64,000 nucleotides of DNA, from assembly GCF_011694815.1 (NCBI RefSeq), contig NZ_CP050177.1, positions 1,736,001 through 1,800,000 of the forward strand, written 5' to 3'. The notes below the pieces were generated by a model that searched no databases, was not told the origin of the DNA, and was given only the letters and a program-made list of their open reading frames with translations. Shown in pieces: positions 1 through 64,000 of this stretch (within the stretch, counting starts at the first letter, position 1; the number at the start of each line of letters is the position of its first letter). Origin of the DNA: Streptomyces liangshanensis. Its GTDB lineage: Bacteria > Actinomycetota > Actinomycetes > Streptomycetales > Streptomycetaceae. Made by a program: the position numbers and the translations under genes.

Positions 1-844
1 CCTCCGCGGCCTCCCACTCCTCGTCCGGGGTCTCCAGGACGGCATTGTCGAGGGCCTCGACGTCGATGTCGTCCGCCTCGGCCAGCCGGACCAGCTCCAG
101 GCGCTCCATGGCCCGGCGGGTCAGTCCCCAGCGGCGGGAGAGGTAGCGGCTGGTGATCAGCTTCTGTTCGGGGTGCTCGGCGAGCCAGCCCTCACCGGCG
201 CGCAGCAGCTTGTCCACCTCGTCGGGCGCGACCCAGTAGTGCTTGGCGTCGTCGAGCACCGGCAGCAGGACGTACAGCTGGCGCAGCGCGTCGGCCAGCC
301 GCATCTCGCCCTCCAGGACGAGCTGGACGTAACGCGACTCGCCCCACTGAGGAAACGTCACGTCCAGTGCGACCGGGCGGGCCTCGACGGAGGTCCAGCC
401 CAGCGGCGCGAAGAGCTGGCGGACGAGGTCGACGCCGCCACGCGCCGGTACGGCGGGCACCTCGATGCGCAGCGGCAGCGGAGCGGCCGCCCGCTCGGGC
501 ATCGCCCTGCAGTCGCCGCGCAGGGCGCTCTTGAACACCGTGCTCAGCGCGACCGCGAGCAGCGAGGAGGCCGCGTACGGCCGGTCGTTGACGTACTGGG
601 CGAGCGCCGCGTCGGGCGCGCCGCCCCGGCTCCTGCCCTTGCCGCGCCGTACCAGGGCCACCGCGTCGACCTCCAGCAGCAGCGCGGCTGTGCACCGCTC
701 CGCGGTCGCCTCGGGGTAGAGCACATGGGCGGTGCCGTGCGCGGTGGAGAACGTCTGCGCCTTCTCGGGATGCTTGTGCAGCAGGAAGCCGAGGTCGGTC
801 GCGGGACGTTCCGGGGTGCCGGTCGTACTGATCGTCAAGAACAC
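1..844 (-). CDS. hen1: 3'-terminal RNA ribose 2'-O-methyltransferase Hen1 (N-terminal part, cut by window edge)
   Basis: Bacterial Hen1 methylates the 2'-OH of the 3' end of cleaved RNA before the kinase-phosphatase-ligase Pnkp reseals it, which marks repaired RNA against a second cut. The 281 visible residues read FLTISTTGTPERPATDLGF, then LLHKHPEK, VDAVALVRRGKG and later WGLTRRAMERL, the pattern of the Hen1 N-terminal domain; the methyltransferase domain lies outside the window. I start at GTG 844 because the family begins at the LTI strand; an in-frame GTG at 895 would add 17 residues. No clear ribosome site precedes either. The usual partner pnkp would be further left. MmuM lies 135 nt upstream on the same strand. 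Confidence 0.85.
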   Translation of the reverse strand, partial: MFLTISTTGTPERPATDLGFLLHKHPEKAQTFSTAHGTAHVLYPEATAERCTAALLLEVDAVALVRRGKGRSRGGAPDAALAQYVNDRPYAASSLLAVALSTVFKSALRGDCRAMPERAAAPLPLRIEVPAVPARGGVDLVRQLFAPLGWTSVEARPVALDVTFPQWGESRYVQLVLEGEMRLADALRQLYVLLPVLDDAKHYWVAPDEVDKLLRAGEGWLAEHPEQKLITSRYLSRRWGLTRRAMERLELVRLAEADDIDVEALDNAVLETPDEEWEAAE

Positions 845-979
845 CCGGTTGAGTATTGCCTGCTCGCGGGGGTACGACGAGAGGTTTTCCGTCACGCCCC
901 GCCACCGTACGAGAACGGTCCTCGTCGGAGCCGTCCCGCGCGCGGCGGTACGTCCGGCGGTACGTGTCCGGGCGTCCGG

Positions 980-1870
980 TCAGAGGCGGGCGATCGCCTC
1001 GGGGCCGACGCGGCAGCAGCCGCCGACCAGGCGGGCGCCCGCCGCGCGCCAGGCGGTCACCCGGGACGGGTCGAAGGTGGCGTCGCCGCGCCAGGCCCGT
1101 GCCGTCGCGTCCCACCGCTCGCCGCTGTTGGGATAGACCACCACCGGTTTGCCCGTCACCGCCGCGGCGACCGCGATCGCGTGGTCCACGGCGGCGGGCT
1201 CGCAGCAGTTGACGCCCACCGCGACCACCTGGTCGTTGCCCGCCGCCACCGCGAACGCCTCGGCGAGCGGCTGCCCGGCCCGGGTGCGCTCACCGTCGGC
1301 CTCGACGGAGTACGAGAGCCAGACCGGCACCCCGCACCCCTCGGCCGCCGCCAGCAGGGCCCGCGCCTCGTCCTCGTCCGGCACGGTCTCCAGGGCGAGC
1401 ACGTCCGGCGCCGCCGCGGCGAGCGTCTCGATCCGCGGCCGGTGGAAACGCTCCAGGTCCGCCACCGACAGCCCGTACCGCCCCCGGTACTCGCTGCCGT
1501 CCGCGAGCATCGCGCCGTACGGGCCGACCGACGCGGCCACCCACACCTCGCGATCGACCGCGTCGCCCGCCCGGCGGGCCAGGTCCACGCTGCGGGCCAG
1601 CAGCCCGGACGCCTCGGCGCGGGCGATCCCGCGCCGCGCGAACCCCTCGTACGTCGCCTGGTAGCTGGAGGTGATGAGGACCTGCGCGCCCGCCCGTACG
1701 TACGCCGCGTGGGCCGCCTCGATCTGCTGCGGCCCTTCGACGAGGAGCCGCGCCGACCAGAGGGCGTCGGACAGGTCGCAGCCCTGGGCCCGGAGCTGGT
1801 TGGAGAGGCCGCCGTCGAGGACGAGCGGCTCCTCGGCGAGCGCCGTGGCGAGGGGACGGACGGGCCGCAC
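980..1870 (-). CDS. mmuM: Homocysteine S-methyltransferase
   Basis: Cytoplasmic zinc enzyme that moves a methyl group from S-methylmethionine (or S-adenosylmethionine) to homocysteine, giving methionine. The 296-residue product has the family's length and fold signatures: LVLDGGLSNQL near the N-terminus and the zinc cysteines in GVNCCEP and near the C-terminus in LVGGCCRVGPEAI. The start is GTG, seven bases after a clear AAAGGGG ribosome site; a longer reading frame upstream runs into the neighbouring oxidoreductase and is not used. It begins 11 bases after the LLM oxidoreductase stop on the same strand, so the two are probably cotranscribed. Confidence 0.93.
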   Translation of the reverse strand: MRPVRPLATALAEEPLVLDGGLSNQLRAQGCDLSDALWSARLLVEGPQQIEAAHAAYVRAGAQVLITSSYQATYEGFARRGIARAEASGLLARSVDLARRAGDAVDREVWVAASVGPYGAMLADGSEYRGRYGLSVADLERFHRPRIETLAAAAPDVLALETVPDEDEARALLAAAEGCGVPVWLSYSVEADGERTRAGQPLAEAFAVAAGNDQVVAVGVNCCEPAAVDHAIAVAAAVTGKPVVVYPNSGERWDATARAWRGDATFDPSRVTAWRAAGARLVGGCCRVGPEAIARL

Positions 1871-1881
1871 AGGAACCCCTT

Positions 1882-2805
1882 TCAGCTCAGCTGGGACTGG
1901 ACCTGCGAGGAGATCAGCTCCAGGTGGTCGAGGTCGTCCAGGTCCATGACCTGGAGGTAGAACCGCGAGGAGCCGACGGCCGCGTACCGGCCGATCTTGT
2001 CCACCACCTCGGCGGGCGAGCCCGCGAGCCCGTTCGCCTTCAGCTCGTCGACCTCGCGGCCGATGGCGGCGGCCCGGCGGGCGACCTCGGCGTCGTCCTT
2101 GCCCACGCAGACGATCAGCGCGTTCGAGTACACGAGGTCGTCCTCGCCCCGGCCCGCCTCGGTGAGCGCGGCCCGGACGCGGCCGAACTGCGTGGCCGTG
2201 TCCTCCAGCGAGGCGAAGGGGATGTTGAACTCGTCCGCGTACCGGGCGGCCAGGCGCGGGGTGCGCTTCGCGCCGTGCCCGCCGATGAGCACCGGCAGCT
2301 TCGCCTGGGCGGGCTTGGGCAGCGCGGGCGAGTCGGTCAGCTGGTAATGCGTGCCCTCGTAGGAGAACGTCTTGCCGGCCTCGGTCTCCCACAGCCCCGT
2401 CACGATCGCGAGCTGTTCCTCGAGCCGGGCGAACTTGTCCTTGGGGAACGGAATCCCGTACGCCTGGTGCTCCTCCTCGAACCAGCCCGCGCCCAGGCCC
2501 AGCTCGACGCGGCCGCCGGACATCTGGTCCACCTGCGCGACCTGGATGGCGAGGACGCCGGGCAGCCGGAACGTGCCGGCCGTCATGAGCGTGCCGAGCC
2601 GGATCCGCTTGGTCTCACGGGCCAGCGCCGCCAGGGTGATCCAGGCGTCCGTGGGACCGGGAAGCCCGTCGGCCGAGCCCATGGGCAGGTAGTGGTCGGA
2701 GCGGAAGAAGGCGTCGAATCCGAGGTCCTCGGTCGCCTTGGCCACGCTCAGCAATGTCTCGTAACTCGCCCCTTGCTGGGGCTCGGTGAAGATGCGAAGA
2801 TCCAT
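1882..2805 (-). CDS. LLM-class F420-dependent oxidoreductase
   Basis: Luciferase-like (beta/alpha)8 barrel oxidoreductase, probably F420-dependent; substrate unknown. The 307-residue protein opens MDLRIFTEPQQGASYE, followed by GFDAFFRSDHYL, GTLMTAGTFRLP, the typical GGRVELGLGAGWFEEEH motif and PVLIGGHG, all family hallmarks. The ATG at 2805 is chosen because the family starts there; the ribosome site (GAAGG) is unusually close and an inverted repeat is centred on the start codon. It lies 11 bases upstream of mmuM, so the enzymes share a transcript, and is divergent from a PucR-type regulator, a likely controller. Confidence 0.9.
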   Translation of the reverse strand: MDLRIFTEPQQGASYETLLSVAKATEDLGFDAFFRSDHYLPMGSADGLPGPTDAWITLAALARETKRIRLGTLMTAGTFRLPGVLAIQVAQVDQMSGGRVELGLGAGWFEEEHQAYGIPFPKDKFARLEEQLAIVTGLWETEAGKTFSYEGTHYQLTDSPALPKPAQAKLPVLIGGHGAKRTPRLAARYADEFNIPFASLEDTATQFGRVRAALTEAGRGEDDLVYSNALIVCVGKDDAEVARRAAAIGREVDELKANGLAGSPAEVVDKIGRYAAVGSSRFYLQVMDLDDLDHLELISSQVQSQLS

Positions 2806-2820
2806 GCCTTCATCTTCGCA
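2793..2820. promoter_or_regulatory. Inverted repeat around the LLM oxidoreductase start codon
   Basis: TGCGAAGAT (2793-2801) and ATCTTCGCA (2812-2820) form a perfect 9-bp inverted repeat with a 10-nt spacer over the start codon at 2805. It could be a binding site for the divergent PucR-type regulator or an mRNA hairpin masking the start; part may be coding coincidence. Confidence 0.35.
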
Positions 2821-3022
2821 GGGCCGCCGGGCGGACCCGCGTCGTCCTCCCTCTCCCGCCCGGCCGCCCCGGCACAGGCGGCGAACGCGCGGCTCCGGAG
2901 CCCGCCCGGCGCGTGCCCCCTCCCGGGTCGGGGCACAAGCGCCTGGGCGGGGACAATCGGTGTCCTGGCGCGACGGGTCTCCGGGCCCAGGAACGCCGAT
3001 CGGAGAGGTGAAGGGGTACGGC

Positions 3023-4627
3023 GTGGGTGTGCCACCGGTACGGTCCCCGGACTCCTCGCGCGCGGCCGACATCCTGACCATGCACCGGCTGGCCCGCAAG
3101 GGGGACGGGGTGCAGCCGCTGCTGCGCTGGCTGGCCCGCAGGACCGGGTGCTGGGTCGGGCTGGTGGACACGGCCGGCGACGTACACGCCGCGTCTCCCG
3201 CCGAGCCCGATTCCGAGGTGATCGCACTTGTCGCCGACGGGCTGCGGGCGATGCGGGTGCGGGGGCTGCGGACGTTCGTGGCGGGCGCGTCCCCGGACCG
3301 GTCGGGCGCGCTGCTGACCGTGGACCTCCCCGGGGACCGGCCCGGGGCCGAGCCGTCCGGGCTGGTCCTGGCGGTGGTCGGTCCCGATCCCCTGGGGACG
3401 GCCGCCCCGGCCGACGCGGGGCCGCTGCTGGGCGTCTGCTGGTGGGCGAAGGAGACCGCGCGGGCCCGGCGGCGCGTGGAGGTCGCCGACGCGCGCGGAC
3501 GGGAGGCCGTGCTGCACCTGTTGATGTCCGGGAACCTCGCCACGGCGCACCAGATCGCGGGCGTCCTCGCGCCGCGCCTGCACGATCCGGCCCGCTTCCA
3601 CGTCGTCGAGTGCGGTGTCGACCGGCGGGCCGAGACGATCCGGGTCTGCACGGAACTCACCGGCGGCCGGGCCTGGATCGTGCGGTGCCCGGTCTACTCC
3701 GACCATGTGCTGGTGGTCGCGTCCGCGAACCCCGCCCCCGACGGCGCGCGCCCGCTGGAGGCCGCCCTCACCGCGGAGATCGAGGGCTGCGTGGTGGGTA
3801 CCGGCGACGCGCTGGCCCTGCGCGACACGGCCGTCGGCTACCAACAGGCCTTCCACGCCCTGGCGGTGGCGCGGGGCCGCCCCGAGCGCTGGGCGCGCTT
3901 CGACGCCGCGCTCGGGCTGCCCGTCGTGCTGGGCGGGCGGGGCCGCGTCTGGGCGGACCACCTGCTGGCGCCGCTGACCGCTTACGTCCCCGCCCGGGCC
4001 GCCGACCCCGACAGCGCCACGCTGACCGACACCGTCCGGTCGTGGCTGGCCTTCTCCGCCGGCGCGACCGACCTCATGAAGATCCACCGCAACACCCTGG
4101 CCTCGCGCCTGCGCCGCGTCGAGTCGCTGCTGGGCCTGGACCTGAGGCTCGTCGGCGACCAGGCGAAGCTCGACCTCGCCCTGCGGATCGGCGCGCTGCC
4201 CCGCACGAGGGAGCACGAGGCGACGGACCGCGAGACGACGCGCCACGAGATGACGCGCCACGAGACGGCAGACCTCGTAAGGACGGCGTACCGCGCGGCG
4301 GAGGGCGGACCACCCACCCCCGCCCCGGCCCCCTTCGACGCGCTCCTGCGCCTGCCCGCCGTACAGGAGTGGGCGCTCACGCAGCTGCGTCCCGTACGGA
4401 CGGAGGCGCCCGGGCTGGAGACGACTCTGCGCACGTGGCTGCGCAACGACACCCGGCTGAGCAGCACGGCGGAGGCGCTCGGGGTGTCGGTGACGGGCAC
4501 CAGGAAGCGGCTGGCGCGGCTCGAACAGGTCCTGCGCCGGTCGCTGCTGCGGCCCCCGAACGCGCGGCTCGACCTCTGGGTGGCGGTCGCCGCCTTGGAG
4601 GGCGGCGGGCCGGACAGGAACTTCTGA
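3023..4627 (+). CDS. PucR-type helix-turn-helix transcriptional regulator
   Basis: Likely DNA-binding regulator of the PucR/CdaR group; effector unknown. The 534 residues contain an N-terminal sensory-like part, a middle domain (about 170-330, with FHVVECGV and YSDHVLVVASANP) and the PucR C-terminal helix-turn-helix near 350-395 (DLMKIHRNTLASRLRRVESL). Unusually a second, similar helix-turn-helix follows near 475-515 (LSSTAEALGVSVTGTRKRL), separated by a charged linker rich in E, T, R and H. GTG 3023 is chosen because AAGGGG sits six bases upstream; a frame extends further left but is non-coding in composition. It is divergent from the LLM-mmuM pair. Confidence 0.82.
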   Translation: MGVPPVRSPDSSRAADILTMHRLARKGDGVQPLLRWLARRTGCWVGLVDTAGDVHAASPAEPDSEVIALVADGLRAMRVRGLRTFVAGASPDRSGALLTVDLPGDRPGAEPSGLVLAVVGPDPLGTAAPADAGPLLGVCWWAKETARARRRVEVADARGREAVLHLLMSGNLATAHQIAGVLAPRLHDPARFHVVECGVDRRAETIRVCTELTGGRAWIVRCPVYSDHVLVVASANPAPDGARPLEAALTAEIEGCVVGTGDALALRDTAVGYQQAFHALAVARGRPERWARFDAALGLPVVLGGRGRVWADHLLAPLTAYVPARAADPDSATLTDTVRSWLAFSAGATDLMKIHRNTLASRLRRVESLLGLDLRLVGDQAKLDLALRIGALPRTREHEATDRETTRHEMTRHETADLVRTAYRAAEGGPPTPAPAPFDALLRLPAVQEWALTQLRPVRTEAPGLETTLRTWLRNDTRLSSTAEALGVSVTGTRKRLARLEQVLRRSLLRPPNARLDLWVAVAALEGGGPDRNF

Positions 4628-4697
4628 CACCGCGGGGCCGTGCCGCTGTGCAATCCGACTCTCGCCGGTGGGCCGCGCGGAACCTAGAGTCGGGCGC

Positions 4698-4734
4698 GTG
4701 TTCACGCCCTGGACGGGGGGTAGGGCGTGAACAC
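4698..4734. terminator. Bidirectional terminator-like hairpin
   Basis: GTGTTCACGCCCT and its exact reverse complement AGGGCGTGAACAC form a perfect 13-bp stem with an 11-nt loop, placed between two convergent genes. No U-tract follows, which is normal in Streptomyces. Confidence 0.7.
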
Positions 4735-4767
4735 CACCACAGGCGGCGCCACCGGCCCGGGCCCGCC

Positions 4768-5370
4768 TCAACGGCCCCGCCTGCGCTCGTGGTTCCGCTG
4801 CCGCTCCCGCTCGCGCTCGGTCTCCTGCTGTCTCTGGCGCTCCCGCGCCTCCTTGCGCTCCCGCTCCTGCTCCTGCGCGACGAGCCGGCGCAGCAGGCCC
4901 GCCACCCGGTCGCCCGCCTCGTCCGCCGCGTCGATCGCCTCGATGCACTGCCAGTACAGCCCCTCCTCGTCCGTCGCACACGCCACGGCGACGAGGGCGA
5001 TCCCCACCTCGCCCAGTAACTCCGCCAGCCCCGTCAGCGCGCCCCGGGCGTCCGGCACCGACGACAGCTGTCTCGCCCGGGTCCCGGCCCCCCACCACAC
5101 CTCGGAGCCGAACACCTCCGGCCCCGGACCGCTCGCGCCCGGGCCGCCGCCGCCCGCCTCCCGGGCGTCCGGTAAGCCACCGCCGCGTCCTCCTGTCTCA
5201 CCCAGCTCACGCGCCTCGCCGCGCAGCTCCGGCGGCCCGCTCAACGCCAGCCGGTCGCCGATCGCCTGCGCCAGCGCCTGTGCCTGCCAGGCCTCCGCGA
5301 TGACGTCCCACGCCTCTCCGCTGGCGGCCAGGGCCTGCCGGGTCACGCCGATGAGCCGTTCCGCATCCAT
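4768..5370 (-). CDS. DUF6099-like protein of unknown function, TTA codon
   Basis: Unknown function; resembles the actinobacterial DUF6099 group (MDAERLIGVTRQALAASGEAW start), an assignment made from memory and not certain. The 200 residues are mainly helical: an N-terminal helical part, a Gly/Pro-rich middle (70-95), a second helical block and a very basic/acidic C-terminal tail of Glu and Arg repeats (170-200) likely to form a charged helix. ATG 5370 is preceded by GGGGG at good spacing; an upstream ATG eight codons earlier is less likely. Codon 118 (bases 5017-5019) is TTA, so translation should depend on the bldA tRNA, tying expression to development. No membrane segment. Confidence 0.72.
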   Translation of the reverse strand: MDAERLIGVTRQALAASGEAWDVIAEAWQAQALAQAIGDRLALSGPPELRGEARELGETGGRGGGLPDAREAGGGGPGASGPGPEVFGSEVWWGAGTRARQLSSVPDARGALTGLAELLGEVGIALVAVACATDEEGLYWQCIEAIDAADEAGDRVAGLLRRLVAQEQERERKEARERQRQQETERERERQRNHERRRGR

Positions 5371-5401
5371 CCGCAGCCCCCGTTCGTACGACAATCCTGC
5401 C

Positions 5402-5428
5402 CACTCACTCCACTACCCAGAGTGAGTG
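5402..5428. promoter_or_regulatory. CACTCACT inverted repeat upstream of the DUF6099-like gene
   Basis: CACTCACT (5402-5409) and AGTGAGTG (5421-5428) form an 8-bp inverted repeat with 11-nt spacing, about 30-60 bases upstream of the DUF6099-like start. The same octamer returns at 5493-5500. Possible operator. Confidence 0.35.
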
Positions 5429-5495
5429 AACGGCGACGGAAAGGCCAGAGGAATGCGGAAATCTGTGGACAGCCAGCTGATTGTGGAAATCTCAC

Positions 5496-5511
5496 TCACT
5501 CCGAAGAGTGA
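5496..5511 (-). terminator. Short hairpin after the MazG-like gene
   Basis: TCACTC and GAGTGA pair around a CGAA tetraloop, immediately beyond the MazG-like stop codon. It may be a weak terminator, or a second operator since it shares the CACTCACT motif with the site at 5402. Confidence 0.35.
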
Positions 5512-5514
5512 CGA

Positions 5515-5865
5515 TCACGGGGTACCGGGGTCCTCGGCTGCCGACGAGGGCGGAAAGCGGACCTCGTTCCGCTCGATCTTCGCGGCCAGCGCCTCCAGCA
5601 CGTCGACCCCCACCGCGTCGCAGAACTGGAGCAGGTAGGCGAGCACGTCCGCGACCTCGTCGGCGACCCGGTGGGCCGATTCCGGGTCCTCCATCACGCG
5701 CGCCGACTGCTCGGGGGTCAGCCACTGGAAGATCTCTTGCAGTTCGGCGGCCTCGACGCTCAGCGCCGCCACCAGGTTCTTGGGCGTGTGGTACTGCCCC
5801 CAGTCCCGCGCCGTCGCGAACTCGACCAACCTGCGCTGGAGTCCCGCCACATTCAGTTCCGTCAC
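5515..5865 (-). CDS. MazG-like / dCTP pyrophosphatase-like nucleotide pyrophosphohydrolase
   Basis: All-alpha NTP pyrophosphohydrolase that cleaves a (d)NTP, often non-canonical or dCTP, to the monophosphate and pyrophosphate. The 116 residues match the short RS21-C6/DCTPP1 type: LVEFATARDWGQYHTPKNL, then the metal-binding pair EAAELQE (about 39-45) and DEVADVL (about 70-76), then a helix with AAKIERNEVRFP. The GTG start is 43 bases after the SepF-family stop on the same strand, so the two may be cotranscribed. Exact substrate cannot be read from sequence. Confidence 0.88.
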   Translation of the reverse strand: MTELNVAGLQRRLVEFATARDWGQYHTPKNLVAALSVEAAELQEIFQWLTPEQSARVMEDPESAHRVADEVADVLAYLLQFCDAVGVDVLEALAAKIERNEVRFPPSSAAEDPGTP

Positions 5866-5908
5866 GGACCCAGGTCTACCACCGCCGCACCCGCGCCGGC
5901 GGCCGGGA

Positions 5909-6304
5909 CTACGGCCCCGGGACGGCCGCCGCCGCGATCCCCTCGACCTCCGTGCCGACGGGGGCCAGCAGGAACACGTTCTTGTCGACGCGGTGCATCC
6001 CGCTGCCGAGGCCGAAGACCACCCCGCTGCTGAAGTCCAGGATGCGCTTGGCCACGTCGAGTTCGGCGCCCGACAGGTCCAACAGGACCGGGATCTGGGC
6101 GATCAGGTGGTCGGCGACCTCGCGCGCGTCCGCGAAGACCCGCACCCGCAGGACGACGAACCTGCGGTGCTCGACGCGGGGTTCCGGCTGCACGGCGCGG
6201 TGGTCGACCCGCGACGGCCATTCGTTGCGGCTGCGCAGCGGGACGACCTGCGCCAGGCCTTCCCACTGCTCGTCGGTGACGTCGTATCTGTCGTACCTGC
6301 TCAC
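5909..6304 (-). CDS. SepF-family cell division protein (SepF-like)
   Basis: SepF proteins polymerise and link FtsZ to the membrane at the division septum. The 131 residues have the SepF core: VVLRVRVFADAREVADHLI, then PVLLDLSGAELDVAKRILDF and the glycine-rich SSGVVFGLGSGMHRV, ending in NVFLLAP. The N-terminus has no obvious amphipathic membrane-targeting helix and is short, which fits the accessory SepF-like proteins of Streptomyces better than the main SepF encoded next to ftsZ; no division genes are nearby. GTG start with GGGGTGG upstream. The MazG-like gene follows. Confidence 0.85.
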   Translation of the reverse strand: MSRYDRYDVTDEQWEGLAQVVPLRSRNEWPSRVDHRAVQPEPRVEHRRFVVLRVRVFADAREVADHLIAQIPVLLDLSGAELDVAKRILDFSSGVVFGLGSGMHRVDKNVFLLAPVGTEVEGIAAAAVPGP

Positions 6305-6417
6305 CGGACCACCCCGCTCGCGCGTCGCGTCTGCATCCGGACATCCTCCCGCTCCTCACCCGTTCGGCCCATCAGCGACACGGCTGTGTCGACGACCGGC
6401 TCCACGGGTCCCCCGGA

Positions 6418-6437
6418 ACGGCCGGACTCCCGGCCGT
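6418..6437 (-). terminator. Hairpin downstream of the glucosidase gene
   Basis: ACGGCCGG and CCGGCCGT form a perfect 8-bp stem with an ACTC loop 38 bases after the stop of the debranching-type glucosidase. A weaker CGACAC/GTGTCG hairpin lies next to it (6375-6390). Confidence 0.5.
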
Positions 6438-6474
6438 CGAGAGCGGACTGCCCCGCACCGCGGCCCGGAAACCC

Positions 6475-8628
6475 TCAACGCGGGGTGAGCTGCTCGCGCT
6501 TCACCTCCAGCCCGGCCGGCGCCTCGACGTGCGCGGTGCCGTCGGCGGCGACCGTGATGTCCAGCCTGCCGCCCGCCACGTCGAGGCCCTCGACACGGAG
6601 CGGGCGGTACGCCTCCGCGAAGGCCGGCGCGACCGTGACCGTCCCGCCCGGGACGTCGGCGGACAGGCCCAGCACCGACTGGAGCACCAGGACGGACGAC
6701 GCGGCGGCCCACGCCTGCGGCCGGCAGGACGCCGGATAGGGCGCGGGGAACGCGTCGGTGGCCGCGCCGTGCCCGGCGAACAGTTCGGGAAGGCGCGCGT
6801 CGAAGCCCGCGGAGGCGGTCAGCAGGCCCGCCGCCAGCGGCGCGGCCGCGTCCGGGAAGCCCGCCCTGACCAGGCCGTGCACGGCAATCGCGGTGTCGTG
6901 CGGCCAGATCGAACCGATGTGGTAGCCGTACGGGTTGAATCCCACGGAGTCCGTGCTCAGGGTCCGCAGACCGTGCCCCGAGTCGAGGTCCGGCGCGCTG
7001 ATCCGCGCGGCGAGCAGCGCGCTCTCCTCGTGGTCGAGCAGGCCGGTGCCGAGCAGGTGCCCGAAGCCCGAGGTGACCGAGTCCACCGGGCGTTTGTCGC
7101 GGTCGAGGGCGACGGCCGGGTACGGCCCGCGCGCGTCCTCGACCCAGAAGCGTTCACGGAAGTGGACGCGCAGCCGCTCGGCCCACTCCTCCCAGCGGTC
7201 CGCGCCGGGACGGCCGAAGGCGCGCAGCAGGTCGGCGCCGCCGCGGGCCGCCTCGTACGCGTACGCCTGCACCTCGCAGAGCGCGATCGGGGAGTCGGCG
7301 AGGCGCCCGTCACGGTGCCTGATCGAGTCGCCGGAGTCCTTCCAGCCCTGGTTGGCCAGGCCGCGCCCGGTCAGGTCGATGTATTCGAGGAAGCCGTCAC
7401 CGTCGGCGTCGCCGTACTCGCCCATCCACCGCAGGGCCGACTCGGCATGCGGCAGGAGCTGTTCGACCTGGTCGGGGGCGAGGCCCCAGCGCCAGGCGTC
7501 GTGCAGCAGGGTGATCCACAGGGGCGTGGCGTCGACCGTGCCGTAGTAGCAGGGCGGCAGGGCGAAGGTGTCGTCGAACCGCTGGGCGCTGCGCCGCACT
7601 TCGTGCAGGATCTTGCCGGGCTGCTCCTCGGTGTCGTGGTCGGTCGCCCCGCCCTGGCGGCGCGCGAGGGTGCGCAGCGTGCCGGCCGCGAGGTCCGTCC
7701 CGAGCGGCAGCAGCATCCGCGCGGCCCACAGCGAGTCGCGGCCGAAGAGCGTGAGGAACCACGGGGCCCCGGCGGCGAGGAACTGGTCGGCGGGGTCGGC
7801 GGGATCGGTGAGGCGCAGCCGGTCCAGGTCGGCGGTGGACTGGTCGAGCCAGTGGTCGAACCGCCGGTCCGCGCTCCGCAGCCGGGGCGTGCGCCAGGGC
7901 AGGCGGCCGGCGGGCGGCGCGGGGAACTGGTCGCCCTCCTCGTGCGCCGCCTCGCAGTCCAGGACGGCGGTCCAGGTCTCGCCGGGGGCCAGCGCGATGT
8001 CGTACGCGAGCCGTCCGGCCGCCGGGTCGGCCGTCGTGGCGGCGGGTGTGCTGCCGAGCCGTACGGTGAACGCCTCCTGGGACCAGGCGAGTCCGTCCCC
8101 GGTGGCGACGGCGGGTACGGCGGCGGGGCGGTCGCCCGACTTGACGCGCTCCATGGGCGCGAGGTCGGTGGCGGCGGTGACGGTCAGCCGGACGCGGACG
8201 TCCTGCCGCCCCGCGTTGGTGACGTCCAGGGTCTCCGCCAGCCGGCCCGGGGTGACGTGGCGGCGGCGGCGCAGGGTGACGGCCGGGTCGGGGGTGTGCT
8301 CGCCGAGGCCGCGCAGGACGGCGCGGAACGAGGCCCGGTCGGCGCCGTCGAGACCGCCGCGTACCGGCGCGAGCACCACGCCCCCGGCCTCGACGGTCAG
8401 CCGGGACAGGGCCCGGGTGTCGCCGTGGTAGAAGCCGTCGGCGCCGCCCTCGCCGGGGTCGCCGATCTGTCCGTCGCCCCGCGAGATCGCGAAGCTCGGC
8501 GCGTACAGCGTCACGACGGCGTCGTGCAGGAACGGCTGGAGACCGGCCGGTCCCTGGGGGCTTCCGTCCGGCGGAGCGGCCCCCTCGGCCGGGTTCGTTA
8601 TGTCGTGGGTCTTGACAGTGATGTCCAA
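6475..8628 (-). CDS. Amylo-alpha-1,6-glucosidase / glycogen-debranching-type glycoside hydrolase
   Basis: Cytoplasmic (alpha/alpha)6-barrel glucosidase likely to cut alpha-1,6 branches or related oligosaccharides delivered by the ABC importer encoded across the divergent promoter. The 717 residues show a beta-rich N-terminal domain (GFYHGDTRALSRL near 65) and a catalytic barrel with PWFLTLFGRDSLWAARM, YYGTVDATPLWITLLHDA, GLANQGWKDSGDSI and NPYGYHIGSIWPHDTAI. The start is not certain: TTG 8628 is used because GAGAGG lies about 10 bases upstream and homology begins soon after. One of two LacI operators sits 22 bases upstream of this start, implying repression. Confidence 0.88.
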   Translation of the reverse strand: MDITVKTHDITNPAEGAAPPDGSPQGPAGLQPFLHDAVVTLYAPSFAISRGDGQIGDPGEGGADGFYHGDTRALSRLTVEAGGVVLAPVRGGLDGADRASFRAVLRGLGEHTPDPAVTLRRRRHVTPGRLAETLDVTNAGRQDVRVRLTVTAATDLAPMERVKSGDRPAAVPAVATGDGLAWSQEAFTVRLGSTPAATTADPAAGRLAYDIALAPGETWTAVLDCEAAHEEGDQFPAPPAGRLPWRTPRLRSADRRFDHWLDQSTADLDRLRLTDPADPADQFLAAGAPWFLTLFGRDSLWAARMLLPLGTDLAAGTLRTLARRQGGATDHDTEEQPGKILHEVRRSAQRFDDTFALPPCYYGTVDATPLWITLLHDAWRWGLAPDQVEQLLPHAESALRWMGEYGDADGDGFLEYIDLTGRGLANQGWKDSGDSIRHRDGRLADSPIALCEVQAYAYEAARGGADLLRAFGRPGADRWEEWAERLRVHFRERFWVEDARGPYPAVALDRDKRPVDSVTSGFGHLLGTGLLDHEESALLAARISAPDLDSGHGLRTLSTDSVGFNPYGYHIGSIWPHDTAIAVHGLVRAGFPDAAAPLAAGLLTASAGFDARLPELFAGHGAATDAFPAPYPASCRPQAWAAASSVLVLQSVLGLSADVPGGTVTVAPAFAEAYRPLRVEGLDVAGGRLDITVAADGTAHVEAPAGLEVKREQLTPR

Positions 8629-8649
8629 AAGAGCAGAACCTCTCAGGCA

Positions 8650-8663
8650 TTGGAGCGTTCCAA
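8650..8663. promoter_or_regulatory. LacI-family operator 1
   Basis: TTGGAGCGTTCCAA, a near-palindrome with central CG typical of LacI-family sites and close to the CebR box TGGGAGCGCTCCCA. It lies just upstream of the glucosidase start. Confidence 0.75.
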
Positions 8664-8700
8664 AGACCCTAACGACGACCTCAGCTCCCTGACAACACCA

Positions 8701-8714
8701 TTGGAACGCTCCAA
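8701..8714. promoter_or_regulatory. LacI-family operator 2
   Basis: TTGGAACGCTCCAA is the exact reverse complement of operator 1, with centres 51 bp apart (about five helical turns), and lies 40 bases before the lacI-type gene. The layout suits one regulator acting on both divergent promoters, perhaps with looping. Confidence 0.75.
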
Positions 8715-8753
8715 TAACTTCGCCCACTCGCCCCGCCGGATCCGGAGAGACCC

Positions 8754-9809
8754 ATGCCGCGCACCCCCAACTCCCCGTCGCCCAAGGCCGGTCCCGTGAC
8801 CCTGGCCATGGTCGCGCGCCGGGCCGGGGTCTCACCGCAAACCGTCTCCAACGCCCTCAACTCCCCCGATCTGCTGCGCCCCGAGACCCTGGAGCGGGTG
8901 CGCAGGACCATCGACGAGATGGGCTACCGTCCGCACCGGGCGGCGCAGGCCCTCCGTACCCGCTCCAGCAAACTCATCGGGTACGGCATCCGCCCCACCG
9001 CGCCCGGCGCGTCCGCCCCGGTCATGGACGGCTTCCTGCACGCCCTGTCCCAGACGGCCGACGAGGCCGGTTACCGGATCCTGCTGTTCGCCTCACCCCC
9101 GCCCGAGGGTCCTGACGCCCTCGACGGGTACGGGGAACTGCTCGATCTGCACCACGTGGACGGGTTCGTGCTCAGCGGCACCGACCGGGGCGACCAGCGG
9201 CAGGCCTGGCTCCAGAAGCGCGGGGTCCCGTTCGTCGGCTTCGGCCGGATGTGGTCGGGGCGCCAGATCGGCGACTGGGTGGACGTCGACGGCGCCTCGG
9301 GTACGGACGCCGCCGTCGAGCACCTGGTGGCGCGCGGGCACCGGAGGATCGCGTTCCTGGGCTGGCCGCGCGGGTCGGGCGTCGGTGACGACCGCGCGGA
9401 GGGCTGGCAGCGCGCCATGCGCCGGCACGGTCTTCCGGTACGGGGCCGCCGCGCGTACAGCGTCGACGACATCGCGTCGGCGCAGGCCGCCGCCGTACCG
9501 CTGCTCGAAGCGGGCGCGACGGCGGTGGTCGCGGCGAGCGACATGCTCGCGCTCGGCTGCTACCACGCGCTGCGGGAGCGCGAGGCCGTACCGGGGGCGG
9601 ACGTCGCCGTCGTCGGCTTCGACGACTCCCCCACCGCCGCGCTCCTCTCGCCCGGCCTGTCCACCGTGGCCCAGCCGCTGGAGGCCGTCGGCCGCGAATG
9701 CGTGCGGCTGCTGCTGGCCCGGATGGGAGAGCCCGCCCGGGCGCCCGAGCGCGTCCTGCTCGAACCGTCGCTGGTCGTACGGGACAGCACCCCGGCCTTA
9801 CACGGCTGA
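8754..9809 (+). CDS. LacI-family sugar-responsive repressor, TTA codon near the end
   Basis: Dimeric sugar-responsive repressor, very likely acting on the two operators in its own upstream region and so on the glucosidase and the ABC importer. Residues 15-60 are the LacI helix-turn-helix and hinge (VTLAMVARRAGVSPQTVSNAL, then GYRPHRAAQALRT); the rest is a periplasmic-binding-protein-like sensor with ADVAVVGFDDSP near 282. ATG is preceded by GGAGAG. Codon 349 of 351 (9798-9800) is TTA, the bldA-dependent leucine codon, which is odd so close to the C-terminus. The ABC genes follow 204 bases downstream. Confidence 0.93.
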   Translation: MPRTPNSPSPKAGPVTLAMVARRAGVSPQTVSNALNSPDLLRPETLERVRRTIDEMGYRPHRAAQALRTRSSKLIGYGIRPTAPGASAPVMDGFLHALSQTADEAGYRILLFASPPPEGPDALDGYGELLDLHHVDGFVLSGTDRGDQRQAWLQKRGVPFVGFGRMWSGRQIGDWVDVDGASGTDAAVEHLVARGHRRIAFLGWPRGSGVGDDRAEGWQRAMRRHGLPVRGRRAYSVDDIASAQAAAVPLLEAGATAVVAASDMLALGCYHALREREAVPGADVAVVGFDDSPTAALLSPGLSTVAQPLEAVGRECVRLLLARMGEPARAPERVLLEPSLVVRDSTPALHG

Positions 9810-10013
9810 ACCCGGCCGCACGGCCCGCGGCCGGCGTCCCGGGGCGCCGCCCACCCCGGACGCACACCCCGGACGCCCACCCCGAGCATCCGCCCCGGGC
9901 GCCCTCCGCGAGCGCCCTCTCCGAACCCCCCTCCCCGAACGCCACCCCCCCTCTTCGCAGCGTGCCTTCAGGGGCAGCTGAGCCGCACGTTTCATCCCCC
10001 TATGGAGGAATTC

Positions 10014-11258
10014 ATGGCCCACCGCACGGCCTTCGCCGCCCTCGCCACCTGCGCGGCGCTGCTGACCGCGACCGGCTGTTCGTCCGGTTTCGACAGCGGC
10101 AAGGAGCCCGCACAGGAGAAGTCCGGGAAGCAGGAACTGACCGTCCTGATCGCCACCTCGGGAGACGCCGAGACCCAGGCCGTGAAGAGCGCGGCCGCCG
10201 CGTACGCGAAGACCTCCGGCAACTCCGTGACCGTCGAGGTCGCCAAGGACATGAATCAACAGCTGGCCCAGTCCTTCGCCGGGCACAAGCCGCCGGACGT
10301 CTTCTACGTCAACTCCGACCAGTTCGCCAACTACGCCAAGGGCGGCTCGCTCTACCCGTACGGCGATCAGATAGCCGACGCGGACGACTTCTCCGCGCAG
10401 CTGCGCTCCTCGTTCTCGTACGACAACAAGCTGATGTGCCTTCCCAAGGACACCTCCACCCTCGGTCTCGCCGTCAACACCGCCCTGTGGAAGAAGGCCG
10501 GGCTCACCGAGAAGGACTACCCGACCACCTGGGCGCAGTTGAGGACGGTCGCGGACAAGCTCACGGGCGACGGCGTCACCGGCCTGGTGACCAGCGACGA
10601 GTACCAGCGGCTCGGCGTCTTCATGAGGCAGGCGGGCGGCTGGGTCACCGACGCGGACCAGACGAAGATGACCGCCGACACCGCCCAGAACGCCGAGGGG
10701 CTGGCCTTCGTGCAGGGACTCCTCAAGTCCGGTTCGATGAAGTTCGCCAAGGCGGTCGACACCAGCTGGGGCGGTGAGGCGCTCGGCAAGGGCAAGGCCG
10801 CGATGACCATCGAGGGCAACTGGCTCGACGGCGGCATGAAGCTCGACTACCCGGACGTCGACTACCGGATCCTGCCGCTGCCCGCCGGTCCGGCCGGCAA
10901 GGGCACCCTCGCGTTCAGCACGTGCTGGGGCGTCGCCGCCGACAGCCCGCACCACCGGGCCAGTGTCGACCTGGTGAAGTCGCTGACCTCGGCCCAGCAG
11001 CAGGTGGCCTTCGCCGAGGCGTTCGGTGTGATGCCGAGCCGCACGAGCGCGCTGGCGACCTTCGCCGAGCGGCAGCCGCGCGCCAAGGCGTGGGTGGACG
11101 GCAGCGCGTACGCGCAGGGTCCGGTGACGATCGCGGGCTTCGACAAGGTGCTGAGCCAGTTCAACACCGAGCTCCAGTCGCTGCGTACGGCCGACCCGAA
11201 GAAGATCCTCGCCGACCTCCAGCGCAACGGCGAACAGGCCCTGGCGAAAGGCAACTGA
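10014..11258 (+). CDS. ABC transporter sugar-binding lipoprotein
   Basis: Extracellular solute-binding protein of a carbohydrate (CUT1-type) importer. The 414-residue product has a lipoprotein signal peptide ending LLTATGC with Cys22 as lipid site, then a type-1 sugar-binding fold (ELTVLIATSGDAET, PDVFYVNSDQFANYA, AAMTIEGNWLDGGM). ATG 10014 is preceded by GGAGGA; an ATG 12 bases upstream overlaps that ribosome site and is rejected. The first permease starts five bases after the stop. Linked by position to the LacI regulator and the alpha-1,6-glucosidase, so alpha-glucosides are the likely cargo. No ATPase is encoded here; a shared MsiK-type ATPase elsewhere is expected. Confidence 0.92.
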   Translation: MAHRTAFAALATCAALLTATGCSSGFDSGKEPAQEKSGKQELTVLIATSGDAETQAVKSAAAAYAKTSGNSVTVEVAKDMNQQLAQSFAGHKPPDVFYVNSDQFANYAKGGSLYPYGDQIADADDFSAQLRSSFSYDNKLMCLPKDTSTLGLAVNTALWKKAGLTEKDYPTTWAQLRTVADKLTGDGVTGLVTSDEYQRLGVFMRQAGGWVTDADQTKMTADTAQNAEGLAFVQGLLKSGSMKFAKAVDTSWGGEALGKGKAAMTIEGNWLDGGMKLDYPDVDYRILPLPAGPAGKGTLAFSTCWGVAADSPHHRASVDLVKSLTSAQQQVAFAEAFGVMPSRTSALATFAERQPRAKAWVDGSAYAQGPVTIAGFDKVLSQFNTELQSLRTADPKKILADLQRNGEQALAKGN

Positions 11259-11263
11259 GCCCC

Positions 11264-12346
11264 ATGTCCCTCCGCCCGGCAAGCGCGATACGCGCGACAC
11301 GCTCGCGGCGCGGCGGGCGCGACCGGGACGGCGCGTGGGGCTGGCTGTTCGTCAGCCCCATGGTGCTGGTCCTCGGTTCGTTCCTGGTGCTGCCGATCCT
11401 GATGGCGCTCTGGGTGAGCCTGCTGCACTGGGACGGGCAGTCCAACCCCTTCTCCGGCCAGGCCGACTTCGTGGGCCTGGACAACTACCGCACGCTCTTC
11501 ACGCAGGACGGCCTCGACCGCACGCTCTTCGCGACCGCTCTGCGCAACAACGCGTACTACGTCCTCCTGACCGTGCCGTTGCAGACCGGCCTGGCCCTGG
11601 TGCTGGCGATTGTCGTCAACCAGCGGATGCTGCGCGGCCGGGGCGCGCTCCGTACGATCTTCTTCTTCCCGTCCGTCACCAGCTCGATCGCCGTCGCCAC
11701 GGTGTTCCTGTTCCTCTTCCAAGGAAGCGGTGCGGTCAACGCCCTGTTGTCGTGGATCGGGGTCAAGGGGCCGAACTGGTTCGCCGATCCGCGCGGGGTG
11801 CTCTCACTGGTCCTGGGCGGGCTCGGCCTCGTGGATCCCGAGCACCCCACCGGGCTGCTGGCCGAGCACTCCACGATGGGACTGTCGTGGTTCGAGTGGC
11901 TGTCGGGGCCGTCGGTCGCGATGTGCACGATCATCCTGCTGGCCGTGTGGACCACGTCGGGCACCTTCATGCTGATCTTCCTCGCGGCGCTCCAGGACAT
12001 CCCCAGGGAGTTGGAGGAGACGGCGGCCCTGGAGGGCGTCAACCGCCGCCAGTTGCTGCGGTACGTGACCCTGCCCGCGCTGCGTCCCGTGCTGTTCCTG
12101 GTGCTCACCCTGGGCCTGATCTCCACCTGGCAGGTCTTCGACCAGGTGTACGTGATGGGTCAGGGCGCCCCGGGCAACACCACGCTGACGCCCGCGTTCC
12201 TGTCGTACTCCGCGGGCTTCGACAACGCCGACTTCGGCCAGGGCTCGGCGATCGCGTTCGTCCTGCTCGCCCTGATCCTCGTGCTGACCGGCTTCCAGCG
12301 CTGGGCGCTGCGGGAGCGCGGCGCACGCACCGGGAGGAAGCGATGA
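11264..12346 (+). CDS. Sugar ABC transporter permease (MalF-like)
   Basis: First membrane subunit of the CUT1-type importer. The 360 residues hold about six transmembrane helices, beginning WGWLFVSPMVLVLGSFLVLP near residue 25, and the ATPase-docking EAA loop ELEETAALEGVNRRQLLRYV followed by TLPALRP near 245-275. ATG lies five bases after the binding-protein stop, so the two are coupled. The last four bases overlap the start of the second permease (ATGA). The region around 160-200 has a Gly/Pro-rich insert (DPEHPTGLLAEHS) longer than usual. Confidence 0.93.
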   Translation: MSLRPASAIRATRSRRGGRDRDGAWGWLFVSPMVLVLGSFLVLPILMALWVSLLHWDGQSNPFSGQADFVGLDNYRTLFTQDGLDRTLFATALRNNAYYVLLTVPLQTGLALVLAIVVNQRMLRGRGALRTIFFFPSVTSSIAVATVFLFLFQGSGAVNALLSWIGVKGPNWFADPRGVLSLVLGGLGLVDPEHPTGLLAEHSTMGLSWFEWLSGPSVAMCTIILLAVWTTSGTFMLIFLAALQDIPRELEETAALEGVNRRQLLRYVTLPALRPVLFLVLTLGLISTWQVFDQVYVMGQGAPGNTTLTPAFLSYSAGFDNADFGQGSAIAFVLLALILVLTGFQRWALRERGARTGRKR

Positions 12347-13254
12347 CCCTCACGCGCAAGGCCGTGCGCAAGGCGGCGCGGGAGCAAGGCACACCCGTGC
12401 TCGGGCGCTTCCCCGTGGCACTGCGGGTGCTAGGATACGCCCTGGTGGCGGGAGTGGCGCTGCTCTACCTGCTGCCGTTCGTGCTCCAGTTGGTGACCGG
12501 CTTCAAGACCGATCCGGACGCGGCCGCCCACCCGCTGTCGCTGCTGCCGACCACCCCGACGACGGCCGCCTACCAGCGGCTGTTCGGGCTGAGCGAGGCG
12601 GCGGACGGGGTGCCGTTCCTGCGCTGGCTCGGCAACTCGGCGTTCGTGGCCGTGGTGGTGACCGGGGGGCGGGTGCTGTTCGACTCGATGGCGGGGTACG
12701 CGCTGGCGCGGCTGCGCTTCCGGGGGCGTTCGGTGCTGTACACGTTTGTCCTCGCGGTGATGGCGGTGCCCGGAGTGGCCCTGCTCATCCCGAAGTTCCT
12801 GGTGCTCAACACGTTCGGGATCTTCGACACGTACACCGGCATGATCCTGCCGCTGGTGGTGGACGCGGCGGGCATCTTCATCATGAAGCAGTTCTTCGAG
12901 TCGGTGCCGCGTGAGGTGGAGGAGGCCGCGAAGGTCGACGGGGCGGGGGTGTTCCGCGTCTTCTGGTCCGTCGTGCTGCCGATGGCGCGGCCGGCGCTGA
13001 TCACCCTGACGATCCTGTCGTTCCAGGGGTCGTGGAACGAGTTCACGCACTTCCTGGTCGCCACCCAGTCCGGCCAGTACGAGACGCTCACCACCGGCCT
13101 GGCGCGCTTCGTCTCCGGCGGCCTGGGCGGCGGTACGCAGTACCCGCTCAAGCTGGCGGCCGCGCTGCTGTCCACCCTCCCGGTGGCCGCGCTGTTCTTC
13201 GCCTTCCAGCGCTACTTCGTCAGCGGGGCGAACGCGGGGGCCGTGAAGGAGTAG
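12343..13254 (+). CDS. Sugar ABC transporter permease (MalG-like)
   Basis: Second membrane subunit. The 303 residues include about six transmembrane helices and the EAA loop EVEEAAKVDGAGVFRVFWSV followed by VLPMARPAL near 185-215. Its ATG overlaps the TGA of the first permease and is preceded by GGAGGAAG. A strong hairpin terminator follows the stop, ending the transport operon. The absence of a neighbouring ATPase matches other Streptomyces sugar importers that use MsiK. Confidence 0.93.
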   Translation: MTLTRKAVRKAAREQGTPVLGRFPVALRVLGYALVAGVALLYLLPFVLQLVTGFKTDPDAAAHPLSLLPTTPTTAAYQRLFGLSEAADGVPFLRWLGNSAFVAVVVTGGRVLFDSMAGYALARLRFRGRSVLYTFVLAVMAVPGVALLIPKFLVLNTFGIFDTYTGMILPLVVDAAGIFIMKQFFESVPREVEEAAKVDGAGVFRVFWSVVLPMARPALITLTILSFQGSWNEFTHFLVATQSGQYETLTTGLARFVSGGLGGGTQYPLKLAAALLSTLPVAALFFAFQRYFVSGANAGAVKE

Positions 13255-13275
13255 CGGTTACGGGGCGCCGCCTCA

Positions 13276-13315
13276 CGCCCCAGGCCGGTCGGTGGGGGCC
13301 GACCGGCCTGGGGCG
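13276..13315. terminator. Strong bidirectional terminator
   Basis: A perfect 17-bp GC-rich stem (CGCCCCAGGCCGGTCGG with its complement at 13299-13315) and a 6-nt loop between two convergent genes, 21 bases after the permease stop. Confidence 0.85.
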
Positions 13316-13385
13316 GGGGTGCTCGATGTGTGTTTGTGGGGGGCTGGTGTGTACGTGGGGGGGTGTGCCGCTGGTGCGGTACGGG

Positions 13386-13640
13386 TCAGCCGAGGAGGAC
13401 CTGGCCGTGCTTGACGACGTCCTGGCCGCCCTTCACCACGCCCTTGACGGCGCCGACCTTCTTGCCGAGGACACCGTCCGCCACCGGCTTGGTCTCTTCG
13501 CCGACGGCGGCGGCGGTCTGCGCCGCGCTGCTCAGGGTGGTGCCGAAGTCGGCGGACTGCGCGGCCTGGGCGGCGGGGGCGATCGCGGCGAGGAGGGCGG
13601 AGCCGGCCGCGGCGGTGGTGAGGATTCGACGTACGTTCAT
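13386..13640 (-). CDS. Small secreted protein of unknown function
   Basis: The 84 residues begin MNVRRILTTAAAGSALLAAI and have a clear signal peptide with likely cleavage after AQA (about residue 24), leaving about 60 residues rich in Val, Gly, Lys and Ala (LGKKVGAVKGVVKGGQDVVK). No cysteines or known domain. ATG 13640 is used because the signal peptide starts there, although no good ribosome site is visible; longer upstream frames are non-coding. It is convergent with the sugar importer and divergent from ligA. Confidence 0.65.
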   Translation of the reverse strand: MNVRRILTTAAAGSALLAAIAPAAQAAQSADFGTTLSSAAQTAAAVGEETKPVADGVLGKKVGAVKGVVKGGQDVVKHGQVLLG

Positions 13641-13642
13641 GA

Positions 13643-15892
<2,250 letters not shown>

Positions 15893-15922
15893 GGGCGGGG
15901 CGGCGTGCAGGACCACAACGCC

Positions 15923-15962
15923 GAGAGTGCGCGGCCCCGGTGTTCCGGGACCGCGCACTCTC
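15923..15962. terminator. Bidirectional terminator
   Basis: GAGAGTGCGCGG...CCGCGCACTCTC hairpin of about 18 pairs with one mismatch and a TGTT loop, between the convergent ligA and chitinase genes. Confidence 0.85.
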
Positions 15963-16023
15963 AGGGCACTTCACGACACTTCGACGGACTTCGGGCCCGG
16001 CTCAGGCCCTCGGCCGTGAAGGG

Positions 16024-17160
16024 TCAGCAGTACAGGTTGGCGCCGGGGGCGACACCCAGGATCTGGGTGAAGCGGTTGTAGGCGTCGACCCGGCTCTGGA
16101 CCTGCGCCGGGTTGCGGCCGTCGCACTCCAGCGAGCCGTTGATGCTGCGGATCGTCTGGCCGAAGCCGGCGCCGTTGACCATCGCGTTGTGCGGGGTCAT
16201 CGTGCCCGGGCCGCTCTGGGTGTTCCAGTACCAGAGACCGGTCTTCCAGGCCACCGCGGAGTCGTTCTGGACGAGCCACGGGTTGTTGAGCAGGTCGATG
16301 CCCAGCGCGTCGCCCGCGGCCTTGTAGTTGAAGTTCCAGCTGAGCTGGATCGGGCCGCGGCCGTAGTACGCGGCCTGGCCGGCCGGGCAGCCGTAGGGCT
16401 GGTTCGGGTCGCAGTAGTGCGGGTAGTTCGCCTGGTTGATCTCCGTCACGTACACAAGACCGCCGGTCTCGTGGTTGACGTTGGCGAGGAAGGCCGCGGC
16501 CTCCTGGCGCTGGGTCGTGGTGCTGCCCGTCTTGCTGAAGCCCGGGTAGGCGCTCAGCGCGTTGGTGAGGCCGCTGTAGGTGTAGAAGGAGTTCCGGCTC
16601 GGGAACATCTGGTTGAACTGCGCTTCACTGACGACGAAGCCGCCGGTGGGCGGAGGGGTGGTGCCGCCGCCGGAAGGGGTGTTCCACTTCTGGTTGGCGC
16701 CGCCGGTGCAGGTCCAGATCTGGATGCGCGCGCCGTTGGCCGAGGTGTTGCCCGTGACGTCGAGGCACTTGTTCGCCGTCGGGTTGACGATGTCCTTGGC
16801 TCCGGAGATCGCCCACTTCTGGTTGGCGCCGCCGCCGCAGTCCCAGATCTGGAGGGGGGTGCCGTCGGCGGTGCCGCGCTCGACGAGGTCGAGACACTTG
16901 CCCAGGGCGCGGAGGGTCCCGTCACCCGCGACGGTCCACTGCTGGGCCGCGGTGCCGTTGCAGTCGTAGAGCTGTACGGCGGTGCCGTTGGCGCTGCTCG
17001 CGGCCGCGACGTCCAGGCACTTGCCGGCGATGCCGGTGATGCTGCCGACCGGGTCGGCGGCGGACGCCGGCACGGTGAGGGTGACCGAGAACAGAGCCGC
17101 CACGGCGAGCGCGACGGCGGTACGGGCAAGGGTGAGACCCCTGAGCGATTTTCTTATCAT
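16024..17160 (-). CDS. Secreted GH19 chitinase with N-terminal ricin-B lectin domain
   Basis: Secreted endochitinase cutting beta-1,4-GlcNAc bonds in chitin. The 378 residues comprise a signal peptide (about 1-34), a ricin-type beta-trefoil (about 36-160) with three QxW repeats (AQQWTV, NQKWAI, NQKWNT), a short Thr/Pro linker and a GH19 domain (about 175-378) with the catalytic general acid Glu231 in NHETGG, then YYGRGPIQLSWNFNY. The family is common in Streptomyces and regulated by GlcNAc. A DasR-like site lies 123 bases upstream. The lectin domain (family 13 carbohydrate-binding) is less common on GH19 enzymes than chitin-binding domains. Confidence 0.95.
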   Translation of the reverse strand: MIRKSLRGLTLARTAVALAVAALFSVTLTVPASAADPVGSITGIAGKCLDVAAASSANGTAVQLYDCNGTAAQQWTVAGDGTLRALGKCLDLVERGTADGTPLQIWDCGGGANQKWAISGAKDIVNPTANKCLDVTGNTSANGARIQIWTCTGGANQKWNTPSGGGTTPPPTGGFVVSEAQFNQMFPSRNSFYTYSGLTNALSAYPGFSKTGSTTTQRQEAAAFLANVNHETGGLVYVTEINQANYPHYCDPNQPYGCPAGQAAYYGRGPIQLSWNFNYKAAGDALGIDLLNNPWLVQNDSAVAWKTGLWYWNTQSGPGTMTPHNAMVNGAGFGQTIRSINGSLECDGRNPAQVQSRVDAYNRFTQILGVAPGANLYC

Positions 17161-17282
17161 CTCGACTGGATGATCCCTTCACGCCATTGAATACGGCTCG
17201 GGTCCGAGCCGTTACTTGTGGGGAAGTCGTAATGGCGCACTGAGCCGCCACACGCGACGCTTGAGGCCTGAAGTCAACCGGC

Positions 17283-17298
17283 ATTGGTCTAGACTTGT
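17283..17298. promoter_or_regulatory. DasR-responsive element (dre)-like site
   Basis: ATTGGTCTAGACTTGT closely resembles the DasR site ACTGGTCTAGACCACT and keeps the central TGGTCTAGAC core. It lies between the PBP2 stop and the chitinase start; chitinase genes are known DasR targets. Confidence 0.65.
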
Positions 17299-17350
17299 CA
17301 AGGACTCAACAAGTGAACGCGCATGGCTCCATGGGACGAGAACCGCGTCG

Positions 17351-19459
17351 CTACGGCTTGTAGGGCTCCGTCTTGGGGGCGTCGATCTCGCCGTCGGGGC
17401 CGATCCTGGGAAGGGCCGTGCGGGGCTTGGGCATGAGGGCCTTCTTGAGGTCCTGGTGGCCCTGGTCGTCCAGCCCGTACATCGCCTCGTAGATGTTCCG
17501 GACGGCGGGACCGGAGGCGCCGGAGCCCGTACCGCCCTGGGAGATCGTCATGACGATCGTGTAGTCCTTCGTGTACGACGCGAACCACGACGTGGTCTGC
17601 TTCCCGTGGACCTCCGCCGTACCGGTCTTGGCATGCATCGGGATCTGCTTCTGCGGCCAGCCGCCGAAGCGCCACGCGGCGGAACCGCGGGTGGCCACCC
17701 CGGCCAGCGCCTCGTCGATGTCGTCGCGGGTCGCCTTGTCCATCGGCAGTTTGCCGTCCGGCTTCGGGGCGATCTTCTTCACGGTCCTGCCGTCGGCGCT
17801 GACGATCGCCTTGCCGACGGTCGGGGTGTAGAGCGTCCCGCCGTTGGAGATGGCCCCGTAGATGGCCGCCATCTGGATCGGGGTGACGAGTGTGTCGCCC
17901 TGCCCGATCGAGTAGTTGACGGAGTCACCGGCGCGCATCTTGTTGCCTTCGAGGCAGCCCTCGTACGCGATCTTCTCGACGTACGTGCCGTTCTTCTTGC
18001 CCTGCTTGCACCAGGCCGACTTGTTGGCCTCCCAGAAGTCCTGCTTCCACTGCCGGTCCGGGACCCGGCCGGAGACCTCGTTGGGGAGGTCGATGCCGGT
18101 CTCCTTGCCCAGGCCGAACTGGTGGGCCGTCTTGTAGAACCAGTCGGCCGGCTTCTTCTTGGGGTTGTTGCCGCCGTCCTTCTGCCACTCCTGGTGGGCC
18201 AGGCCGTAGTAGACGGTGTCGCAGGAGACCTCCAGGGCCTTGCCGATGGTGATGTTCCCGTAGCCCTGGGACTCGAAGTTCTTGAAGACCTGGTTCCCGA
18301 TCGAGTACGAACTCGGGCACGGATAGCTGCCGTTGAAGTCGTAGCCCGCGTTCACCGCGGCCGTCGAGGAGACCACCTTGAAGATGGACCCCGGGGCCGC
18401 CTGGCCCTGGATCGCCCGGTTCAGCAGCGGGAAGTTGGACTTCTTGCCGGTCAGCTTCGCGTAGTCCTTCGCCGAGATGCCCCCGACCCACGCGTTCGGG
18501 TCGTACGTCGGCTGCGACGCCATCGCCACCACCCGGCCGGTCTTCGCCTCCATCACCACCACCGCACCCGAGTCCGCCTTGTACTTCTTGCCGGTGACGG
18601 TGTCGAACTGCTTGCGGGCGGTCTTCATCGCGTTGTTGAGCTCGTACTCCGCGACGGCCTGCACCCGCGCGTCGATCGACGTGATGACGTTGTCCCCGGG
18701 CTGCGCCTTCTGGGACTTCGCCTCCCCCAGGACGCGCCCCAGGTTGTCGACCTCGTACCGGGTGACACCCGCCTTGCCGCGCAACTGCGCGTCGTACGTA
18801 CGCTCCAGGCCCGAGCGGCCCACCTGGTCCGAGCGCAGGTACGGCGAGCTGGTGTCCTGCGCCTCGATGATCTCCGCATCGGTCACCGGCGAGAGGTACC
18901 CCAGCACCTGGGAGGTGTTGGCCTTGCCGGGGGCGGCGTAGCGGCGGACGGCCGTCGGCTCGGCGGTGATGCCGGGGAAGTCCTCGGCGCGCTCACGGAT
19001 CTGGAGGGCCTGCTGCGTGGTGGCCTCGTCCGTCACGGGGATCGGCTGGTACGGCGAGCCGTTCCAACAGGGCTGCGGCGTCTTCGCGTCGCACAGCCGG
19101 ACCTTGTCCACGACGTCCTTGGCCTTCAGGCCCAGCACGCCCGCGAGCCGCGTCAGAACGGCCTTGCCGTCGTCGGGCATCTTCATCAGTTCGGTACGGC
19201 TGGCCGAGACGACCAACCGGGTCTCGTTGTCCGCGAGCGGCACCCCGCGCGTGTCCAGGATCGAGCCCCGCACAGCGGGCTGGACGACCTGCTGGACGTG
19301 GTTGTTCTTCGCCTCGTCCGTGTACTCCTGTCCGTTGCGGATCTGGAGGTACCAGAGGCGGCCACCGAGCGTGAGCAGCAGGGAGAAGACGAGCAGTTGG
19401 ATGACGACGAGACGGATCTGGACCCGGGGAGTCCGTCCCGTCTCCGGTATGTTGCTCAC
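17351..19459 (-). CDS. Class B penicillin-binding protein 2 (transpeptidase)
   Basis: Membrane-bound DD-transpeptidase cross-linking peptidoglycan. The 702 residues have a short basic cytoplasmic N-terminus, one membrane helix (about 16-38), the dimerisation domain with RGSILDTRGVPLADN, and the transpeptidase domain with Ser358 in PGSIFK, the SVNYSIGQGD segment and Lys611 in KTGTAEVHG. This is the PBP2/MrdA type, but rodA and mre genes are not adjacent, so it is probably one of the several class B paralogues of Streptomyces. GTG 19459 has GGGAG six bases upstream. Length is usual for the group, with small inserts (KQGKKNGTYVEKIAYEGCLE). Confidence 0.93.
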   Translation of the reverse strand: MSNIPETGRTPRVQIRLVVIQLLVFSLLLTLGGRLWYLQIRNGQEYTDEAKNNHVQQVVQPAVRGSILDTRGVPLADNETRLVVSASRTELMKMPDDGKAVLTRLAGVLGLKAKDVVDKVRLCDAKTPQPCWNGSPYQPIPVTDEATTQQALQIRERAEDFPGITAEPTAVRRYAAPGKANTSQVLGYLSPVTDAEIIEAQDTSSPYLRSDQVGRSGLERTYDAQLRGKAGVTRYEVDNLGRVLGEAKSQKAQPGDNVITSIDARVQAVAEYELNNAMKTARKQFDTVTGKKYKADSGAVVVMEAKTGRVVAMASQPTYDPNAWVGGISAKDYAKLTGKKSNFPLLNRAIQGQAAPGSIFKVVSSTAAVNAGYDFNGSYPCPSSYSIGNQVFKNFESQGYGNITIGKALEVSCDTVYYGLAHQEWQKDGGNNPKKKPADWFYKTAHQFGLGKETGIDLPNEVSGRVPDRQWKQDFWEANKSAWCKQGKKNGTYVEKIAYEGCLEGNKMRAGDSVNYSIGQGDTLVTPIQMAAIYGAISNGGTLYTPTVGKAIVSADGRTVKKIAPKPDGKLPMDKATRDDIDEALAGVATRGSAAWRFGGWPQKQIPMHAKTGTAEVHGKQTTSWFASYTKDYTIVMTISQGGTGSGASGPAVRNIYEAMYGLDDQGHQDLKKALMPKPRTALPRIGPDGEIDAPKTEPYKP

Positions 19460-19539
19460 TCGCGTCTCCCAGATCGTGTCCTGCTCACGGCCCGGTTCGG
19501 TGGCCGGACAGCCGACGGCATCAAGAATCCTATTACTCG

Positions 19540-19566
19540 CCCCGGCGCACGAACTCCGCGCCGGGG
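19540..19566 (-). terminator. Hairpin terminator after the PH-like gene
   Basis: CCCCGGCGC and GCGCCGGGG form a 9-bp stem with a 9-nt loop, 35 bases downstream of the stop of the gene at 19601-20239. Confidence 0.6.
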
Positions 19567-19600
19567 ACGGGCGCCTGACGACCCGTCATCCGACCGGGGG

Positions 19601-20239
19601 TCAGGCTTCCTCGAAGTAGGCGTCCAGCACTTCGTCGAGTTCCGCCGACCATTCCTTGAGGTCGCTCCGCGCCGGCGCGTCGACGTCGACGTGGTACCGG
19701 CGGCGGGTGATCGTGTGGACGGTGACGGTGAACCGGCGTCCGAAGCGCGGAATCCCGATCTCCACCGCGCCGATCTCGTCCCAGCGGAAGTCCGCCGCCT
19801 CGTCGTCCAGGGTGAAGCGGACGCCGTCGCCGTCGGCGGCGATGGAGGCGCGGCGGTCGCTGACCTCGAAGGCGGGGCCGTCGGCGGGGGCGGTGCGGTC
19901 GGTGGTGTCCGCGGCCGCGTCCTCCGCGGTGTCACCGGACGTCTCGCCGGACACACTGCCGCCGGACGCGTCCTCACCGGCCGGCGCGGCGTCGGACACG
20001 GAGTCGCGCTCGCTCTCGGCCTCCGGCTCGGACTCCGACGCGGTGGCCGGTTCGACGGGTTGCTCGGCGGCCTCGTCGGCCTCCTGAGTGGGCGTCCGCT
20101 TCAGCGGCTTCTTCGCTTCGTTCTCCGGGGCACTCTCCTCGTCCTCAACAGGGCGGGGGATCATGAGCCCAGGGATAAATCCCGGATCAGTCCCCGCGGC
20201 GTGTACGGGCTGGCTGTTCGGATCGATGCGCTGGTCCAC
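19601..20239 (-). CDS. Acidic protein with C-terminal PH-like domain, unknown function
   Basis: Not assigned to a characterised family. The 212 residues start with a conserved-looking VDQRIDPNSQPVHAAGTD segment, continue as a long Glu/Asp/Ser/Thr-rich disordered region (about 35-125), and end in a compact beta-rich domain (about 126-212: VRFTLDDEAADFRWDEIG, then FTVTVHTITRRRYHVDVD) that looks like a PH-type fold. No signal peptide or membrane helix. GTG 20239 lacks a ribosome site. It lies 71 bases after the BrkB-type gene and upstream of PBP2 on the same strand, so a cell-envelope role is possible but inferred only from position. Confidence 0.75.
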   Translation of the reverse strand: MDQRIDPNSQPVHAAGTDPGFIPGLMIPRPVEDEESAPENEAKKPLKRTPTQEADEAAEQPVEPATASESEPEAESERDSVSDAAPAGEDASGGSVSGETSGDTAEDAAADTTDRTAPADGPAFEVSDRRASIAADGDGVRFTLDDEAADFRWDEIGAVEIGIPRFGRRFTVTVHTITRRRYHVDVDAPARSDLKEWSAELDEVLDAYFEEA

Positions 20240-20310
20240 GGGCGCAGTATGTCCGACGAACCTGTGCGAGGGAACGCCGGGCCCCCCGGTCGCCCCTTTC
20301 GGATCCCGCC

Positions 20311-21276
20311 TCACGGCCCGGAACCGGGGTCCGGGTGGACCGGGTCCACGATCCCCGCCCGGGCGGCCTCCAGCTGCGCGGCGAAGGCCACCCCGAGGAA
20401 CAGCGCGATCCCGGTGAGATTCGCCCAGAGCAGCAGGGCGACGAACGCGGTGAGCGGCCCGTACACCGCGCCGAACGACCCGCTGCGCTCGACGTAGAAC
20501 GCGAGCAGCCAGGTCGCCCCGACCCAGAGCACCAGATGGACGGCGGAACCGAAGGCCAGCCAGGTGTAGCCCGGCTGGTCCCGGCGGGGGGACCAGCGGA
20601 AGATCACCGCGGAGGCGACCCCGGCGAGGATCACCCCGGCGGGCACCTCCAGCGGTCCCCACCAGTCGAGCCACCGCCGGGACCAGCCCAGCGCCTCCAC
20701 GACGGAGTCGCCCACCGCCTCCCCGGCGACCAGCACCAGGAAGCCGAGGGCCATCGGAACGCCGGCGCCGAGCGCCAGCAGCAGACCGCGGGCGTACTTC
20801 GCGGGGAAGGGGCGGTCGCGCTCCACGCCGTAGATCCGGTTGCAGCCGCGTTCTATCTGTCCCATGGCGGACGCGAGGTTCAGAACGGCGAACCCGAGCC
20901 CCGTCCAGATCGCGACGGCGCCCGGGACATCGGCCCCGGCGCTGCGGCGGGTGCCGTCCAGGGCGTCCTGGACGACGTCGGCGCTGGCTCCGGGGACGAT
21001 CCGGCCGAGGGTCAGCTCGATGATCCGCCCGATGCTCTCGGTGTGCAGGTTCACGGTCACACCGACCAGCGCGATCGTGAACGGGACCATGCCGAGGACC
21101 ACCTGGAAGCCCAGCGAGCGGGCCTGGCTGAACCCGTCGGCGTACCGGAAGCGCGCGAAGGCGTCCAGGAGCAGCTTGCGGCCCCCGTAGCGGCGCAGGG
21201 CCGTCAGCGCCTCGTCGCCGGACAGCTCCTCCCCGATCATGTCCCGCGTCTGCGGCACGTGTACGACGGTCCCCAT
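20311..21276 (-). CDS. YihY/BrkB family integral membrane protein
   Basis: Polytopic membrane protein of the YihY/virulence-factor-BrkB family; biochemical role not established. The 321 residues hold about six hydrophobic segments, with family signatures SLGFQVVLGMVPFTIALVG near 55, ASAMGQIERGCNRIYGVER near 145 and SFGAVYGPLTAFVALLLWAN near 270. ATG 21276 is preceded by GTGGGGGG; an upstream GTG three codons earlier is possible. The cytoplasmic N-terminus is longer than a bare membrane core. It precedes the PH-like gene on the same strand. Confidence 0.9.
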   Translation of the reverse strand: MGTVVHVPQTRDMIGEELSGDEALTALRRYGGRKLLLDAFARFRYADGFSQARSLGFQVVLGMVPFTIALVGVTVNLHTESIGRIIELTLGRIVPGASADVVQDALDGTRRSAGADVPGAVAIWTGLGFAVLNLASAMGQIERGCNRIYGVERDRPFPAKYARGLLLALGAGVPMALGFLVLVAGEAVGDSVVEALGWSRRWLDWWGPLEVPAGVILAGVASAVIFRWSPRRDQPGYTWLAFGSAVHLVLWVGATWLLAFYVERSGSFGAVYGPLTAFVALLLWANLTGIALFLGVAFAAQLEAARAGIVDPVHPDPGSGP

Positions 21277-21357
21277 GCCCCCCACTTTCCCAGTGCTTCG
21301 CGGACGTGCCGGATGCCCGGTGAGCGGTACGGGAAACGTACCGCTTCGTGCGGGAGG

Positions 21358-21726
21358 TCAGGACGAGGAACGGGTGGCGGAGGCGCGCAGCTCCTCGTTG
21401 ATGCGCCGGGCCTCCTCCAGCTGGTCCTCCAGGATCACGATGCGGCACGCGGCGTCGATCGCCGTGCCGTCGTCGACCAGCTCCCGGACCCGGGCGGCGA
21501 GGCGCAGCTGGTAGCGGGAGTAGCGGCGGTGGCCCCCTTCGGAGCGCAGCGGTGTGATGAGCCGCGCTTCGCCGAGGGCGCGCAGGAAGGCGGGGGTGGT
21601 GCCGAGCATCTCCGCCGCGCGACCCATGGTGTACGCGGGGTAGTCGTCGTTGTCCAGGCTGTCGGTGAGACTCCGGCTCTTCGGGGTCCGGTTCTCGTTC
21701 CGGGACTCGTCCTGGGGCGTGTTCAC
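21358..21726 (-). CDS. MerR-family transcriptional regulator
   Basis: Small regulator with a winged-helix MerR domain. The 122 residues have a disordered N-terminus, then YPAYTMGRAAEMLGTTPAFL and ALGEARLITPLRSEGGHRRYSR (helix-turn-helix and wing, about 35-80) and a C-terminal coiled-coil dimerisation helix (ILEDQLEEARRINEELRA). No effector domain or metal-binding cysteines. The GTG start 21726 has a weak ribosome site (GGGTCCGGGG). A perfect 9-bp inverted repeat 33-52 bases upstream is probably its own operator. Confidence 0.87.
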   Translation of the reverse strand: MNTPQDESRNENRTPKSRSLTDSLDNDDYPAYTMGRAAEMLGTTPAFLRALGEARLITPLRSEGGHRRYSRYQLRLAARVRELVDDGTAIDAACRIVILEDQLEEARRINEELRASATRSSS

Positions 21727-21758
21727 ACCCCGGACCCTACCCACACCAGGAAATAATG

Positions 21759-21778
21759 TCTACTGCGACCGCAGTAGA
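21759..21778. promoter_or_regulatory. Palindrome upstream of the merR-type gene
   Basis: TCTACTGCG and CGCAGTAGA, separated by AC, form a perfect 20-bp dyad in an AT-richer stretch; it fits a MerR-type autoregulatory site. Confidence 0.6.
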
Positions 21779-21876
21779 TTTTCGCTCACCCGAGCAGGAG
21801 GTAGCGGTACGGAGCGGGGCACGCGGACGGGCCCGCTCCGGGGATCGGAGCGGGCCCGTCGGGGGCGCGCACGGGG

Positions 21877-21923
21877 TACGGATCAGTACAGGCATACGGA
21901 TCAGCACGGGGTACGGATCAGTA
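21877..21923. repeat. Three near-identical 12-bp repeats at the transglycosylase 3' end
   Basis: TACGGATCAG(T/C)A occurs at 21877, 21895 and 21912 (spacing 18 and 17). The last copy overlaps the stop codon of the transglycosylase gene, suggesting a short duplication that grew from its 3' end. Confidence 0.7.
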
Positions 21924-22643
21924 CGGGCCGTTCACGTTGTCGATCGAGCCGTACTTGGCGGCGGCGTAGTTGCACGCGGCCGTGATGTTGGCGACCGGGT
22001 CGTAGCTGTTCATCGACGTACCGGGCACGTGGTAGGCCCGGAAGGTCGGGTCGATGACCTGGAGCAGCCCCTTGGACGGAATGCCGGCGGCAGCGTTCGA
22101 GTCCCAGTTGTTGATGGCGTTCGGGTTGCCCGAGGACTCGCGCATGATGTTGCGGTAGATGCCGTTGTAGGTCCCGGGGATGTGGTGGGCGGCCATCACG
22201 TCCAGGGACTCCCTGATCCAGCCGTCCAGGTTGTTGCTGTACGTCTTCGCGGCGGTCTGCACGGCGATGGTGGTGCCGGTCGCGGGCTTGGCCTTGGTGG
22301 CCGCGGGGGCCGTGGCCCGGCCGCCGAGGGTCAGCTTGAGACCGGGCCGGATGACCGAGGGGTTGGCGCCGACGGCCGCGCGGTTGTCCTGGTACAGCGT
22401 CTTCCAGCCGCCACTGAGGGAGTGGGTCCTGGCGATCTTGGCGAGGGAGTCCCCCGCGACCACGGAGTAGGTGGTGACGCTCTTCTTCTCGGCGGTGACG
22501 GCGGCGCTGGTGCCGGTGGCGGCGCTCGCGGTGTGCGCGGCCACCAACGGGAGGGCGAGCGCGACACTGCCGGTCCCCACGGCGACGAGGCGCCGGGCGA
22601 GCGGGCTGAACCTGGAACGACGGTGCTTACCCTTTATGGGCAT
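21918..22643 (-). CDS. Secreted LysM-domain lytic transglycosylase (muralytic enzyme)
   Basis: Secreted peptidoglycan-cleaving enzyme. The 241 residues have a signal peptide (about 1-42, ending HTASA), a LysM domain (about 57-108: TTYSVVAGDSLAKIARTH to IRPGLKLTLGG), an Ala/Lys/Thr linker and a C-terminal transglycosylase SLT-like domain with ESSGNPNAINNWDSNA, then GIPSKGLLQVIDPTF and ITAACNYAAAKYG; the Glu of RESSG is the likely catalytic acid. ATG 22643 follows AGAGGA. A c-di-AMP-type riboswitch occupies its 5' leader, as for several Streptomyces cell-wall hydrolases. Confidence 0.93.
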   Translation of the reverse strand: MPIKGKHRRSRFSPLARRLVAVGTGSVALALPLVAAHTASAATGTSAAVTAEKKSVTTYSVVAGDSLAKIARTHSLSGGWKTLYQDNRAAVGANPSVIRPGLKLTLGGRATAPAATKAKPATGTTIAVQTAAKTYSNNLDGWIRESLDVMAAHHIPGTYNGIYRNIMRESSGNPNAINNWDSNAAAGIPSKGLLQVIDPTFRAYHVPGTSMNSYDPVANITAACNYAAAKYGSIDNVNGPY

Positions 22644-22659
22644 GACGAAATCCTCTCCG

Positions 22660-22790
22660 TCGCCTACGAGGTGAGCTGTCGGGTTCGGGCTGGAGATGCC
22701 CGGCCGCGTTATGGGCGCGACTTCACCCCTAGCCGGTCCGGTGACGGATCGGCGACTTACCTGGGTCCCCCGCTCCTGCCGTACGTGAGT
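22660..22790 (-). ncRNA. ydaO-yuaA-type (c-di-AMP) riboswitch
   Basis: Reading leftward, the leader contains GAGCGGGGGACCCAGG, a GGGGTGAAG segment, then GCCGGGCATCTCC, CCCGAACCCGACAGCT and CACCTCGTAGGCG just before the ribosome site. These blocks match the conserved core of the ydaO riboswitch, which binds c-di-AMP and usually turns expression off. Boundaries are approximate. Confidence 0.88.
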
Positions 22791-23015
22791 GGGTGAATGT
22801 GTTTCCGGGCAGCGGCAGGATTAGGCGATCCACCCGGAGTGCGCTGAACGTAAGCGAGAACGTCCGGCGGAAACAAGTCCTGAATTCACACCGCGATCCC
22901 ATCCGCGCGCCGGACCGGGCGGGGAGAGGACCGCTCGCCGGACATCCGGGAACTCAACTTTCCCTGAACGCGCGGGAAGTGGCGGACGCGAAAGAAACGC
23001 TCGCGGTTCCCTCGC

Positions 23016-23029
23016 GTGACACACATCAC
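23016..23029. promoter_or_regulatory. Crp-like site GTGA-N6-TCAC
   Basis: GTGACACACATCAC has the GTGA-N6-TCAC symmetry of Crp sites, about 225 bases upstream of the riboswitch. Crp controls some resuscitation and cell-wall hydrolase genes in actinobacteria; the link here is inferred. Confidence 0.4.
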
Positions 23030-23285
23030 CGTTTACCTCGGGTCCCGGGCGTCCCGACATCGGACAGATCGGACCAAGTCGTCCGAATGAGACGCATATC
23101 AACCCCGCGAAAAAGCGGGTCCGGTCCGGCTAATCGGACTGATCCACGCAGATCGGCACTCCCTGGGATCCACACCTCAAAGCGAACGCGAGCTCCGGAG
23201 GCACGGGTGACCGGTTACCGGTGGCCGAATGGGGATCACCCGCCAACTTCCCGTGAATTGCGGCGACTTTCCGGACCGGCGAAAA

Positions 23286-23330
23286 GCGGCCGCCGCGACA
23301 CGGTGAGGAGAACCGTGTCGCGGCGGCCGC
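23286..23330 (-). terminator. Very strong terminator of the M14 carboxypeptidase gene
   Basis: A perfect 19-bp stem (starting GCGGCCGCCGCGACACGGT) with a 7-nt GAGGAGA loop, 36 bases beyond the stop codon. Confidence 0.88.
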
Positions 23331-23365
23331 AAATCGGGTTGTATCAGGGGTGGATCAGGAGTGGA

Positions 23366-24709
23366 TCAGGCGCAGTACTGGGCCTGTTTGCCGATGGAGC
23401 GATACATGCAGTCCGCGTTCTCGATGAGTTGGAGCACCGCGTCCCGGTTACGGGACGTCTCACGCTCGATCACCTCGTCGGGCGGGTAGAAGCCGCCTCC
23501 CGAGGCACTGGCCGGATACATCTCGAAGGTGTATCCGAAGATCTTCTGCGTGCCCCACAGCCAATCGTCGATCGAGCCGTCGGTGATGTAGAGGTCGCTC
23601 GACTGCTCGGCCGTGTAGCCGTTGCTGGCGCCCATCTTCCGGCCGACGGCGGCGAACGCGTCGCGGTCGTCCTGGGTCAGCCCCGGCGCGGTGTCGGCGT
23701 TGGTCCAGCCGTACGGCCACAGCACCAGCTGGCTGTACGTGTGGAAGTCGATGCCCGCCTTGATCTGCTGCTTGCCTCCGACCACCCGCGAACGGACGAA
23801 GTCGGCGACGACCTTCACCTCGGGGGCGGACTCGGCGGCGCGGCCGCGGTACGTCTCGGAGCTGGTCGTGCCCGAAGAGCCGCCGCAGCAGCCGAACTTG
23901 TAGTCCCAGTTGCGGTTGAGGTCGGTGCCGACCGCCGTGGAACCGGTGTTGGGCTGGCGGTTCTTGCGCCAGCTGCGGTACGAGCCGGAGGCCACGTCGT
24001 ACTCGCCGCCGTCCGGGTTGAGGTCCGGCACGATCCAGATCTCGCGGTTGTTCACGGCGCTCGTGACGCGCGAGTCGGAGCCGTACCCCGCGCCGAGCTC
24101 CCGGATCAGGTACAACGCCATCTCGACCGTGAGGTGTTCGCGGGCGTGCTGGTGGTGGGTGAAGAGGATCTCGGGCTCGTTCTCGTCCGTCGCGACGTTG
24201 TCGCTGATCTTGACGGCGATGATGTCCCGGCCCTGGTAGGTCTTGCCGATCACCCGCTTGGACATGAGGTTCGGGTACTGCTGGATCCGCTGGTCGATCT
24301 CCGTGCTCATCTCCGCGTAGTTGTGGTACCGGGAGTCCGCGGAGGGGAAGTCGAAGGGCGCGACGGCCGATCCGCCGCTCCGGGCGGGCGGCGCGGGAAG
24401 CGCGGTGAGCTGGTGGCCGAGGGCGCGGAGGCGCTTGGCCTGGGTGCTGTCGGCGCTGACGACCACCGTGTGGTCGCCGACCTCGTCGATCGACACACCG
24501 GTCGCGAGGAGGGCGGTCCGGTCGGCGGGCGTGGACGGCCCGTTGATGGTGTACTGCCGGATCACCTCCTCGGTGGCGGCGGCCGAGGCGAGGTTCTTCG
24601 CGTCGGGCGCGCCGGAGGACGTCGCGGTGGCGGTGAGCGGCGCCGCGACGGCGAGCGCCACCAACGCCGCGAGGGTGGCGGTCCTTCTGCCGTGGATGCG
24701 TAGTCGCAT
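23366..24709 (-). CDS. Secreted M14 zinc carboxypeptidase
   Basis: Secreted metallocarboxypeptidase removing C-terminal residues from peptides. The 447 residues have a signal peptide (about 1-32), a propeptide (about 35-120) and a carboxypeptidase A-type domain with the zinc ligands His188 and Glu191 in HAREH, substrate-binding [15 protein letters not shown] and [12 protein letters not shown], the third zinc histidine in GIDFHTYSQ, and catalytic Glu in YTFEMYP. Cysteines after position 270 (FGCCGG) and at the C-terminus (ADCMYR, QYCA) suggest disulfides. ATG 24709 follows GGAGAG. A strong terminator follows the gene. Confidence 0.93.
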
Positions 24710-24837
24710 GCTCTCTCCTGTGGCGGGGGGAGTCCTGGGGCCTCCCTGTGCGACGCATCGTGGAATCATGGCATGGACCCGTCAAGGAGCGGTCTTCGGC
24801 CACCGCTTTCCGGCGGTCCGGTCAACTCCCCCGCGGA

Positions 24838-25764
24838 TCAGGCCGGTTCGAGGACGATCCACGTCCTGCCGGGGTGCAGCCGCATCGTCGTACCGCTCCC
24901 GGACCCGCCCTCCCGCGTGTACGTGGTACCCGCGCCGTCCGAGGGCCTGCTCCACCGCACGGCGTAGGAACGGCCGTCGCGGAGGACCACGCCCGTGCCG
25001 CTGCCCACCGTCTGCGAGAACGGCACGAATCCGGTACGGCTCCGGAAGCGCGACTCCTTGACCTTCACGCGCTGCACGATCACGTTGTCGGTCGTCCAGG
25101 GGGACTTCCCGCCGTCCAGCGCGACGGTGTACCGCTTCCCGTCCCAGGTGAAAGTGAAGCGGGCGTGCGGCATCGAGGCCGTGGTGGTGGTGTTCGCCGT
25201 ACCGCCGGACGGTGTCTTCGCGGCGAACCGCAGCCCGATGTCCTTGGCCTCGCCGGCGCCGTCGGTGAGGCCCTCGGGGTGGATGTACTCGTTGTGCGGG
25301 GCGGGCCGGTCGGGGTTGCGGAAGAAGGCGCTCGTCCCGGTCCTGGCGACGATGTCGGAGTCCTCCAGCACGGGAAGCAGCTTGCTCTGGGCGCCGGAGA
25401 ACGCGAGCGCCGGCCGGTCGTACTGCGCCAGGATCTGGAGGTCCGTCTCCCGGGCGCTGCGCACCGGGCCGATCGTGCCGGGCAGATGGTCGCTGTCGAA
25501 GACGGCCATCAGCCGCGAGAGCCCGCCCTCCACCTCGATGCCGTACACCAGGTCCGCGCTGTTGAGGCCGGTCTGCGGGCGGGCCGCGCCCACGTTGTCG
25601 ATCTTCACGGCGAGCACCCGGCCGGCCGCGCCCGGCTCGCCGGTGAGGACGGAGGTGGACGAGTCCCCGCCGTCACTGCCGTCGCCCGACGACGAGCAGC
25701 CCGCGGCGAGCGCGGCGACCAGCAGCCCGGCCAGACCGGCCCCGAGCACTCTTCGACTGTCCAT
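24838..25764 (-). CDS. DUF3048 (YerB-like) lipoprotein
   Basis: Exported lipoprotein of the DUF3048/YerB family, function unknown. The 308 residues start with a lipoprotein signal peptide ending AALAAGC (Cys23), a Ser/Gly/Asp-rich linker, then the DUF3048 core with VLAVKIDNVGAARPQTGLNS, ADLVYGIEVEGGLSRLMAVF, TIGPVRSARETDL and a beta-rich C-terminal half. ATG 25764 is preceded by GGAGGAGCG. It lies 128 bases upstream of the carboxypeptidase gene on the same strand but probably has its own promoter. Confidence 0.9.
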   Translation of the reverse strand: MDSRRVLGAGLAGLLVAALAAGCSSSGDGSDGGDSSTSVLTGEPGAAGRVLAVKIDNVGAARPQTGLNSADLVYGIEVEGGLSRLMAVFDSDHLPGTIGPVRSARETDLQILAQYDRPALAFSGAQSKLLPVLEDSDIVARTGTSAFFRNPDRPAPHNEYIHPEGLTDGAGEAKDIGLRFAAKTPSGGTANTTTTASMPHARFTFTWDGKRYTVALDGGKSPWTTDNVIVQRVKVKESRFRSRTGFVPFSQTVGSGTGVVLRDGRSYAVRWSRPSDGAGTTYTREGGSGSGTTMRLHPGRTWIVLEPA

Positions 25765-25874
25765 GGACGCTCCTCCGGTTCGTGACGCCGCCCCTTCCCG
25801 GAGATGATGACGCGCCGTCGGCCGCCGCGGGGGGAGCGACGCGATGGAGGTACGCGGGGCGGGCGACGCGGCCC

Positions 25875-26507
25875 CTACGGCCAGGCGTGGGCCGGGAGGA
25901 CGCGGTCCACGTGGATGCCCGGGACGTCGACCTCCGCGCTGTGCAGCCGCCGCTTGTCCATCGCCGGTGTCTGGACGAGCGTCAGCCCGCCGGCCTTGGC
26001 CATCCTGGCCTCGGTCCCCGAGGGCCCCGAGCCGAGGACAAGATTGCCGGCGCTGTCCACCCGTACCGCCCTGATCAGCGCGGCGTCACAGCGCAGCGCC
26101 TCCTCGCGCCGGTACGCCGGGGCCCCCGGGGAGGGGCCCGACGGGTCGCCGTCCGGGGCGACCGGTGCGAGGAAGGCGGTGATGCTGGCGTCCGCCGCCT
26201 CCAGGCGCTCGTTCAGGTCCGCCGGGGGCAGCCACCGTACGGTGATCGCCTCGGGGAGGCCCCGCACCCGCCCGCCGTCCCCGGCGCAGGTCAGGCGGGC
26301 CACGCCGCCGGCCGCCAGTAGCGTCCGGACGGGGTCGCTGAGCAGCACGGCCTCGGAACACACCACGTGCAGGTCGGTCAGGCCTGCCTCGCGGACCGCG
26401 TCGACCAGCGCCCACGGCAGGGTCTCGGCGTCCTCGCCCCCGATCGCCACCGCCGAGCCGGGGGCGATGCCCGCGACGGCGGCGGCACCGGAAGCAGCTC
26501 TTTCCAT
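25875..26507 (-). CDS. CoA-transferase family I subunit, encoded alone
   Basis: Resembles one subunit of 3-oxoacid/acetate CoA-transferases: APGSAVAIGG near the N-terminus, DAALIRAVRVDSAGNLVLGS near 140 and the C-terminal DVPGIHVDRVL, a family hallmark. At 210 residues it matches a subunit, but no partner subunit is adjacent, so activity is doubtful; the usual active-site Glu lies on the other subunit. It could be a regulator or decay product. ATG 26507 lacks a strong ribosome site. It is divergent from the small membrane protein. Confidence 0.75.
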   Translation of the reverse strand: MERAASGAAAVAGIAPGSAVAIGGEDAETLPWALVDAVREAGLTDLHVVCSEAVLLSDPVRTLLAAGGVARLTCAGDGGRVRGLPEAITVRWLPPADLNERLEAADASITAFLAPVAPDGDPSGPSPGAPAYRREEALRCDAALIRAVRVDSAGNLVLGSGPSGTEARMAKAGGLTLVQTPAMDKRRLHSAEVDVPGIHVDRVLPAHAWP

Positions 26508-26585
26508 GCGTCCAGTACACCACCGGCAGCCTTTGCCCGCTTTCACTGGCTTTTGCACACCTTCGCCCCTGTACACTCCGCGATC

Positions 26586-27164
26586 ATGGTGGGCGAGAAT
26601 TATCATGATTTTTTCCTCGCTTCGGCGAGTGCCGTCGGGGCCTTGATCGGCCTGTTGTTCGTCGCGATCTCCGTGACCCCGAAGGCGGTCACCGGCAGGT
26701 CGGAGCACCACAAGGAACGGCTCAAGGCGGCCACCGCGATGTCGGCCTTCCTGGACGCGTTGGTCGTGTCCATGGTGGCGCTGATGCCCGGGGACAACCT
26801 GGGCACGGGCTCGTCGATCATGGCGATCGCGGGCCTCCTCTCGACCGCCGCGCTCGGGGTGATCGGGCTGCGGGCGGGGGTCCTCCGGGAGCCGGTCCGC
26901 CCCCTCTTCCGCTGGGCGCTGCTGATCGGCGCGTTCCTCGGCCTCTACGCCGTCCAGTTGGTGAGCGCGCTCCAGATCAACGGGACCGCGTCCGACGCGA
27001 CGCACGTGAAGACCCACTCCATTCTCGTGATCATCATGTTCGTCATGGGGATCAGCAGGGCGTGGGAGCTGGTCGGGGGCAGCTCACCGCGGCTGATCGG
27101 CACCATCACCCATCCCGCTCCCCCGGAGCCCGCCCGCGACGACCCGGCGCCCGACACCACGTGA
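26586..27164 (+). CDS. Small integral membrane protein, unknown function
   Basis: The 192 residues contain four hydrophobic segments (about 8-30 with FFLASASAVGALIGLLFVAI, 52-75, 80-98, and 105-130 plus 142-160), followed by a Pro-rich cytoplasmic tail. No known domain is recognised. ATG 26586 is chosen because the first helix starts right after it; upstream frame is antisense to the CoA-transferase gene. It ends three bases from the convergent MFS gene. Confidence 0.72.
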   Translation: MVGENYHDFFLASASAVGALIGLLFVAISVTPKAVTGRSEHHKERLKAATAMSAFLDALVVSMVALMPGDNLGTGSSIMAIAGLLSTAALGVIGLRAGVLREPVRPLFRWALLIGAFLGLYAVQLVSALQINGTASDATHVKTHSILVIIMFVMGISRAWELVGGSSPRLIGTITHPAPPEPARDDPAPDTT

Positions 27165-27167
27165 CGG

Positions 27168-28490
27168 TCAGCCGGCCGCCCGGGCCCCGCCCACGCGGGC
27201 GGCGAGGAGCACCGAGGCCAGTCCGGTCAGCGCGGCGCACACCCAGAAGACCTGGGTGTAGCCGGTCCACGTGGCGACCGTTCCGGTGACGAGGCCGCCG
27301 AGCAGGGTGCCGGTCTTGAACGCGCTGGAGTAGAGGGACGAGGCCACGCCCAGGCGGGAGGGCAGGCGGTCCTGGAGGATGACCACCGGGACGCTCAGGA
27401 CCACCGCCGTCCAGAGCGCGTTGGGGATCTGGAGCAGGAGCAGGGCGGCCCGGCCGGACGCGAGGGGCAGCAGGCAGAAGAAGACGGTGGCCAGCGCCGA
27501 GGCCGCGACGACCAGGCGGCGCTTGCCGAGCCGCTCCGACCTGGCCCCCACCCACACCAGGGCGGGGATCTCCAGCGCGGCGGCGAGCCCGAGGAGCACG
27601 CCGACGAAGCCCTGCCCCAGGGCGAGGTCCCGGGTGACGAAGAGCGCCAGGTTGATCTGGTACATCATGTTGGCCGTCAGCAGCAGCACAACGGCGGCGA
27701 GCAGCGCGGCCGTTCCCCGGTCGAGCCCGGCGAACGGGTTGCGGCTGGGCACGGTGGAAGCGGCCGGGGCGGGGGCGGACGCGGCGGCTTCGCCGCGGGC
27801 CGTGCCGTCGGCCGGCTCCGGCCGGGAGGCGGGCGGCAGGCCCCACCGGCTCAGCGCCGAGGCGGCGAGCGACAGCGCGGCGGCGGTCAGGTACATCGCG
27901 GTGAAGCCCTGCCGGGCGATCAGGGTGAAGGCGAGCGGGGGCCCGACCACCCAGGACAGCGAGGTGACCGAGCGGAGGAAGCCGGTGAAGAAGGCCGCGC
28001 CCTGACCGCGGGTGTCGGCCAGTTGCCTGCTGTACGCGAAGAGTTGGGCGAAGCTCGTACTGCCGACGCCGAAGCAGCACACCCCGGCGACCAGCAGGAG
28101 GTAGTAGTCGCGCAGACCCGAGTACGAGAACCCTCCGGCGGCGGACAGGAGCGCGCAGAGGGCGAGCAGGCGCCGGCGGTCCCGTACCCGGTCGGAGAGC
28201 ACACCGACCACGAGGTCGACGGCTATCTCGCCGACGGCCCGCCCGGCGAAGAACAGGCCGATCATCAGCGGGGTCGCGCCGACCTCGTCGGCGAGGAAGA
28301 GACTGGCCGAGGTCGAGACCATCGCGCCCGCCACCCCGGCGGCTCCGGTGACCCCGACCAGCCGGACGACCGCGCCCTCACGGAGGAACGACAGGCGTGC
28401 GCCCCTCCCGGTGGCGGAGGGACCACCCGGCGGCGGCGCCCCGGGGGTCGCGGGCGGGATGCCCGGGGTCGGGTCGGGTTCGGCGGTCAT
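27168..28490 (-). CDS. MFS transporter, sugar-efflux-like
   Basis: Twelve-helix major facilitator, probably an exporter resembling the SetA group. The 440 residues have a Pro-rich cytoplasmic N-terminus (1-30), helices from VRLVGVTGAAGVAGAMVSTS onward, the inter-helix motif LSDRVRDRRRLL (about 100), a long central loop (215-250, Ala/Pro-rich) and the second half with WVGARSERLGKRRLV. ATG 28490 follows GGAGAG at seven bases. Substrate unknown. The APH-like kinase gene lies 107 bases upstream on the same strand. Confidence 0.9.
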   Translation of the reverse strand: MTAEPDPTPGIPPATPGAPPPGGPSATGRGARLSFLREGAVVRLVGVTGAAGVAGAMVSTSASLFLADEVGATPLMIGLFFAGRAVGEIAVDLVVGVLSDRVRDRRRLLALCALLSAAGGFSYSGLRDYYLLLVAGVCCFGVGSTSFAQLFAYSRQLADTRGQGAAFFTGFLRSVTSLSWVVGPPLAFTLIARQGFTAMYLTAAALSLAASALSRWGLPPASRPEPADGTARGEAAASAPAPAASTVPSRNPFAGLDRGTAALLAAVVLLLTANMMYQINLALFVTRDLALGQGFVGVLLGLAAALEIPALVWVGARSERLGKRRLVVAASALATVFFCLLPLASGRAALLLLQIPNALWTAVVLSVPVVILQDRLPSRLGVASSLYSSAFKTGTLLGGLVTGTVATWTGYTQVFWVCAALTGLASVLLAARVGGARAAG

Positions 28491-28597
28491 GCCGGCTCTC
28501 CGTCGGTCCGGCCGCCGGGACGGCGGCATTGCCGGATCAGGCAAGTAAAGGTCACATCGGAGGCAACCATCCGGATCACCCCCACCCCGTCCCGCGC

Positions 28598-29536
28598 CTA
28601 CCCGAGGTCCGCGACCAGTTGGTCCAGGACGCGCAGCGCCGCGGCCGCCCGTACCGGGTCCTGGTAGTACGGGTCGTCGGGGACGGGCAGGGAGCCGGCC
28701 AGCGCCCAGCCGCGCCCGCGCGCCCAGGTGGCGTCGTCCACGCCGAGCGCCGCGCGGTAGACCCCGCGCACCTCGTCGGGCAGGAAGTTCCAGGCGGGCA
28801 GCAGGTCCACGGCGGGGTCGCCCGCGGCCAGGGTGCCGAAGTCGATGACCGCGCTCAGCCTGCCGTCGGCCAGCAGGATGTTGCCCGTCCCGAGATCGCC
28901 GTGGATCCACACCGGCGGCCCCTGCCAGGCGGGCGCCGTGAGCGCCGCCTCCCACACGGCCGTCAGCGCGTCGGTGTCGGCGAGGCCCTTCATGGCCTCG
29001 ATCTTGGGCAGGACACGCGCCTCGGACGCCAGGGAGTCCCGCGCGTCACCCATCGGCACCCCGCGGAACGCGTTGCTCCACCGCGGCCCCGGCGCGCCGG
29101 TGGCGTCGACCGCCTGGAGGGCGGAGACGAAAGCGGCCAACTCGGTGGCGGCGCCCGCCGGATCGGCGAGGTCGGCGCCCGACGCGTTCTCCCCGGCCAG
29201 CCACCGGTAGACCGACCAGGCGAAGGGGTAGCCCTCGGCGGGCTCGCCCATCGCCACCGGTTCCGGGACGGGCAGCGGGAGGTGCGGCGCGAGGCGCGGG
29301 AGCCACGTGTGCTCGCGCTCCACCTGGCCCGCCCAGCGGGGGAAGCGCGGCAGCCGTACGGACAGGTCGTCGCCCAGCCGGAACGTGGCGTTGTCCATGC
29401 CGGGCACGGGAATGGGCGACAGGGGCAGGTCCGCCCACCGGGGAAACCGGGCCGCGAGCAGACGGCGGACCAGGGCCTCGTCGACGGGGACTTCGTCCGT
29501 GCCGACGGGGGCGTCGTCCGGGCTGGTCGATGACAC
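28598..29536 (-). CDS. Aminoglycoside phosphotransferase-like kinase
   Basis: APH-family small-molecule kinase; substrate not predictable. The 312 residues include the N-lobe (NATFRLGDDLSVRLPRF), the catalytic loop WIHGDLGTGNILL with Asp as base, and the metal site AVIDFGTLAAGDPAVDLLPAW. GTG 29536 is preferred because GAGGAG lies six bases upstream; ATG 29542 has no room for a ribosome site. A 22-bp palindrome lies 30-51 bases upstream of the start, a probable operator, and the XRE-TPR regulator gene is immediately upstream. Confidence 0.88.
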   Translation of the reverse strand: MSSTSPDDAPVGTDEVPVDEALVRRLLAARFPRWADLPLSPIPVPGMDNATFRLGDDLSVRLPRFPRWAGQVEREHTWLPRLAPHLPLPVPEPVAMGEPAEGYPFAWSVYRWLAGENASGADLADPAGAATELAAFVSALQAVDATGAPGPRWSNAFRGVPMGDARDSLASEARVLPKIEAMKGLADTDALTAVWEAALTAPAWQGPPVWIHGDLGTGNILLADGRLSAVIDFGTLAAGDPAVDLLPAWNFLPDEVRGVYRAALGVDDATWARGRGWALAGSLPVPDDPYYQDPVRAAAALRVLDQLVADLG

Positions 29537-29565
29537 GCGCATCTCCTCGGTAGGGGGCCCGACCG

Positions 29566-29587
29566 ATGTTGCCAAACTTGGCAACAT
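29566..29587. promoter_or_regulatory. 22-bp perfect palindromic operator before the APH-like gene
   Basis: ATGTTGCCAA and TTGGCAACAT, separated by AC, form a perfect 10-bp inverted repeat between the kinase start and the stop of the XRE-TPR gene; strong candidate operator. Confidence 0.65.
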
Positions 29588-29599
29588 TCGGTCAACCCA

Positions 29600-30823
29600 T
29601 TAAGAGATCCTGCGCGTTGACTCCAGTGCCCCGGCGAGGATGCGCCAGATGTCGGCCGCGAGATCTACGTTCGCCGCCTGCCTGGCCTCCTCGCCCAGTT
29701 CCCTGAGCCGGCCGAGCCCCCGCTCCTCGTGCCCCTCCAGGAGGAGCAGCCGGCTGTCGAGGACGCTGAGCCTGATCCGGTCACGGTAGGTCATGCGCAT
29801 GTCGTCGCCGTCGAGTTCGTCGTGCGCGGCGCGGGCGTCCTCGTACCGGCCCTCGTGGAAGGCGAGGTAGGCCCGGAGCATCAGCAGCTCCTGCCGCATG
29901 ACCGAGGTGCCGACCAGGGCGAGCGCGCCCTCCGCCTCGCTCAGGTACACGCGGCCGTCGCCGGTGAGGGGCGGTTCGGTCTGGAGGCAGAGCGAGGCCG
30001 TCGCCAGCCGGAGCCGTACCCAGAGCGTGAGGTCGACCCGGCTGTCCAGCCCGCGCATGGCCCGCTCCAGGAACTCCCGGGCCCGCTCGTGGTCGCCCTG
30101 CCGGAAGCGCACGGTGGCGGCCGACCAGAGCGCCTCGGTCCGCATGACCTCCGAGCCGGCGTGCTCCACCAGGGCGACCAGCTCGTCGACGTGCGCCCTG
30201 GCGTCGGGCAGCCGCCCCGCCTCGGCCTCGGCGGCCACGAGCGTCTGCAACGCCGTCCCCACGTCGGGAACGGACAGCTCGCCCCGGGTCGCCAACCGGT
30301 GGGCGTGGGCGGCCACGTCGATGGCGCGGGTCACCTCGCCCGTCCCCCGCAGCGACCGGGCGAGCCGGGACAGGGCCCGGCACTGCAACTCGGGAAGCGC
30401 CAACTCGTCGGCGATCCTGACCAGTTCCTCCAGGGCCGCCCGCTCCTCGGCGTGCTCGCCGCGCCGCTGCCGGTACCGGGAGACGATCCACAGCGCCTGC
30501 CAGCGCGGCAGGGGCTCCGCGTCCTCCGCCCGGTCCAGCGCGGCGATCAGGCCTTCGACCGTCTCGTCGCTGTCGGAGGAGGTCGCCAGGGACAGTGCCT
30601 GGGCCAGCGAGCCACTCCTCGGCGGTACGTCGAACGCCGACCGCTCCACGGCGAGCCGCCCGGCCAGGTAGGTGACCACCCGCTCGGTGGGGTGACGCGC
30701 GCCCGACTCCAGCCGGGACAGGTACCCGGTGGAGATCTCCTCCCCCGCCAGGGCCGCCTGGGAGAGCCGGCGCGCCTTCCTCAGCTCCTTGAGGCGACGA
30801 CCGAAATCGGGCTGTTCCATCAT
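29600..30823 (-). CDS. XRE-family regulator with TPR-like C-terminal region
   Basis: DNA-binding regulator with peptide- or protein-binding repeats. The 407 residues start with an XRE helix-turn-helix (about 5-65: FGRRLKELRKARRLSQAAL, then ISTGYLSRLESGARHPTERV) and continue as about eight helical TPR-like repeats to the end. ATG 30823 is used (a second ATG follows directly), with GGGA six bases upstream. No peptide gene is obvious nearby. It sits 63 bases upstream of the APH-like gene on the same strand, with the palindrome between them. Confidence 0.88.
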   Translation of the reverse strand: MMEQPDFGRRLKELRKARRLSQAALAGEEISTGYLSRLESGARHPTERVVTYLAGRLAVERSAFDVPPRSGSLAQALSLATSSDSDETVEGLIAALDRAEDAEPLPRWQALWIVSRYRQRRGEHAEERAALEELVRIADELALPELQCRALSRLARSLRGTGEVTRAIDVAAHAHRLATRGELSVPDVGTALQTLVAAEAEAGRLPDARAHVDELVALVEHAGSEVMRTEALWSAATVRFRQGDHERAREFLERAMRGLDSRVDLTLWVRLRLATASLCLQTEPPLTGDGRVYLSEAEGALALVGTSVMRQELLMLRAYLAFHEGRYEDARAAHDELDGDDMRMTYRDRIRLSVLDSRLLLLEGHEERGLGRLRELGEEARQAANVDLAADIWRILAGALESTRRIS

Positions 30824-30960
30824 GGCGGTCCCACTGTTCACGGGGATCCAGAGACACACGGATCCAGTTCTTACCGACACCCCGGAGAGTCACCATTGTG
30901 CCTGGCGGTCACGGGCATCGTGACAGATCCGGGGTACGTCCTTGCCAGGGAGACGTGCGA

Positions 30961-30993
30961 GGCCCCCGCGCGGCCGGGTGCCGCGCAGGGGCC
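30961..30993 (-). terminator. Terminator of the secreted protein gene at 31042
   Basis: A 14-bp GC-rich stem with one mismatch (GGCCCCCGCGCGGC against GCCGCGCAGGGGCC) and a CGGGT loop, about 50 bases after the stop. Confidence 0.65.
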
Positions 30994-31041
30994 GGGGCAG
31001 GTGTCCGGGTGTTGCGTCCGGGCCGGACCGTGACTCTTGGC

Positions 31042-31515
31042 TCAGATGCCCTCGGAGGCCATCTCGATGGCGGACCGGTAGTTGGCCGCGCCGGTGACCA
31101 CACAGGCCCGGTACGTACGGTTGTCCCGCACGACCAGGAAGTAGTCCTTCACCTGCTTCCAGTACTGCCGCAGGTAGCTGGGGCCCGGGAAGAACGCGGG
31201 CGGGCGCGGCACCAGGGCGAACGCGCGGGAGCATTCGAGGATCTCGCCGGTCACCGTCGAGAGCACGGCTTCGACATCACTGTTCATGTTCCACCCGGCG
31301 GCCAGCTCCGGCGTCCAGATGGCCCCGGCCACCTCCCGCAGGCGCGCCTGCTCCTCGGGGGTCGGTTCGCTCTCGGCGCCGAAGGCGACGGCCGTCGCCG
31401 CCGGACCGGGCGCCGACGACTGGGCCTGGGCCGTGGCCGCCGTACCGACGGTCAGGGTCGCCAGGACGGCGACGAGTGCGATCGCGGAAACGGAACGGGA
31501 TCTCTCCGCCTTCAT
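31042..31515 (-). CDS. Secreted protein of unknown function
   Basis: The 157 residues start MKAERSRSVSAIALVAVLAT and have a signal peptide cleaved near TAQA (about residue 32). The mature part (about 125 residues) has two cysteines (ILECSRAF and RACVVTG), likely a disulfide, and an aromatic stretch FFPGPSYLRQYWKQVKDYF. No known domain is recognised. ATG 31515 follows GGGAGA. The gene stands alone between the XRE-TPR regulator and the GH3 gene and has its own terminator. Confidence 0.75.
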   Translation of the reverse strand: MKAERSRSVSAIALVAVLATLTVGTAATAQAQSSAPGPAATAVAFGAESEPTPEEQARLREVAGAIWTPELAAGWNMNSDVEAVLSTVTGEILECSRAFALVPRPPAFFPGPSYLRQYWKQVKDYFLVVRDNRTYRACVVTGAANYRSAIEMASEGI

Positions 31516-31663
31516 CGTTCTCCCTCGATACGTGTCGCCCGGGGCCTGTCCCCGGGGCGGCACCCAAGCTGACACGCACAAGATCGGGCGGTCAACGGAG
31601 CCGAACGCGCCGGACGAAACCGGCCAATACCGGCGCGTCCCGCTGCCGGTCCTGGGCAGAACT

Positions 31664-31703
31664 CCGGCGGCCCCCCTCCCGATGTGGGGAGGGGGGCCGC
31701 CGG
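31664..31703 (-). terminator. Terminator of the GH3 gene, with a duplicated arm
   Basis: A perfect 17-bp stem (CCGGCGGCCCCCCTCCC with its complement at 31687-31703) and a GATGTG loop. The right arm is followed by a second near copy (about 31702-31717), so alternative hairpins are possible. Confidence 0.8.
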
Positions 31704-31726
31704 GAGGGGGCCGCCGGGAGGGGGGC

Positions 31727-34018
31727 TCAGCCTTCCACGGTGAAGCCGGCCCTGAGCAGCGCCTCCTCGCGGGAGGAGGGGCCGACGAGGAGCTCGAAGG
31801 CTCCCGGTTCGACCACGCGGTTGCCCCGGGCGTCCACCAGGGTGCATTCCGCGACGGGCAGTTCGACGAAGACCTCGCGCGACTCGCCGGGCGCGAGGGA
31901 CACCTGCTGGTACGCCTTCAGTTCCTTCTCCGCCCAGGTCACCGACGTGACGGTGTCGCTGACGTACACCTGCACCGTCTCCAGCGCCGGGCGGGTGCCC
32001 GTGTTGGTGACCACGACGCGGGCGCGCACCGAATCGGCCGCGCCGAGCGTGGTCGTGAGCACCTTGAGGTCCGAGTATGCGACGGTCGTGTAGCCGAGGC
32101 CCTCGCCGAACACGAACGCCGGGCTCTGTGTGAGGTCGGCGTACCGGCTGCCGTGCTGGCCGCGCACCTGGTTGTAGTACGTCGGCTGCTGGCCGGCGTG
32201 CCGGGCGAAGGAGACGGGCAGGCGGCCCGAGGGCTCGACGAGGCCGAGGAGCACCTCGGCCACGGCCCGGCCGCCGAGCATGCCCGGGTTGAAGGCGTGC
32301 AGGATCGCCGCCGCTCCCCGCGCGGAGGGCGGCAGGACGAGCGGCTTCGAGCTGATGACCACGACGACGAGTGGCTTGCCGGTGGCGGCGAGCGCGTCGA
32401 GCAACGCGACCTGTCCGCCGATGAGTTCGAGGGTCGCGGTGGAGCGACCCTCGCCGACCAGCTCGATCCGGTCGCCCACCACCGCGACGACGTAGTCGGC
32501 GGCCTCGGCGGCCGCGACGGCCTCGGCGATCAGGGCCTCGTCCGGCTCCACGGGCACCACGACGTGCGGCCGGGGCTGCCCGTCGGGGAAGAACTCGCCC
32601 TCGGGGTCGGGGCCGACGGTGACGATGTCGGCGCCGCGCGCGTACGACACGGTCCAGTCGGCGGGTACGTGCTCGCGGAAGCCGTCCAGGACGGTACGGA
32701 TCATGTGGCGGGGCTGGCCGTCCGGGAGCCAGTCGGCCTGGCCCGACGACCCTGCCCAGTCGCCGAGTTGGGTCTGCGCGTCGTCGGCGTTGGGTCCGAC
32801 GACGGCGACCGTACGGGGTGCGGCGCCGGGGTCGGCGACGGCGCGGCCCCCGTCGCCGGCCACCAGTCCCCCGGCGAGCGGGAGGGTGCCGTCGTTGGTG
32901 AGGAGGACCAGCGAACGCCGGGCGACCTCCAGGTTCAGTTCGGCGTGGCCGGCGCTGCCGATGATCTCGGCCTGCCGGGCCTCGTCGGGGCGGCGCGGGT
33001 TCTCGAAGAGCCCCAGCTCGAACTTGAGCGTCAGGACACGCCGTACCGCCGCCTCGATCTCCGCCTCCTGGAGCGTGCCGGCCGCGACCGCGTCCTGGGC
33101 GCCCTGGAAGAACTGGGGCGTGGTCATCACGACGTCGTTGCCCGCGTGCACCGCCGCGGCGGCGGCCTGCGCGTGGTCGGCGTACACCCGCTGCTCCCAC
33201 ACCATGCGGCCGACGTTGTCCCAGTCGGTCACCAGCGTGCCGGTGTAGCCCCACTCGCCCCGCAGCACGTCGTTGAGCAGCCAGTCGTTGACGGTGATCG
33301 GCACACCGTCCATGGACTGGTAGCCGAGCATGAACGTACGGCAGCCCTCGCGCGCGACCCGCTCGAAGGGGGGCAGGAACCAGGAGCGCAGCTTGCGCCG
33401 CGAGATGTCGGCCTCGCTGGCGTCCCGGCCGCCCTGCGTCTCGGAGTAGCCGGCGAAGTGCTTGGCGCAGGCCAGGATCGCGGTCGTGTCGGCCAGTCCG
33501 TCGCCCTGGTAGCCGCGGACCATCGCGGAGGCCAGCTCGCCGATGAGGAAGGGGTCCTCGCCGAACGTCTCGCTGACGCGGCCCCAGCGCAGGTCGCGCG
33601 TGATGCACAGCACCGGGGAGAAGGTCCAGTGGACGCCGGTCGCCGCGACCTCGACGGCCGTCGCCCTGGCGACGCGCTCCACGAGGTCGGGGTCCCAGGT
33701 CGCGGCCATGCCGAGCTGGGTGGGGTAGATCGTGGCACCCTCCCAGAAGGAGTGCCCGTGGATGCAGTCCTCCGCGACGAGCAGCGGGATGCGCAGGCGC
33801 GACCGCTCGGTCAGCTCGGCCGCTTCGAGGACGCGCTCGGGCGAGGCGTGCAGGATCGACCCGGCGTACATGTCCTCGATGAGGTGCCGTACCCCGTCCT
33901 TCGCGTTCAACTGGAGCATCTGACCGACCTTCTCGGGCAGGGTCATCCGACCGATGAGGTCGTCGACGCGCTCCGCGACGGGCAGTCCGGGGTCGAGGTA
34001 GGGCGGCAAGGAGCCCAC
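31727..34018 (-). CDS. Glycoside hydrolase family 3 (beta-glucosidase-like)
   Basis: Cytoplasmic exo-acting beta-glycosidase, probably beta-glucosidase or beta-xylosidase; no signal peptide. The 763 residues comprise the GH3 N-terminal barrel (MTLPEKVGQMLQL, CAKHFAGYSETQGGRD) with nucleophile Asp265 in LVTDWDNVG, the alpha/beta sandwich (SLVLLTNDGTLPL, DYVVAVVGDRIE) and a C-terminal fibronectin III-like domain (about 660-763). GTG 34018 follows AAAGGA at six bases; the annotated frame extends 44 codons further without ribosome site. It is divergent from a TetR-family regulator, its likely controller. Confidence 0.92.
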   Translation of the reverse strand: MGSLPPYLDPGLPVAERVDDLIGRMTLPEKVGQMLQLNAKDGVRHLIEDMYAGSILHASPERVLEAAELTERSRLRIPLLVAEDCIHGHSFWEGATIYPTQLGMAATWDPDLVERVARATAVEVAATGVHWTFSPVLCITRDLRWGRVSETFGEDPFLIGELASAMVRGYQGDGLADTTAILACAKHFAGYSETQGGRDASEADISRRKLRSWFLPPFERVAREGCRTFMLGYQSMDGVPITVNDWLLNDVLRGEWGYTGTLVTDWDNVGRMVWEQRVYADHAQAAAAAVHAGNDVVMTTPQFFQGAQDAVAAGTLQEAEIEAAVRRVLTLKFELGLFENPRRPDEARQAEIIGSAGHAELNLEVARRSLVLLTNDGTLPLAGGLVAGDGGRAVADPGAAPRTVAVVGPNADDAQTQLGDWAGSSGQADWLPDGQPRHMIRTVLDGFREHVPADWTVSYARGADIVTVGPDPEGEFFPDGQPRPHVVVPVEPDEALIAEAVAAAEAADYVVAVVGDRIELVGEGRSTATLELIGGQVALLDALAATGKPLVVVVISSKPLVLPPSARGAAAILHAFNPGMLGGRAVAEVLLGLVEPSGRLPVSFARHAGQQPTYYNQVRGQHGSRYADLTQSPAFVFGEGLGYTTVAYSDLKVLTTTLGAADSVRARVVVTNTGTRPALETVQVYVSDTVTSVTWAEKELKAYQQVSLAPGESREVFVELPVAECTLVDARGNRVVEPGAFELLVGPSSREEALLRAGFTVEG

Positions 34019-34325
34019 AGCAGTTCCTTTCACAACGTCGAATGTGTGTGTCGGGCGAACACCCGGCGGAAGGACACGGTGGGGGAGCCCCGCGACGTCG
34101 GTGGTCGTCGCCCTTCGCCGGTCACCTGGCCGGCCACTCGCTCCGGCCACTCCGACTCACGGTAGCCCAATACCGACCTAGTGGTAAGTATGTGGGTGTG
34201 CGAACCTGCTCGGGGCTGCCCGACAGGCCGTTCGACGAGGTGTCCGACGGGTCGTTCGACGGGCTGTCCGACGGGGCGTCCGAGGAGACCTCAGAGCTGT
34301 CCGACGAGACCGAGGAGAGTGGCGA
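34019..34325. other. 307-nt divergent region between GH3 and TetR genes
   Basis: It contains the two promoters, an imperfect TACC-N8-GGTA dyad (34171-34186) that may bind the TetR protein, and a short repetitive Asp/Ser/Glu-encoding frame reaching the TetR start. Nothing else recognisable. Confidence 0.45.
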
Positions 34326-34329
34326 GTGA
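34192..34329 (+). CDS. Possible acidic leader ORF coupled to the TetR gene
   Basis: A 45-codon frame (GTG 34192; GTG 34198 is an alternative) whose stop TGA overlaps the GTG start of the TetR gene, an arrangement typical of translational coupling. Its product is a repetitive Asp/Ser/Glu/Gly chain (FDEVSDGSFDGLSDG then EETSELSDETEESGE). The DNA repeats every 12-24 bases (GTCCGACGGG, TTCGACGGG). It may be a leader peptide or just a repeat expansion; the TetR ribosome site lies inside it. Confidence 0.35.
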   Translation: MGVRTCSGLPDRPFDEVSDGSFDGLSDGASEETSELSDETEESGE

Positions 34330-34925
34330 CCGCGGAACCGCGCCGTGGCTACGCGAAGGGCCGCGCGAAGCGCCGGGAGATCATCGATCACGCCATGGCC
34401 CTGTTCGGCGAGGTCGGTTACCGCGGGGCCTCGCTGCGGGAGATCGCGTCGCGCTGCGGCATCTCGCACCCCGGCCTGCTGCACCACTTCCCGACCAAGG
34501 AGTCGCTCCTGCTCGCCGTCCTGGAGCACCGCGACGAGGTCGACGGCCGGTGGCTGGCGCTGGGCGGCGCCGAGGGGGTCGACCGGCTGCGGCGGCTCGC
34601 GGACCTGGCGGAGCTGAACGCCACCCGGCGCGGGATCGTGGAGCTCTTCTCGGTGGTCGCGGCCGAGGCGACCTCACCCGAACACCCCGCGCACACGTAC
34701 TTCGTGGAGCGCTACCGCCGCTCGGTCGCGTCGACGGCGCGGGCCTACGCGCACGCGTCCGACGAGGGCGTCCTGCGGCCGGGCATCGCGCCGGACACGG
34801 CGGCGCAGCAGTTGATCGCGCTGATGGACGGGCTCCAGGTGCAGTGGCTGCTCAGCGGGTGCGCGACGGACATGGCGGGGGTGCTGCGGGCGCACCTGAG
34901 GACGCAGCTGACGGTGGCGCTGTAG
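34326..34925 (+). CDS. TetR/AcrR-family transcriptional regulator
   Basis: Ligand-responsive repressor, likely acting on the divergent GH3 gene. The 199 residues begin with the TetR helix-turn-helix (about 15-60: REIIDHAMALFGEVGYRGAS, then REIASRCGISHPGLLHHFPTK) followed by an all-helical ligand domain. GTG 34326 has GGAG eight bases upstream and overlaps the stop of a small acidic frame. The C-terminal domain resembles the regulators next to glycosidase genes in Streptomyces, but the ligand is unknown. Confidence 0.92.
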   Translation: MTAEPRRGYAKGRAKRREIIDHAMALFGEVGYRGASLREIASRCGISHPGLLHHFPTKESLLLAVLEHRDEVDGRWLALGGAEGVDRLRRLADLAELNATRRGIVELFSVVAAEATSPEHPAHTYFVERYRRSVASTARAYAHASDEGVLRPGIAPDTAAQQLIALMDGLQVQWLLSGCATDMAGVLRAHLRTQLTVAL

Positions 34926-34957
34926 GCACTGCTGGGTGTCCGGAACCCGGCGCACGC

Positions 34958-34963
34958 TAGGAT
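34958..34963 (+). promoter_or_regulatory. -10 element for a leaderless GlxA-type gene
   Basis: TAGGAT lies exactly at -12 to -7 relative to the ATG at 34970, with no ribosome site, as expected of a leaderless transcript. Confidence 0.5.
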
Positions 34964-34969
34964 CCGGCC

Positions 34970-35980
34970 ATGACGGTGGTGGCGGTCCTCGCGCTCGACG
35001 GAGTGATCCCCTTCGAGCTGTCCGTACCGGGCCAGGTGTTCGGGACCGCGAACCAGGTGGTGGACGACGTCCTGTATGACGTACGTGTCTGCGCCCCCGG
35101 CCGTACGGCGACCACCGCACCCGCGGTCGGCGGCTTCGCGCTGACCACGGCCTGGGACCTGGACGCCCTCGGCGAGGCGGACCTGATCGTCGTCCCAGGG
35201 CACGACCGCTACCTCGACCCGCCCGCCCCCGCGCTCCTGGCGGCCCTGCGCGACGCACACGGACGCGGGGCCCGCCTCGCGTCCGTGTGCGTCGGGGCGT
35301 TCACCCTGGCCGCCACGGGTCTGCTGGCGGACCTCAGGGTCACCACCCACTGGCGGTGCGCGGACGAACTGGCCCGCCGCCACCCGGACCTCCACGTCGA
35401 CAGCAAGGTGCTGTTCGTCGACAACGGCTCCCTGGTCACCTCGGCCGGGGTCGCCGCCGGCCTGGACCTGTTCCTCCACCTGGTCGGCCAGGAGCAGGGC
35501 GCCACGGTCGCGGCGGCGACCGCCCGCCACACCGTCATGCCGCTCCAACGGGACGGTGGGCAGGCCCAGTTCATCGACCACCCCCGCGCGGACGCGCCCG
35601 GCGGGACCCTGGGGCCGACGCTCGACTGGATGCGGGCGGAGCTGGCGCGGCCGCTCACGCTGGACGAGATCGCCCGGCACGCCGCGATGAGCGTCCGTAC
35701 CCTGAACCGCCGCTTCCGCGCCCAGGTGGGGACCACTCCGCTCCAGTGGCTGCTGCGGCTGCGGATCGACGAGGCCAGGCAGCTCCTCGAAGCCACCGAC
35801 CTCCCCGTCGAACACATCGCGGCCCGGACCGGCTTCGGCTCCCCGACCACGCTGCGCCACCACTTCGCACGGGCGACGGGGACCGCGCCGAGCGCGTACC
35901 GCACCACGTTCCGGGGCGGGTCACACCAAGGTCATGCTGATCTGCTCACCGCTGATGGTCCAGTGCTGGCGCGGCCCTGA
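34970..35980 (+). CDS. GlxA-family AraC-type transcriptional regulator
   Basis: Transcriptional activator with a DJ-1/PfpI-like (amidase-type) N-terminal domain (about 3-180, with nucleophile-elbow-like LASVCVGAFTLAATG) and a C-terminal AraC DNA-binding domain (about 215-315: MSVRTLNRRFRAQVGTTPL, then IAARTGFGSPTTLRHHF). The 336-residue length is usual. The last 20 residues (HADLLTADGPVLARP) are not typical of the family and are antisense to the next gene, whose 3' end overlaps by 60 bases. A TAGGAT box at -12 suggests leaderless transcription. Confidence 0.92.
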   Translation: MTVVAVLALDGVIPFELSVPGQVFGTANQVVDDVLYDVRVCAPGRTATTAPAVGGFALTTAWDLDALGEADLIVVPGHDRYLDPPAPALLAALRDAHGRGARLASVCVGAFTLAATGLLADLRVTTHWRCADELARRHPDLHVDSKVLFVDNGSLVTSAGVAAGLDLFLHLVGQEQGATVAAATARHTVMPLQRDGGQAQFIDHPRADAPGGTLGPTLDWMRAELARPLTLDEIARHAAMSVRTLNRRFRAQVGTTPLQWLLRLRIDEARQLLEATDLPVEHIAARTGFGSPTTLRHHFARATGTAPSAYRTTFRGGSHQGHADLLTADGPVLARP

Positions 35981-36421
35981 GGGGTTGCAGGGCTCGACGT
36001 TGACGATGCGCGTCCTCGGGTAATCACTGGTCAGGCACATGCCCGGGTTCAGGGTCTGGAAGATCGACTCACCGCTGACGGTCCAGTGCTGGCGCGGGCC
36101 CGAGGGGTTGCAGGGCTCGACGTTGACGATGCGCGTCCTCGGGTAATCGCTGGTCAGGCACATACCGGGGCTCAAGGTCTGGAAGATCGACTCACCGCTG
36201 ACGGTCCAGTGCTGGCCGGCGCGGGAGGAGTTGCAGGACTCCACATTGACGATGCGGGTCCTCGGGTAGTCACTGGCCAGGCACATGGTCCCGACCAGCG
36301 GGCCCGCGGTGCCGGGCGCGGGGGCCGCGACCGCGGCCGAGGGGAGCGCGAAGGACGTCAGCGCGAGGAGGAGGCCGGGTAAGAGGGTGGGGAGGAGGAG
36401 CTTGCGAAGCACGTGAGCCAC
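35921..36421 (-). CDS. Small secreted beta-trefoil (ricin-B-like) protein with three near-identical repeats
   Basis: Probable secreted sugar-binding protein. The 166 residues have a signal peptide (about 1-33, cut near AVAA) and three 41-residue repeats, each with MCL-SDYPRTRIVNVE, a second Cys in PCN or SCN and a QHWT motif equivalent to the QxW of ricin-type lectins. Three such units are just what one beta-trefoil needs. The repeats are nearly identical in DNA as well, so they arose by recent tandem duplication. GTG 36421 has GGAAGGG about nine bases upstream. Its 3' end overlaps the convergent GlxA-type gene. Confidence 0.82.
   Translation of the reverse strand: MAHVLRKLLLPTLLPGLLLALTSFALPSAAVAAPAPGTAGPLVGTMCLASDYPRTRIVNVESCNSSRAGQHWTVSGESIFQTLSPGMCLTSDYPRTRIVNVEPCNPSGPRQHWTVSGESIFQTLNPGMCLTSDYPRTRIVNVEPCNPSGPRQHWTISGEQISMTLV
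35945..36290. repeat. 123-bp tandem repeat, about 2.8 copies
   Basis: Copies begin at CTCACCGCTG at 35945, 36068 and 36191, an exact 123-bp period, each encoding one 41-residue lectin repeat. The first two are the most alike; the third (N-terminal in the protein) has diverged most. Confidence 0.9.
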
Positions 36422-37154
36422 GGGAAGAACCCTTCCTGGTCGGCGGATCCGGGTGACGGCAACCTTGAGAGAGTCCCCCGATTCACCGACCCGTATGCCT
36501 CACGCCCCCGGCGCCTCGCCGGCGGGGAGGCCGCCGGCCGGAAAACCGGTGGAGCGGCGCCGCCGGGCCCCGTTAACGTGCTCGCGCCCGCAGTCGCCTC
36601 GTCAAGGAGACGCCGTTGTACACCAAGTGAGACCCCCGAGCGCTGATCCACCGCGCGGCCGCCACGTAAGCGCCGCGCTCCTTTCCGCTGCGGTCCTCTC
36701 GCTGAAACTGGTGTATCTCCATGTCCAAGAACTGGGTGGCCGCCGTGTGCGCCGGCCTCACCGTCGAACCTCGTCCCGCCCTCTTCGTGAAGTGCCGTGA
36801 CGCGCGCGTCCCCGCTCGTGCCGGGCGGCCCGCCTGGCAGTCGCCGTACGGCCCTCCGCCGCGCCGCGCCCACCGCGGCCGGTGGGCGGCCGCGCCGGTG
36901 GTGGCCAGGTCACGGTCCGCCCTGCGGGGCGGGCAGTTGTGCCGTCGGTGCGACTGACGTCCCTCAGGGGTGCCGTACCGCTTCCGCGATCTCCCGGACG
37001 CGCCTCGCCACTGTCGACGACCGGTATGTCGTCAGGGGCGCGAGCCCAACGATCACCTCTGACAGGCGCGGGTACGGCTCCGGGGGGGGCGCGTTCAGTA
37101 CGCGGAAAACTCACGGGCCCCCCGTCGGTGGGGTGGGTTACAGTCGGCCCCACC
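36422..37154. other. 733-nt region without a supported gene
   Basis: Upstream of the lectin gene (left) and the RNA repair operon (right). No frame on either strand shows consistent coding bias and a ribosome site; the best, 36721-36957 on the plus strand, is doubtful. It contains a run of eight G (37082-37089) and a TACAGT -10-like box (37139-37144) 11 bases before the RNA ligase ATG. It could hide a small RNA or decayed gene. Confidence 0.5.
37082..37089. repeat. G8 homopolymer tract upstream of the RNA repair operon
   Basis: Eight consecutive G residues 66-73 bases before the RNA ligase start, near where a -35/upstream promoter region would be; length could vary by slippage. Confidence 0.6.
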
Positions 37155-39059
37155 ATGGCCGTGACCGAGCGCGTCCACTACCCCCGTACCCCGCACCTTC
37201 CCTGGTCACCGGGGGCGACCCCCGACGACGTGCGGGTCGCCGACCTGTCGGGGCTGCGGGGCCGGGAGGTCGTGGTCACCGAGAAGCTGGACGGGGAGAA
37301 CACCACCCTGTACGCGGACGGGATGCACGCCCGTTCGCTGGATTCGGCACACCACCCGTCGCGCGCGTGGGTCAAGGGGTTGCAGGGACGGATCGGCGCG
37401 GGCATCCCGGCCGGGTGGCGGGTGTGCGGGGAGAACGTGTACGCGCGGCACTCGATCGCGTACACCGAACTGGACAGCTGGTTCTACGGGTTCTCCGTCT
37501 GGGCCGGCGAACGGTGCCTGGACTGGGACCGGACGGTCCGGTTCCTGGGCGGGCTGGGCCTGCCCGTGCCGCCGGTGCTGTGGCGGGGCGTCCTGGACGA
37601 GCGAGCGGTACGGGCGCTGCGCGCGACGCGGCTGGACGCCGACCGGCAGGAGGGGTACGTCGTACGGACCGTCGAGGGCTTCGCGCGCGAGGAGTTCGGG
37701 CGCCGGACGGCCAAGTGGGTGCGCCCGGGGCACGTACAAACGGACACCCACTGGATGCACGCCGAGGTGGTCGCGAACGGCTTGGCCCCGGCGGCCGCCC
37801 TGTGGGCCGTACGGTCGGGCGCGGACCCCGACGCGACGGCGCTCGCGGCTGCGGTGGGGGTGCCGGACGCAGCGGAGGTGGCACGGTCGGCCGCGACGGG
37901 GACGGGGACGCGGACGGGTGGTCCGGCCGCGACCGCCTCCTCTCCCCCGCCCGCGGTCACCCCGCCGGGCCCCTCCCGCGCGAGCGTCGTCGCCGACGTG
38001 TCCGCCCGGCTCGACGTGCTCGGGCGGCGCGGTGACGTCCGGCTGGCGGGCGTGCTCGCGGGCCTGCTGCACGGCGAGCGCCGGGCGCAGCTGGCGGCCC
38101 GGTTGACCGGCCCCCTCGGCATGCCCCTGGCCCGGCGGGTCGCGGACCTGGTCGGCCTGCACACCCGGCTGCACCACCCCTACCCCGACGGCGAACGCCG
38201 CGCGGGGCTGGCGCACTTGGCGCTCGCCGCCGATCTGGGCGTCCTGCACGCGGTCGCCGGGGCGGTCGCGGCCGGCCAGGGCGTCGAGGCGCGCGACCAG
38301 GTCGAGTGGTCCGCGCTGCACGCGGAGGAGGCCGGCCTGCTCGGCGAAACGCCGCTGGGGCCGCTGCGTTCGGGCCTGCGCGACGCCCTCGCCGGGCTCG
38401 GCGACCGCGACGCGGCCGACCGGTGCTGGGCGGAGGCCCGGGAGGCGTACGCCGCCGGGCGCCTGACCACCCCCGAGGAGGCCGCGGCGGCGACCTGGCG
38501 GTGGCGGAACGGGGACTTCCCCCGGCTGATCCATCTGGTCGGCCCGTCGGGAAGCGGCAAGAGCACGTTCGCCGCGCGGCTCCCGGCGGTCGACGCGCAC
38601 ATCTCCCTCGACGACCTCCGGCAGGCGCGCGGCCCCCGCGCCGACCAGCGGGCCAACGCGGACGTGCTGCGCGAGGGCCTGCACCGGCTCGACACCGCGC
38701 TCGCCTCCGGCCGTACGACCGTGGTGTGGGACGCCACCTCCCTGACCCGGCAGCAGCGTTCGCTGGTCGACGGGGTGGCGCGCCGCCGGGACGCCCTGGT
38801 GACGCAGGTGGTCGTCCTGGTCGGGGAGGAGGAGCTGACCCGGCGCAACGCGTCGCGTGCCCACCCCGTACCGCCGGAAGTGCTCGCCGGGCAGCTGCGC
38901 CGGTACGACCCGCCGTACCCCGGCGAGGCGCACCGCGTCCGGTACGTCGGGCAGGACGGGACCGTCGCGGACACGGACGGTGGCCTGGCGGAGGACGCCG
39001 GCCTGGCGGAGGACGGCACCAGGGCCGGGGACCGCACCCCGGCCGGCGAGGGGACCTGA
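37155..39059 (+). CDS. RNA ligase fused to polynucleotide-kinase-like P-loop domain
   Basis: RNA healing and sealing enzyme. Residues about 10-230 are an ATP-dependent RNA ligase: nucleophile Lys44 in [13 protein letters not shown] (motif I), [12 protein letters not shown] (motif IIIa), Glu166 in QEGYVVRT (motif IV) and Lys187 in AKWVRPGH (motif V). A disordered Ala/Thr/Pro linker and a helical region (about 285-450) follow. Residues about 455-610 are a kinase with Walker [10 protein letters not shown] (Lys469) and [11 protein letters not shown], likely phosphorylating 5'-OH RNA ends. No ribosome site is visible before ATG 37155; a TACAGT box at 37139 suggests a very short leader. The stop overlaps the next gene's start. 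Confidence 0.88.
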
Positions 39060-42055
39060 TGCGTACCAGCGACGAGATCTACCACCGGGTCCGCTGGGAC
39101 CCGCGCTTCGACCCGGCGCGGTTCGTCCTGGGGATCCTCCAGCGCGGCGCCGCGCCCAAACGTGTCCCGCTGCCCGCCTTCGTCCCCGGCGGTGACATCC
39201 CCTGGCACCGGGTGCTGTTCGTCGAGGCGGACGGCGAGCTGGTCTGGGACCGCGCCACCGGCGTGGACCGTATCGACGCCTCGGACGCCGGCCGGGCCCG
39301 GGACCCGCGCATCCTGCGCGCGCCGTTCTTCACGGCCGGTACGCCGTACGGATGGGACGAGGCGGCCGGATGGCGCGTCGCGGACAGCCCGCCCGGGCCG
39401 CCCGCCGTACGGACGGCCGCCGAGGTGCGCGTACTGACGTGGAACACCCTGTGGGACCGGTACGACAGCGACCGCGTCGACACCGCCAGGCGCAGGCCCC
39501 TGCTGCTCGCCGCGCTGGAGGAGGCCGACGCGGACGTGATCGCGTTGCAGGAGGTCGAGGCCGCGCTGCTCGCCATGCTGCTGCGGGCGCCCTGGGTCCG
39601 CGCCGGCTACACCCTCGGCACCGATCCGCGCGGCAAGGACGTCGACGGCAACGGCCTGTTGCTGCTCAGCCGGCTTCCCGTACGCGAGGCCGGGTGGCAC
39701 GACCTCGGCCCGCACAAAGCCGTCACCGCCCTCGTCGTGGAGACGGCGGGCGGCCCGCTCGTGGTCGCGGGCACCCACCTGAGCAGCGACCACTCGGACA
39801 ACGGCCCGGTACGTCGGGAGGCCGAACTGACCGCGCTCGGCAGGGGACTCGCCGGCCTGGACGCCCCGCTGATCCTCCTCGGCGACTTCAACGACGGCCG
39901 CGAAGGACCGGCGGGACCGGCCGCCGCGCTCGGGCTGCGCGACGCCTGGACGGAGGTGTACGGCCCCGAGGACGGCACCCCGACCTTCGACCCCGGCGCC
40001 AACCCGCTGGCCCGGATCTCGTCGTTGTCCGGCCGGGCGTCGCGACTGGACCGGGTTCTGGTGCGGGCGGGGGGACTTCGGGCGACGGGCGCGGCCCTGC
40101 GGGGCAACACCCCTGGTCCTGACGGCCTGTTCATCTCCGACCACTACGGCGTGCAGGTGGAGGTGAGCCTGACCCCGGCCGGAACCGACGCGGGCGCCGG
40201 GCCGCCGGTCCCACGCACACCGACGCCCGTGCTCTCCGACCTCGCGCCCACCGCGCGTACGGCGGTGGCCTGGCTGCCGCCCGACGAACTGTGGCCCCCG
40301 ATCCAGGACATCAGGCGGGAGCACGACCCACAGATCGACCGCTGGCCGCCGCACGTGAACCTGCTCTTCGGCTTCGTCCCGGAGTACGCGTTCGAGCAGG
40401 CCCTACCGCTGCTGGCCGAAGCAATCGCGGAGGTACGGCCGTTCACCGCCCGGCTGCACGGGGTGCACACCTTCGGGCACCGGGAGGACGCCACGGTGTG
40501 GCTCGACCCGGCCGCCGGCGGATCCGGGCCGTGGGCGGACCTGCGCGCCGCCCTGGAGCGACGGTTCCCCCGCTGCCGGGGCCGGGCGGAGGGCTTCACC
40601 CCGCACCTGACCCTGGGCCGTACGCGGGACCCGCAGCGTGTCGCCGCCCAATGCGCCGCCCGCCTCGGCGACGGGCTGTCCGCGCGGGTGGGCGAGCTGG
40701 TGGTGCTCTCGCGCCGGGGCGACGAGCCGATGCGTCCCCGGGCGGTGATCGCGCTGAGGACCGGCGAGGTGCGCCGGCTGCCGGACCCGGCATCCGCCGC
40801 ACCGCCCGTGCCGGGATCCGCCTCCGCCACGCCACTCGTGCCGGGATCCGCCCCCACCGCCGCGACGACCGGCCCGGATGCCGCCCGGGTCGCCCGGCGT
40901 ATCGCCGACGCGCTGCCCGACGGCGTCGTGCACGTCGTCGGATCGCGGCGCATGGGCGGTGCGCACGCCGGGGCCGACCTCGACCTGGTCGCGGCCCTGC
41001 CGGGAACGGTCGACATCGCGGACGTCCGGGCGCGGGTGGCGGCCGCGCTGCCGCGCGCCACGCGTCTGCGGCAGGTGACCGGCGCCCGGGTGCCGGGCCT
41101 GCGGCTGAGCGTCGACGGCCTCGACGTCGACCTGGGCGTGGTCGCCACCGGGTCGCTCGCCCCCGCCGAAGCGGTGGGCGGGCGGGCGGAGTTGGGCGAG
41201 GCGGCGGCGATCGCGCTGAGCGCGGTGAGCGACGCGGAGGCCGTACGCGCCGCCGTGGGCGACCACGGCGCCCGTTTCGCCCTCCTGGCCGGGCAGGTCA
41301 AGGACTGGGCGAAGGCACGCGGACTCGACTCGGCGCCGTTCGGCGGACTGCCCGGGCTGGCCTGGTCCGTGATGGCGGCGCGTACCACCCAGGAGGCCGG
41401 CGACCTCCCGGAGGACGCCCTGCTCGGGCACTTCTTCGCGACCTGGGCGGCCTGGGACTGGCGCGACCCGGTCGCGCTCACGCCCCCGACCGAACCGTAC
41501 GAGGACCCGGCCCGCACCCCGCTCCCGACCCCACCGGCCCTGGACCCGCTGCCCGCCGCAGCCGTCCGCGTCCTGACCCCCACCGACCCGGTCCGCCTGT
41601 GCACCGCCCAGGTCGGACCCGGCTTCCGCGACCTGCTGGCCCAGGAGCTCTACCGGGCCTGGGACATCGTGGAGACGGCGGCGAGGACCGGCGCCGACCC
41701 GCTGCCCCGGCTCCGGACTCCCCCGCCGCTGCACCGCCGCCACGCCGCCTGGCTGACCGTGACCGTACGGGCCGCGGAGGCGGCGGAGTTCGAGGAGGTC
41801 CAGGGTCGCTTCCGGGGCCGTACGCGCGCGCTGCTCACCGCCCTCGACGACATCGGCCTGCCCGACGTCCACGCCTGGCCCCGCCCCTTCGACACGGGCC
41901 CCACCTCGGCGACGTACGCGACCGGCCTCGGCCCCACGCCCCCGGCCGCGCCCCTCGCGGCCGAGATCACCCGGGTCGCCGCGCGGTGGGGCAAGGGCCT
42001 GCCCGGCGTGCTGATCCGGATCACGGAAGGCGGCGCCGTACCGACCCTGTACTGA
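39059..42055 (+). CDS. Multidomain RNA repair protein: MJ1316, EEP, 2H phosphoesterase, poly(A) polymerase-like
   Basis: A 998-residue fusion for RNA end processing. Order: MJ1316/DUF504 domain, seen as an RNA cyclic-end recognition module (about 1-80: [18 protein letters not shown] and [18 protein letters not shown]); endonuclease/exonuclease/phosphatase fold (about 122-365) with TWNTLWDR, Glu165 in LQEVE, GDFNDG and Asp361-His362 in SDHYG; 2H phosphoesterase of LigT type (about 400-590) with His432 (HVN) and His516 (HLT); nucleotidyltransferase (about 610-700) with GSRRMGG, Asp640 and Asp642 in ADLDLV and Asp691; then a helical poly(A)-polymerase-like region and a C-terminal domain. The ATG overlaps the ligase stop (TGATG), so both are translated together. 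Confidence 0.87.
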
Positions 42056-42123
42056 CCCGGGCCGGTGGAAGGCCGATCGCTGTGACGGTCGACGCGGAAC
42101 CGATCAGCCCGGCGGCCGCCCCC

Positions 42124-42717
42124 TCACCCGCAGATCTTCATGTCGTGCCAGACGTGCGAGCGGTCGGGCGAGGTGTCGTAGAAGCACGCGCCGCACGGGG
42201 GTCGCGCGCACGTCTTGAGACGGCTCCAGGTGCCCGCCGACCGGGCGAGCAGCATCTCCATCGCCACCAGCGCGCTCACGCCCTCCGCCCCGCCCTGCGC
42301 CGGGGTGTAGTCCACCTCGCCGTCCGCCGTGATGTCCAGGCGCACCTCGGAACCGATCCGGCGGAAGCCCCGCTCGCCGGGCGGCAGCGCCCCCGGGTTC
42401 TCCGCCGTCGCCCGCAGGCCGTGGCGCAGGGATTCGCGCAGCGCGCGCAGTCCGTCGAGGTCGCTCTCGCGGAGGTCGATCACGGGGGCCCGCAGGCCGG
42501 ACTCCGCCGACCAGTCCGCGACCGCCCGGTCGAGCCAGGCCCGGGCCTCGGACAGGTCGGCCAGCAGATCCAGGCCGGGCTGCCCCTGCCACACGTGGAG
42601 GGAGGTGTTCACGAGGTCCTGGACCAGGCGGAGGCCGGCGGGCGCCAGCGCGACGTCGAACTGCACGGTCCCGCCGCGCACCACCTGAGCAAGGCTTCCT
42701 TTCTCCTCGTACCTCAT
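42124..42717 (-). CDS. CGNR zinc-finger protein, C-terminus truncated
   Basis: Probable DNA-binding regulator of the ABATE-CGNR group. The 197 residues have the N-terminal ABATE stress-sensor-like domain (DVALAPAGLRLVQDLVNTS) and at the end the zinc finger: LKTCARPPCGACFYDTS, then VWHDMKICG and stop. The family's closing Cys-Gly-Asn-Arg is cut after Cys-Gly, and the third metal position is His rather than Cys. ATG 42717 is preferred, but GTG 42666 (VQFDVALAP) could be the true start because neither has a good ribosome site. It is convergent with the RNA repair operon. Confidence 0.75.
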   Translation of the reverse strand: MRYEEKGSLAQVVRGGTVQFDVALAPAGLRLVQDLVNTSLHVWQGQPGLDLLADLSEARAWLDRAVADWSAESGLRAPVIDLRESDLDGLRALRESLRHGLRATAENPGALPPGERGFRRIGSEVRLDITADGEVDYTPAQGGAEGVSALVAMEMLLARSAGTWSRLKTCARPPCGACFYDTSPDRSHVWHDMKICG

Positions 42718-42827
42718 AAAGCAATCGTAAATCCGTGGGACGGAGGCAACCAACATGAGACGGCCGACCCGACGGAATTCCTCTTCACCGACTCATCGAC
42801 CGAACGTGCCTTCACGGATTTCGATAT

Positions 42828-42857
42828 CCCCGCCCCGCCCCGCCCCGCCCCGCCCCG
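42828..42857. repeat. (CCCCG)x6 microsatellite
   Basis: Six perfect CCCCG units between the CGNR gene promoter side and the stop of the LLM oxidoreductase; slippage-prone. Confidence 0.95.
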
Positions 42858-42886
42858 AACGGCCCATCGCCTCCCGACCGCGGCGA

Positions 42887-43807
42887 TCAGTCCGCGGAGT
42901 TCCCTCGTTCCCGCGCGACCTTCTCGCGCACGGCCGGTGCGACCTCCTCGGCGAAGCGGCGGATGAAGTCCGGGGACTCCGCGCGGTAGAGGAAGAACGC
43001 GCTGATTCCGTGGGTGAGGGCGAGGTCGGCCAACTGCTCGGCCCACAGACCGGGCGGCCCGTTCAGGAAGTCGGAGCCCGAGCCGGAGCCGGCGTCCGAC
43101 GCGAACTGACCTTCGATGTTGTAGCCGCGGCGGACCGCGCGCGGCGAGCGGCCGGCCGCCAGCGCGGCGTCGTCGATGACCTGGTTGGCCGCCGGCAGGT
43201 GTTCCGGCGGCAGGAACGGCGAGCTGGGCACCCATCCGTCCGCGATCCCGCCCACCAGGCGGAGCATCCGGGGCTGGTACGCGCCGAGCCAGATGCCCAG
43301 GTCGTGCACGGGGCGCGGACCTGGCTTGACGCCCGCCAGCCGGTAGTGCGTGCCGTCGAAGGACACCGCGTCGTCCGACGCCCACAGGGCGCGGATGATC
43401 CGTACCGCCTCCTCCAGCGCCTCGACGGACTGGCCGGCGTCCCGCTTCGGACCGTCCTCGGCGACGATGAGGTCCCACATCTGCTGGGCGCCCGTGGCGA
43501 GGCCCAGCTCGAAGCGGCCGTCGCTGAGGATGTCGAGGGTCGCGGCGGTACGGGCCAGGACCGTGGGCGGGCGCAGGGGGAGGTTCGCCATGTTGGGCAT
43601 CACCGTGATGCGCTCCGTCCTCGCCACGATCGCGGCGAGCAGGGCCATCGTGTCGAGCCGTTCCGGCCAGTACGGGTGGTCGGACAGGGTCACCACGTCG
43701 AGCCCGACCGCCTCCATCAGCTCGGCCAGGACGAGGACGTCCTGGGGCCGGCCGGCGGGCGGTTCCAGCAGGGCCCCGAACATCAGGTCGTGACGGTAGT
43801 CGGTCAT
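42887..43807 (-). CDS. LLM-class flavin-dependent oxidoreductase
   Basis: Luciferase-like barrel enzyme; cofactor (FMN or F420) and substrate unknown. The 306 residues show LMFGALLEPPAGRPQD, LDVVTLSDHPYWPERLDTMA, GRFELGLATGAQQMWD and GIWLGAYQPRMLRLVG, all typical. A Gly/Ser-rich loop (SDAGSGSGSD, near 245) is unusual. ATG 43807 overlaps the stop of the hemerythrin gene (ATGA), so translation is coupled; GGAG lies eight bases upstream. Coupling to an iron-oxygen protein hints at redox or oxygen-related chemistry. Confidence 0.9.
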   Translation of the reverse strand: MTDYRHDLMFGALLEPPAGRPQDVLVLAELMEAVGLDVVTLSDHPYWPERLDTMALLAAIVARTERITVMPNMANLPLRPPTVLARTAATLDILSDGRFELGLATGAQQMWDLIVAEDGPKRDAGQSVEALEEAVRIIRALWASDDAVSFDGTHYRLAGVKPGPRPVHDLGIWLGAYQPRMLRLVGGIADGWVPSSPFLPPEHLPAANQVIDDAALAAGRSPRAVRRGYNIEGQFASDAGSGSGSDFLNGPPGLWAEQLADLALTHGISAFFLYRAESPDFIRRFAEEVAPAVREKVARERGNSAD

Positions 43808-44490
43808 CGCGGCATCTCCGTGCGCGGCGGGGTGGAGGTGCCGTACACCTGGAGCGCGTGCCGCGCGTAGGCCTGCGCGGCGAGATCCGCGATGACGGGG
43901 CGGACCTCCGGCGGCATCGTCGCGATGATGTCCCTGATGGTGTCGGGGTCGCCCTCGTAGGTCATCATCCCGAAGATCAGGGCCATCTGTTCCGGTGCGA
44001 TGCCCGCGCCGCCCTCGGCGACCATCCGCTCCCACTCGGCCGCCGTGATGTGCCGCTCGATCAGCGGAAGGGCCTGCTCCTCCTCGACCGCGAGGTGTTC
44101 GACGAGCAGGTCCAGCAGCCGCCGCAGCGCGCCGGCGAGCGCCTCGCCCTCCTGCGGGTCGGCGTCGGCCCGCCAGGCGGCCGCCCGGTCCCGTACCTCG
44201 ACGGTGGCCTTGTCGATCGCCTCGTGCTGGTCCTCCATGACCCGCACGACAGCGGCGGCCTCCGGGCCGCCCCGGGTGATCAGCCGGGGCCACAGGTGCT
44301 CGTCCTCGCCGTGGTGGTGATGGCGCAGGACGGTGTCGACGAGGTCGAGGTGCTCGGTGACGATCCGCGCGCGCTCGGCGTCGCCGGCCGCCACGCCGCT
44401 CACGACATCCGGCGCGAGGCCGATCTCACGACGGAACATGGAATGCGCCAGATACATATCTCGCACATCCGCATAGGGCTCGTGGTTCAT
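43804..44490 (-). CDS. Hemerythrin HHE cation-binding domain protein
   Basis: Four-helix diiron protein sensing or binding oxygen or related small molecules. The 228 residues contain the hemerythrin-type ligands in LRHHHHGEDEHLWPRL (about 60-75), DQHEAID (about 92) and LLVEHLAVEEEQALPLI (about 130-147), then an extra C-terminal helical region (GIAPEQMALIFGMMTYEGDP). ATG 44490 follows AGGGAA. The gene overlaps the following LLM oxidoreductase by four bases and lies 95 bases from the AraC-type regulator gene upstream. Confidence 0.92.
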   Translation of the reverse strand: MNHEPYADVRDMYLAHSMFRREIGLAPDVVSGVAAGDAERARIVTEHLDLVDTVLRHHHHGEDEHLWPRLITRGGPEAAAVVRVMEDQHEAIDKATVEVRDRAAAWRADADPQEGEALAGALRRLLDLLVEHLAVEEEQALPLIERHITAAEWERMVAEGGAGIAPEQMALIFGMMTYEGDPDTIRDIIATMPPEVRPVIADLAAQAYARHALQVYGTSTPPRTEMPR

Positions 44491-44585
44491 ATTCGTTTCC
44501 CTAAGAGCGTCCGCGATTCCTTCCGAATGTGACACTAACAGGACGTCACTCAATTCCCGGTGAATTGTCCGGGAAGCGAAATGGA

Positions 44586-45491
44586 TTATCCGCGGAGCGT
44601 CCTCAGGGGCGTCAGACCGTACTTGGCCTCGTGCGCGGCGGCGAACCGGCCCAGGTGGCCGAAGCCCCAGCGGCGCGCGACGGCGGCGACGGATTCCGTG
44701 GCGGGATCCGCGGCCCGCAGTTCTTCGTGCGCCCGCCGCAGCCGGACCTCACGGACATAGGCCATGGGCGGCATTCCCAGGTGGCGGCGGAAACCGTTCT
44801 GGAGCGTACGGACGCTGACGTCGCACGCCGACGCCAGCAGGGACACGGTCAGGGGCGCCAGCGGGTCGGCCTCGATGAGGTCCACCGCCGCGCGCACCGC
44901 GGCGGGCCGGGCGGCGCCGGCCGGGATCGTCAGCTCGTCGGAGTACGTGTGGCTCGTGGCCAGCAGGAAGCCGTTGACCAGGCTCTCGGCGAGCGGGGCC
45001 GCGACGAGCGGCCGGCGGAGCAGGCTGTCCGGGGCCGCCGACTGCCGGTTGACGGACAGCAGCAGCTCGGCCCAGTCGCGGCCGGGTCCGGCGGCGGTGT
45101 TCATGGTGTGCCCGAAGGTGATGCGTGCCGGGGTGTGGTCGCCCAGGAGCCGGGTCAGCGCCGCGTCCACGGAGGACAGGTCGAGCCGTACGCACAGCGC
45201 GTGATACCCGGCGGCCCACCGGCCGGCGAACGATCCGCCGCCGGGGCGGAGGACGGCGGTGGCCTCGCGGGTGTGGGTCAGGTCGACTCCGCGGTGCCGC
45301 GAGTCGAAGCGGCCCGCGAGGGGGAGATGGATGTAGTAGTTGGCGCCGACGTCGTCGCAGGTGACGGACCAGTCGCGCAGGAAGCTGACCTCGCCGAGGC
45401 CCACGGGTCCGAGCCCGGCCTCGCGATAGGTCGAGGCGAAGCGGCCTTCCGTCGCGCCGATCGTGTCGATCGTCGGGGTGTGCAGGGGCAT
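44586..45491 (-). CDS. AraC-family transcriptional regulator
   Basis: Transcription activator with an N-terminal AraC-binding-2-type sensor (about 1-190) and a C-terminal AraC DNA-binding domain (about 205-300: LLASACDVSVRTLQNGFRRHLG, AVARRWGFGHLGRFAAAHEAKYG). The 301-residue length is normal. ATG 45491 follows GGAGGGAC. It may control the hemerythrin-LLM pair, which lies directly downstream on the same strand. It is also just downstream of pstB but separated by 166 bases. Confidence 0.9.
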   Translation of the reverse strand: MPLHTPTIDTIGATEGRFASTYREAGLGPVGLGEVSFLRDWSVTCDDVGANYYIHLPLAGRFDSRHRGVDLTHTREATAVLRPGGGSFAGRWAAGYHALCVRLDLSSVDAALTRLLGDHTPARITFGHTMNTAAGPGRDWAELLLSVNRQSAAPDSLLRRPLVAAPLAESLVNGFLLATSHTYSDELTIPAGAARPAAVRAAVDLIEADPLAPLTVSLLASACDVSVRTLQNGFRRHLGMPPMAYVREVRLRRAHEELRAADPATESVAAVARRWGFGHLGRFAAAHEAKYGLTPLRTLRG

Positions 45492-45657
45492 GTCCCTCCT
45501 CGGGCGTCGATGCCGTTCGCCGGCCACCCTTCCCAACGTAACGCCCCGGCCGCCGCGCCTCGTCACTCAAAGCATCCGAGCAGACACACTGAGCACCGCC
45601 AGGACACCGATCCAGGGTGCGTGCTGTGTTGCTGCGTGCTGCATGCCGCGTGCCGCG

Positions 45658-46500
45658 TCAGCCGAAGCGGCCGTTCACGTAGTCCGACGTCCGTGGGTCG
45701 CGGGGGTGGTCGAACATGGCGTCGGTCGGGCCGTGTTCGACGATCGCGCCCGGGGTGCCCTGCTCCGCGAGGAAGAAGGCGCACGAGTCGGAGACGCGGG
45801 CCGCCTGTTGCATGTTGTGGGTGACGATGACGATCGTCACCTCGTGCTTCAGGTCGTGGATGGTCTCCTCGATCCGCCGCGTCGAGGTGGGGTCGAGCGC
45901 CGAGCACGGCTCGTCCATCAGCAGGACACGCGGCCGCACCGCCAACGAGCGGGCGATGCAGAGGCGTTGCTGCTGGCCGCCGGAGAGCGCGCCGCCGGGC
46001 TGGCGGAGCCGGTCCTTGACCTCGCGCCACAGGCCCGCCTTCGTCAGGCACTCCTCGACCAGGTCGTCCTTGCCGTCCCGGGGGGCCTTGATGCCGTTCA
46101 GCTTCAGACCGGCGAGGACGTTGTCGTACAGGGACATCGCGGGGAACGGGTTCGGCTTCTGGAAGACCATGCCGATCTCGCGGCGGGCCCGGGTGATGCG
46201 CCGCCCCCGGTCGTAGATGTCGTCGCCGTCGAGGAGGACCCGGCCCGCCAGGGACGCCGAACCGACCAGCTCGTGCATCCGGTTGAGGATCCGCAGGAAC
46301 GTCGACTTGCCGCAGCCCGACGGGCCGATGAGGGCGGTCACCTCGCGCGCGGGCATCGTCAGCGAGACCCGGTCGAGGACCTTGTGGTCGCCGAACCAGG
46401 CGGAGATCGCCGCGGCCTCCAGGGTGGCCGGGCCGCCGGTGGCGGTTCCCCGTACCGGCGGCAGGGTGAGTGTGTCGTGCAGGTCGGCGGTGTCACTCAT
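45658..46500 (-). CDS. pstB: Phosphate-type ABC transporter ATPase PstB
   Basis: Cytoplasmic ATPase that would power the PstC-PstA channel encoded 8 kb upstream on the same strand. The 280 residues carry Walker A LIGPSGCGKST, FLRILNRMHELV, VFQKPNPFPAMSLYDNV (Q-loop, a PstB hallmark), signature LSGGQQQRLCIARSLAV, Walker B VLLMDEPCSALDPTS and the switch His in VIVTHNMQQAARVSD. The start ATG lies 42 bases after the sortase-like gene, with GGAG rather far upstream. Its separation from pstCA by surface-protein genes is unusual; normal order is pstSCAB. Confidence 0.93.
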   Translation of the reverse strand: MSDTADLHDTLTLPPVRGTATGGPATLEAAAISAWFGDHKVLDRVSLTMPAREVTALIGPSGCGKSTFLRILNRMHELVGSASLAGRVLLDGDDIYDRGRRITRARREIGMVFQKPNPFPAMSLYDNVLAGLKLNGIKAPRDGKDDLVEECLTKAGLWREVKDRLRQPGGALSGGQQQRLCIARSLAVRPRVLLMDEPCSALDPTSTRRIEETIHDLKHEVTIVIVTHNMQQAARVSDSCAFFLAEQGTPGAIVEHGPTDAMFDHPRDPRTSDYVNGRFG

Positions 46501-46542
46501 GGTGTGTTCGCAACTCCTTCGGTGGCCGGGTGAGTTCGGGGA

Positions 46543-47469
46543 TCAGAGCAGGTTCGGGAGGAGCCGGGTGGCCGACGACGCGACCGCGAGACCGGCGGCC
46601 GCGAGTACGGGCACCGCGCAGATCCACGTCTGCCATCGGCCCCACACCCGGTGCGCCCAGACCGTGAGGAGCGCGGCGGCCAGCAGCAGCTGGCACCGGA
46701 GGAAGACCGAGAGCCAGGCGCCGCTCTCCCCCGCGAGAGCCTCCTCCGCCTCGTCGATGCGTCCGGAGCGGGGCGGCGCCGGCTGCACCGGGCTCGTCAA
46801 CTCGGCGTCCACCCGCAGGAGTCCGGACGGGGTGTACGCCTCGCCGGTCGCCGTGATGAGGGTCAGACGGCCGCCGCCCGCACCGATCGCCGGTGGCAGC
46901 GGGTCGCCCGGCCGCCGTACCCCCGTCACCCGGTAGACCGCCTTGCCCTGACCGGTCGTCACCTCGATCACCGCCCCCGTCGGAAGCCGGTCGAGGTGGA
47001 CGAACGGGGAGCCGTACCCCCACTGCCGGCCCATGATCAGGGACGTGCCGGCCTGCCCCGGGAGCACCGAGTCGCGGCGGTGCCCGGGCCCCGACATGAG
47101 GACACCCGACGTGGTGCCCTCCGCCACGACCTCGCGCAGGCCCAGCACGGGGATCCTCAGCAGCGCGACCGGCGCACCCAACGCGAGCGGCTTGTTGTCG
47201 TACGTCCGCTGCCCCACGGGAGCCGTTCCGAGGGCGAGTTGCTTGCGCAGCTCGTCGTGGGCCACCTCCTGGTCGCGCGCGTGCTGGAGGTGGCCGACGA
47301 CGGTGAGGCTCGCGACGAAGCCGAGCAGCACGGCCGCCAGCACGCAGAGGATCGCGCCCAGCAGCGCGAGCCCCGGTCTGGCCGGCGGCCGCGCGGACGC
47401 GGCGGCCTCCGGGGGCGGAGGCGGGGGCGGGGCCGTCGCGAGGGGCGGCGGCGGGGTGAGCACGGTCAC
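46543..47469 (-). CDS. Sortase-fold membrane protein lacking the catalytic cysteine
   Basis: Resembles class E/D-type sortases, which anchor LAXTG/LPXTG proteins to the cell wall, but is probably inactive as a transpeptidase. The 308 residues have a Pro-rich cytoplasmic N-terminus, one membrane helix (about 33-58), the sortase barrel (about 100-225) with His130 in GPGHRRDSVLPGQ, GTSLIMGRQWGYGSPFV and the Arg219 region LLRVDAEL, then a C-terminal helix pair (about 255-305). Where the catalytic TLxTC should be, it reads LTLITATG, with Ala207 in place of Cys. GTG 47469 follows GAGGAG. It lies between the LAXTG protein and pstB. Confidence 0.85.
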   Translation of the reverse strand: MTVLTPPPPLATAPPPPPPPEAAASARPPARPGLALLGAILCVLAAVLLGFVASLTVVGHLQHARDQEVAHDELRKQLALGTAPVGQRTYDNKPLALGAPVALLRIPVLGLREVVAEGTTSGVLMSGPGHRRDSVLPGQAGTSLIMGRQWGYGSPFVHLDRLPTGAVIEVTTGQGKAVYRVTGVRRPGDPLPPAIGAGGGRLTLITATGEAYTPSGLLRVDAELTSPVQPAPPRSGRIDEAEEALAGESGAWLSVFLRCQLLLAAALLTVWAHRVWGRWQTWICAVPVLAAAGLAVASSATRLLPNLL

Positions 47470-47540
47470 GGAGGTGCGCTCCTCGCGGGACGAAGGGTGT
47501 GAGTAATGAAGGGGGGTAGGGGAGGGGCCCGGCGGGGGGC

Positions 47541-49028
47541 TCAGTGCTGCGGGGGCGAGAAGTTCAGCAGCCCCCGGCGGCGTACGAACAGCACGCACGC
47601 CGCGCCCGCCATGACGAGCGAGAGCGCGCCGAGCCCGGCCGCGAACGCCTGCGTGCCGGTGGACGCGAGCTTCCCGCCGCCACCGGAGGAGTCGCCGCCG
47701 CCACCTGATGTACCGTCGCCACCGCCACCGCCACCGCCACCGGCACCGCCGTCGCCGCCCCCGTCCGCGCCCGACGATCCGCCGTCGGTGCCACTCGGCT
47801 CCGGGGTGACGGATTCGCTCGGCTCGTCCGACGGGTCCGGGTCCGGGCCGTCCTCGCCGCCCACCGTGAAGGCGAACGCCACGCTGTGGCCGCCCGCCGC
47901 GTCCTCGGTCAGCGTCAGCGTGTGCGCCCCGTCGGCGATGTCCTCGGGCACGGTGAAGGGGTACTTGTCGACCGTCCCGTCACCGTTCGCCGTCGCGTCG
48001 GCGAGCGCCGCCTCCGACGCGGCGAGGGCGACCTTGACCTTGGCGTCCTTGCCGTACCCGCGCGCGGTGACGTACACCTTCTGGCCCGCTGCGAGCTCCG
48101 GGTTCGGGTCGAGCGTCGCGCCCGCCTCGTCGATGACGTCGAGATCGGCGGGCTCCTCCGGCCCGGTGGGCGAGCCGCTGGGGCTCGGGGAGGGAGCGGT
48201 GACGGGTACGCCGAGCGTGCCGGTCGACTCGGTGAACGCCTCGGTGTCGGTCGGCGTGAACACGGCTTCGTACAGGGCGGGGTTGGCGTCGGCGGGCAGC
48301 GTCGTCGTGATCCGGGCCTTGCCGTCCGTGACGGCGACGGAGCCCAGCTCCGTCGGGGTTCCGTGGGTGCTGCGGAAGACGACCGAGCCGGCCGCCTCGG
48401 CCGGGGTCACGGTGGCCGTGAGGTCGATCGTCCGGCCGGCCGGTCCCTCGGACGGGTCGGCGGTGAGCGTGGTCTGCGTGGACCGTACCTGCACCAGGCT
48501 CCACGTGCCCGCCGTCACCCGGATGACGGCGCTGAAGTAGCCGTTCACGACGTTGTCCACGGGCGCGCAGCCGGCCGCCAGCACGTAGTCGCCGTCGAGG
48601 ATCCGACCGTCGGGGCCGGTGCTCTCGGTGTAGAGCGAGGCCTCGTCGAGCGAGACGTTGGCCGGGCCGTCCGGGCTCGTCCGGGACAGGTCCGCCACGA
48701 CGGGGTCGGTCCCGTCGAAGGGCGCGCCGTCGACGGAGGTCGCGACCCGCTCGCGGTAGGTGCCGTCCGCGTTGGCGAGTTCGACCCGCACGTTCTGGTA
48801 CGGGGAGGCCGGGTCGGCCGGCGCCGGGCAGGGCGCGCTGGTGGTGAGGGTCCCGGACAGCACGTCCGCGGTGCTGCCGGTGGCGGGTTCCAGGGTGAAC
48901 GTGCCGATCGGTTCGTCGGCCGCCCGTGCGGGGGTGGACAGCGCGAGCACCGCCGCGAGCATGCCGAGGAGCAGTGCGCAGCAGGTCAGCAGGCTGACGG
49001 GTGATCTGTGTGGTGCCAGGCGGTTCAT
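47541..49028 (-). CDS. LAXTG-anchored surface protein with Ig-like domain and Gly-rich stalk
   Basis: Cell-wall surface protein. The 495 residues have a signal peptide (about 1-36, ending ARA), two beta-rich regions (about 40-165 and an Ig-like repeat at 175-275 with TTLTADPSEGPAGRTIDLTA), a Ser/Pro linker, a further beta domain (about 295-400), a long Gly/Asp/Ser stalk (about 400-452), the sorting signal LASTG at 454-458, a membrane helix and basic tail RRRG. The LAXTG form fits class E sortases. It is followed after 71 bases by the Cys-less sortase. ATG 49028 follows GGGGGAG. Ligand unknown. Confidence 0.88.
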   Translation of the reverse strand: MNRLAPHRSPVSLLTCCALLLGMLAAVLALSTPARAADEPIGTFTLEPATGSTADVLSGTLTTSAPCPAPADPASPYQNVRVELANADGTYRERVATSVDGAPFDGTDPVVADLSRTSPDGPANVSLDEASLYTESTGPDGRILDGDYVLAAGCAPVDNVVNGYFSAVIRVTAGTWSLVQVRSTQTTLTADPSEGPAGRTIDLTATVTPAEAAGSVVFRSTHGTPTELGSVAVTDGKARITTTLPADANPALYEAVFTPTDTEAFTESTGTLGVPVTAPSPSPSGSPTGPEEPADLDVIDEAGATLDPNPELAAGQKVYVTARGYGKDAKVKVALAASEAALADATANGDGTVDKYPFTVPEDIADGAHTLTLTEDAAGGHSVAFAFTVGGEDGPDPDPSDEPSESVTPEPSGTDGGSSGADGGGDGGAGGGGGGGGDGTSGGGGDSSGGGGKLASTGTQAFAAGLGALSLVMAGAACVLFVRRRGLLNFSPPQH

Positions 49029-49106
49029 GCGGTCTCCCCCACGGGGTGTGGTCGGTAGAGGTCGGAAGGACTGGGACGGGTTCGGAAGGGCTCGGGTACG
49101 CCGTGG

Positions 49107-49133
49107 GGCCGGGCACCCTGGGGGTGCCCGGCC
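49107..49133 (-). terminator. Terminator between secreted PstS-like and LAXTG genes
   Basis: A perfect 12-bp stem (GGCCGGGCACCC, complement at 49122-49133) with a TGG loop, 27 bases beyond the PstS-like stop, so the LAXTG gene probably has its own promoter. Confidence 0.75.
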
Positions 49134-49159
49134 GGCGCGCGGTCAGGGAGCGGTGGTGA

Positions 49160-50122
49160 TCAGCGCTCGCCCTTGAGGGTCGTGGAGCCGCAGGCGGACC
49201 CGAGGCCGCCGAAGCCGTAGTTGGCGATGGCGGCGGTGGTCACGGCGTTGCAGACCTTGGACGTCGAGCCGACGAAGGTCGTCGAGATCGGCGAGACGGT
49301 CAGCTTGTTGGTGGGGACGACGTTGTAGACGTCGCGCAGGTAGGGGAAGCTCGGGTTCAGGGTGGTGCCGATACGCGGCGCCTGGCCGTTGACCGAGCCG
49401 AGCAGCGAGGAGCCGCGGCGGTTCGGGACACCGGCGATGCCCCGGCCCTGGGCGTAGTACTGGGCGACCGAGTACGGCGCGATGTCACCGGCGGTGTCCA
49501 GCACGGTGCCGTCGTTCTCCTGCGAACCGCTGGTCACGCAGGCGCCGGGCGTGGTGACGCCGATGGAGCTGAGGAAGAACTGCCGCGTGCCGGAGCTGGC
49601 CTGCGGCAGCAGCGGCGTCAGGGCGACGCCGTTGAGGGAGGTGAGGGTGCACTCGTAGACCGACTTGAGCTGCGCCGTCGTCAGGTTGGTGGGCAGGCCG
49701 CTGCCGCTGCGGTACGCGTAGGAGACGGCGTCCTTGGCGAACGGGATCCAGGTCAGGTCGGTCGTGGTGGTGTCCGCGGGCGTCCGGGAGGAGCGCGCGA
49801 AGTCGAGGCAGCCCGAGGCGGTGTCGACGGCGGTGCGCAGCGCGTCGATGCCGGCCGAGGAGCCGTTGGGGCGGGCGATCACACAACCGCTTGTACGGGT
49901 CTGGATGGTGGCCGAGCCGGTCGCGTTGTACGAGGCGATCGTGGCGCCGCTGTCGACGGTGTTGCCCAGGCCGTTCAGCACGTCCTGGGTGGTGTCGGAG
50001 CCGGTGCCCGCGAGGACGCGGACGGACGGCGGGTCGGCGGAGGCGGGGGTGGTCAGCAGGCCGAGGCCGAGGGCGGCCGCGCCGACGACGGCGCCGATAC
50101 GGGCGTAGGACTTGACGTTCAT
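49160..50122 (-). CDS. Secreted PstS-like substrate-binding protein without anchor
   Basis: Exported binding protein of the PstS-like (PBP superfamily) type. The 320 residues have a signal peptide (about 1-28, ending PASA), VLAGTGSDTTQDVLNGLG, SGCVIARPNGSSAGIDALR, LDFARSSRTP and ISTTFVGSTSKVCNAV. Cysteines occur as a likely pair set. It lacks the lipobox and the C-terminal stalk and helix seen on its two larger relatives, so it should be freely secreted or periplasmic-face. ATG 50122 follows GGAGGAGAA. It lies between two parts of the cluster with 250 bases upstream and a terminator downstream, so may be transcribed alone. Confidence 0.85.
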   Translation of the reverse strand: MNVKSYARIGAVVGAAALGLGLLTTPASADPPSVRVLAGTGSDTTQDVLNGLGNTVDSGATIASYNATGSATIQTRTSGCVIARPNGSSAGIDALRTAVDTASGCLDFARSSRTPADTTTTDLTWIPFAKDAVSYAYRSGSGLPTNLTTAQLKSVYECTLTSLNGVALTPLLPQASSGTRQFFLSSIGVTTPGACVTSGSQENDGTVLDTAGDIAPYSVAQYYAQGRGIAGVPNRRGSSLLGSVNGQAPRIGTTLNPSFPYLRDVYNVVPTNKLTVSPISTTFVGSTSKVCNAVTTAAIANYGFGGLGSACGSTTLKGER

Positions 50123-50372
50123 TTCTGTTCTCCTCCGTGGAGCAAGCACAGCAAGGAATGGACGTGCAAGCAGAATCCGGATTTCACAGCCACCGGCCCG
50201 TCGGCCGGCCACCGCAAACCATTCCTTACGGCGATGGGGGACGGCCACCAACTCCGGCAACGAATCAGGTTACGTGCGCATTGCCTAGGCATCTCCAAAC
50301 AGATCGGCGAAAGGGAAGACGAAAGGGAATTCCCGCCCGGCCGGCCGCGCGGGAATTCCCCTCCGACGGGCG

Positions 50373-52928
50373 TCAGGTGGGCCGGCGCACCGAGATCCGC
50401 AGCAGTACGGGCCCGGCCAGCGCGGCCGCGCCGCCCGCCACGAGCACGCCGAGCAGCACCCAGCGGACGACGCCCAGCACGCCGCCGGGTGTCATCCCTC
50501 CCGACCGCGCGACGTTCTTCGGGCCGTTCGCGGAGTCGGCCGGCGGGGTGGCCGGCGCACCGCTCCCGGGGCCGGCCCCGGCGGCGGAGTCCGCGCTCGC
50601 GGCGCCGCCGCCCCCCGTACCGGCCGCGCCGCCCCCCGCATCCCCGCCGGAGCCGCCTGCGGAGCCCGCGCCCCCGTCCGGGCCCGGACCGGAACCCGAG
50701 CCGCCGCTCCCCGCGCCCCCGCCCCCGGACGAGGCGCTGCCCGCCGGGTCCTCCGACGCGCCGGCGTCGGGATCGCCGCGCTCCAGGCGGTCCGCCGCGG
50801 CCTCCGTCTGACGGCGGAGCGCGGCCGGCAGCGGTACGTACCCGGGCGGCAGCTCGCCGGGTCCGTACCCGGGCGTCTGGCCCTGACCTGCCGCGTAGCG
50901 CAGCACGCGCGCGTAGTCCTGCCGTACGGACGTCTCCAGGCCGGTCGACGCGGCCGCGTAGGTCAGGGTGGTGAGCGGGTAGGCCCCGTCCCTGGCCTGG
51001 CCGGGGTCGGCCGCCCTGACGCCGGGCACGGCCGTGTCCTTCATCCCGGCGACGGCCTTCAGCATGGACGCCTCCGTGGGCTTCACGAACCGGCCGTCGG
51101 AGGTCCGCAGCGCGGCGACGCCGAGCTGGTAGCGCGCGGCGGAGGCGGTGTCGACGAGGCCGTACGCCCGCCGGCTGCCGTGCGTCGGCGGGACACCGAC
51201 CAGCTTGACTCCCTCGGGTGCCGAGGTGTCCTGCTCGATGCGGGACTTCCCGCCGTTGCTCCCCCGGCGGACGAAGAGCGCGCCCTGGTGCATGTCCGCC
51301 ACATAGGGCGCCCAGTCCAGTTGGCCGTACGTGATGCTCTTCCCGTCACTGGTGAGTTCGGTCTCGGTCGGATCGGCCTTGGGGAAATCGACCGGAACCT
51401 TCGAGTCCAGGTCCAGTTCCCGGTAGTACGGATTCACCTTCGTGCCCCACGGATCCGCTGCGCCCTCCAGGAAGGAGCGCGCCTCGGAATCGGCCTGCAC
51501 ATAGCGCCAGACGATCGCGTTCACGTCGGACACGTCCCCGATCACCATGATCGCGCCGGCGTTCGCGAGCGGATTGAGGGCGCCTTCCTGGAACTGGGGA
51601 TTCAATTGCAGGAATTCGGGGTCCACGACGATCGACGCCGCGTTTCCCGCCAGGTGCGCGGGGACCTTCGACTCCGCGCCCGTCATCAGGCGCACGTCGT
51701 TGACGTAGGAGGCCGTGAGGATCTTCGCGAGCAGGCGCGGGGTGAGTTTGATGTCCGCCACCTGCGTCCGGCCCTCCCGCTCCCAGAAGAACCCGACCGT
51801 CAGCCCGCTCAGCGCCACCGGCGCGTGCACCACGGGCGGGGCGTCGTCCGGCGCCTCGACGGGGTCGATCGTGAAGGCCAGCCCGGGGGCGGAGTCCGTG
51901 GGGGCCGTGATCTGCGAGCGGGCGAAGTCCTCGCCGGACTGGCTGAACGTGAACCGGGTCGCCCCGCCGGCGCAGAGCCGGGACTGCCAGGACGTGATGG
52001 CGTCGGTGGCCATCTCCGAGCCGATCATCCGCCGCTCGGCCTTGTCGAGCGCGCAGCCGTCGCCCACGGGCTGGAAGCCCATCGGGAACACCAGCCGCTG
52101 GGCCCAGTTGGAGGTGCTGAGGGGCGAGCTCTGGAGCATCTGGTTGTTGCCGCCCGTGCCGTCGACGTCGTGTTCGCCGCGTGGCACCACCACCAGCCAG
52201 CAGTCGCGGACCTTCGCCGCCGTGCTCGTCCCGAGGCGCTCGCCGCAGCCCAGGTGCGGGGCCTCGCGCGCGGTCTGGACCGGGAAGACGAGGTCGCCGG
52301 TACCGTCGGCCCGGGTGATGCCGAAGAGCTCCTCGTTGGTGTCGAGGTTGCTGAAGTAGGTGAAGTCACGGCTGCCCGTGGTCGGGGGTTCCCCGTTGGC
52401 GGGGCGGAACGGTACGAAGGACTCGGCGGTGCCGTTGTTCACGTACTCGGTCTCCGCGGGGTCGCCGTCGAGCTGCCTGAGGGCCACCAGGCCGCCGCCC
52501 TTGTCGCCCTTCTTCGCCACGCCGAACACACACTGCTCGCGGTCGGGGCCCGCCGGGTCGTCGCCCCAGCACTGCATGACCTGGAGGTAGTTGTACGACG
52601 GGTAGCCGGTGGTCGGCTTCCCGCCCGTCCAGCTCACCCGTACCCCCTGCGACCGGAGGTCCTTCGTCTGGTCCACCGTCACCTTGAGGTCCGAGAAGTC
52701 GTCCAGGGTCCCCTTCCGGCCCTGGACGGTGACCGCCGAGGACGCCCGTTCCTGCTCCGCCGCCCGTGCCTCACCGCCGGGCGGCAGCGGCAGCACCGCG
52801 AGGACCAGGGCCCCGAGCAGCGCGCACACGCCGCCGGCCCTGCGCCGATGGGATGCGCGCCCCGTCGCCGCCCGCCCCCTGAGCGCCCGCCCCAGCACCG
52901 TTCGCCCCCGCACCGCGCTCCCGCTCAT
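50373..52928 (-). CDS. Large surface-displayed PstS-like protein with C-terminal membrane anchor
   Basis: 851-residue exported protein. After a basic N-terminus and signal-like helix (about 28-60) comes a beta-rich region with QVMQCWGDD and EQCVFGVAKKGD, then a PstS-like domain spread over about 330-690 (LTVGFFWEREGRTQVADIKL, then TPRLLAKILTAS; YPLTTLTYAAAST late). Residues about 735-815 form a Gly/Ser/Ala-rich stalk, followed by a membrane helix (GVVRWVLLGVLVAGGAAALA) and a short basic tail. ATG 52928 overlaps the pstS stop (ATGA), so it is translated with pstS. No characterised relative is recognised; a ligand-presenting or scaffold role is inferred only from context. Confidence 0.82.
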   Translation of the reverse strand: MSGSAVRGRTVLGRALRGRAATGRASHRRRAGGVCALLGALVLAVLPLPPGGEARAAEQERASSAVTVQGRKGTLDDFSDLKVTVDQTKDLRSQGVRVSWTGGKPTTGYPSYNYLQVMQCWGDDPAGPDREQCVFGVAKKGDKGGGLVALRQLDGDPAETEYVNNGTAESFVPFRPANGEPPTTGSRDFTYFSNLDTNEELFGITRADGTGDLVFPVQTAREAPHLGCGERLGTSTAAKVRDCWLVVVPRGEHDVDGTGGNNQMLQSSPLSTSNWAQRLVFPMGFQPVGDGCALDKAERRMIGSEMATDAITSWQSRLCAGGATRFTFSQSGEDFARSQITAPTDSAPGLAFTIDPVEAPDDAPPVVHAPVALSGLTVGFFWEREGRTQVADIKLTPRLLAKILTASYVNDVRLMTGAESKVPAHLAGNAASIVVDPEFLQLNPQFQEGALNPLANAGAIMVIGDVSDVNAIVWRYVQADSEARSFLEGAADPWGTKVNPYYRELDLDSKVPVDFPKADPTETELTSDGKSITYGQLDWAPYVADMHQGALFVRRGSNGGKSRIEQDTSAPEGVKLVGVPPTHGSRRAYGLVDTASAARYQLGVAALRTSDGRFVKPTEASMLKAVAGMKDTAVPGVRAADPGQARDGAYPLTTLTYAAASTGLETSVRQDYARVLRYAAGQGQTPGYGPGELPPGYVPLPAALRRQTEAAADRLERGDPDAGASEDPAGSASSGGGGAGSGGSGSGPGPDGGAGSAGGSGGDAGGGAAGTGGGGAASADSAAGAGPGSGAPATPPADSANGPKNVARSGGMTPGGVLGVVRWVLLGVLVAGGAAALAGPVLLRISVRRPT

Positions 52929-54685
52929 CGCTCGTCCCCTCTGCGCCGCGCCCGTCCGGCCAGCGCGCGGGCCACGACCGGCGGCCCCACGACCACCCCG
53001 AGCAGCAGCGCCGCCGAGAGCGCCATCAGCGCGCCGCGCAGGCCCATGGACCCGTCGGACGCCAGGGTGACCGGGGTGCCGACCACGCTCGCGTCGCCCG
53101 TCCCGGCCTCGCCGGCCAGTTGCTCGCCCGTGTCGGGGTCGACCGCTCCCCCGGTCCCCGCGCCTCCCGCCGCCGCCCCGCCGGAAGCGTCCGGCGAGCC
53201 GCTCGTACCGCTCCCGCCCGCACCGCTCCCGGCGGGGTCGGTCGCGCCGCCCGAGGCGGAACCGCCGCCCGTGGCCGCCGAGTTGCCGCCCCCGGTGGAC
53301 CCGGAGCCCGAACCGCCGCTCGTACCGGCGGAGTTCGTACCGCCGCCGTTGCCGCCGTTGCCGCGGGCGGCCGGGACGACCGGAGTCTCCTCGCGCGCCG
53401 CGCCCGCCGTACCGGTGGAGCACTGCGTGGGGCCCCGCTTGTCGCACTCCTTGGGATAAGGCGCCTTCTTCGCCAGGGTGTTGGAGCCGTCGGAGGAGAA
53501 GGTGGGGTTGCGGCAACTGCTGATCCTGATGTCCCCGACCGGGGCGCCCGGGATACGCCGGACCTGGTCGAAGCCCGCCTGCACCAGGTTCATCGGCAGG
53601 GGCGAGTAGCCCAGTTCCTCCGCCTGCTGCTGGCCGTCGCAGAGGAAGTAGTTGGCGAAGGTGCCCAGCGACTTGCCCTTGCCGGTGGTGAAACCGAGTT
53701 CGGTGGAGGTCGGGACGATCATGTAGCTGTAGCTGGAGAGCGGGTAGGACCTGCGGTCCCGGTTGGCGTAGACGCCGTCGAGGATCTGGGTCAGGTAGTT
53801 CGGCGACTGCTTGTTGTCGTTGATACGGGCCTGCTGGAGCGCCACCGCGACACTCGACGAGGTCGGTTCGACGTAATAGCCCTCGCTGTTCAGCATCTTG
53901 GCGACCGGGAAGCCCGTCTTGATCGCGTACGAGTACTCCACGTACGTGATCGCGCCCTCGAAGCTGGACTGCTTGGTGAAGCCGGACACACCCAGCGAGC
54001 CGGACTTGGCGACGGTCGAGGAGCCGGGGATCACCGGGTAGTACGACGTCATCCCGCACGGGGTGGAGCGGCCGGCCCTGCGGCAGTAGTCGTTCCACAG
54101 CGACCCGTGCTTCTTGGCCATCCAGGTCGTGAACTGGGCCGTCGTACCGGAGCCGTCGGAGCGGACCACCGGCACGACGCGGCGGGCCGGGAGGGTGAGG
54201 CCGGGGTTGTCGGCCTTGATCTCCGGGGCGTTCCACATGGTGATCCTGCCGGTGAAGAGCTTGGTGATCACCTCGCCGGACAGCCGCAGGTTGGTGACCC
54301 GCTTCCCGCCGATCCTGAGGTTGTACATGAACGACGTGCCACCTGCGACGATCGGCATGTAGGCGTAACTGCGCTTGGTCGGCGGCACGTCCGTGGTGCG
54401 GCCCTCGGTCAGCCCGTACGGGATCTCCGAGACGCCGAAGTCGGAGACACCGTTCTTGAACTCCTCGCGGCCCACGGAGGAGCCGGACGCCGAGAAGTTC
54501 ACCGTGAGCCCGATGTTGGCGCCGATGTTGCGCCGCCACTGGTCCAGCGCGTTGGAGCTCCAGGTCGACCCCGAACCGCTGAGCTTGGTGTACGACGCGG
54601 CCCACGCCGGCGGACGCACGGCGGCCAGCGCGCAGGCCAGCGCCGCGAGTAACACGAGCGTGCGGGTGAGCGGTACGGGTCTCAC
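52925..54685 (-). CDS. pstS: PstS phosphate-binding protein with Gly-rich stalk and membrane anchor
   Basis: Substrate-binding protein of the PstCA importer. The 586 residues have a signal peptide (about 1-29), a complete PstS fold (about 30-395) with LSGSGSTWSSNALDQWR, SASGSSVGREEFKNG and VVRSDGSGTTAQFTTWM as ligand-binding loops, and LQQARINDNKQS. Unlike usual PstS (about 370 residues, lipoprotein) it then has a long Gly/Ser/Ala stalk (about 430-530) and a C-terminal membrane helix (about 555-575) with basic tail RRRGDER. GTG 54685 overlaps the pstA stop and follows GGGAG. So the binding domain is displayed outside on a tether. Confidence 0.9.
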   Translation of the reverse strand: MRPVPLTRTLVLLAALACALAAVRPPAWAASYTKLSGSGSTWSSNALDQWRRNIGANIGLTVNFSASGSSVGREEFKNGVSDFGVSEIPYGLTEGRTTDVPPTKRSYAYMPIVAGGTSFMYNLRIGGKRVTNLRLSGEVITKLFTGRITMWNAPEIKADNPGLTLPARRVVPVVRSDGSGTTAQFTTWMAKKHGSLWNDYCRRAGRSTPCGMTSYYPVIPGSSTVAKSGSLGVSGFTKQSSFEGAITYVEYSYAIKTGFPVAKMLNSEGYYVEPTSSSVAVALQQARINDNKQSPNYLTQILDGVYANRDRRSYPLSSYSYMIVPTSTELGFTTGKGKSLGTFANYFLCDGQQQAEELGYSPLPMNLVQAGFDQVRRIPGAPVGDIRISSCRNPTFSSDGSNTLAKKAPYPKECDKRGPTQCSTGTAGAAREETPVVPAARGNGGNGGGTNSAGTSGGSGSGSTGGGNSAATGGGSASGGATDPAGSGAGGSGTSGSPDASGGAAAGGAGTGGAVDPDTGEQLAGEAGTGDASVVGTPVTLASDGSMGLRGALMALSAALLLGVVVGPPVVARALAGRARRRGDER

Positions 54686-55977
54686 TGGGAACTCCCTGCG
54701 TCTGTAACGGATTTCGGGGCGGCCTGCGCCTGGTCGGGCGGGCCGGCCCCGTCACGTGCGGCCGCCCCGCCGGGCACGGCCGCCCTGTCTCGCACGGCGG
54801 CGCGTGCGGCGAACCGCTGGGCGTCCTTGCGGGACGCCTGTACGCGGCGGTGCTCCTGGCCGCGGCTGAGCCGGCCCGAATTCCGGCCGCCGATCACCCG
54901 CGCGAGGACGAACAGCAGCAGGACCAGGCTCATGAGGGCCGCCGCCGTGCCGAACCCCCGGGCGATCATGGTGGGTTCGGGCGACTTGACGAACTCGAAG
55001 ACGGCCAGCGGGAGCGAGACCTGCGGCCCGTTGAAGGGGTTCGCGTTGAGCTCGGCGGTGAATCCGGCGGTCAGCAGCACCGGGGAGGTCTCCCCGACGC
55101 CGCGCGCCGTGCCGAGGATCACCGCGGTGGTCAGTCCGGACCGGGTGGTGGGCAGGACGACGTGCCACACCGTGCGCCAGCGGGACGTGCCGAGGGCGTA
55201 CGACGCCTCGCGCAGGGTGCCGGGGACGAGGCGGATGACCACGTCGGAGGCCCGGATGATGATCGGCAGCATCATCACCGCGAGCGCGAGGGAGGCCGCG
55301 AAGCCGGACCTGCCGAGGCCGAGGGTCAGGATCACCGTGGCGTAGACGAAGAGGCCCGCGACGATCGACGGCAGCGCGGTCATCGCCTCCACCACGGTCC
55401 TGACCAGCCGGGCGAAGCGTCCTGGCACCTCGTTGAGGAAGACCGCGCACACCAGGCCGACGGGGACGGTGAAGGCGAGCGCCAGGGCGATCTGCTCCAG
55501 CGTGCCGACGACCGCGTGCAGGACGCCCCCGGCGGACAGCGGGTCGAGCGGGCCCGCCGCGCGCATGTCCTCGGTGTAGAAGTTGAGGTGCGGCAGCGCC
55601 TCGCGGCCCTCGAAGAGGGTGTAGACGACCACGAACACCAGCGCCACGAGCATGAGGAGCGCGAGGCTCTGGATCACCACCGCGGCGACCTTGTCGCGGA
55701 CGGCGGGGCCCGACTCGTCGAACGACACGAGGAGCGCGTAGAGCCCGAGGAACAGGACGTACGCGACAACGACGAAGCCCACGGCGCCGTTGAAGGGCAG
55801 CAGCCGGGTGAAGAACAGCGCGGTGAGCGAAAGCGACGCGGCGGCGGCGCCGACGAGGGCGTACACGTCGCTGCCCCGGGTCAGCGACACGTTGCGGCGG
55901 CGTTCGCCCGACTCGGCGGCGGGTGGCGGCTGTTCGGCGGGCAGGGTGGTGCGGGGGCGCGGGGGCGCTGTGGTCAT
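54682..55977 (-). CDS. pstA: Phosphate-type ABC permease PstA
   Basis: Membrane subunit of the importer. The 431 residues exceed the usual 280-300: an extra N-terminal cytoplasmic segment and three early hydrophobic stretches (about 35-130) precede the six-helix core, and a basic Ala/Arg tail (about 380-431) follows. The ATPase-docking loop YALGTSRWRTVWHVVLPTTR lies near 270-290, and TARGVGETSPVLLTAGFT is a typical PstA segment. ATG 55977 lies 12 bases after the pstC stop; its own stop overlaps the pstS start. Orientation and overlaps make pstC, pstA, pstS and the large PstS-like gene one operon. Confidence 0.93.
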   Translation of the reverse strand: MTTAPPRPRTTLPAEQPPPAAESGERRRNVSLTRGSDVYALVGAAAASLSLTALFFTRLLPFNGAVGFVVVAYVLFLGLYALLVSFDESGPAVRDKVAAVVIQSLALLMLVALVFVVVYTLFEGREALPHLNFYTEDMRAAGPLDPLSAGGVLHAVVGTLEQIALALAFTVPVGLVCAVFLNEVPGRFARLVRTVVEAMTALPSIVAGLFVYATVILTLGLGRSGFAASLALAVMMLPIIIRASDVVIRLVPGTLREASYALGTSRWRTVWHVVLPTTRSGLTTAVILGTARGVGETSPVLLTAGFTAELNANPFNGPQVSLPLAVFEFVKSPEPTMIARGFGTAAALMSLVLLLFVLARVIGGRNSGRLSRGQEHRRVQASRKDAQRFAARAAVRDRAAVPGGAAARDGAGPPDQAQAAPKSVTDAGSSQ

Positions 55978-55989
55978 GGCGGGGATTCC

Positions 55990-57000
55990 CTACTCGCTCG
56001 CCGCGCCGGAGCGGCTGCGGGCGACGATGGAGGACGCGGCGAAGTTGACGACGAGGGTCATCAGGAAGAGCGCCAGGCCGGCGGCCATCAGGGCGGACAT
56101 GCCGAACTCGCTGGCCTCGCCGTACCGCAGGGCGATCAGGGAGGAGATCGAGCTGGTGCCGCTCTGGAGGACGTGCCACTGGATGTCGAAGATCGGCGAG
56201 ATGACGAGGTAGACACCGATGGTCTCGCCGAGCGCCCGGCCGAGCCCGAGCATGGTCCCGCCGATCATGCCGCCCTTGCCGAACGGCAGGACCACGCTGC
56301 GGATCATGCCCCAGCGGGTGGCGCCGAGCGCGTACGCGCCCTCCCGCTCGCCCACCGGGGCCTGCGAGAACACCTCGCGCATGACCGAGCAGACGATGGG
56401 CGCGACCATGAGCGCGACGACGATGCCCGCGATGAGTGTCGAGGAGGCGTAGACGGTCGCGTTGGCGAGCGGGTCGCGCGGGTCGGCGCCGTCGACGGCG
56501 AGGAAGGGGACCCAGCCGAAGTACGTGGAGATCCAGCGGGCCGTACCGAGCACGTGGTTCTGGAAGAAGAACAGGCCCCACAGCCCGTAGACCACGGAGG
56601 GCACGGCGGCCATCAGGTCGACCACGCCGACGAGGGTCTGCCGGACGCGGGGCGGGGCGTACTCCGCGATGAAGAGCGCGCCGCCCACCGCGAGCGGTAC
56701 GGCGACCAGGATCGCCACCAGGGCGATGAGGATCGTGCCGACCAGTACGGCGGCGATGCCGAAGCGGCCGGCGTCCGGCTCCCAGGTCTCGGTGGTCAGG
56801 AAGGACCAGCCGGCCCGGGAGAGCGCCTGCCAGGCCCGGTAGAGCAGGAACCCGCCGACCAGCAGCATCACGGCGAGCACGAACCCGCCGCCGGAGCGGG
56901 CGACACCGCGGAAGATCCGGTCCGGCAGCCCGGGATCGGCGTACAGGCGTCGGGGCCCCTCGGACCCCGCCCCGGGGCGCTCTTCGATTCGCGTCGTCAC
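55990..57000 (-). CDS. pstC: Phosphate-type ABC permease PstC
   Basis: Membrane subunit of the importer, first gene of the operon. The 336 residues contain about six helices, beginning FVLAVMLLVGGFLLYRAWQA near 40, with AVPSVVYGLWGLFFF, the docking loop YALGATRWGMIRSVVLPFGK near 220 and GLGRALGETIGVYLV, all PstC features. GTG 57000 is preferred because CGAGG lies nine bases upstream; GTG 57009 has no room for it. Upstream lie GTTCAC motifs that may be part of a PhoP-type control region. Confidence 0.93.
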   Translation of the reverse strand: MTTRIEERPGAGSEGPRRLYADPGLPDRIFRGVARSGGGFVLAVMLLVGGFLLYRAWQALSRAGWSFLTTETWEPDAGRFGIAAVLVGTILIALVAILVAVPLAVGGALFIAEYAPPRVRQTLVGVVDLMAAVPSVVYGLWGLFFFQNHVLGTARWISTYFGWVPFLAVDGADPRDPLANATVYASSTLIAGIVVALMVAPIVCSVMREVFSQAPVGEREGAYALGATRWGMIRSVVLPFGKGGMIGGTMLGLGRALGETIGVYLVISPIFDIQWHVLQSGTSSISSLIALRYGEASEFGMSALMAAGLALFLMTLVVNFAASSIVARSRSGAASE

Positions 57001-57045
57001 ACCGGTCACCCTCGGGGCGGGTGATTGACACGTGCGCTCCGGTGT

Positions 57046-57091
57046 GTGAACGAGGTGTGCCCTAGGGGCAACTTCCGTTCACATCGTTCAC
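57046..57091. promoter_or_regulatory. GTTCAC motifs upstream of pstC (possible PHO box)
   Basis: GTTCAC occurs at 57077 and 57086 (plus strand) and once at 57046-57051 on the minus strand. Streptomyces PhoP binds GTTCACC-type direct repeats, but the 9-base spacing differs from the usual 11, so this is only suggestive. Confidence 0.3.
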
Positions 57092-57489
57092 CGGGTCTCC
57101 CCCGGTTCCCCCAACTCGTCTTCGACCAGTGCGAAATGACCGATCAGCCCGACGAACCGGCCCAGCGCCGCACGGCAGGTGGAGTACCTCTCGTACGTCC
57201 GTGAGGACGCCGCGACGACCGTTCCGTCGGGCAGGCGTAACCACCAGGCCCAGCCGTCGCCCCCCGGGCCGTGCTGGACGCCCCCGGCCACCTTGTCGAC
57301 CTGGGAGCACATCTCAGCGAACGCCCGCGCGCAGGCCGCGCTGTCCTCGAAGGTGTCCGCGGACACCCCGACCACGCGGCCGTTGTACGCGATGAGCCGC
57401 CACCCGAACCCGCCGGCCGGATCGGTGTCGATCTGACACCGCGCCCCGCCCGCGGTGGTGGCTCCGCCTAAACCGTCCGAACGCTTCAT
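57088..57489 (-). CDS. DUF1508 (YegP-like) protein with two TTA codons
   Basis: Small cytoplasmic protein built of two YegP/DUF1508-like halves: FGWRLIAYNGRVVGVSADTF and WAWWLRLPDGTVVAASSRTY, each a beta-hairpin followed by a helix with cysteines (SAACARAFAEMC, YSTCRAALGRFV). The family's function is unknown. The 133 residues are encoded with TTA at codon 7 (57469-57471) and codon 84 (57238-57240), both bldA-dependent, so synthesis is likely limited to late growth. ATG 57489 has GAGGGG two bases upstream. It lies just upstream of the pst-like operon. Confidence 0.75.
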   Translation of the reverse strand: MKRSDGLGGATTAGGARCQIDTDPAGGFGWRLIAYNGRVVGVSADTFEDSAACARAFAEMCSQVDKVAGGVQHGPGGDGWAWWLRLPDGTVVAASSRTYERYSTCRAALGRFVGLIGHFALVEDELGEPGETR

Positions 57490-57610
57490 GACCCCTCAGC
57501 TCCCCCCGCCGCGCCCTTGGTTGGGAACGGCAGGAGCAACCTAGTGAGACGAACGTGACAGTCGGACACCCGGGCGATCACCGAACGAACACTTCACCCG
57601 GATGTTGCCC

Positions 57611-58387
57611 CTATGTCCCCGCGGGGCGCCTGGTCAGCACGAGCGGGCCGGTCTCGGTGATGGCGACCGTGTGCTCGGAGTGGGCGGTGCGTGAGCCGTC
57701 GGCGGAGCGGATCGTCCAGCCGTCCGGATCGAAGACGATCTTGTTCGTGCCGGCGGCGAACCAGGGCTCGATCGCGATCGTCAGGCCGGGGCGCAGCTTC
57801 CAACCCCGGCCGGGGCGGCCGTCGTTGGGGATGTGCAGGTCCTCGTGCATCGTGCGGCCGATGCCGTGGCCGCCGAACTCCAGGTTGACGGGGTAGCCGT
57901 ACTCGGCGGCGACGGCGCCGATGGCCGCCGAGATGTCCCCGAGCCGGTTGCCCGGCCGCGCGACCTCGATCGCGGCCTCCAGGGCGACCTCGGTGGCCTC
58001 GATCAGCCGCAGGTCCGCGTCGGCCGGGGTGCCGACGACGACGGAGTGGGCCGAGTCCGCGGCCCAGCCGTCGACGCGCACCGCCATGTCCATGGACAGC
58101 AGGTCCCCGTCGCGCAGCTTGTAGCGGTGCGGCAGTCCGTGCAGTACGGCGTCGTTGACCGACAGGCACACGACGTTGCGGAACGGGCCGCGGCCGAACG
58201 AGGGCGCGTAGTCCCAGTAGCAGGACTCCGCGCCGCGCTCCTCGATCCGGCGGCGGGCGTGGTGCTCCAGGTCCATCAGGTCGACCCCGACGGCGGCGAG
58301 GTCGCCCAGCTCGGCGAGCACCTGGCCGACGAACTGCCCGGTGACGTGCATGCGCTCGATGTCTTGGGGCGATTTGAGCTCGATCAC
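57611..58387 (-). CDS. map: Methionine aminopeptidase, type I
   Basis: Removes the N-terminal methionine from nascent proteins. The 258 residues contain the five metal ligands: two Asp in LLSMDMAVRVDGWAADSAHS, His in FGGHGIGRTMHED, Glu in IAIEPWF and Glu in SEHTVAIT. GTG 58387 has GAGGAA five bases upstream. The type I family is present in most bacteria; Streptomyces often has more than one copy and this one is not next to ribosomal genes. It is divergent from a small XRE regulator, with an AT-rich palindrome between. Confidence 0.95.
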   Translation of the reverse strand: MIELKSPQDIERMHVTGQFVGQVLAELGDLAAVGVDLMDLEHHARRRIEERGAESCYWDYAPSFGRGPFRNVVCLSVNDAVLHGLPHRYKLRDGDLLSMDMAVRVDGWAADSAHSVVVGTPADADLRLIEATEVALEAAIEVARPGNRLGDISAAIGAVAAEYGYPVNLEFGGHGIGRTMHEDLHIPNDGRPGRGWKLRPGLTIAIEPWFAAGTNKIVFDPDGWTIRSADGSRTAHSEHTVAITETGPLVLTRRPAGT

Positions 58388-58458
58388 TGCGTTCCTCGTT
58401 CTCTCCGGGACAACGCGCCAGAGCAACCGTCCGGGAACGGACCTCCGGGACGCTGACA

Positions 58459-58472
58459 GGTATATTTATACC
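58459..58472. promoter_or_regulatory. AT-rich palindrome in the map-xre divergent region
   Basis: GGTATATTTATACC, a 14-bp palindrome with a TT centre, is exceptional in this GC-rich sequence. It may be the XRE operator and may overlap -10 boxes in both directions (TATATT and TATAAA). Confidence 0.65.
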
Positions 58473-58509
58473 AGCCGAGGGGATGGTTGCCGCCGGACAC
58501 CCGCCGACC

Positions 58510-58515
58510 TAGCAT
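58510..58515 (+). promoter_or_regulatory. -10 element for a leaderless XRE gene
   Basis: TAGCAT lies at -12 to -7 of the ATG at 58522, without a ribosome site. Confidence 0.5.
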
Positions 58516-58521
58516 GGCCGC

Positions 58522-58788
58522 ATGGTTCGCTACCCGCTCGCCCCCGAACAGATCGAGGCGGGCCGACGCCTGGGTTCGGCGCTGCGCGCCGCCCGGGCCG
58601 GACGCAGCCCCGTCGAGGTGGCGCTCGCGGCGGAGATCTCGCCGGAGACCCTCCGCAAGATCGAGACGGGCCGCCTGCCGACGCCCGCGTTCGGCACGAT
58701 CGTCCGCCTGAGCGAGGCCCTGGGCGTACCCCTGTCGGACCTGGCCCTCGCGTGGCGCACCGACCCGGCCCTCAGCCAGGCCTCCTGA
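58522..58788 (+). CDS. Small XRE-family helix-turn-helix regulator
   Basis: 88-residue single-domain DNA-binding protein: GRRLGSALRAARAGRSPVEV, AAEISPETLRKIETGRLPTP and FGTIVRLSEALGVPLSDLAL form the XRE five-helix fold. No partner domain is attached. The ATG has no ribosome site but an ideally placed -10 box, so translation is probably leaderless. The AT-rich palindrome 50-63 bases upstream is a likely autoregulatory site and may also affect map. Confidence 0.88.
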   Translation: MVRYPLAPEQIEAGRRLGSALRAARAGRSPVEVALAAEISPETLRKIETGRLPTPAFGTIVRLSEALGVPLSDLALAWRTDPALSQAS

Positions 58789-58810
58789 CCCCGCGCCGGA
58801 CCGGTGTGTC

Positions 58811-58858
58811 GTACCGCATCTCGTACGGCATGTCGTATTGCATCTCGTACGGCAACCC
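58811..58858. repeat. Four 12-bp tandem repeats
   Basis: Units beginning GTACCGCATCTC, GTACGGCATGTC, GTATTGCATCTC and GTACGGCAACCC follow each other without gaps between the XRE stop and the nucleosidase promoter. A related CGCATCTCGTA recurs at about 58886. Confidence 0.8.
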
Positions 58859-58893
58859 ATAACCCCGCACAGGGGTACGAACAACGCATCTCG

Positions 58894-58899
58894 TAGTCT
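58894..58899 (+). promoter_or_regulatory. -10 element for a leaderless nucleosidase gene
   Basis: TAGTCT lies at -12 to -7 of the ATG at 58906, without a ribosome site. Confidence 0.5.
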
Positions 58900-58905
58900 G
58901 GGCCC

Positions 58906-59490
58906 ATGCACCTCGGACGCAAGATGACCGGCGACCGCCCTCTGCTCGTCCTGGCCGTCCAGGAAGAAGCCCAGTACCTGGACACCTCGTTGCCCGTCCT
59001 GCTGACGGGCATGGGCAAGGTCAACGCCGCGACCGCCCTCGCCGCGACCCTCGCGCGGGGCCCGCTGCCGTCGGAGATCATCAACCTGGGTACCGCGGGC
59101 GCTCTCCGCCCCGGCCTGAGCGGCACCCATCTCGTCGGTACGGTCACGCAGCACGACCTGGACAGCGCGACCCTGCGCGCCCTGACCGGCCAGACCTACG
59201 GCCCGCCCCTCACCGTGGGCGACCCGGGCGGACTCACCCTGGCCACGGGAGACTCCTTCATCAGCGACGAGACCGACCGCGCCCGCCTGGCGGAGCACGC
59301 GTCACTGGTCGACATGGAGGGCTACGCCCTGGCCACCGCCGCACAACAAGCCGGCGTACCGCTCCGTATCGTCAAGCACGTCAGCGACGACGCCGGGGAG
59401 GAAGCCGCCCGAAGCTGGCGCGAAACCGTCGCCCAGTGCGCCCGGGCCCTGGCGGACTGGGCGCACCACAACGTCCCCTTCTACGCCTGA
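58906..59490 (+). CDS. MTA/SAH nucleosidase-like protein
   Basis: Likely 5'-methylthioadenosine/S-adenosylhomocysteine-type nucleosidase, releasing adenine. The 194 residues have LLVLAVQEEAQYLDT (with the catalytic Glu), VLLTGMGKVNAATALAATLA, INLGTAGALRPGL and the substrate-binding SLVDMEGYALATAAQQAG, then IVKHVSDDAGEEA with the catalytic Asp. It is about 35 residues shorter than classic MTAN, missing part of the central region. ATG 58906 fits the -10 box for leaderless translation; ATG 58924 is an alternative. Confidence 0.88.
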   Translation: MHLGRKMTGDRPLLVLAVQEEAQYLDTSLPVLLTGMGKVNAATALAATLARGPLPSEIINLGTAGALRPGLSGTHLVGTVTQHDLDSATLRALTGQTYGPPLTVGDPGGLTLATGDSFISDETDRARLAEHASLVDMEGYALATAAQQAGVPLRIVKHVSDDAGEEAARSWRETVAQCARALADWAHHNVPFYA

Positions 59491-59517
59491 GAGGGCCGAC
59501 GGCCGAGCGAGGGGCGC

Positions 59518-60357
59518 TCAGGGCGCGTGGTCAGCCTGTACGAACAGGGCGAGTACGTACCCGGCCTGACAGCGCGCGGCGCCGGGCGGGTTACGCCGCG
59601 TCGTGACCCGGTCCGCCACCAGAACGCCCAGCCAATGCAGGGCCAGCAGCCGGCGCAGGTGCGCCAGCCGGGACCGCTCCGGTGCGCCGAGGTCGAACTG
59701 GTCCAGGAACAGGGGCACGTCGAAGCACGAGTCGACCCAGGTGGAGGGATGCCCCGCGACGTCGGCGAGTTCGAGCGCGCGGTCGGTGCGCCCGGAGTCC
59801 TCGAAGTCGAGCAGCCGCACCCGCTCGCCGTCGTACAGGTAGTTGGCGAGGTTGCCGTCGGAGAGCCCGAAGACCGGCACCACCGCGCCGGGTCCGGAGA
59901 CCGACTCGAACGGGACCGCCGCCAGCCACTCCCGCCCCGCTTCGAAGGCCCGTACGATCTCCCGCTCCCAGGCGGCGTCCGCGCCGCCCGCGGCCCAGGC
60001 CCGTACCCGCCCGTCCACGTGCCCGGCTCCCCAGGGGGCCTCCGGAACACCGGCCAACACCGCCCCGGGCACCGCCGTGTGCAAGGTCGTCAACGCGCGG
60101 GCAAGACACCGGGTCGCCGCGGGGCCGACGTCGGTCCCGCGCAACGTGTCCCCGGCGATCCGGGACATCGTGATCCACGGCGGATCGGCACCGAGCCGTG
60201 CGTCGACCGGCCGGGGAGCGAGCCCGGGGGCGTACCGCTCCGCCAGGTTGAGCCCCTGCCACTCCCGCAGGGGCTCACCGCGATCCCACGAGGCGAACCG
60301 CTTGACCACCGTCCCACCGAGGACCTGGATGCCGTGGGTGCTGTCGACGATCGCCAT
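59518..60357 (-). CDS. APH-like phosphotransferase with altered catalytic loop
   Basis: APH/choline-kinase fold protein, substrate unknown. The 279 residues include PWITMSRIAGDTL near 60, the catalytic loop FGLSDGNLANYLYDG and the metal site VRLLDFEDSGRTDRALELAD. Where the family normally has His-Gly-Asp it has Leu-Ser-Asp, so the base Asp is kept but the His is gone. ATG 60357 follows AGAAGGG. It is convergent with the nucleosidase gene, 27 bases away. Confidence 0.85.
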   Translation of the reverse strand: MAIVDSTHGIQVLGGTVVKRFASWDRGEPLREWQGLNLAERYAPGLAPRPVDARLGADPPWITMSRIAGDTLRGTDVGPAATRCLARALTTLHTAVPGAVLAGVPEAPWGAGHVDGRVRAWAAGGADAAWEREIVRAFEAGREWLAAVPFESVSGPGAVVPVFGLSDGNLANYLYDGERVRLLDFEDSGRTDRALELADVAGHPSTWVDSCFDVPLFLDQFDLGAPERSRLAHLRRLLALHWLGVLVADRVTTRRNPPGAARCQAGYVLALFVQADHAP

Positions 60358-60413
60358 ATGCCCTTCTTCTACCAGCGGGACCGACTACCGCGAAGGGTCC
60401 TTGCGCGCTGCGG

Positions 60414-61256
60414 TCAGGTGCGGAGGGTCTGGTGGAGTTGTTCGGTGAACTCCTTCGGGTGGGTGGTCAGGCCTATGTGGCCGCCGGGGAAGAGTGCTAG
60501 CTCCTTGCCGAAGCGGGTGGCCAGGTGGGCGGCCGGGCGGTGGGTGAGTTCGCCGGGTGAGTCCTGGCCGGCGGCGAGGACGAGGTGGTCCGACAGGGCC
60601 TCCAGGCGGGCCAGGTCGGGGACGTACGACATGAAGGCGGGGACGATTCGGCCGACGAAGTAGGGCAGGCCGGCCATCGTCTGTTCGGTTCTTGCCGCGG
60701 CCTGCGGCGGAAGCTCGGGCTGGGGTTGCGGCTCGGGGGCATCCTCGGCGCCCTCCTTCCGCAGCCCGGCGGCGAAGATCGCCATCGCGGGCATCAGGCC
60801 TTCGGTGCGGAACGACTCGTCCACCCGTGCCAGGAGCCGGCGATGTTCGGCGGCGTCCGGCAGGACCATCACCACCGGGGGCTCGTGCACCACCGCGCGC
60901 AGGACACGTCCGTGGTGGGCGGTCAGCAGGTGCAGCGCGGCGATCCCGCCCGAGCTGGCGCCGAACACCCGGGCGGGCTCGCCGGGCGACAGCAGCTCCA
61001 GGAGGCGGAACGCGTCGTCGGCGTGCTCGGCCACGCTCTGCTCCGCCTCCGGGTCGTCCAGCGCGCTCCCGCCCATGCCGCGCGGATCGTACGTGGCGAC
61101 CGTGTACGCGGCCGCGAGATCCTCGGCGACCTCGGCCAAGGACGCCGCGCCGCCCGTCCCTCCCGGGATCAGCAGCAGGAGCGGACCGCGCCCGCGGACC
61201 TCGTAGTGCAGCGTCGCGCCGTTCACGCGCAGGGTGCCGGTGGTCGGGGCGGTCAT
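60414..61256 (-). CDS. Alpha/beta hydrolase
   Basis: Esterase or related hydrolase; substrate unknown. The 280 residues carry the oxyanion loop LLLIPGGTGGAASL, YDPRGMGGSALDD, the nucleophile elbow VFGASSGGIAAL (Ser), and His in LFPGGHIGLTTHP. The cap region includes a Pro/Glu-rich loop (DAPEPQPQPELPP). ATG 61256 follows GGAG at eight bases and overlaps the TetR stop (ATGA), so the pair is translated together and the enzyme is likely under control of that regulator. Confidence 0.92.
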   Translation of the reverse strand: MTAPTTGTLRVNGATLHYEVRGRGPLLLLIPGGTGGAASLAEVAEDLAAAYTVATYDPRGMGGSALDDPEAEQSVAEHADDAFRLLELLSPGEPARVFGASSGGIAALHLLTAHHGRVLRAVVHEPPVVMVLPDAAEHRRLLARVDESFRTEGLMPAMAIFAAGLRKEGAEDAPEPQPQPELPPQAAARTEQTMAGLPYFVGRIVPAFMSYVPDLARLEALSDHLVLAAGQDSPGELTHRPAAHLATRFGKELALFPGGHIGLTTHPKEFTEQLHQTLRT

Positions 61257-61846
61257 GAGGGGTCTCCTTCTCGGGACGGCGGCCAGTGCTCCAGGAGCGT
61301 GTGCAGGGCGTCGAGCGCGCGGACCCACGACTCCCGCGGCGGCCGCTCGTGGCCGAACCCGCCCGCCGCCTCCAGCGCGACGAACCCGTGGAAGGTGCTG
61401 CGCAGGAGCCGGACTGCGTCGGTCAGGTCCGGCTCGGCCAGCCCGTACGCGCGCAGCATGCTGTACGTCAGCTCCACCGCGCGGCGCGGTCCCGGCGCGT
61501 CGGCGACCAGCGCGGGGTCGATCCGGATCGGGGTCTGCGTCGCCGCGTACCGGCCCGGATGCCGGTGGGCGTACTCCCGCCAGGCGTCGGCGAACGCGAC
61601 GAGCGCGTCCTTGCCCGACCGGCCGGCGGTCGCCTCCGCGATACGGATGGTCTTCTCGTCCGCCGCGAGCAGCGCGATCCGGCCGCGCAGGTCGTCCAGG
61701 CTCCGGACGTACGTGTAGAGGCTCGCGTCCTTCACGCCGAGCCGCCGCGCGACCCGCGACATGCTCACCCCGTCGAGCCCGGCCTCGTCGGCCACCTCGG
61801 CGCCCGCGAGCGTCACCCGCTCCACGCTCAGCCCCGCCCGCGCCAT
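61253..61846 (-). CDS. TetR/AcrR-family regulator with WHG-type C-terminal domain
   Basis: Repressor controlling its own operon with the alpha/beta hydrolase. The 197 residues have a TetR helix-turn-helix (about 8-52: ADEAGLDGVSMSRVARRLG, VKDASLYTYVRSLDDLRG) and a C-terminal domain with STFHGFVALEAAGGFG, the WHG-like motif. ATG 61846 is preceded by GGAGG. Two 13-bp palindromes, 20 bp apart, lie 40-72 bases upstream, an arrangement suited to two dimers. Confidence 0.93.
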   Translation of the reverse strand: MARAGLSVERVTLAGAEVADEAGLDGVSMSRVARRLGVKDASLYTYVRSLDDLRGRIALLAADEKTIRIAEATAGRSGKDALVAFADAWREYAHRHPGRYAATQTPIRIDPALVADAPGPRRAVELTYSMLRAYGLAEPDLTDAVRLLRSTFHGFVALEAAGGFGHERPPRESWVRALDALHTLLEHWPPSREGDPS

Positions 61847-61885
61847 GCGCCCTCCCCGTACCGCCGCTCCCGCCCAGGCGGTTGC

Positions 61886-61918
61886 CTAGGAGCCCTAGTT
61901 CTAACCTAGGGGCCCTAG
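61886..61918. promoter_or_regulatory. Double palindromic TetR operator
   Basis: CTAGGAGCCCTAG (61886-61898) and CTAGGGGCCCTAG (61906-61918) are 13-bp palindromes exactly 20 bp apart, flanked by GTTGC and GCAAC. They sit in front of the TetR-hydrolase operon. Confidence 0.8.
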
Positions 61919-62132
61919 GCAGCGCAACCGTACGTCCCCGGGAGCACCTCCGGGTACGGCTCCGGCATGCCCCGGCCCGCAGCGGATCTCGCCCTGCCGG
62001 GCAGGCACCCGCGCGGTATGTTGAGCTGAGTGGCGACGTCAACGAACCGCCCGCCCCCAGGACGTGTCCCGGACGACGAGCAGGTCACCCGTTCCCCCGA
62101 CGACCCTCGCGTCCGAGGCAGAGGAGGACGCC

Positions 62133-62438
62133 ATGTTCCAGTTCCTTGTTTCCTTCACCGTCGAGCCCGAGCACCGCGAGGACTTCGTCCGGGCGGCCAG
62201 GAAGACGGCACGCGACTCCCTGGCGAACGAGCCGGGATCGAACCGGTTCGAGGTCATCGCCGACGAGGCGGACCCGGACGTCTTCTACCTGAACGAGGTC
62301 TACGAGGACGCCGACGCGTTCACCGCGCATGCAGGCGGCCCCTACTTCACCGCGTTCTTCGCGGAGGCAAGCGCGTACGCCAAGGGCCCGAACTGGCTCA
62401 TGAAGGGGAACGTCGTCCCCGAGTCGGCCGCGGCCTGA
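62133..62438 (+). CDS. Antibiotic biosynthesis monooxygenase (ABM) domain protein
   Basis: Small ferredoxin-like dimeric alpha+beta-barrel protein, often a quinol or heme-type monooxygenase. The 101 residues show FQFLVSFTVEPEHREDFVRA, SLANEPGSNRFEVIADEAD, FYLNEVYEDADAFTAHAGGP and FAEASAYAKGPNW, matching the ABM family. ATG 62133 is preceded by GGAGGACGCC. It is divergent from the TetR-hydrolase pair, so it may share that control region. Its 3' end lies in a 14-bp tandem repeat. Confidence 0.9.
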   Translation: MFQFLVSFTVEPEHREDFVRAARKTARDSLANEPGSNRFEVIADEADPDVFYLNEVYEDADAFTAHAGGPYFTAFFAEASAYAKGPNWLMKGNVVPESAAA

Positions 62439-62491
62439 CCCAAGCCGCCGCCTGACCCAAGCCGCCTGACCCGGACCGCCTGACCCAGACC
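62433..62491. repeat. GCCTGACCC tandem repeat, four copies
   Basis: Units start at 62433, 62450, 62464 and 62478 (period 14 after the first). The ABM stop TGA is in unit 1, and the TGA of the later units falls in the other frames too. Confidence 0.85.
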
Positions 62492-62498
62492 GCCCCCG

Positions 62499-63431
62499 TC
62501 AGTCGTTGCGCGTGCCCGTCTCCCGGAAGGACTCCGCCCGGCCCGGCCGCGAACCGGCCTGCCCCGGGCGCGAGCCGCCGGAGCGGCCGGGTTCGGCGGC
62601 CCACGACGACAGCATCGTCAGCGCCTCGTCCGACGCCGACCCGGGGTCGGCGAGGAAGGTGAACAGGGTCTGATCAGGGTCGTCGGGGAACGTCAGGGCC
62701 TCCGTGCGCAGCGTCAGCTCCCCCACGATCGGATGGTGCAGCACCTTCGTGTCGTGCCCGATCCGGACCACCTTCTGCCCCGCCCACCAGCGGCGGAACG
62801 GCTCGCTCTTCATCGACAGCTCGCCCACCAGCTCGGCGGTACGGGTGTCGTCGGGGTGCCGCGCCGCGTCCATCCGCAGCGTCCCCACGAAGACGGACGC
62901 GACCTGCTCCCAGCTGTCCCCGAACAGCGACCGGGCGGCCTCGTCGAGCATGATCCAACGTACGGCGTTACGGTCCCTGACCGGCGCCGCGTCGAAGTCG
63001 GCGAGGAGCACCCGGGCCATGCGGTTGGTCGCCAGCACGTCCGTACGGCGCCCCAGCACGAAGGCGGGCGTCTCCCCCAGCCGCGCCAGCAGCGCGTGCA
63101 CCCCGGGCCGTACCTTCTGCTGCGCCGCCCGCGGGGCGCGCCGGCGGCCGGGACCCTGCCGCCGTGCCACGGCGTGCAGGTAGCTGCGCTCCGCCGGGTC
63201 GAACTGCAACGCGTTCGCCAGGGCGTCCAGGACCGATTCCGACGGGGTGATGGGCCTGCCCTGTTCCAGCCGCGTGTAGTAGTCCACACTGACGCCGGCC
63301 AGCGCGGCCAGTTCCTCGCGGCGCAGGCCCGGCACCCGCCGCGGGGACGGGTCGTGAATGCCCAGGCTCGCCGGGTCCATCGCCGCGCGCCGGGCACGAA
63401 GGAAGTCGCTGAGGCCCTCGTTCCGCTCCAT
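62499..63431 (-). CDS. XRE-family regulator with MmyB-like ligand domain
   Basis: Transcriptional regulator of the MmyB type. The 310 residues have an XRE helix-turn-helix (about 10-75: RRVPGLRREELAALAGVSV, DYYTRLEQGRPITPSESVL) and an MmyB-like domain (about 100-265) with FVLGRRTDVLATNRMARVLL, VRWIMLDEAARSLFGD and FRRWWAGQKV, ending in a disordered Gly/Arg/Ser tail. These regulators often control the divergent oxidoreductase gene, here the SDR at the right edge. ATG 63431 has GGAGAC directly upstream. Confidence 0.93.
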   Translation of the reverse strand: MERNEGLSDFLRARRAAMDPASLGIHDPSPRRVPGLRREELAALAGVSVDYYTRLEQGRPITPSESVLDALANALQFDPAERSYLHAVARRQGPGRRRAPRAAQQKVRPGVHALLARLGETPAFVLGRRTDVLATNRMARVLLADFDAAPVRDRNAVRWIMLDEAARSLFGDSWEQVASVFVGTLRMDAARHPDDTRTAELVGELSMKSEPFRRWWAGQKVVRIGHDTKVLHHPIVGELTLRTEALTFPDDPDQTLFTFLADPGSASDEALTMLSSWAAEPGRSGGSRPGQAGSRPGRAESFRETGTRND

Positions 63432-63472
63432 GTCTCCATGGTGGCGCAGATCGGCGGAGGGCGCCGTGTCCC

Positions 63473-63540
63473 GGGTGGCCCTCCGAAACCCACGTAGCGG
63501 GAGGAGCCGGGTCGGACCCTGGGTGGTCCTCCGAATCCCA
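63473..63540. repeat. Two 20-bp direct repeats between the XRE and SDR genes
   Basis: Copies at 63473-63492 and 63521-63540 agree at 18 of 20 bases (core CCTCCGAA-CCCA) and are offset by 48 bp, in the divergent promoter region; a candidate site for the MmyB-type regulator. Confidence 0.65.
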
Positions 63541-63672
63541 GGAAGGGGCGGGCCAGTTCACCTCTCGTTCCTGGCCGGCGTGGGCGGTTGAGTGAAGGCA
63601 CAGGACGCCGTCCGGTGTCCATCTCATCGCCTACCGTGCCTCCCCGCACGGCCCACCCAGGGAGTACCCGCC

Positions 63673-64000
63673 ATGCCTTCCACCTGGCTCATCACCGGCG
63701 CCACCTCCGGATTCGGCAGCCTGGTCACCGAGCGCGCGCTGGCCACCGGCGCCCACGTCCTCGCCGTCGGACGCCGCGCCGACCGCCTCGCCGCGCTCTC
63801 CGACCTGGCGGAGAAGGGCGTACAGGGGCGCGTCACGCCCATCCAGCTCGACCTGACCGCCCCCAACGCCCAGAGCGCCCTGTCGGACGCCATCAAGGCC
63901 GCCGGCGGCCTGGACATCCTGGTCAACAACGCCGGTCACGGCCTGTTCGGCGCCGTCGAGCAGATCGACGCCGAGGACGCCCGCGCGATCTTCGACACCA
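63673..64000 (+). CDS. Short-chain dehydrogenase/reductase (5' part, cut by window edge)
   Basis: NAD(P)-dependent oxidoreductase of the classical SDR type; substrate unknown. The 109 visible residues have the cofactor motif ITGATSGFGSLV (TGxxxGxG), an Arg-rich adenine-phosphate region VGRRADRLA suggesting NADPH, LDLTAPN and the NNAGHGLFG motif. The catalytic Ser-Tyr-Lys lie beyond the window. ATG follows GGGAG at eight bases. It is divergent from the MmyB-type regulator, its probable controller. Confidence 0.93.
   Translation, partial: MPSTWLITGATSGFGSLVTERALATGAHVLAVGRRADRLAALSDLAEKGVQGRVTPIQLDLTAPNAQSALSDAIKAAGGLDILVNNAGHGLFGAVEQIDAEDARAIFDT

Follow-up and report, generated by a model that had tools for sequence, protein, structure and literature searches.

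Here we describe a cluster of eight genes in Streptomyces liangshanensis that appears, from its gene content, to encode a second Pst phosphate ABC importer, a variant in which the transporter core is joined by two further PstS-like proteins, one large (bigS) and one secreted (secS), a wall protein and a sortase-fold protein (pSrt) that is, judged by its residues, a catalytically dead class E-like sortase. The window, that is the whole stretch of DNA analysed, comprises 64,000 nucleotides. All eight genes lie on its minus strand, running from 57009 to 45658 with overlaps or short gaps between neighbours, in the order pstC, pstA, pstS, bigS, secS, LASTG wall protein, pSrt and pstB. Coordinates and family profiles confirmed the strand and order given in an initial annotation, as well as the separation of pstB from its permeases, put there at 8 kb and found to be 8.2 kb from pstA. 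The features are as follows.

57088..57489, minus strand: DUF1508 (YegP-like) gene upstream of pstC (PF07411, E 2e-7, above cut-off)
57041..57062, minus strand: weak PHO-box-like double element upstream of pstC (score 11.1/17, shuffle p 0.06)
55990..57009, minus strand: pstC, permease (TIGR02138, E 6e-78, above cut-off)
54682..55977, minus strand: pstA, permease (TIGR00974, E 2e-63, above cut-off)
52925..54685, minus strand: pstS, phosphate-type binding protein (PF12849, E 1e-36, above cut-off)
50373..52928, minus strand: bigS, large PstS-like protein of 851 aa
49160..50122, minus strand: secS, secreted PstS-like protein without membrane anchor
47541..49028, minus strand: wall protein with LASTG sorting signal (Big_3_5 Ig-like domain, E 2e-5, below cut-off)
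46543..47469 (ORF to 47598), minus strand: pSrt, sortase-fold protein (PF04203 Sortase, above cut-off)
45658..46500, minus strand: pstB, ATPase (TIGR00972, 339.7 bits against a cut-off of 343.2)

Transport core and conservation of the cluster

The standard Pst importer consists of pstSCAB, with a lipoprotein PstS and no sortase. Both permeases of the cluster scored above the curated TIGR cut-offs, and the PstB subunit was counted as present since TIGR00972 was its best family, though 3.5 bits under the cut-off; its translation retains the Walker A, signature and Walker B motifs. Profile searches of the eight genes identified none of them as phoU, a kinase or a regulator. The same genome carries a canonical pstS-pstC-pstA-pstB set with a lipoprotein PstS at ~4.28 Mb, and a further canonical-type pstC was found in 12/12 cluster genomes tested. 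The locus had been annotated as a second, non-canonical Pst-type system, and the canonical copy, taken together with the conservation of the neighbourhood across the phylum Actinomycetota, upholds that view. The cluster shares PstC, PstA, PstB and a phosphate-type PstS with the high-affinity PstSCAB importer of Streptomyces and E. coli, but differs from it in the distant pstB placed behind extra genes, in a PstS anchored by a C-terminal helix and not by lipid, in the addition of bigS, secS and pSrt, and in standing beside a separate canonical copy.

The order pstC-pstA-pstS-bigS-secS-pSrt-pstB is kept at 54/80 named loci, pstB starts no more than 327 bases from pSrt in 79/80 loci, and it follows pSrt in 26/26 loci. 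Among relatives with the same gene order pstC is ~60-86% identical, and pstB is 68-88% identical across relatives. bigS was found in 10/396 actinobacterial genomes, the same 10 in which a pst-linked pSrt was found by a search that 161/396 genomes passed at 1e-20, intact sortases matching too, and that included reading 20 neighbourhoods of upper-list matches. We therefore ruled out a chance neighbourhood on the conserved order, the closeness of pstB to pSrt and the joint occurrence of bigS with pSrt. Beyond the 10 cluster places bigS gave six matches (G331, G442, G286, G339, G153 and G148:C53), which proved to be ordinary pstS genes, 5/6 adjoining other pst genes and the remaining one lying on a 4.5 kb contig (L247) without them; one more small match, in G423, falls on the pstS of that genome. 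Sampling of other Streptomyces genomes recovered the cluster or its pSrt in 7/36. In the most distant genomes the gene order is shuffled and secS is only weakly matched (45 bits in L132, 50 bits in L136). DUF1508 homologues stand upstream of the cluster at L031, L034 and L048-L054, this gene co-travelling with it in part of the relatives.

The three PstS-like proteins

The cluster PstS ends in a Gly/Ser-rich linker followed by a C-terminal transmembrane anchor, and no lipobox was seen when it was compared with eight canonical PstS, six of which show a lipobox while the other two rows begin late; the lipoprotein anchoring of canonical Streptomyces PstS was not seen in this protein, which we take as a variation within the Pst importers because the transporter core is present. 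Pocket motifs (GSG/S, SS, S-D/E and RSDGSG-type) are found in most of 26 PstS rows, the exceptions being L132, L134_11 and rows beginning late, and the place that we take to be Asp56 of E. coli PstS is Glu in the window and in several relatives. A PDB profile search with pstS retrieved PstS of known structure (best E 2e-46). Of the two ligands first suggested, phosphate or another anion, phosphate is favoured by this resemblance of the pocket motifs to phosphate-binding ones, and another anion is less favoured.

The architecture of bigS comprises an N-terminal beta domain, a PstS fold (about 295-723), a disordered linker and a C-terminal transmembrane segment. Its phosphate ligands are lost in pocket columns compared by sequence alignment and not by coordinates: with positions presumably numbered as in E. 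coli PstS, the Ser38 place is an acid in 18/21 rows, the Gly140 place is Asp in 21/21, and the Arg135 place is not basic in the 20 rows listed of 21. On these degenerate columns bigS is rejected as a phosphate binder. Matches to the PstS domain took up the fold search, in which the N-terminal beta domain was assigned no fold, and a PF17648 Luciferase match (E 0.09) was set aside as noise. Compared with PstS1/PstS3 of M. tuberculosis, bigS adds the N-terminal domain and the C-terminal transmembrane segment and has lost the ligand residues. The secS profile matched phosphate-binding proteins in the PDB (1twy, E 1.5e-16) and aligned with pstS (hhalign 90%). Among the three proteins, one is without phosphate ligands and another has Gln at the place of the pocket Arg. 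The different anchoring ascribed to them holds in that pstS and bigS each carry a transmembrane segment at the C-terminus and secS is secreted, but no translation contains a lipobox.

A sortase fold without catalytic residues

The sortase fold of pSrt was recognised by PF04203 and by PDB sortases. With NCBIfam class_E_sortase it reached 68.6 bits, under the 160-bit cut-off, whereas two other genes of the same genome exceed that cut-off (260 and 240 bits), and the one of these that was read has the full motif set. Catalytic His and Cys are lost in 27/27, 9/9 and 81/81 sequences of separate alignments; rows L022 and L024 of the first alignment were ignored as wrong-frame matches, and in the 81-row alignment two reference rows are shifted by one at the Cys column, the loss of Cys resting on the other alignments and on a scan of the rows. 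The His place is Arg in 81/81, and the Cys place is Ala, Ser or Gly. Within the stretch scanned, Cys occurs in 5/81 rows, four times in membrane helices and once just past the PF motif (L206), and never in the active site. The catalytic Arg is lost too, L134 alone retaining it among nine aligned. The Tyr is replaced by R, L, Q, K or V in 81/81; PMC5148588 proposes the equivalent Tyr229 of SrtE1 as the reader of Ala in LAXTG, so pSrt may not bind the LAXTG signal. The protein has an N-terminal helix and a C-terminal helical hairpin ending in LLPNLL.

pSrt sequences form one clade in the tree and are under purifying selection, but their dN/dS rises to 0.285 and 0.331 in more distant pairs. Homologues outside pst loci keep all catalytic residues (11/11). 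Its likeness to class E sortases (S. coelicolor SrtE1, 5cuw; S. avermitilis SrtE, 5go5/5go6) lies in fold and sequence profile; it differs in the loss of the equivalents of His251, Cys320, Arg329 and Tyr229 and in the extra hairpin with its LLPN end. A similar C-terminal hydrophobic segment and LLP-type end occur in sortases outside pst loci of other Actinomycetota (L135, L137-L146), but these are catalytically intact and have no adjoining pst cluster in the stretches read. The idea that the cluster was built with a sortase as anchoring enzyme consequently found no support: pSrt lacks His, Cys, Arg and the LAXTG-reading Tyr, and class E sortases are encoded elsewhere in the genome.

The wall-protein slot

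The wall protein at 47541-49028 reads as a signal peptide, a KLASTG motif, a hydrophobic stretch and an RRR basic tail. An LxxTG signal was found by a strict pattern in the same slot in 29/72 loci, and six further loci missed by it have LASTG, MASTG or MAATG; the LAXTG-type signal is confined to one Streptomyces lineage. In a second Streptomyces lineage (21 loci) secS is longer, Ig-like domains being found in the single member tested, and the gap from secS to pSrt is too short to hold a separate wall protein. Many pst loci without a LAXTG protein still keep pSrt. In some other taxa WxL-interacting, peptidoglycan-binding proteins occupy the slot: WxLIP_PGBD was above cut-off in L039, L200 and L225, L200 having a WxL domain too, below cut-off, and L039 and L225 WxLIP only by Pfam. 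Known WxL/WxL-interacting wall systems may have a partial counterpart in these loci, here inside an actinobacterial pst cluster; an LAXTG-type protein takes that place in one Streptomyces lineage, and no WxL/WxLIP protein was found in the window. Presentation of a ligand at the cell wall, part of the original reading, accordingly stays an inference, the LAXTG-type signal being confined to that single lineage.

Promoter

For scoring we used a 7-base unit that we assume to be that of the PHO box. The scores of 42 cluster promoters ranged between 6.8 and 13.6, against 15.3-17 for six canonical pst promoters, of a maximum of 17. As a group the cluster promoters score above control promoters, related loci not being independent, and single-locus shuffle tests gave 15/32 below 0.05 uncorrected, with 60 shuffles each, too few for any of the tests to survive correction. 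The form of the element, two 11-nt repeats, agrees with PMC7866108. Phosphate control of the cluster is only suggested by these sequences; strong PhoP control is unsupported, the cluster promoters scoring below all six canonical ones.

Proposed mechanism and alternatives

On balance we favour a second ABC importer for phosphate that would be docked in the cell wall and would have non-catalytic scaffold proteins. Its parts, as the sequences show, are a PstCAB core and a phosphate-type PstS whose own C-terminal helix tethers it to the membrane, with three accessory proteins conserved alongside (dead pSrt, membrane-tethered bigS with its lost ligand site, and secreted secS) and, often, an added wall protein, LAXTG-type in one Streptomyces lineage and a WxL-system partner in some other taxa. 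Phosphate may be captured outside the membrane by secS and PstS, bigS and pSrt may act as scaffold or gate proteins on PstCA, and pSrt may hold the wall protein or partner, either with its membrane hairpin or in the groove that once took its substrate, which would keep the pump fixed beneath a capture layer bound to the wall. Attachment of the LASTG protein itself would fall to the class E sortases encoded elsewhere in the genome. More tentatively, we suggest that a sortase whose activity was lost once in an early actinobacterial lineage may now be a structural part of an ABC importer, holding a wall-bound capture protein over PstS and bigS, both tethered to the membrane, in an envelope-spanning machine for phosphate uptake.

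A Pst-derived importer could instead take a ligand other than free phosphate, such as a phosphate-bearing polymer, a phosphate ester or another oxyanion, passed on by bigS/secS. The diverged pockets of two of the three PstS-like proteins, the Glu that some family members have instead of Asp56 and a canonical-type pst already covering ordinary phosphate uptake make this worth considering, but we hold it to be unlikely given that the main PstS keeps its other pocket motifs and matches PstS of known structure, and that the cluster promoters, as a group, tend to show a weak PHO-box-like element ahead of pstC. Canonical Pst acts in signalling, and regulatory pseudoenzymes often lack catalytic or ligand residues, as two proteins do here; the cluster might hence be mainly a sensor or surface structure in which a PstCAB-like core signals the phosphate state with pSrt/bigS as partners. 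This is improbable when PstB keeps its ATPase motifs, pstC and pstA score as permeases, and none of the eight genes is phoU, a kinase or a regulator.

Two further explanations seem to us highly improbable. The PstSCAB parts alone are ordinary and would suit a plain second phosphate importer beside which the other genes lie by chance, but the conserved order, the joint occurrence of bigS with pSrt among the actinobacterial genomes sampled, the single pSrt clade and the purifying selection speak against it. An active pSrt dedicated to the LASTG protein through unusual catalytic residues would agree with the sortase fold and with the neighbouring LAXTG gene in one lineage; we reject it on the absent nucleophile and the Arg at the His place, on the tree, on the intact homologues outside pst loci, on the retention of pSrt where no LAXTG protein exists, and on the intact class E sortase elsewhere in this genome.

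Implications

A limited search of the open literature found no published description of the cluster. In the parts available of PMC7866108, which reviewed phosphate transport in these bacteria in 2021, the word sortase does not occur and one pstSCAB operon is given for Streptomyces, and those of PMC5882110 mention SCO3737, another divergent sortase, and the SCO3849/SCO3850 pair, with no pst link. Among the best 120 matches listed, public records that carry a name list pSrt as a sortase, frequently as class E sortase, and bigS as hypothetical or uncharacterized, and the system is hidden by this annotation. In Streptomyces, antibiotic production and development are controlled by phosphate uptake, which the field models with one pstSCAB. 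The conserved dead sortase offers a clear case in which to test what sortases do other than as enzymes, and likewise how a transporter is coupled to the wall in Gram-positive cells. If the proposal is true, the protein would be a sortase pseudoenzyme that serves nutrient transport as a structural part.

Gene organization of the cluster

The genome holding the window consists of one contig of 7.7 Mb, in which the window spans positions 1736001-1800000. Eight genes lie on the minus strand of the window from 57009 to 45658, in the order pstC, pstA, pstS, bigS (large PstS-like protein), secS (secreted PstS-like protein), the LASTG wall protein, pSrt (a catalytically dead class E-like sortase-fold protein) and pstB. 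The junctions between them are overlaps or short gaps, an arrangement that, judged from sequence, is compatible with a single operon; the probable start codons of secS and pSrt are internal to their longest open reading frames. Upstream of the cluster lies one further gene:

57088-57489, minus strand, DUF1508 (YegP-like) protein, with homologues in loci L031, L034 and L048-L054

A DUF1508 gene, at times doubled, again heads the paralogous clusters of family f3. A membrane hairpin at the C-terminus of pSrt (46543-47469) ends with an LLPN motif, invariant in 18 aligned copies. Elsewhere in the window, a c-di-AMP riboswitch (RF00379, 71 bits; 22648-22805, minus strand) stands upstream of a gene (21918-22643) whose product appears secreted.

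Conservation and distribution

We retrieved 26 loci surrounding pSrt relatives. pSrt is followed by pstB in all 26 and the seven core genes are all present in 17, the remaining nine being L035, one part of a split cluster, and eight loci on short contigs or contig ends. The split cluster (L035 and L089, genome G012) has pstC-pstA at 7.71 Mb and pSrt-pstB at 8.77 Mb, with a LANTG tail immediately before pSrt. Several f3 genomes carry two paralogous clusters (L039, L043-L045, L048-L054), which differ in gene order and small surface proteins; the usual order of the second type is DUF1508, secS, small secreted protein, bigS, pstC, pstA, pstS, pSrt, pstB. A scan of named genomes yielded 116 relatives, and the best 80 of these came mainly from Streptomyces, but also from Wenjunlia, Actinacidiphila, Microtetraspora, Planotetraspora, Kineosporia, Hamadaea and unnamed bins. 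Among these best 80, gene order was complete in 54 and pstB started 21-327 bases past the pSrt match in 79, the sole exception being L216, where the sequence ends.

Close pSrt matches (E 1e-30 or better) occurred in 20 of 61 genomes, the window's own included: 8/37 Streptomyces (own counted), 11/14 of f3, and G055, a small-genome actinobacterium (1.4 Mb, 57% GC) with the system spread over two contigs, one (L042 and L091 being the two loci) bearing pstC, pstA, a pstS-like gene and the start of bigS and the other secreted proteins, pSrt and pstB.

Across the phylum, the pSrt profile matched 161 of 396 genomes at 1e-20, a number that is high because ordinary sortases match too. Twenty neighbourhoods retrieved from the upper part of this match list placed pSrt matches together with pst genes in nine genomes other than our own (G239, G148, G245, G325, G271, G287, G075, G061 and G423); the other 11 stretches showed no pst genes, at most weak ATPase matches. 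A bigS search of the same 396 genomes, run separately, found 15 genomes at 1e-10, ten of them being our own and those same nine; seven of the ten matches are near full-length and three (G061, G075, G423) partial, inside the cluster. The bigS matches in G331, G442, G286, G339 and G153, and at a second place in G148, proved on retrieval to be ordinary pstS genes. In more distant genomes strand and order are shuffled and some loci give low secS scores (45 bits in L132, 50 in L136), yet all members of the set lie no more than 20 kb apart. In other Actinomycetota there are class E-like sortases that are intact and whose hydrophobic end is of the LLP type (L135, L137-L146); several of these sortases adjoin an ABC ATPase gene with a weak pstB match.

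The three PstS-like proteins

Most of the 26 rows of the cluster PstS retain the phosphate motifs, and the protein matches PstS structures at E 2e-46; its C-terminus is a linker plus a transmembrane segment, and no lipobox was seen in it. The window's bigS shares 98% identity, across 96% of its length, with a protein of Streptomyces liangshanensis. The structure of bigS was predicted well except for the ends and the linker, with a PstS fold at about residues 295-723. In a profile alignment the bigS columns aligned with the E. coli phosphate ligands have lost them. In E. coli PstS ligand numbering (Ser38, Arg135, Gly140), the place of Gly140 in alignment A2 is Asp in 21/21 rows and that of Ser38 an acid in 18/21, and none of the 20 rows listed has a basic residue at the place of Arg135. 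Alignment A6 was concordant (Asp 26/28, acid 26/28). secS keeps both the SGT and GSDT motifs and matches phosphate-binding proteins, for example 1twy and 4gd5.

The wall partner

In one Streptomyces lineage a protein with an LAxTG signal fills the slot between secS and pSrt. The strict LAxTG test was passed in 29 of the 72 loci in view, and six slots failing it (L151, L152, L158, L161, L166, L185) hold LASTG, MASTG or MAATG proteins. In a second Streptomyces lineage (21 loci) the slot measures just 134-282 bases, and secS has a longer frame; L036, of this type, carries Big_3_5 and fn3 domains as a fusion with secS, and a fusion of this kind speaks for a connection of secS with the Ig-like wall protein. 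The slots of f3 (L039), Hamadaea (L200) and Planotetraspora (L225) are occupied by a WxL-interacting protein whose peptidoglycan-binding domain scores above cut-off; the corresponding match in Kineosporia (L198) and the WxL domain itself in L200 scored below it. From our reading of C-termini, other loci may also encode WxL-like proteins. Elsewhere in our own genome two class E sortase genes stand in tandem, both above cut-off, and the one read has GHY, AGHR and TTC..R; LASTG anchoring could therefore proceed without pSrt.

Relation to the canonical pst system

With a PstC query, all 12 cluster genomes examined had one further copy in addition to the one or more in the cluster, and Streptomyces genomes without the cluster had one copy only (4/4). 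The further locus, read in seven of the 12, and the single locus of genome G031 have the order pstS-pstC-pstA-pstB (pstC and pstA gene calls are merged in G038). A lipobox is visible in six of the eight PstS rows of these non-cluster loci, the other two rows beginning late.

When promoters were scored for a double PHO box, the canonical pst promoters of six genomes reached 15.3-17 out of 17, and cluster promoters scored below them. Scores of at least 11 were found in 20 of 42 cluster promoters versus 17 of 246 controls (rank test, p 2e-8, inflated because the promoter sequences are related); the window's own PHO-box-like element has p 0.06.

Taken at the level of predicted proteins, these comparisons demonstrate that the set with the features described is conserved. 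The Pst ABC importer is of a known kind, and the variant found here is new as far as the open-access literature searched shows. We lean slightly towards considering the cluster a wall-docked phosphate importer, in which its proteins would be joined in one machine with phosphate as the cargo, and pSrt and bigS may serve as structural components.
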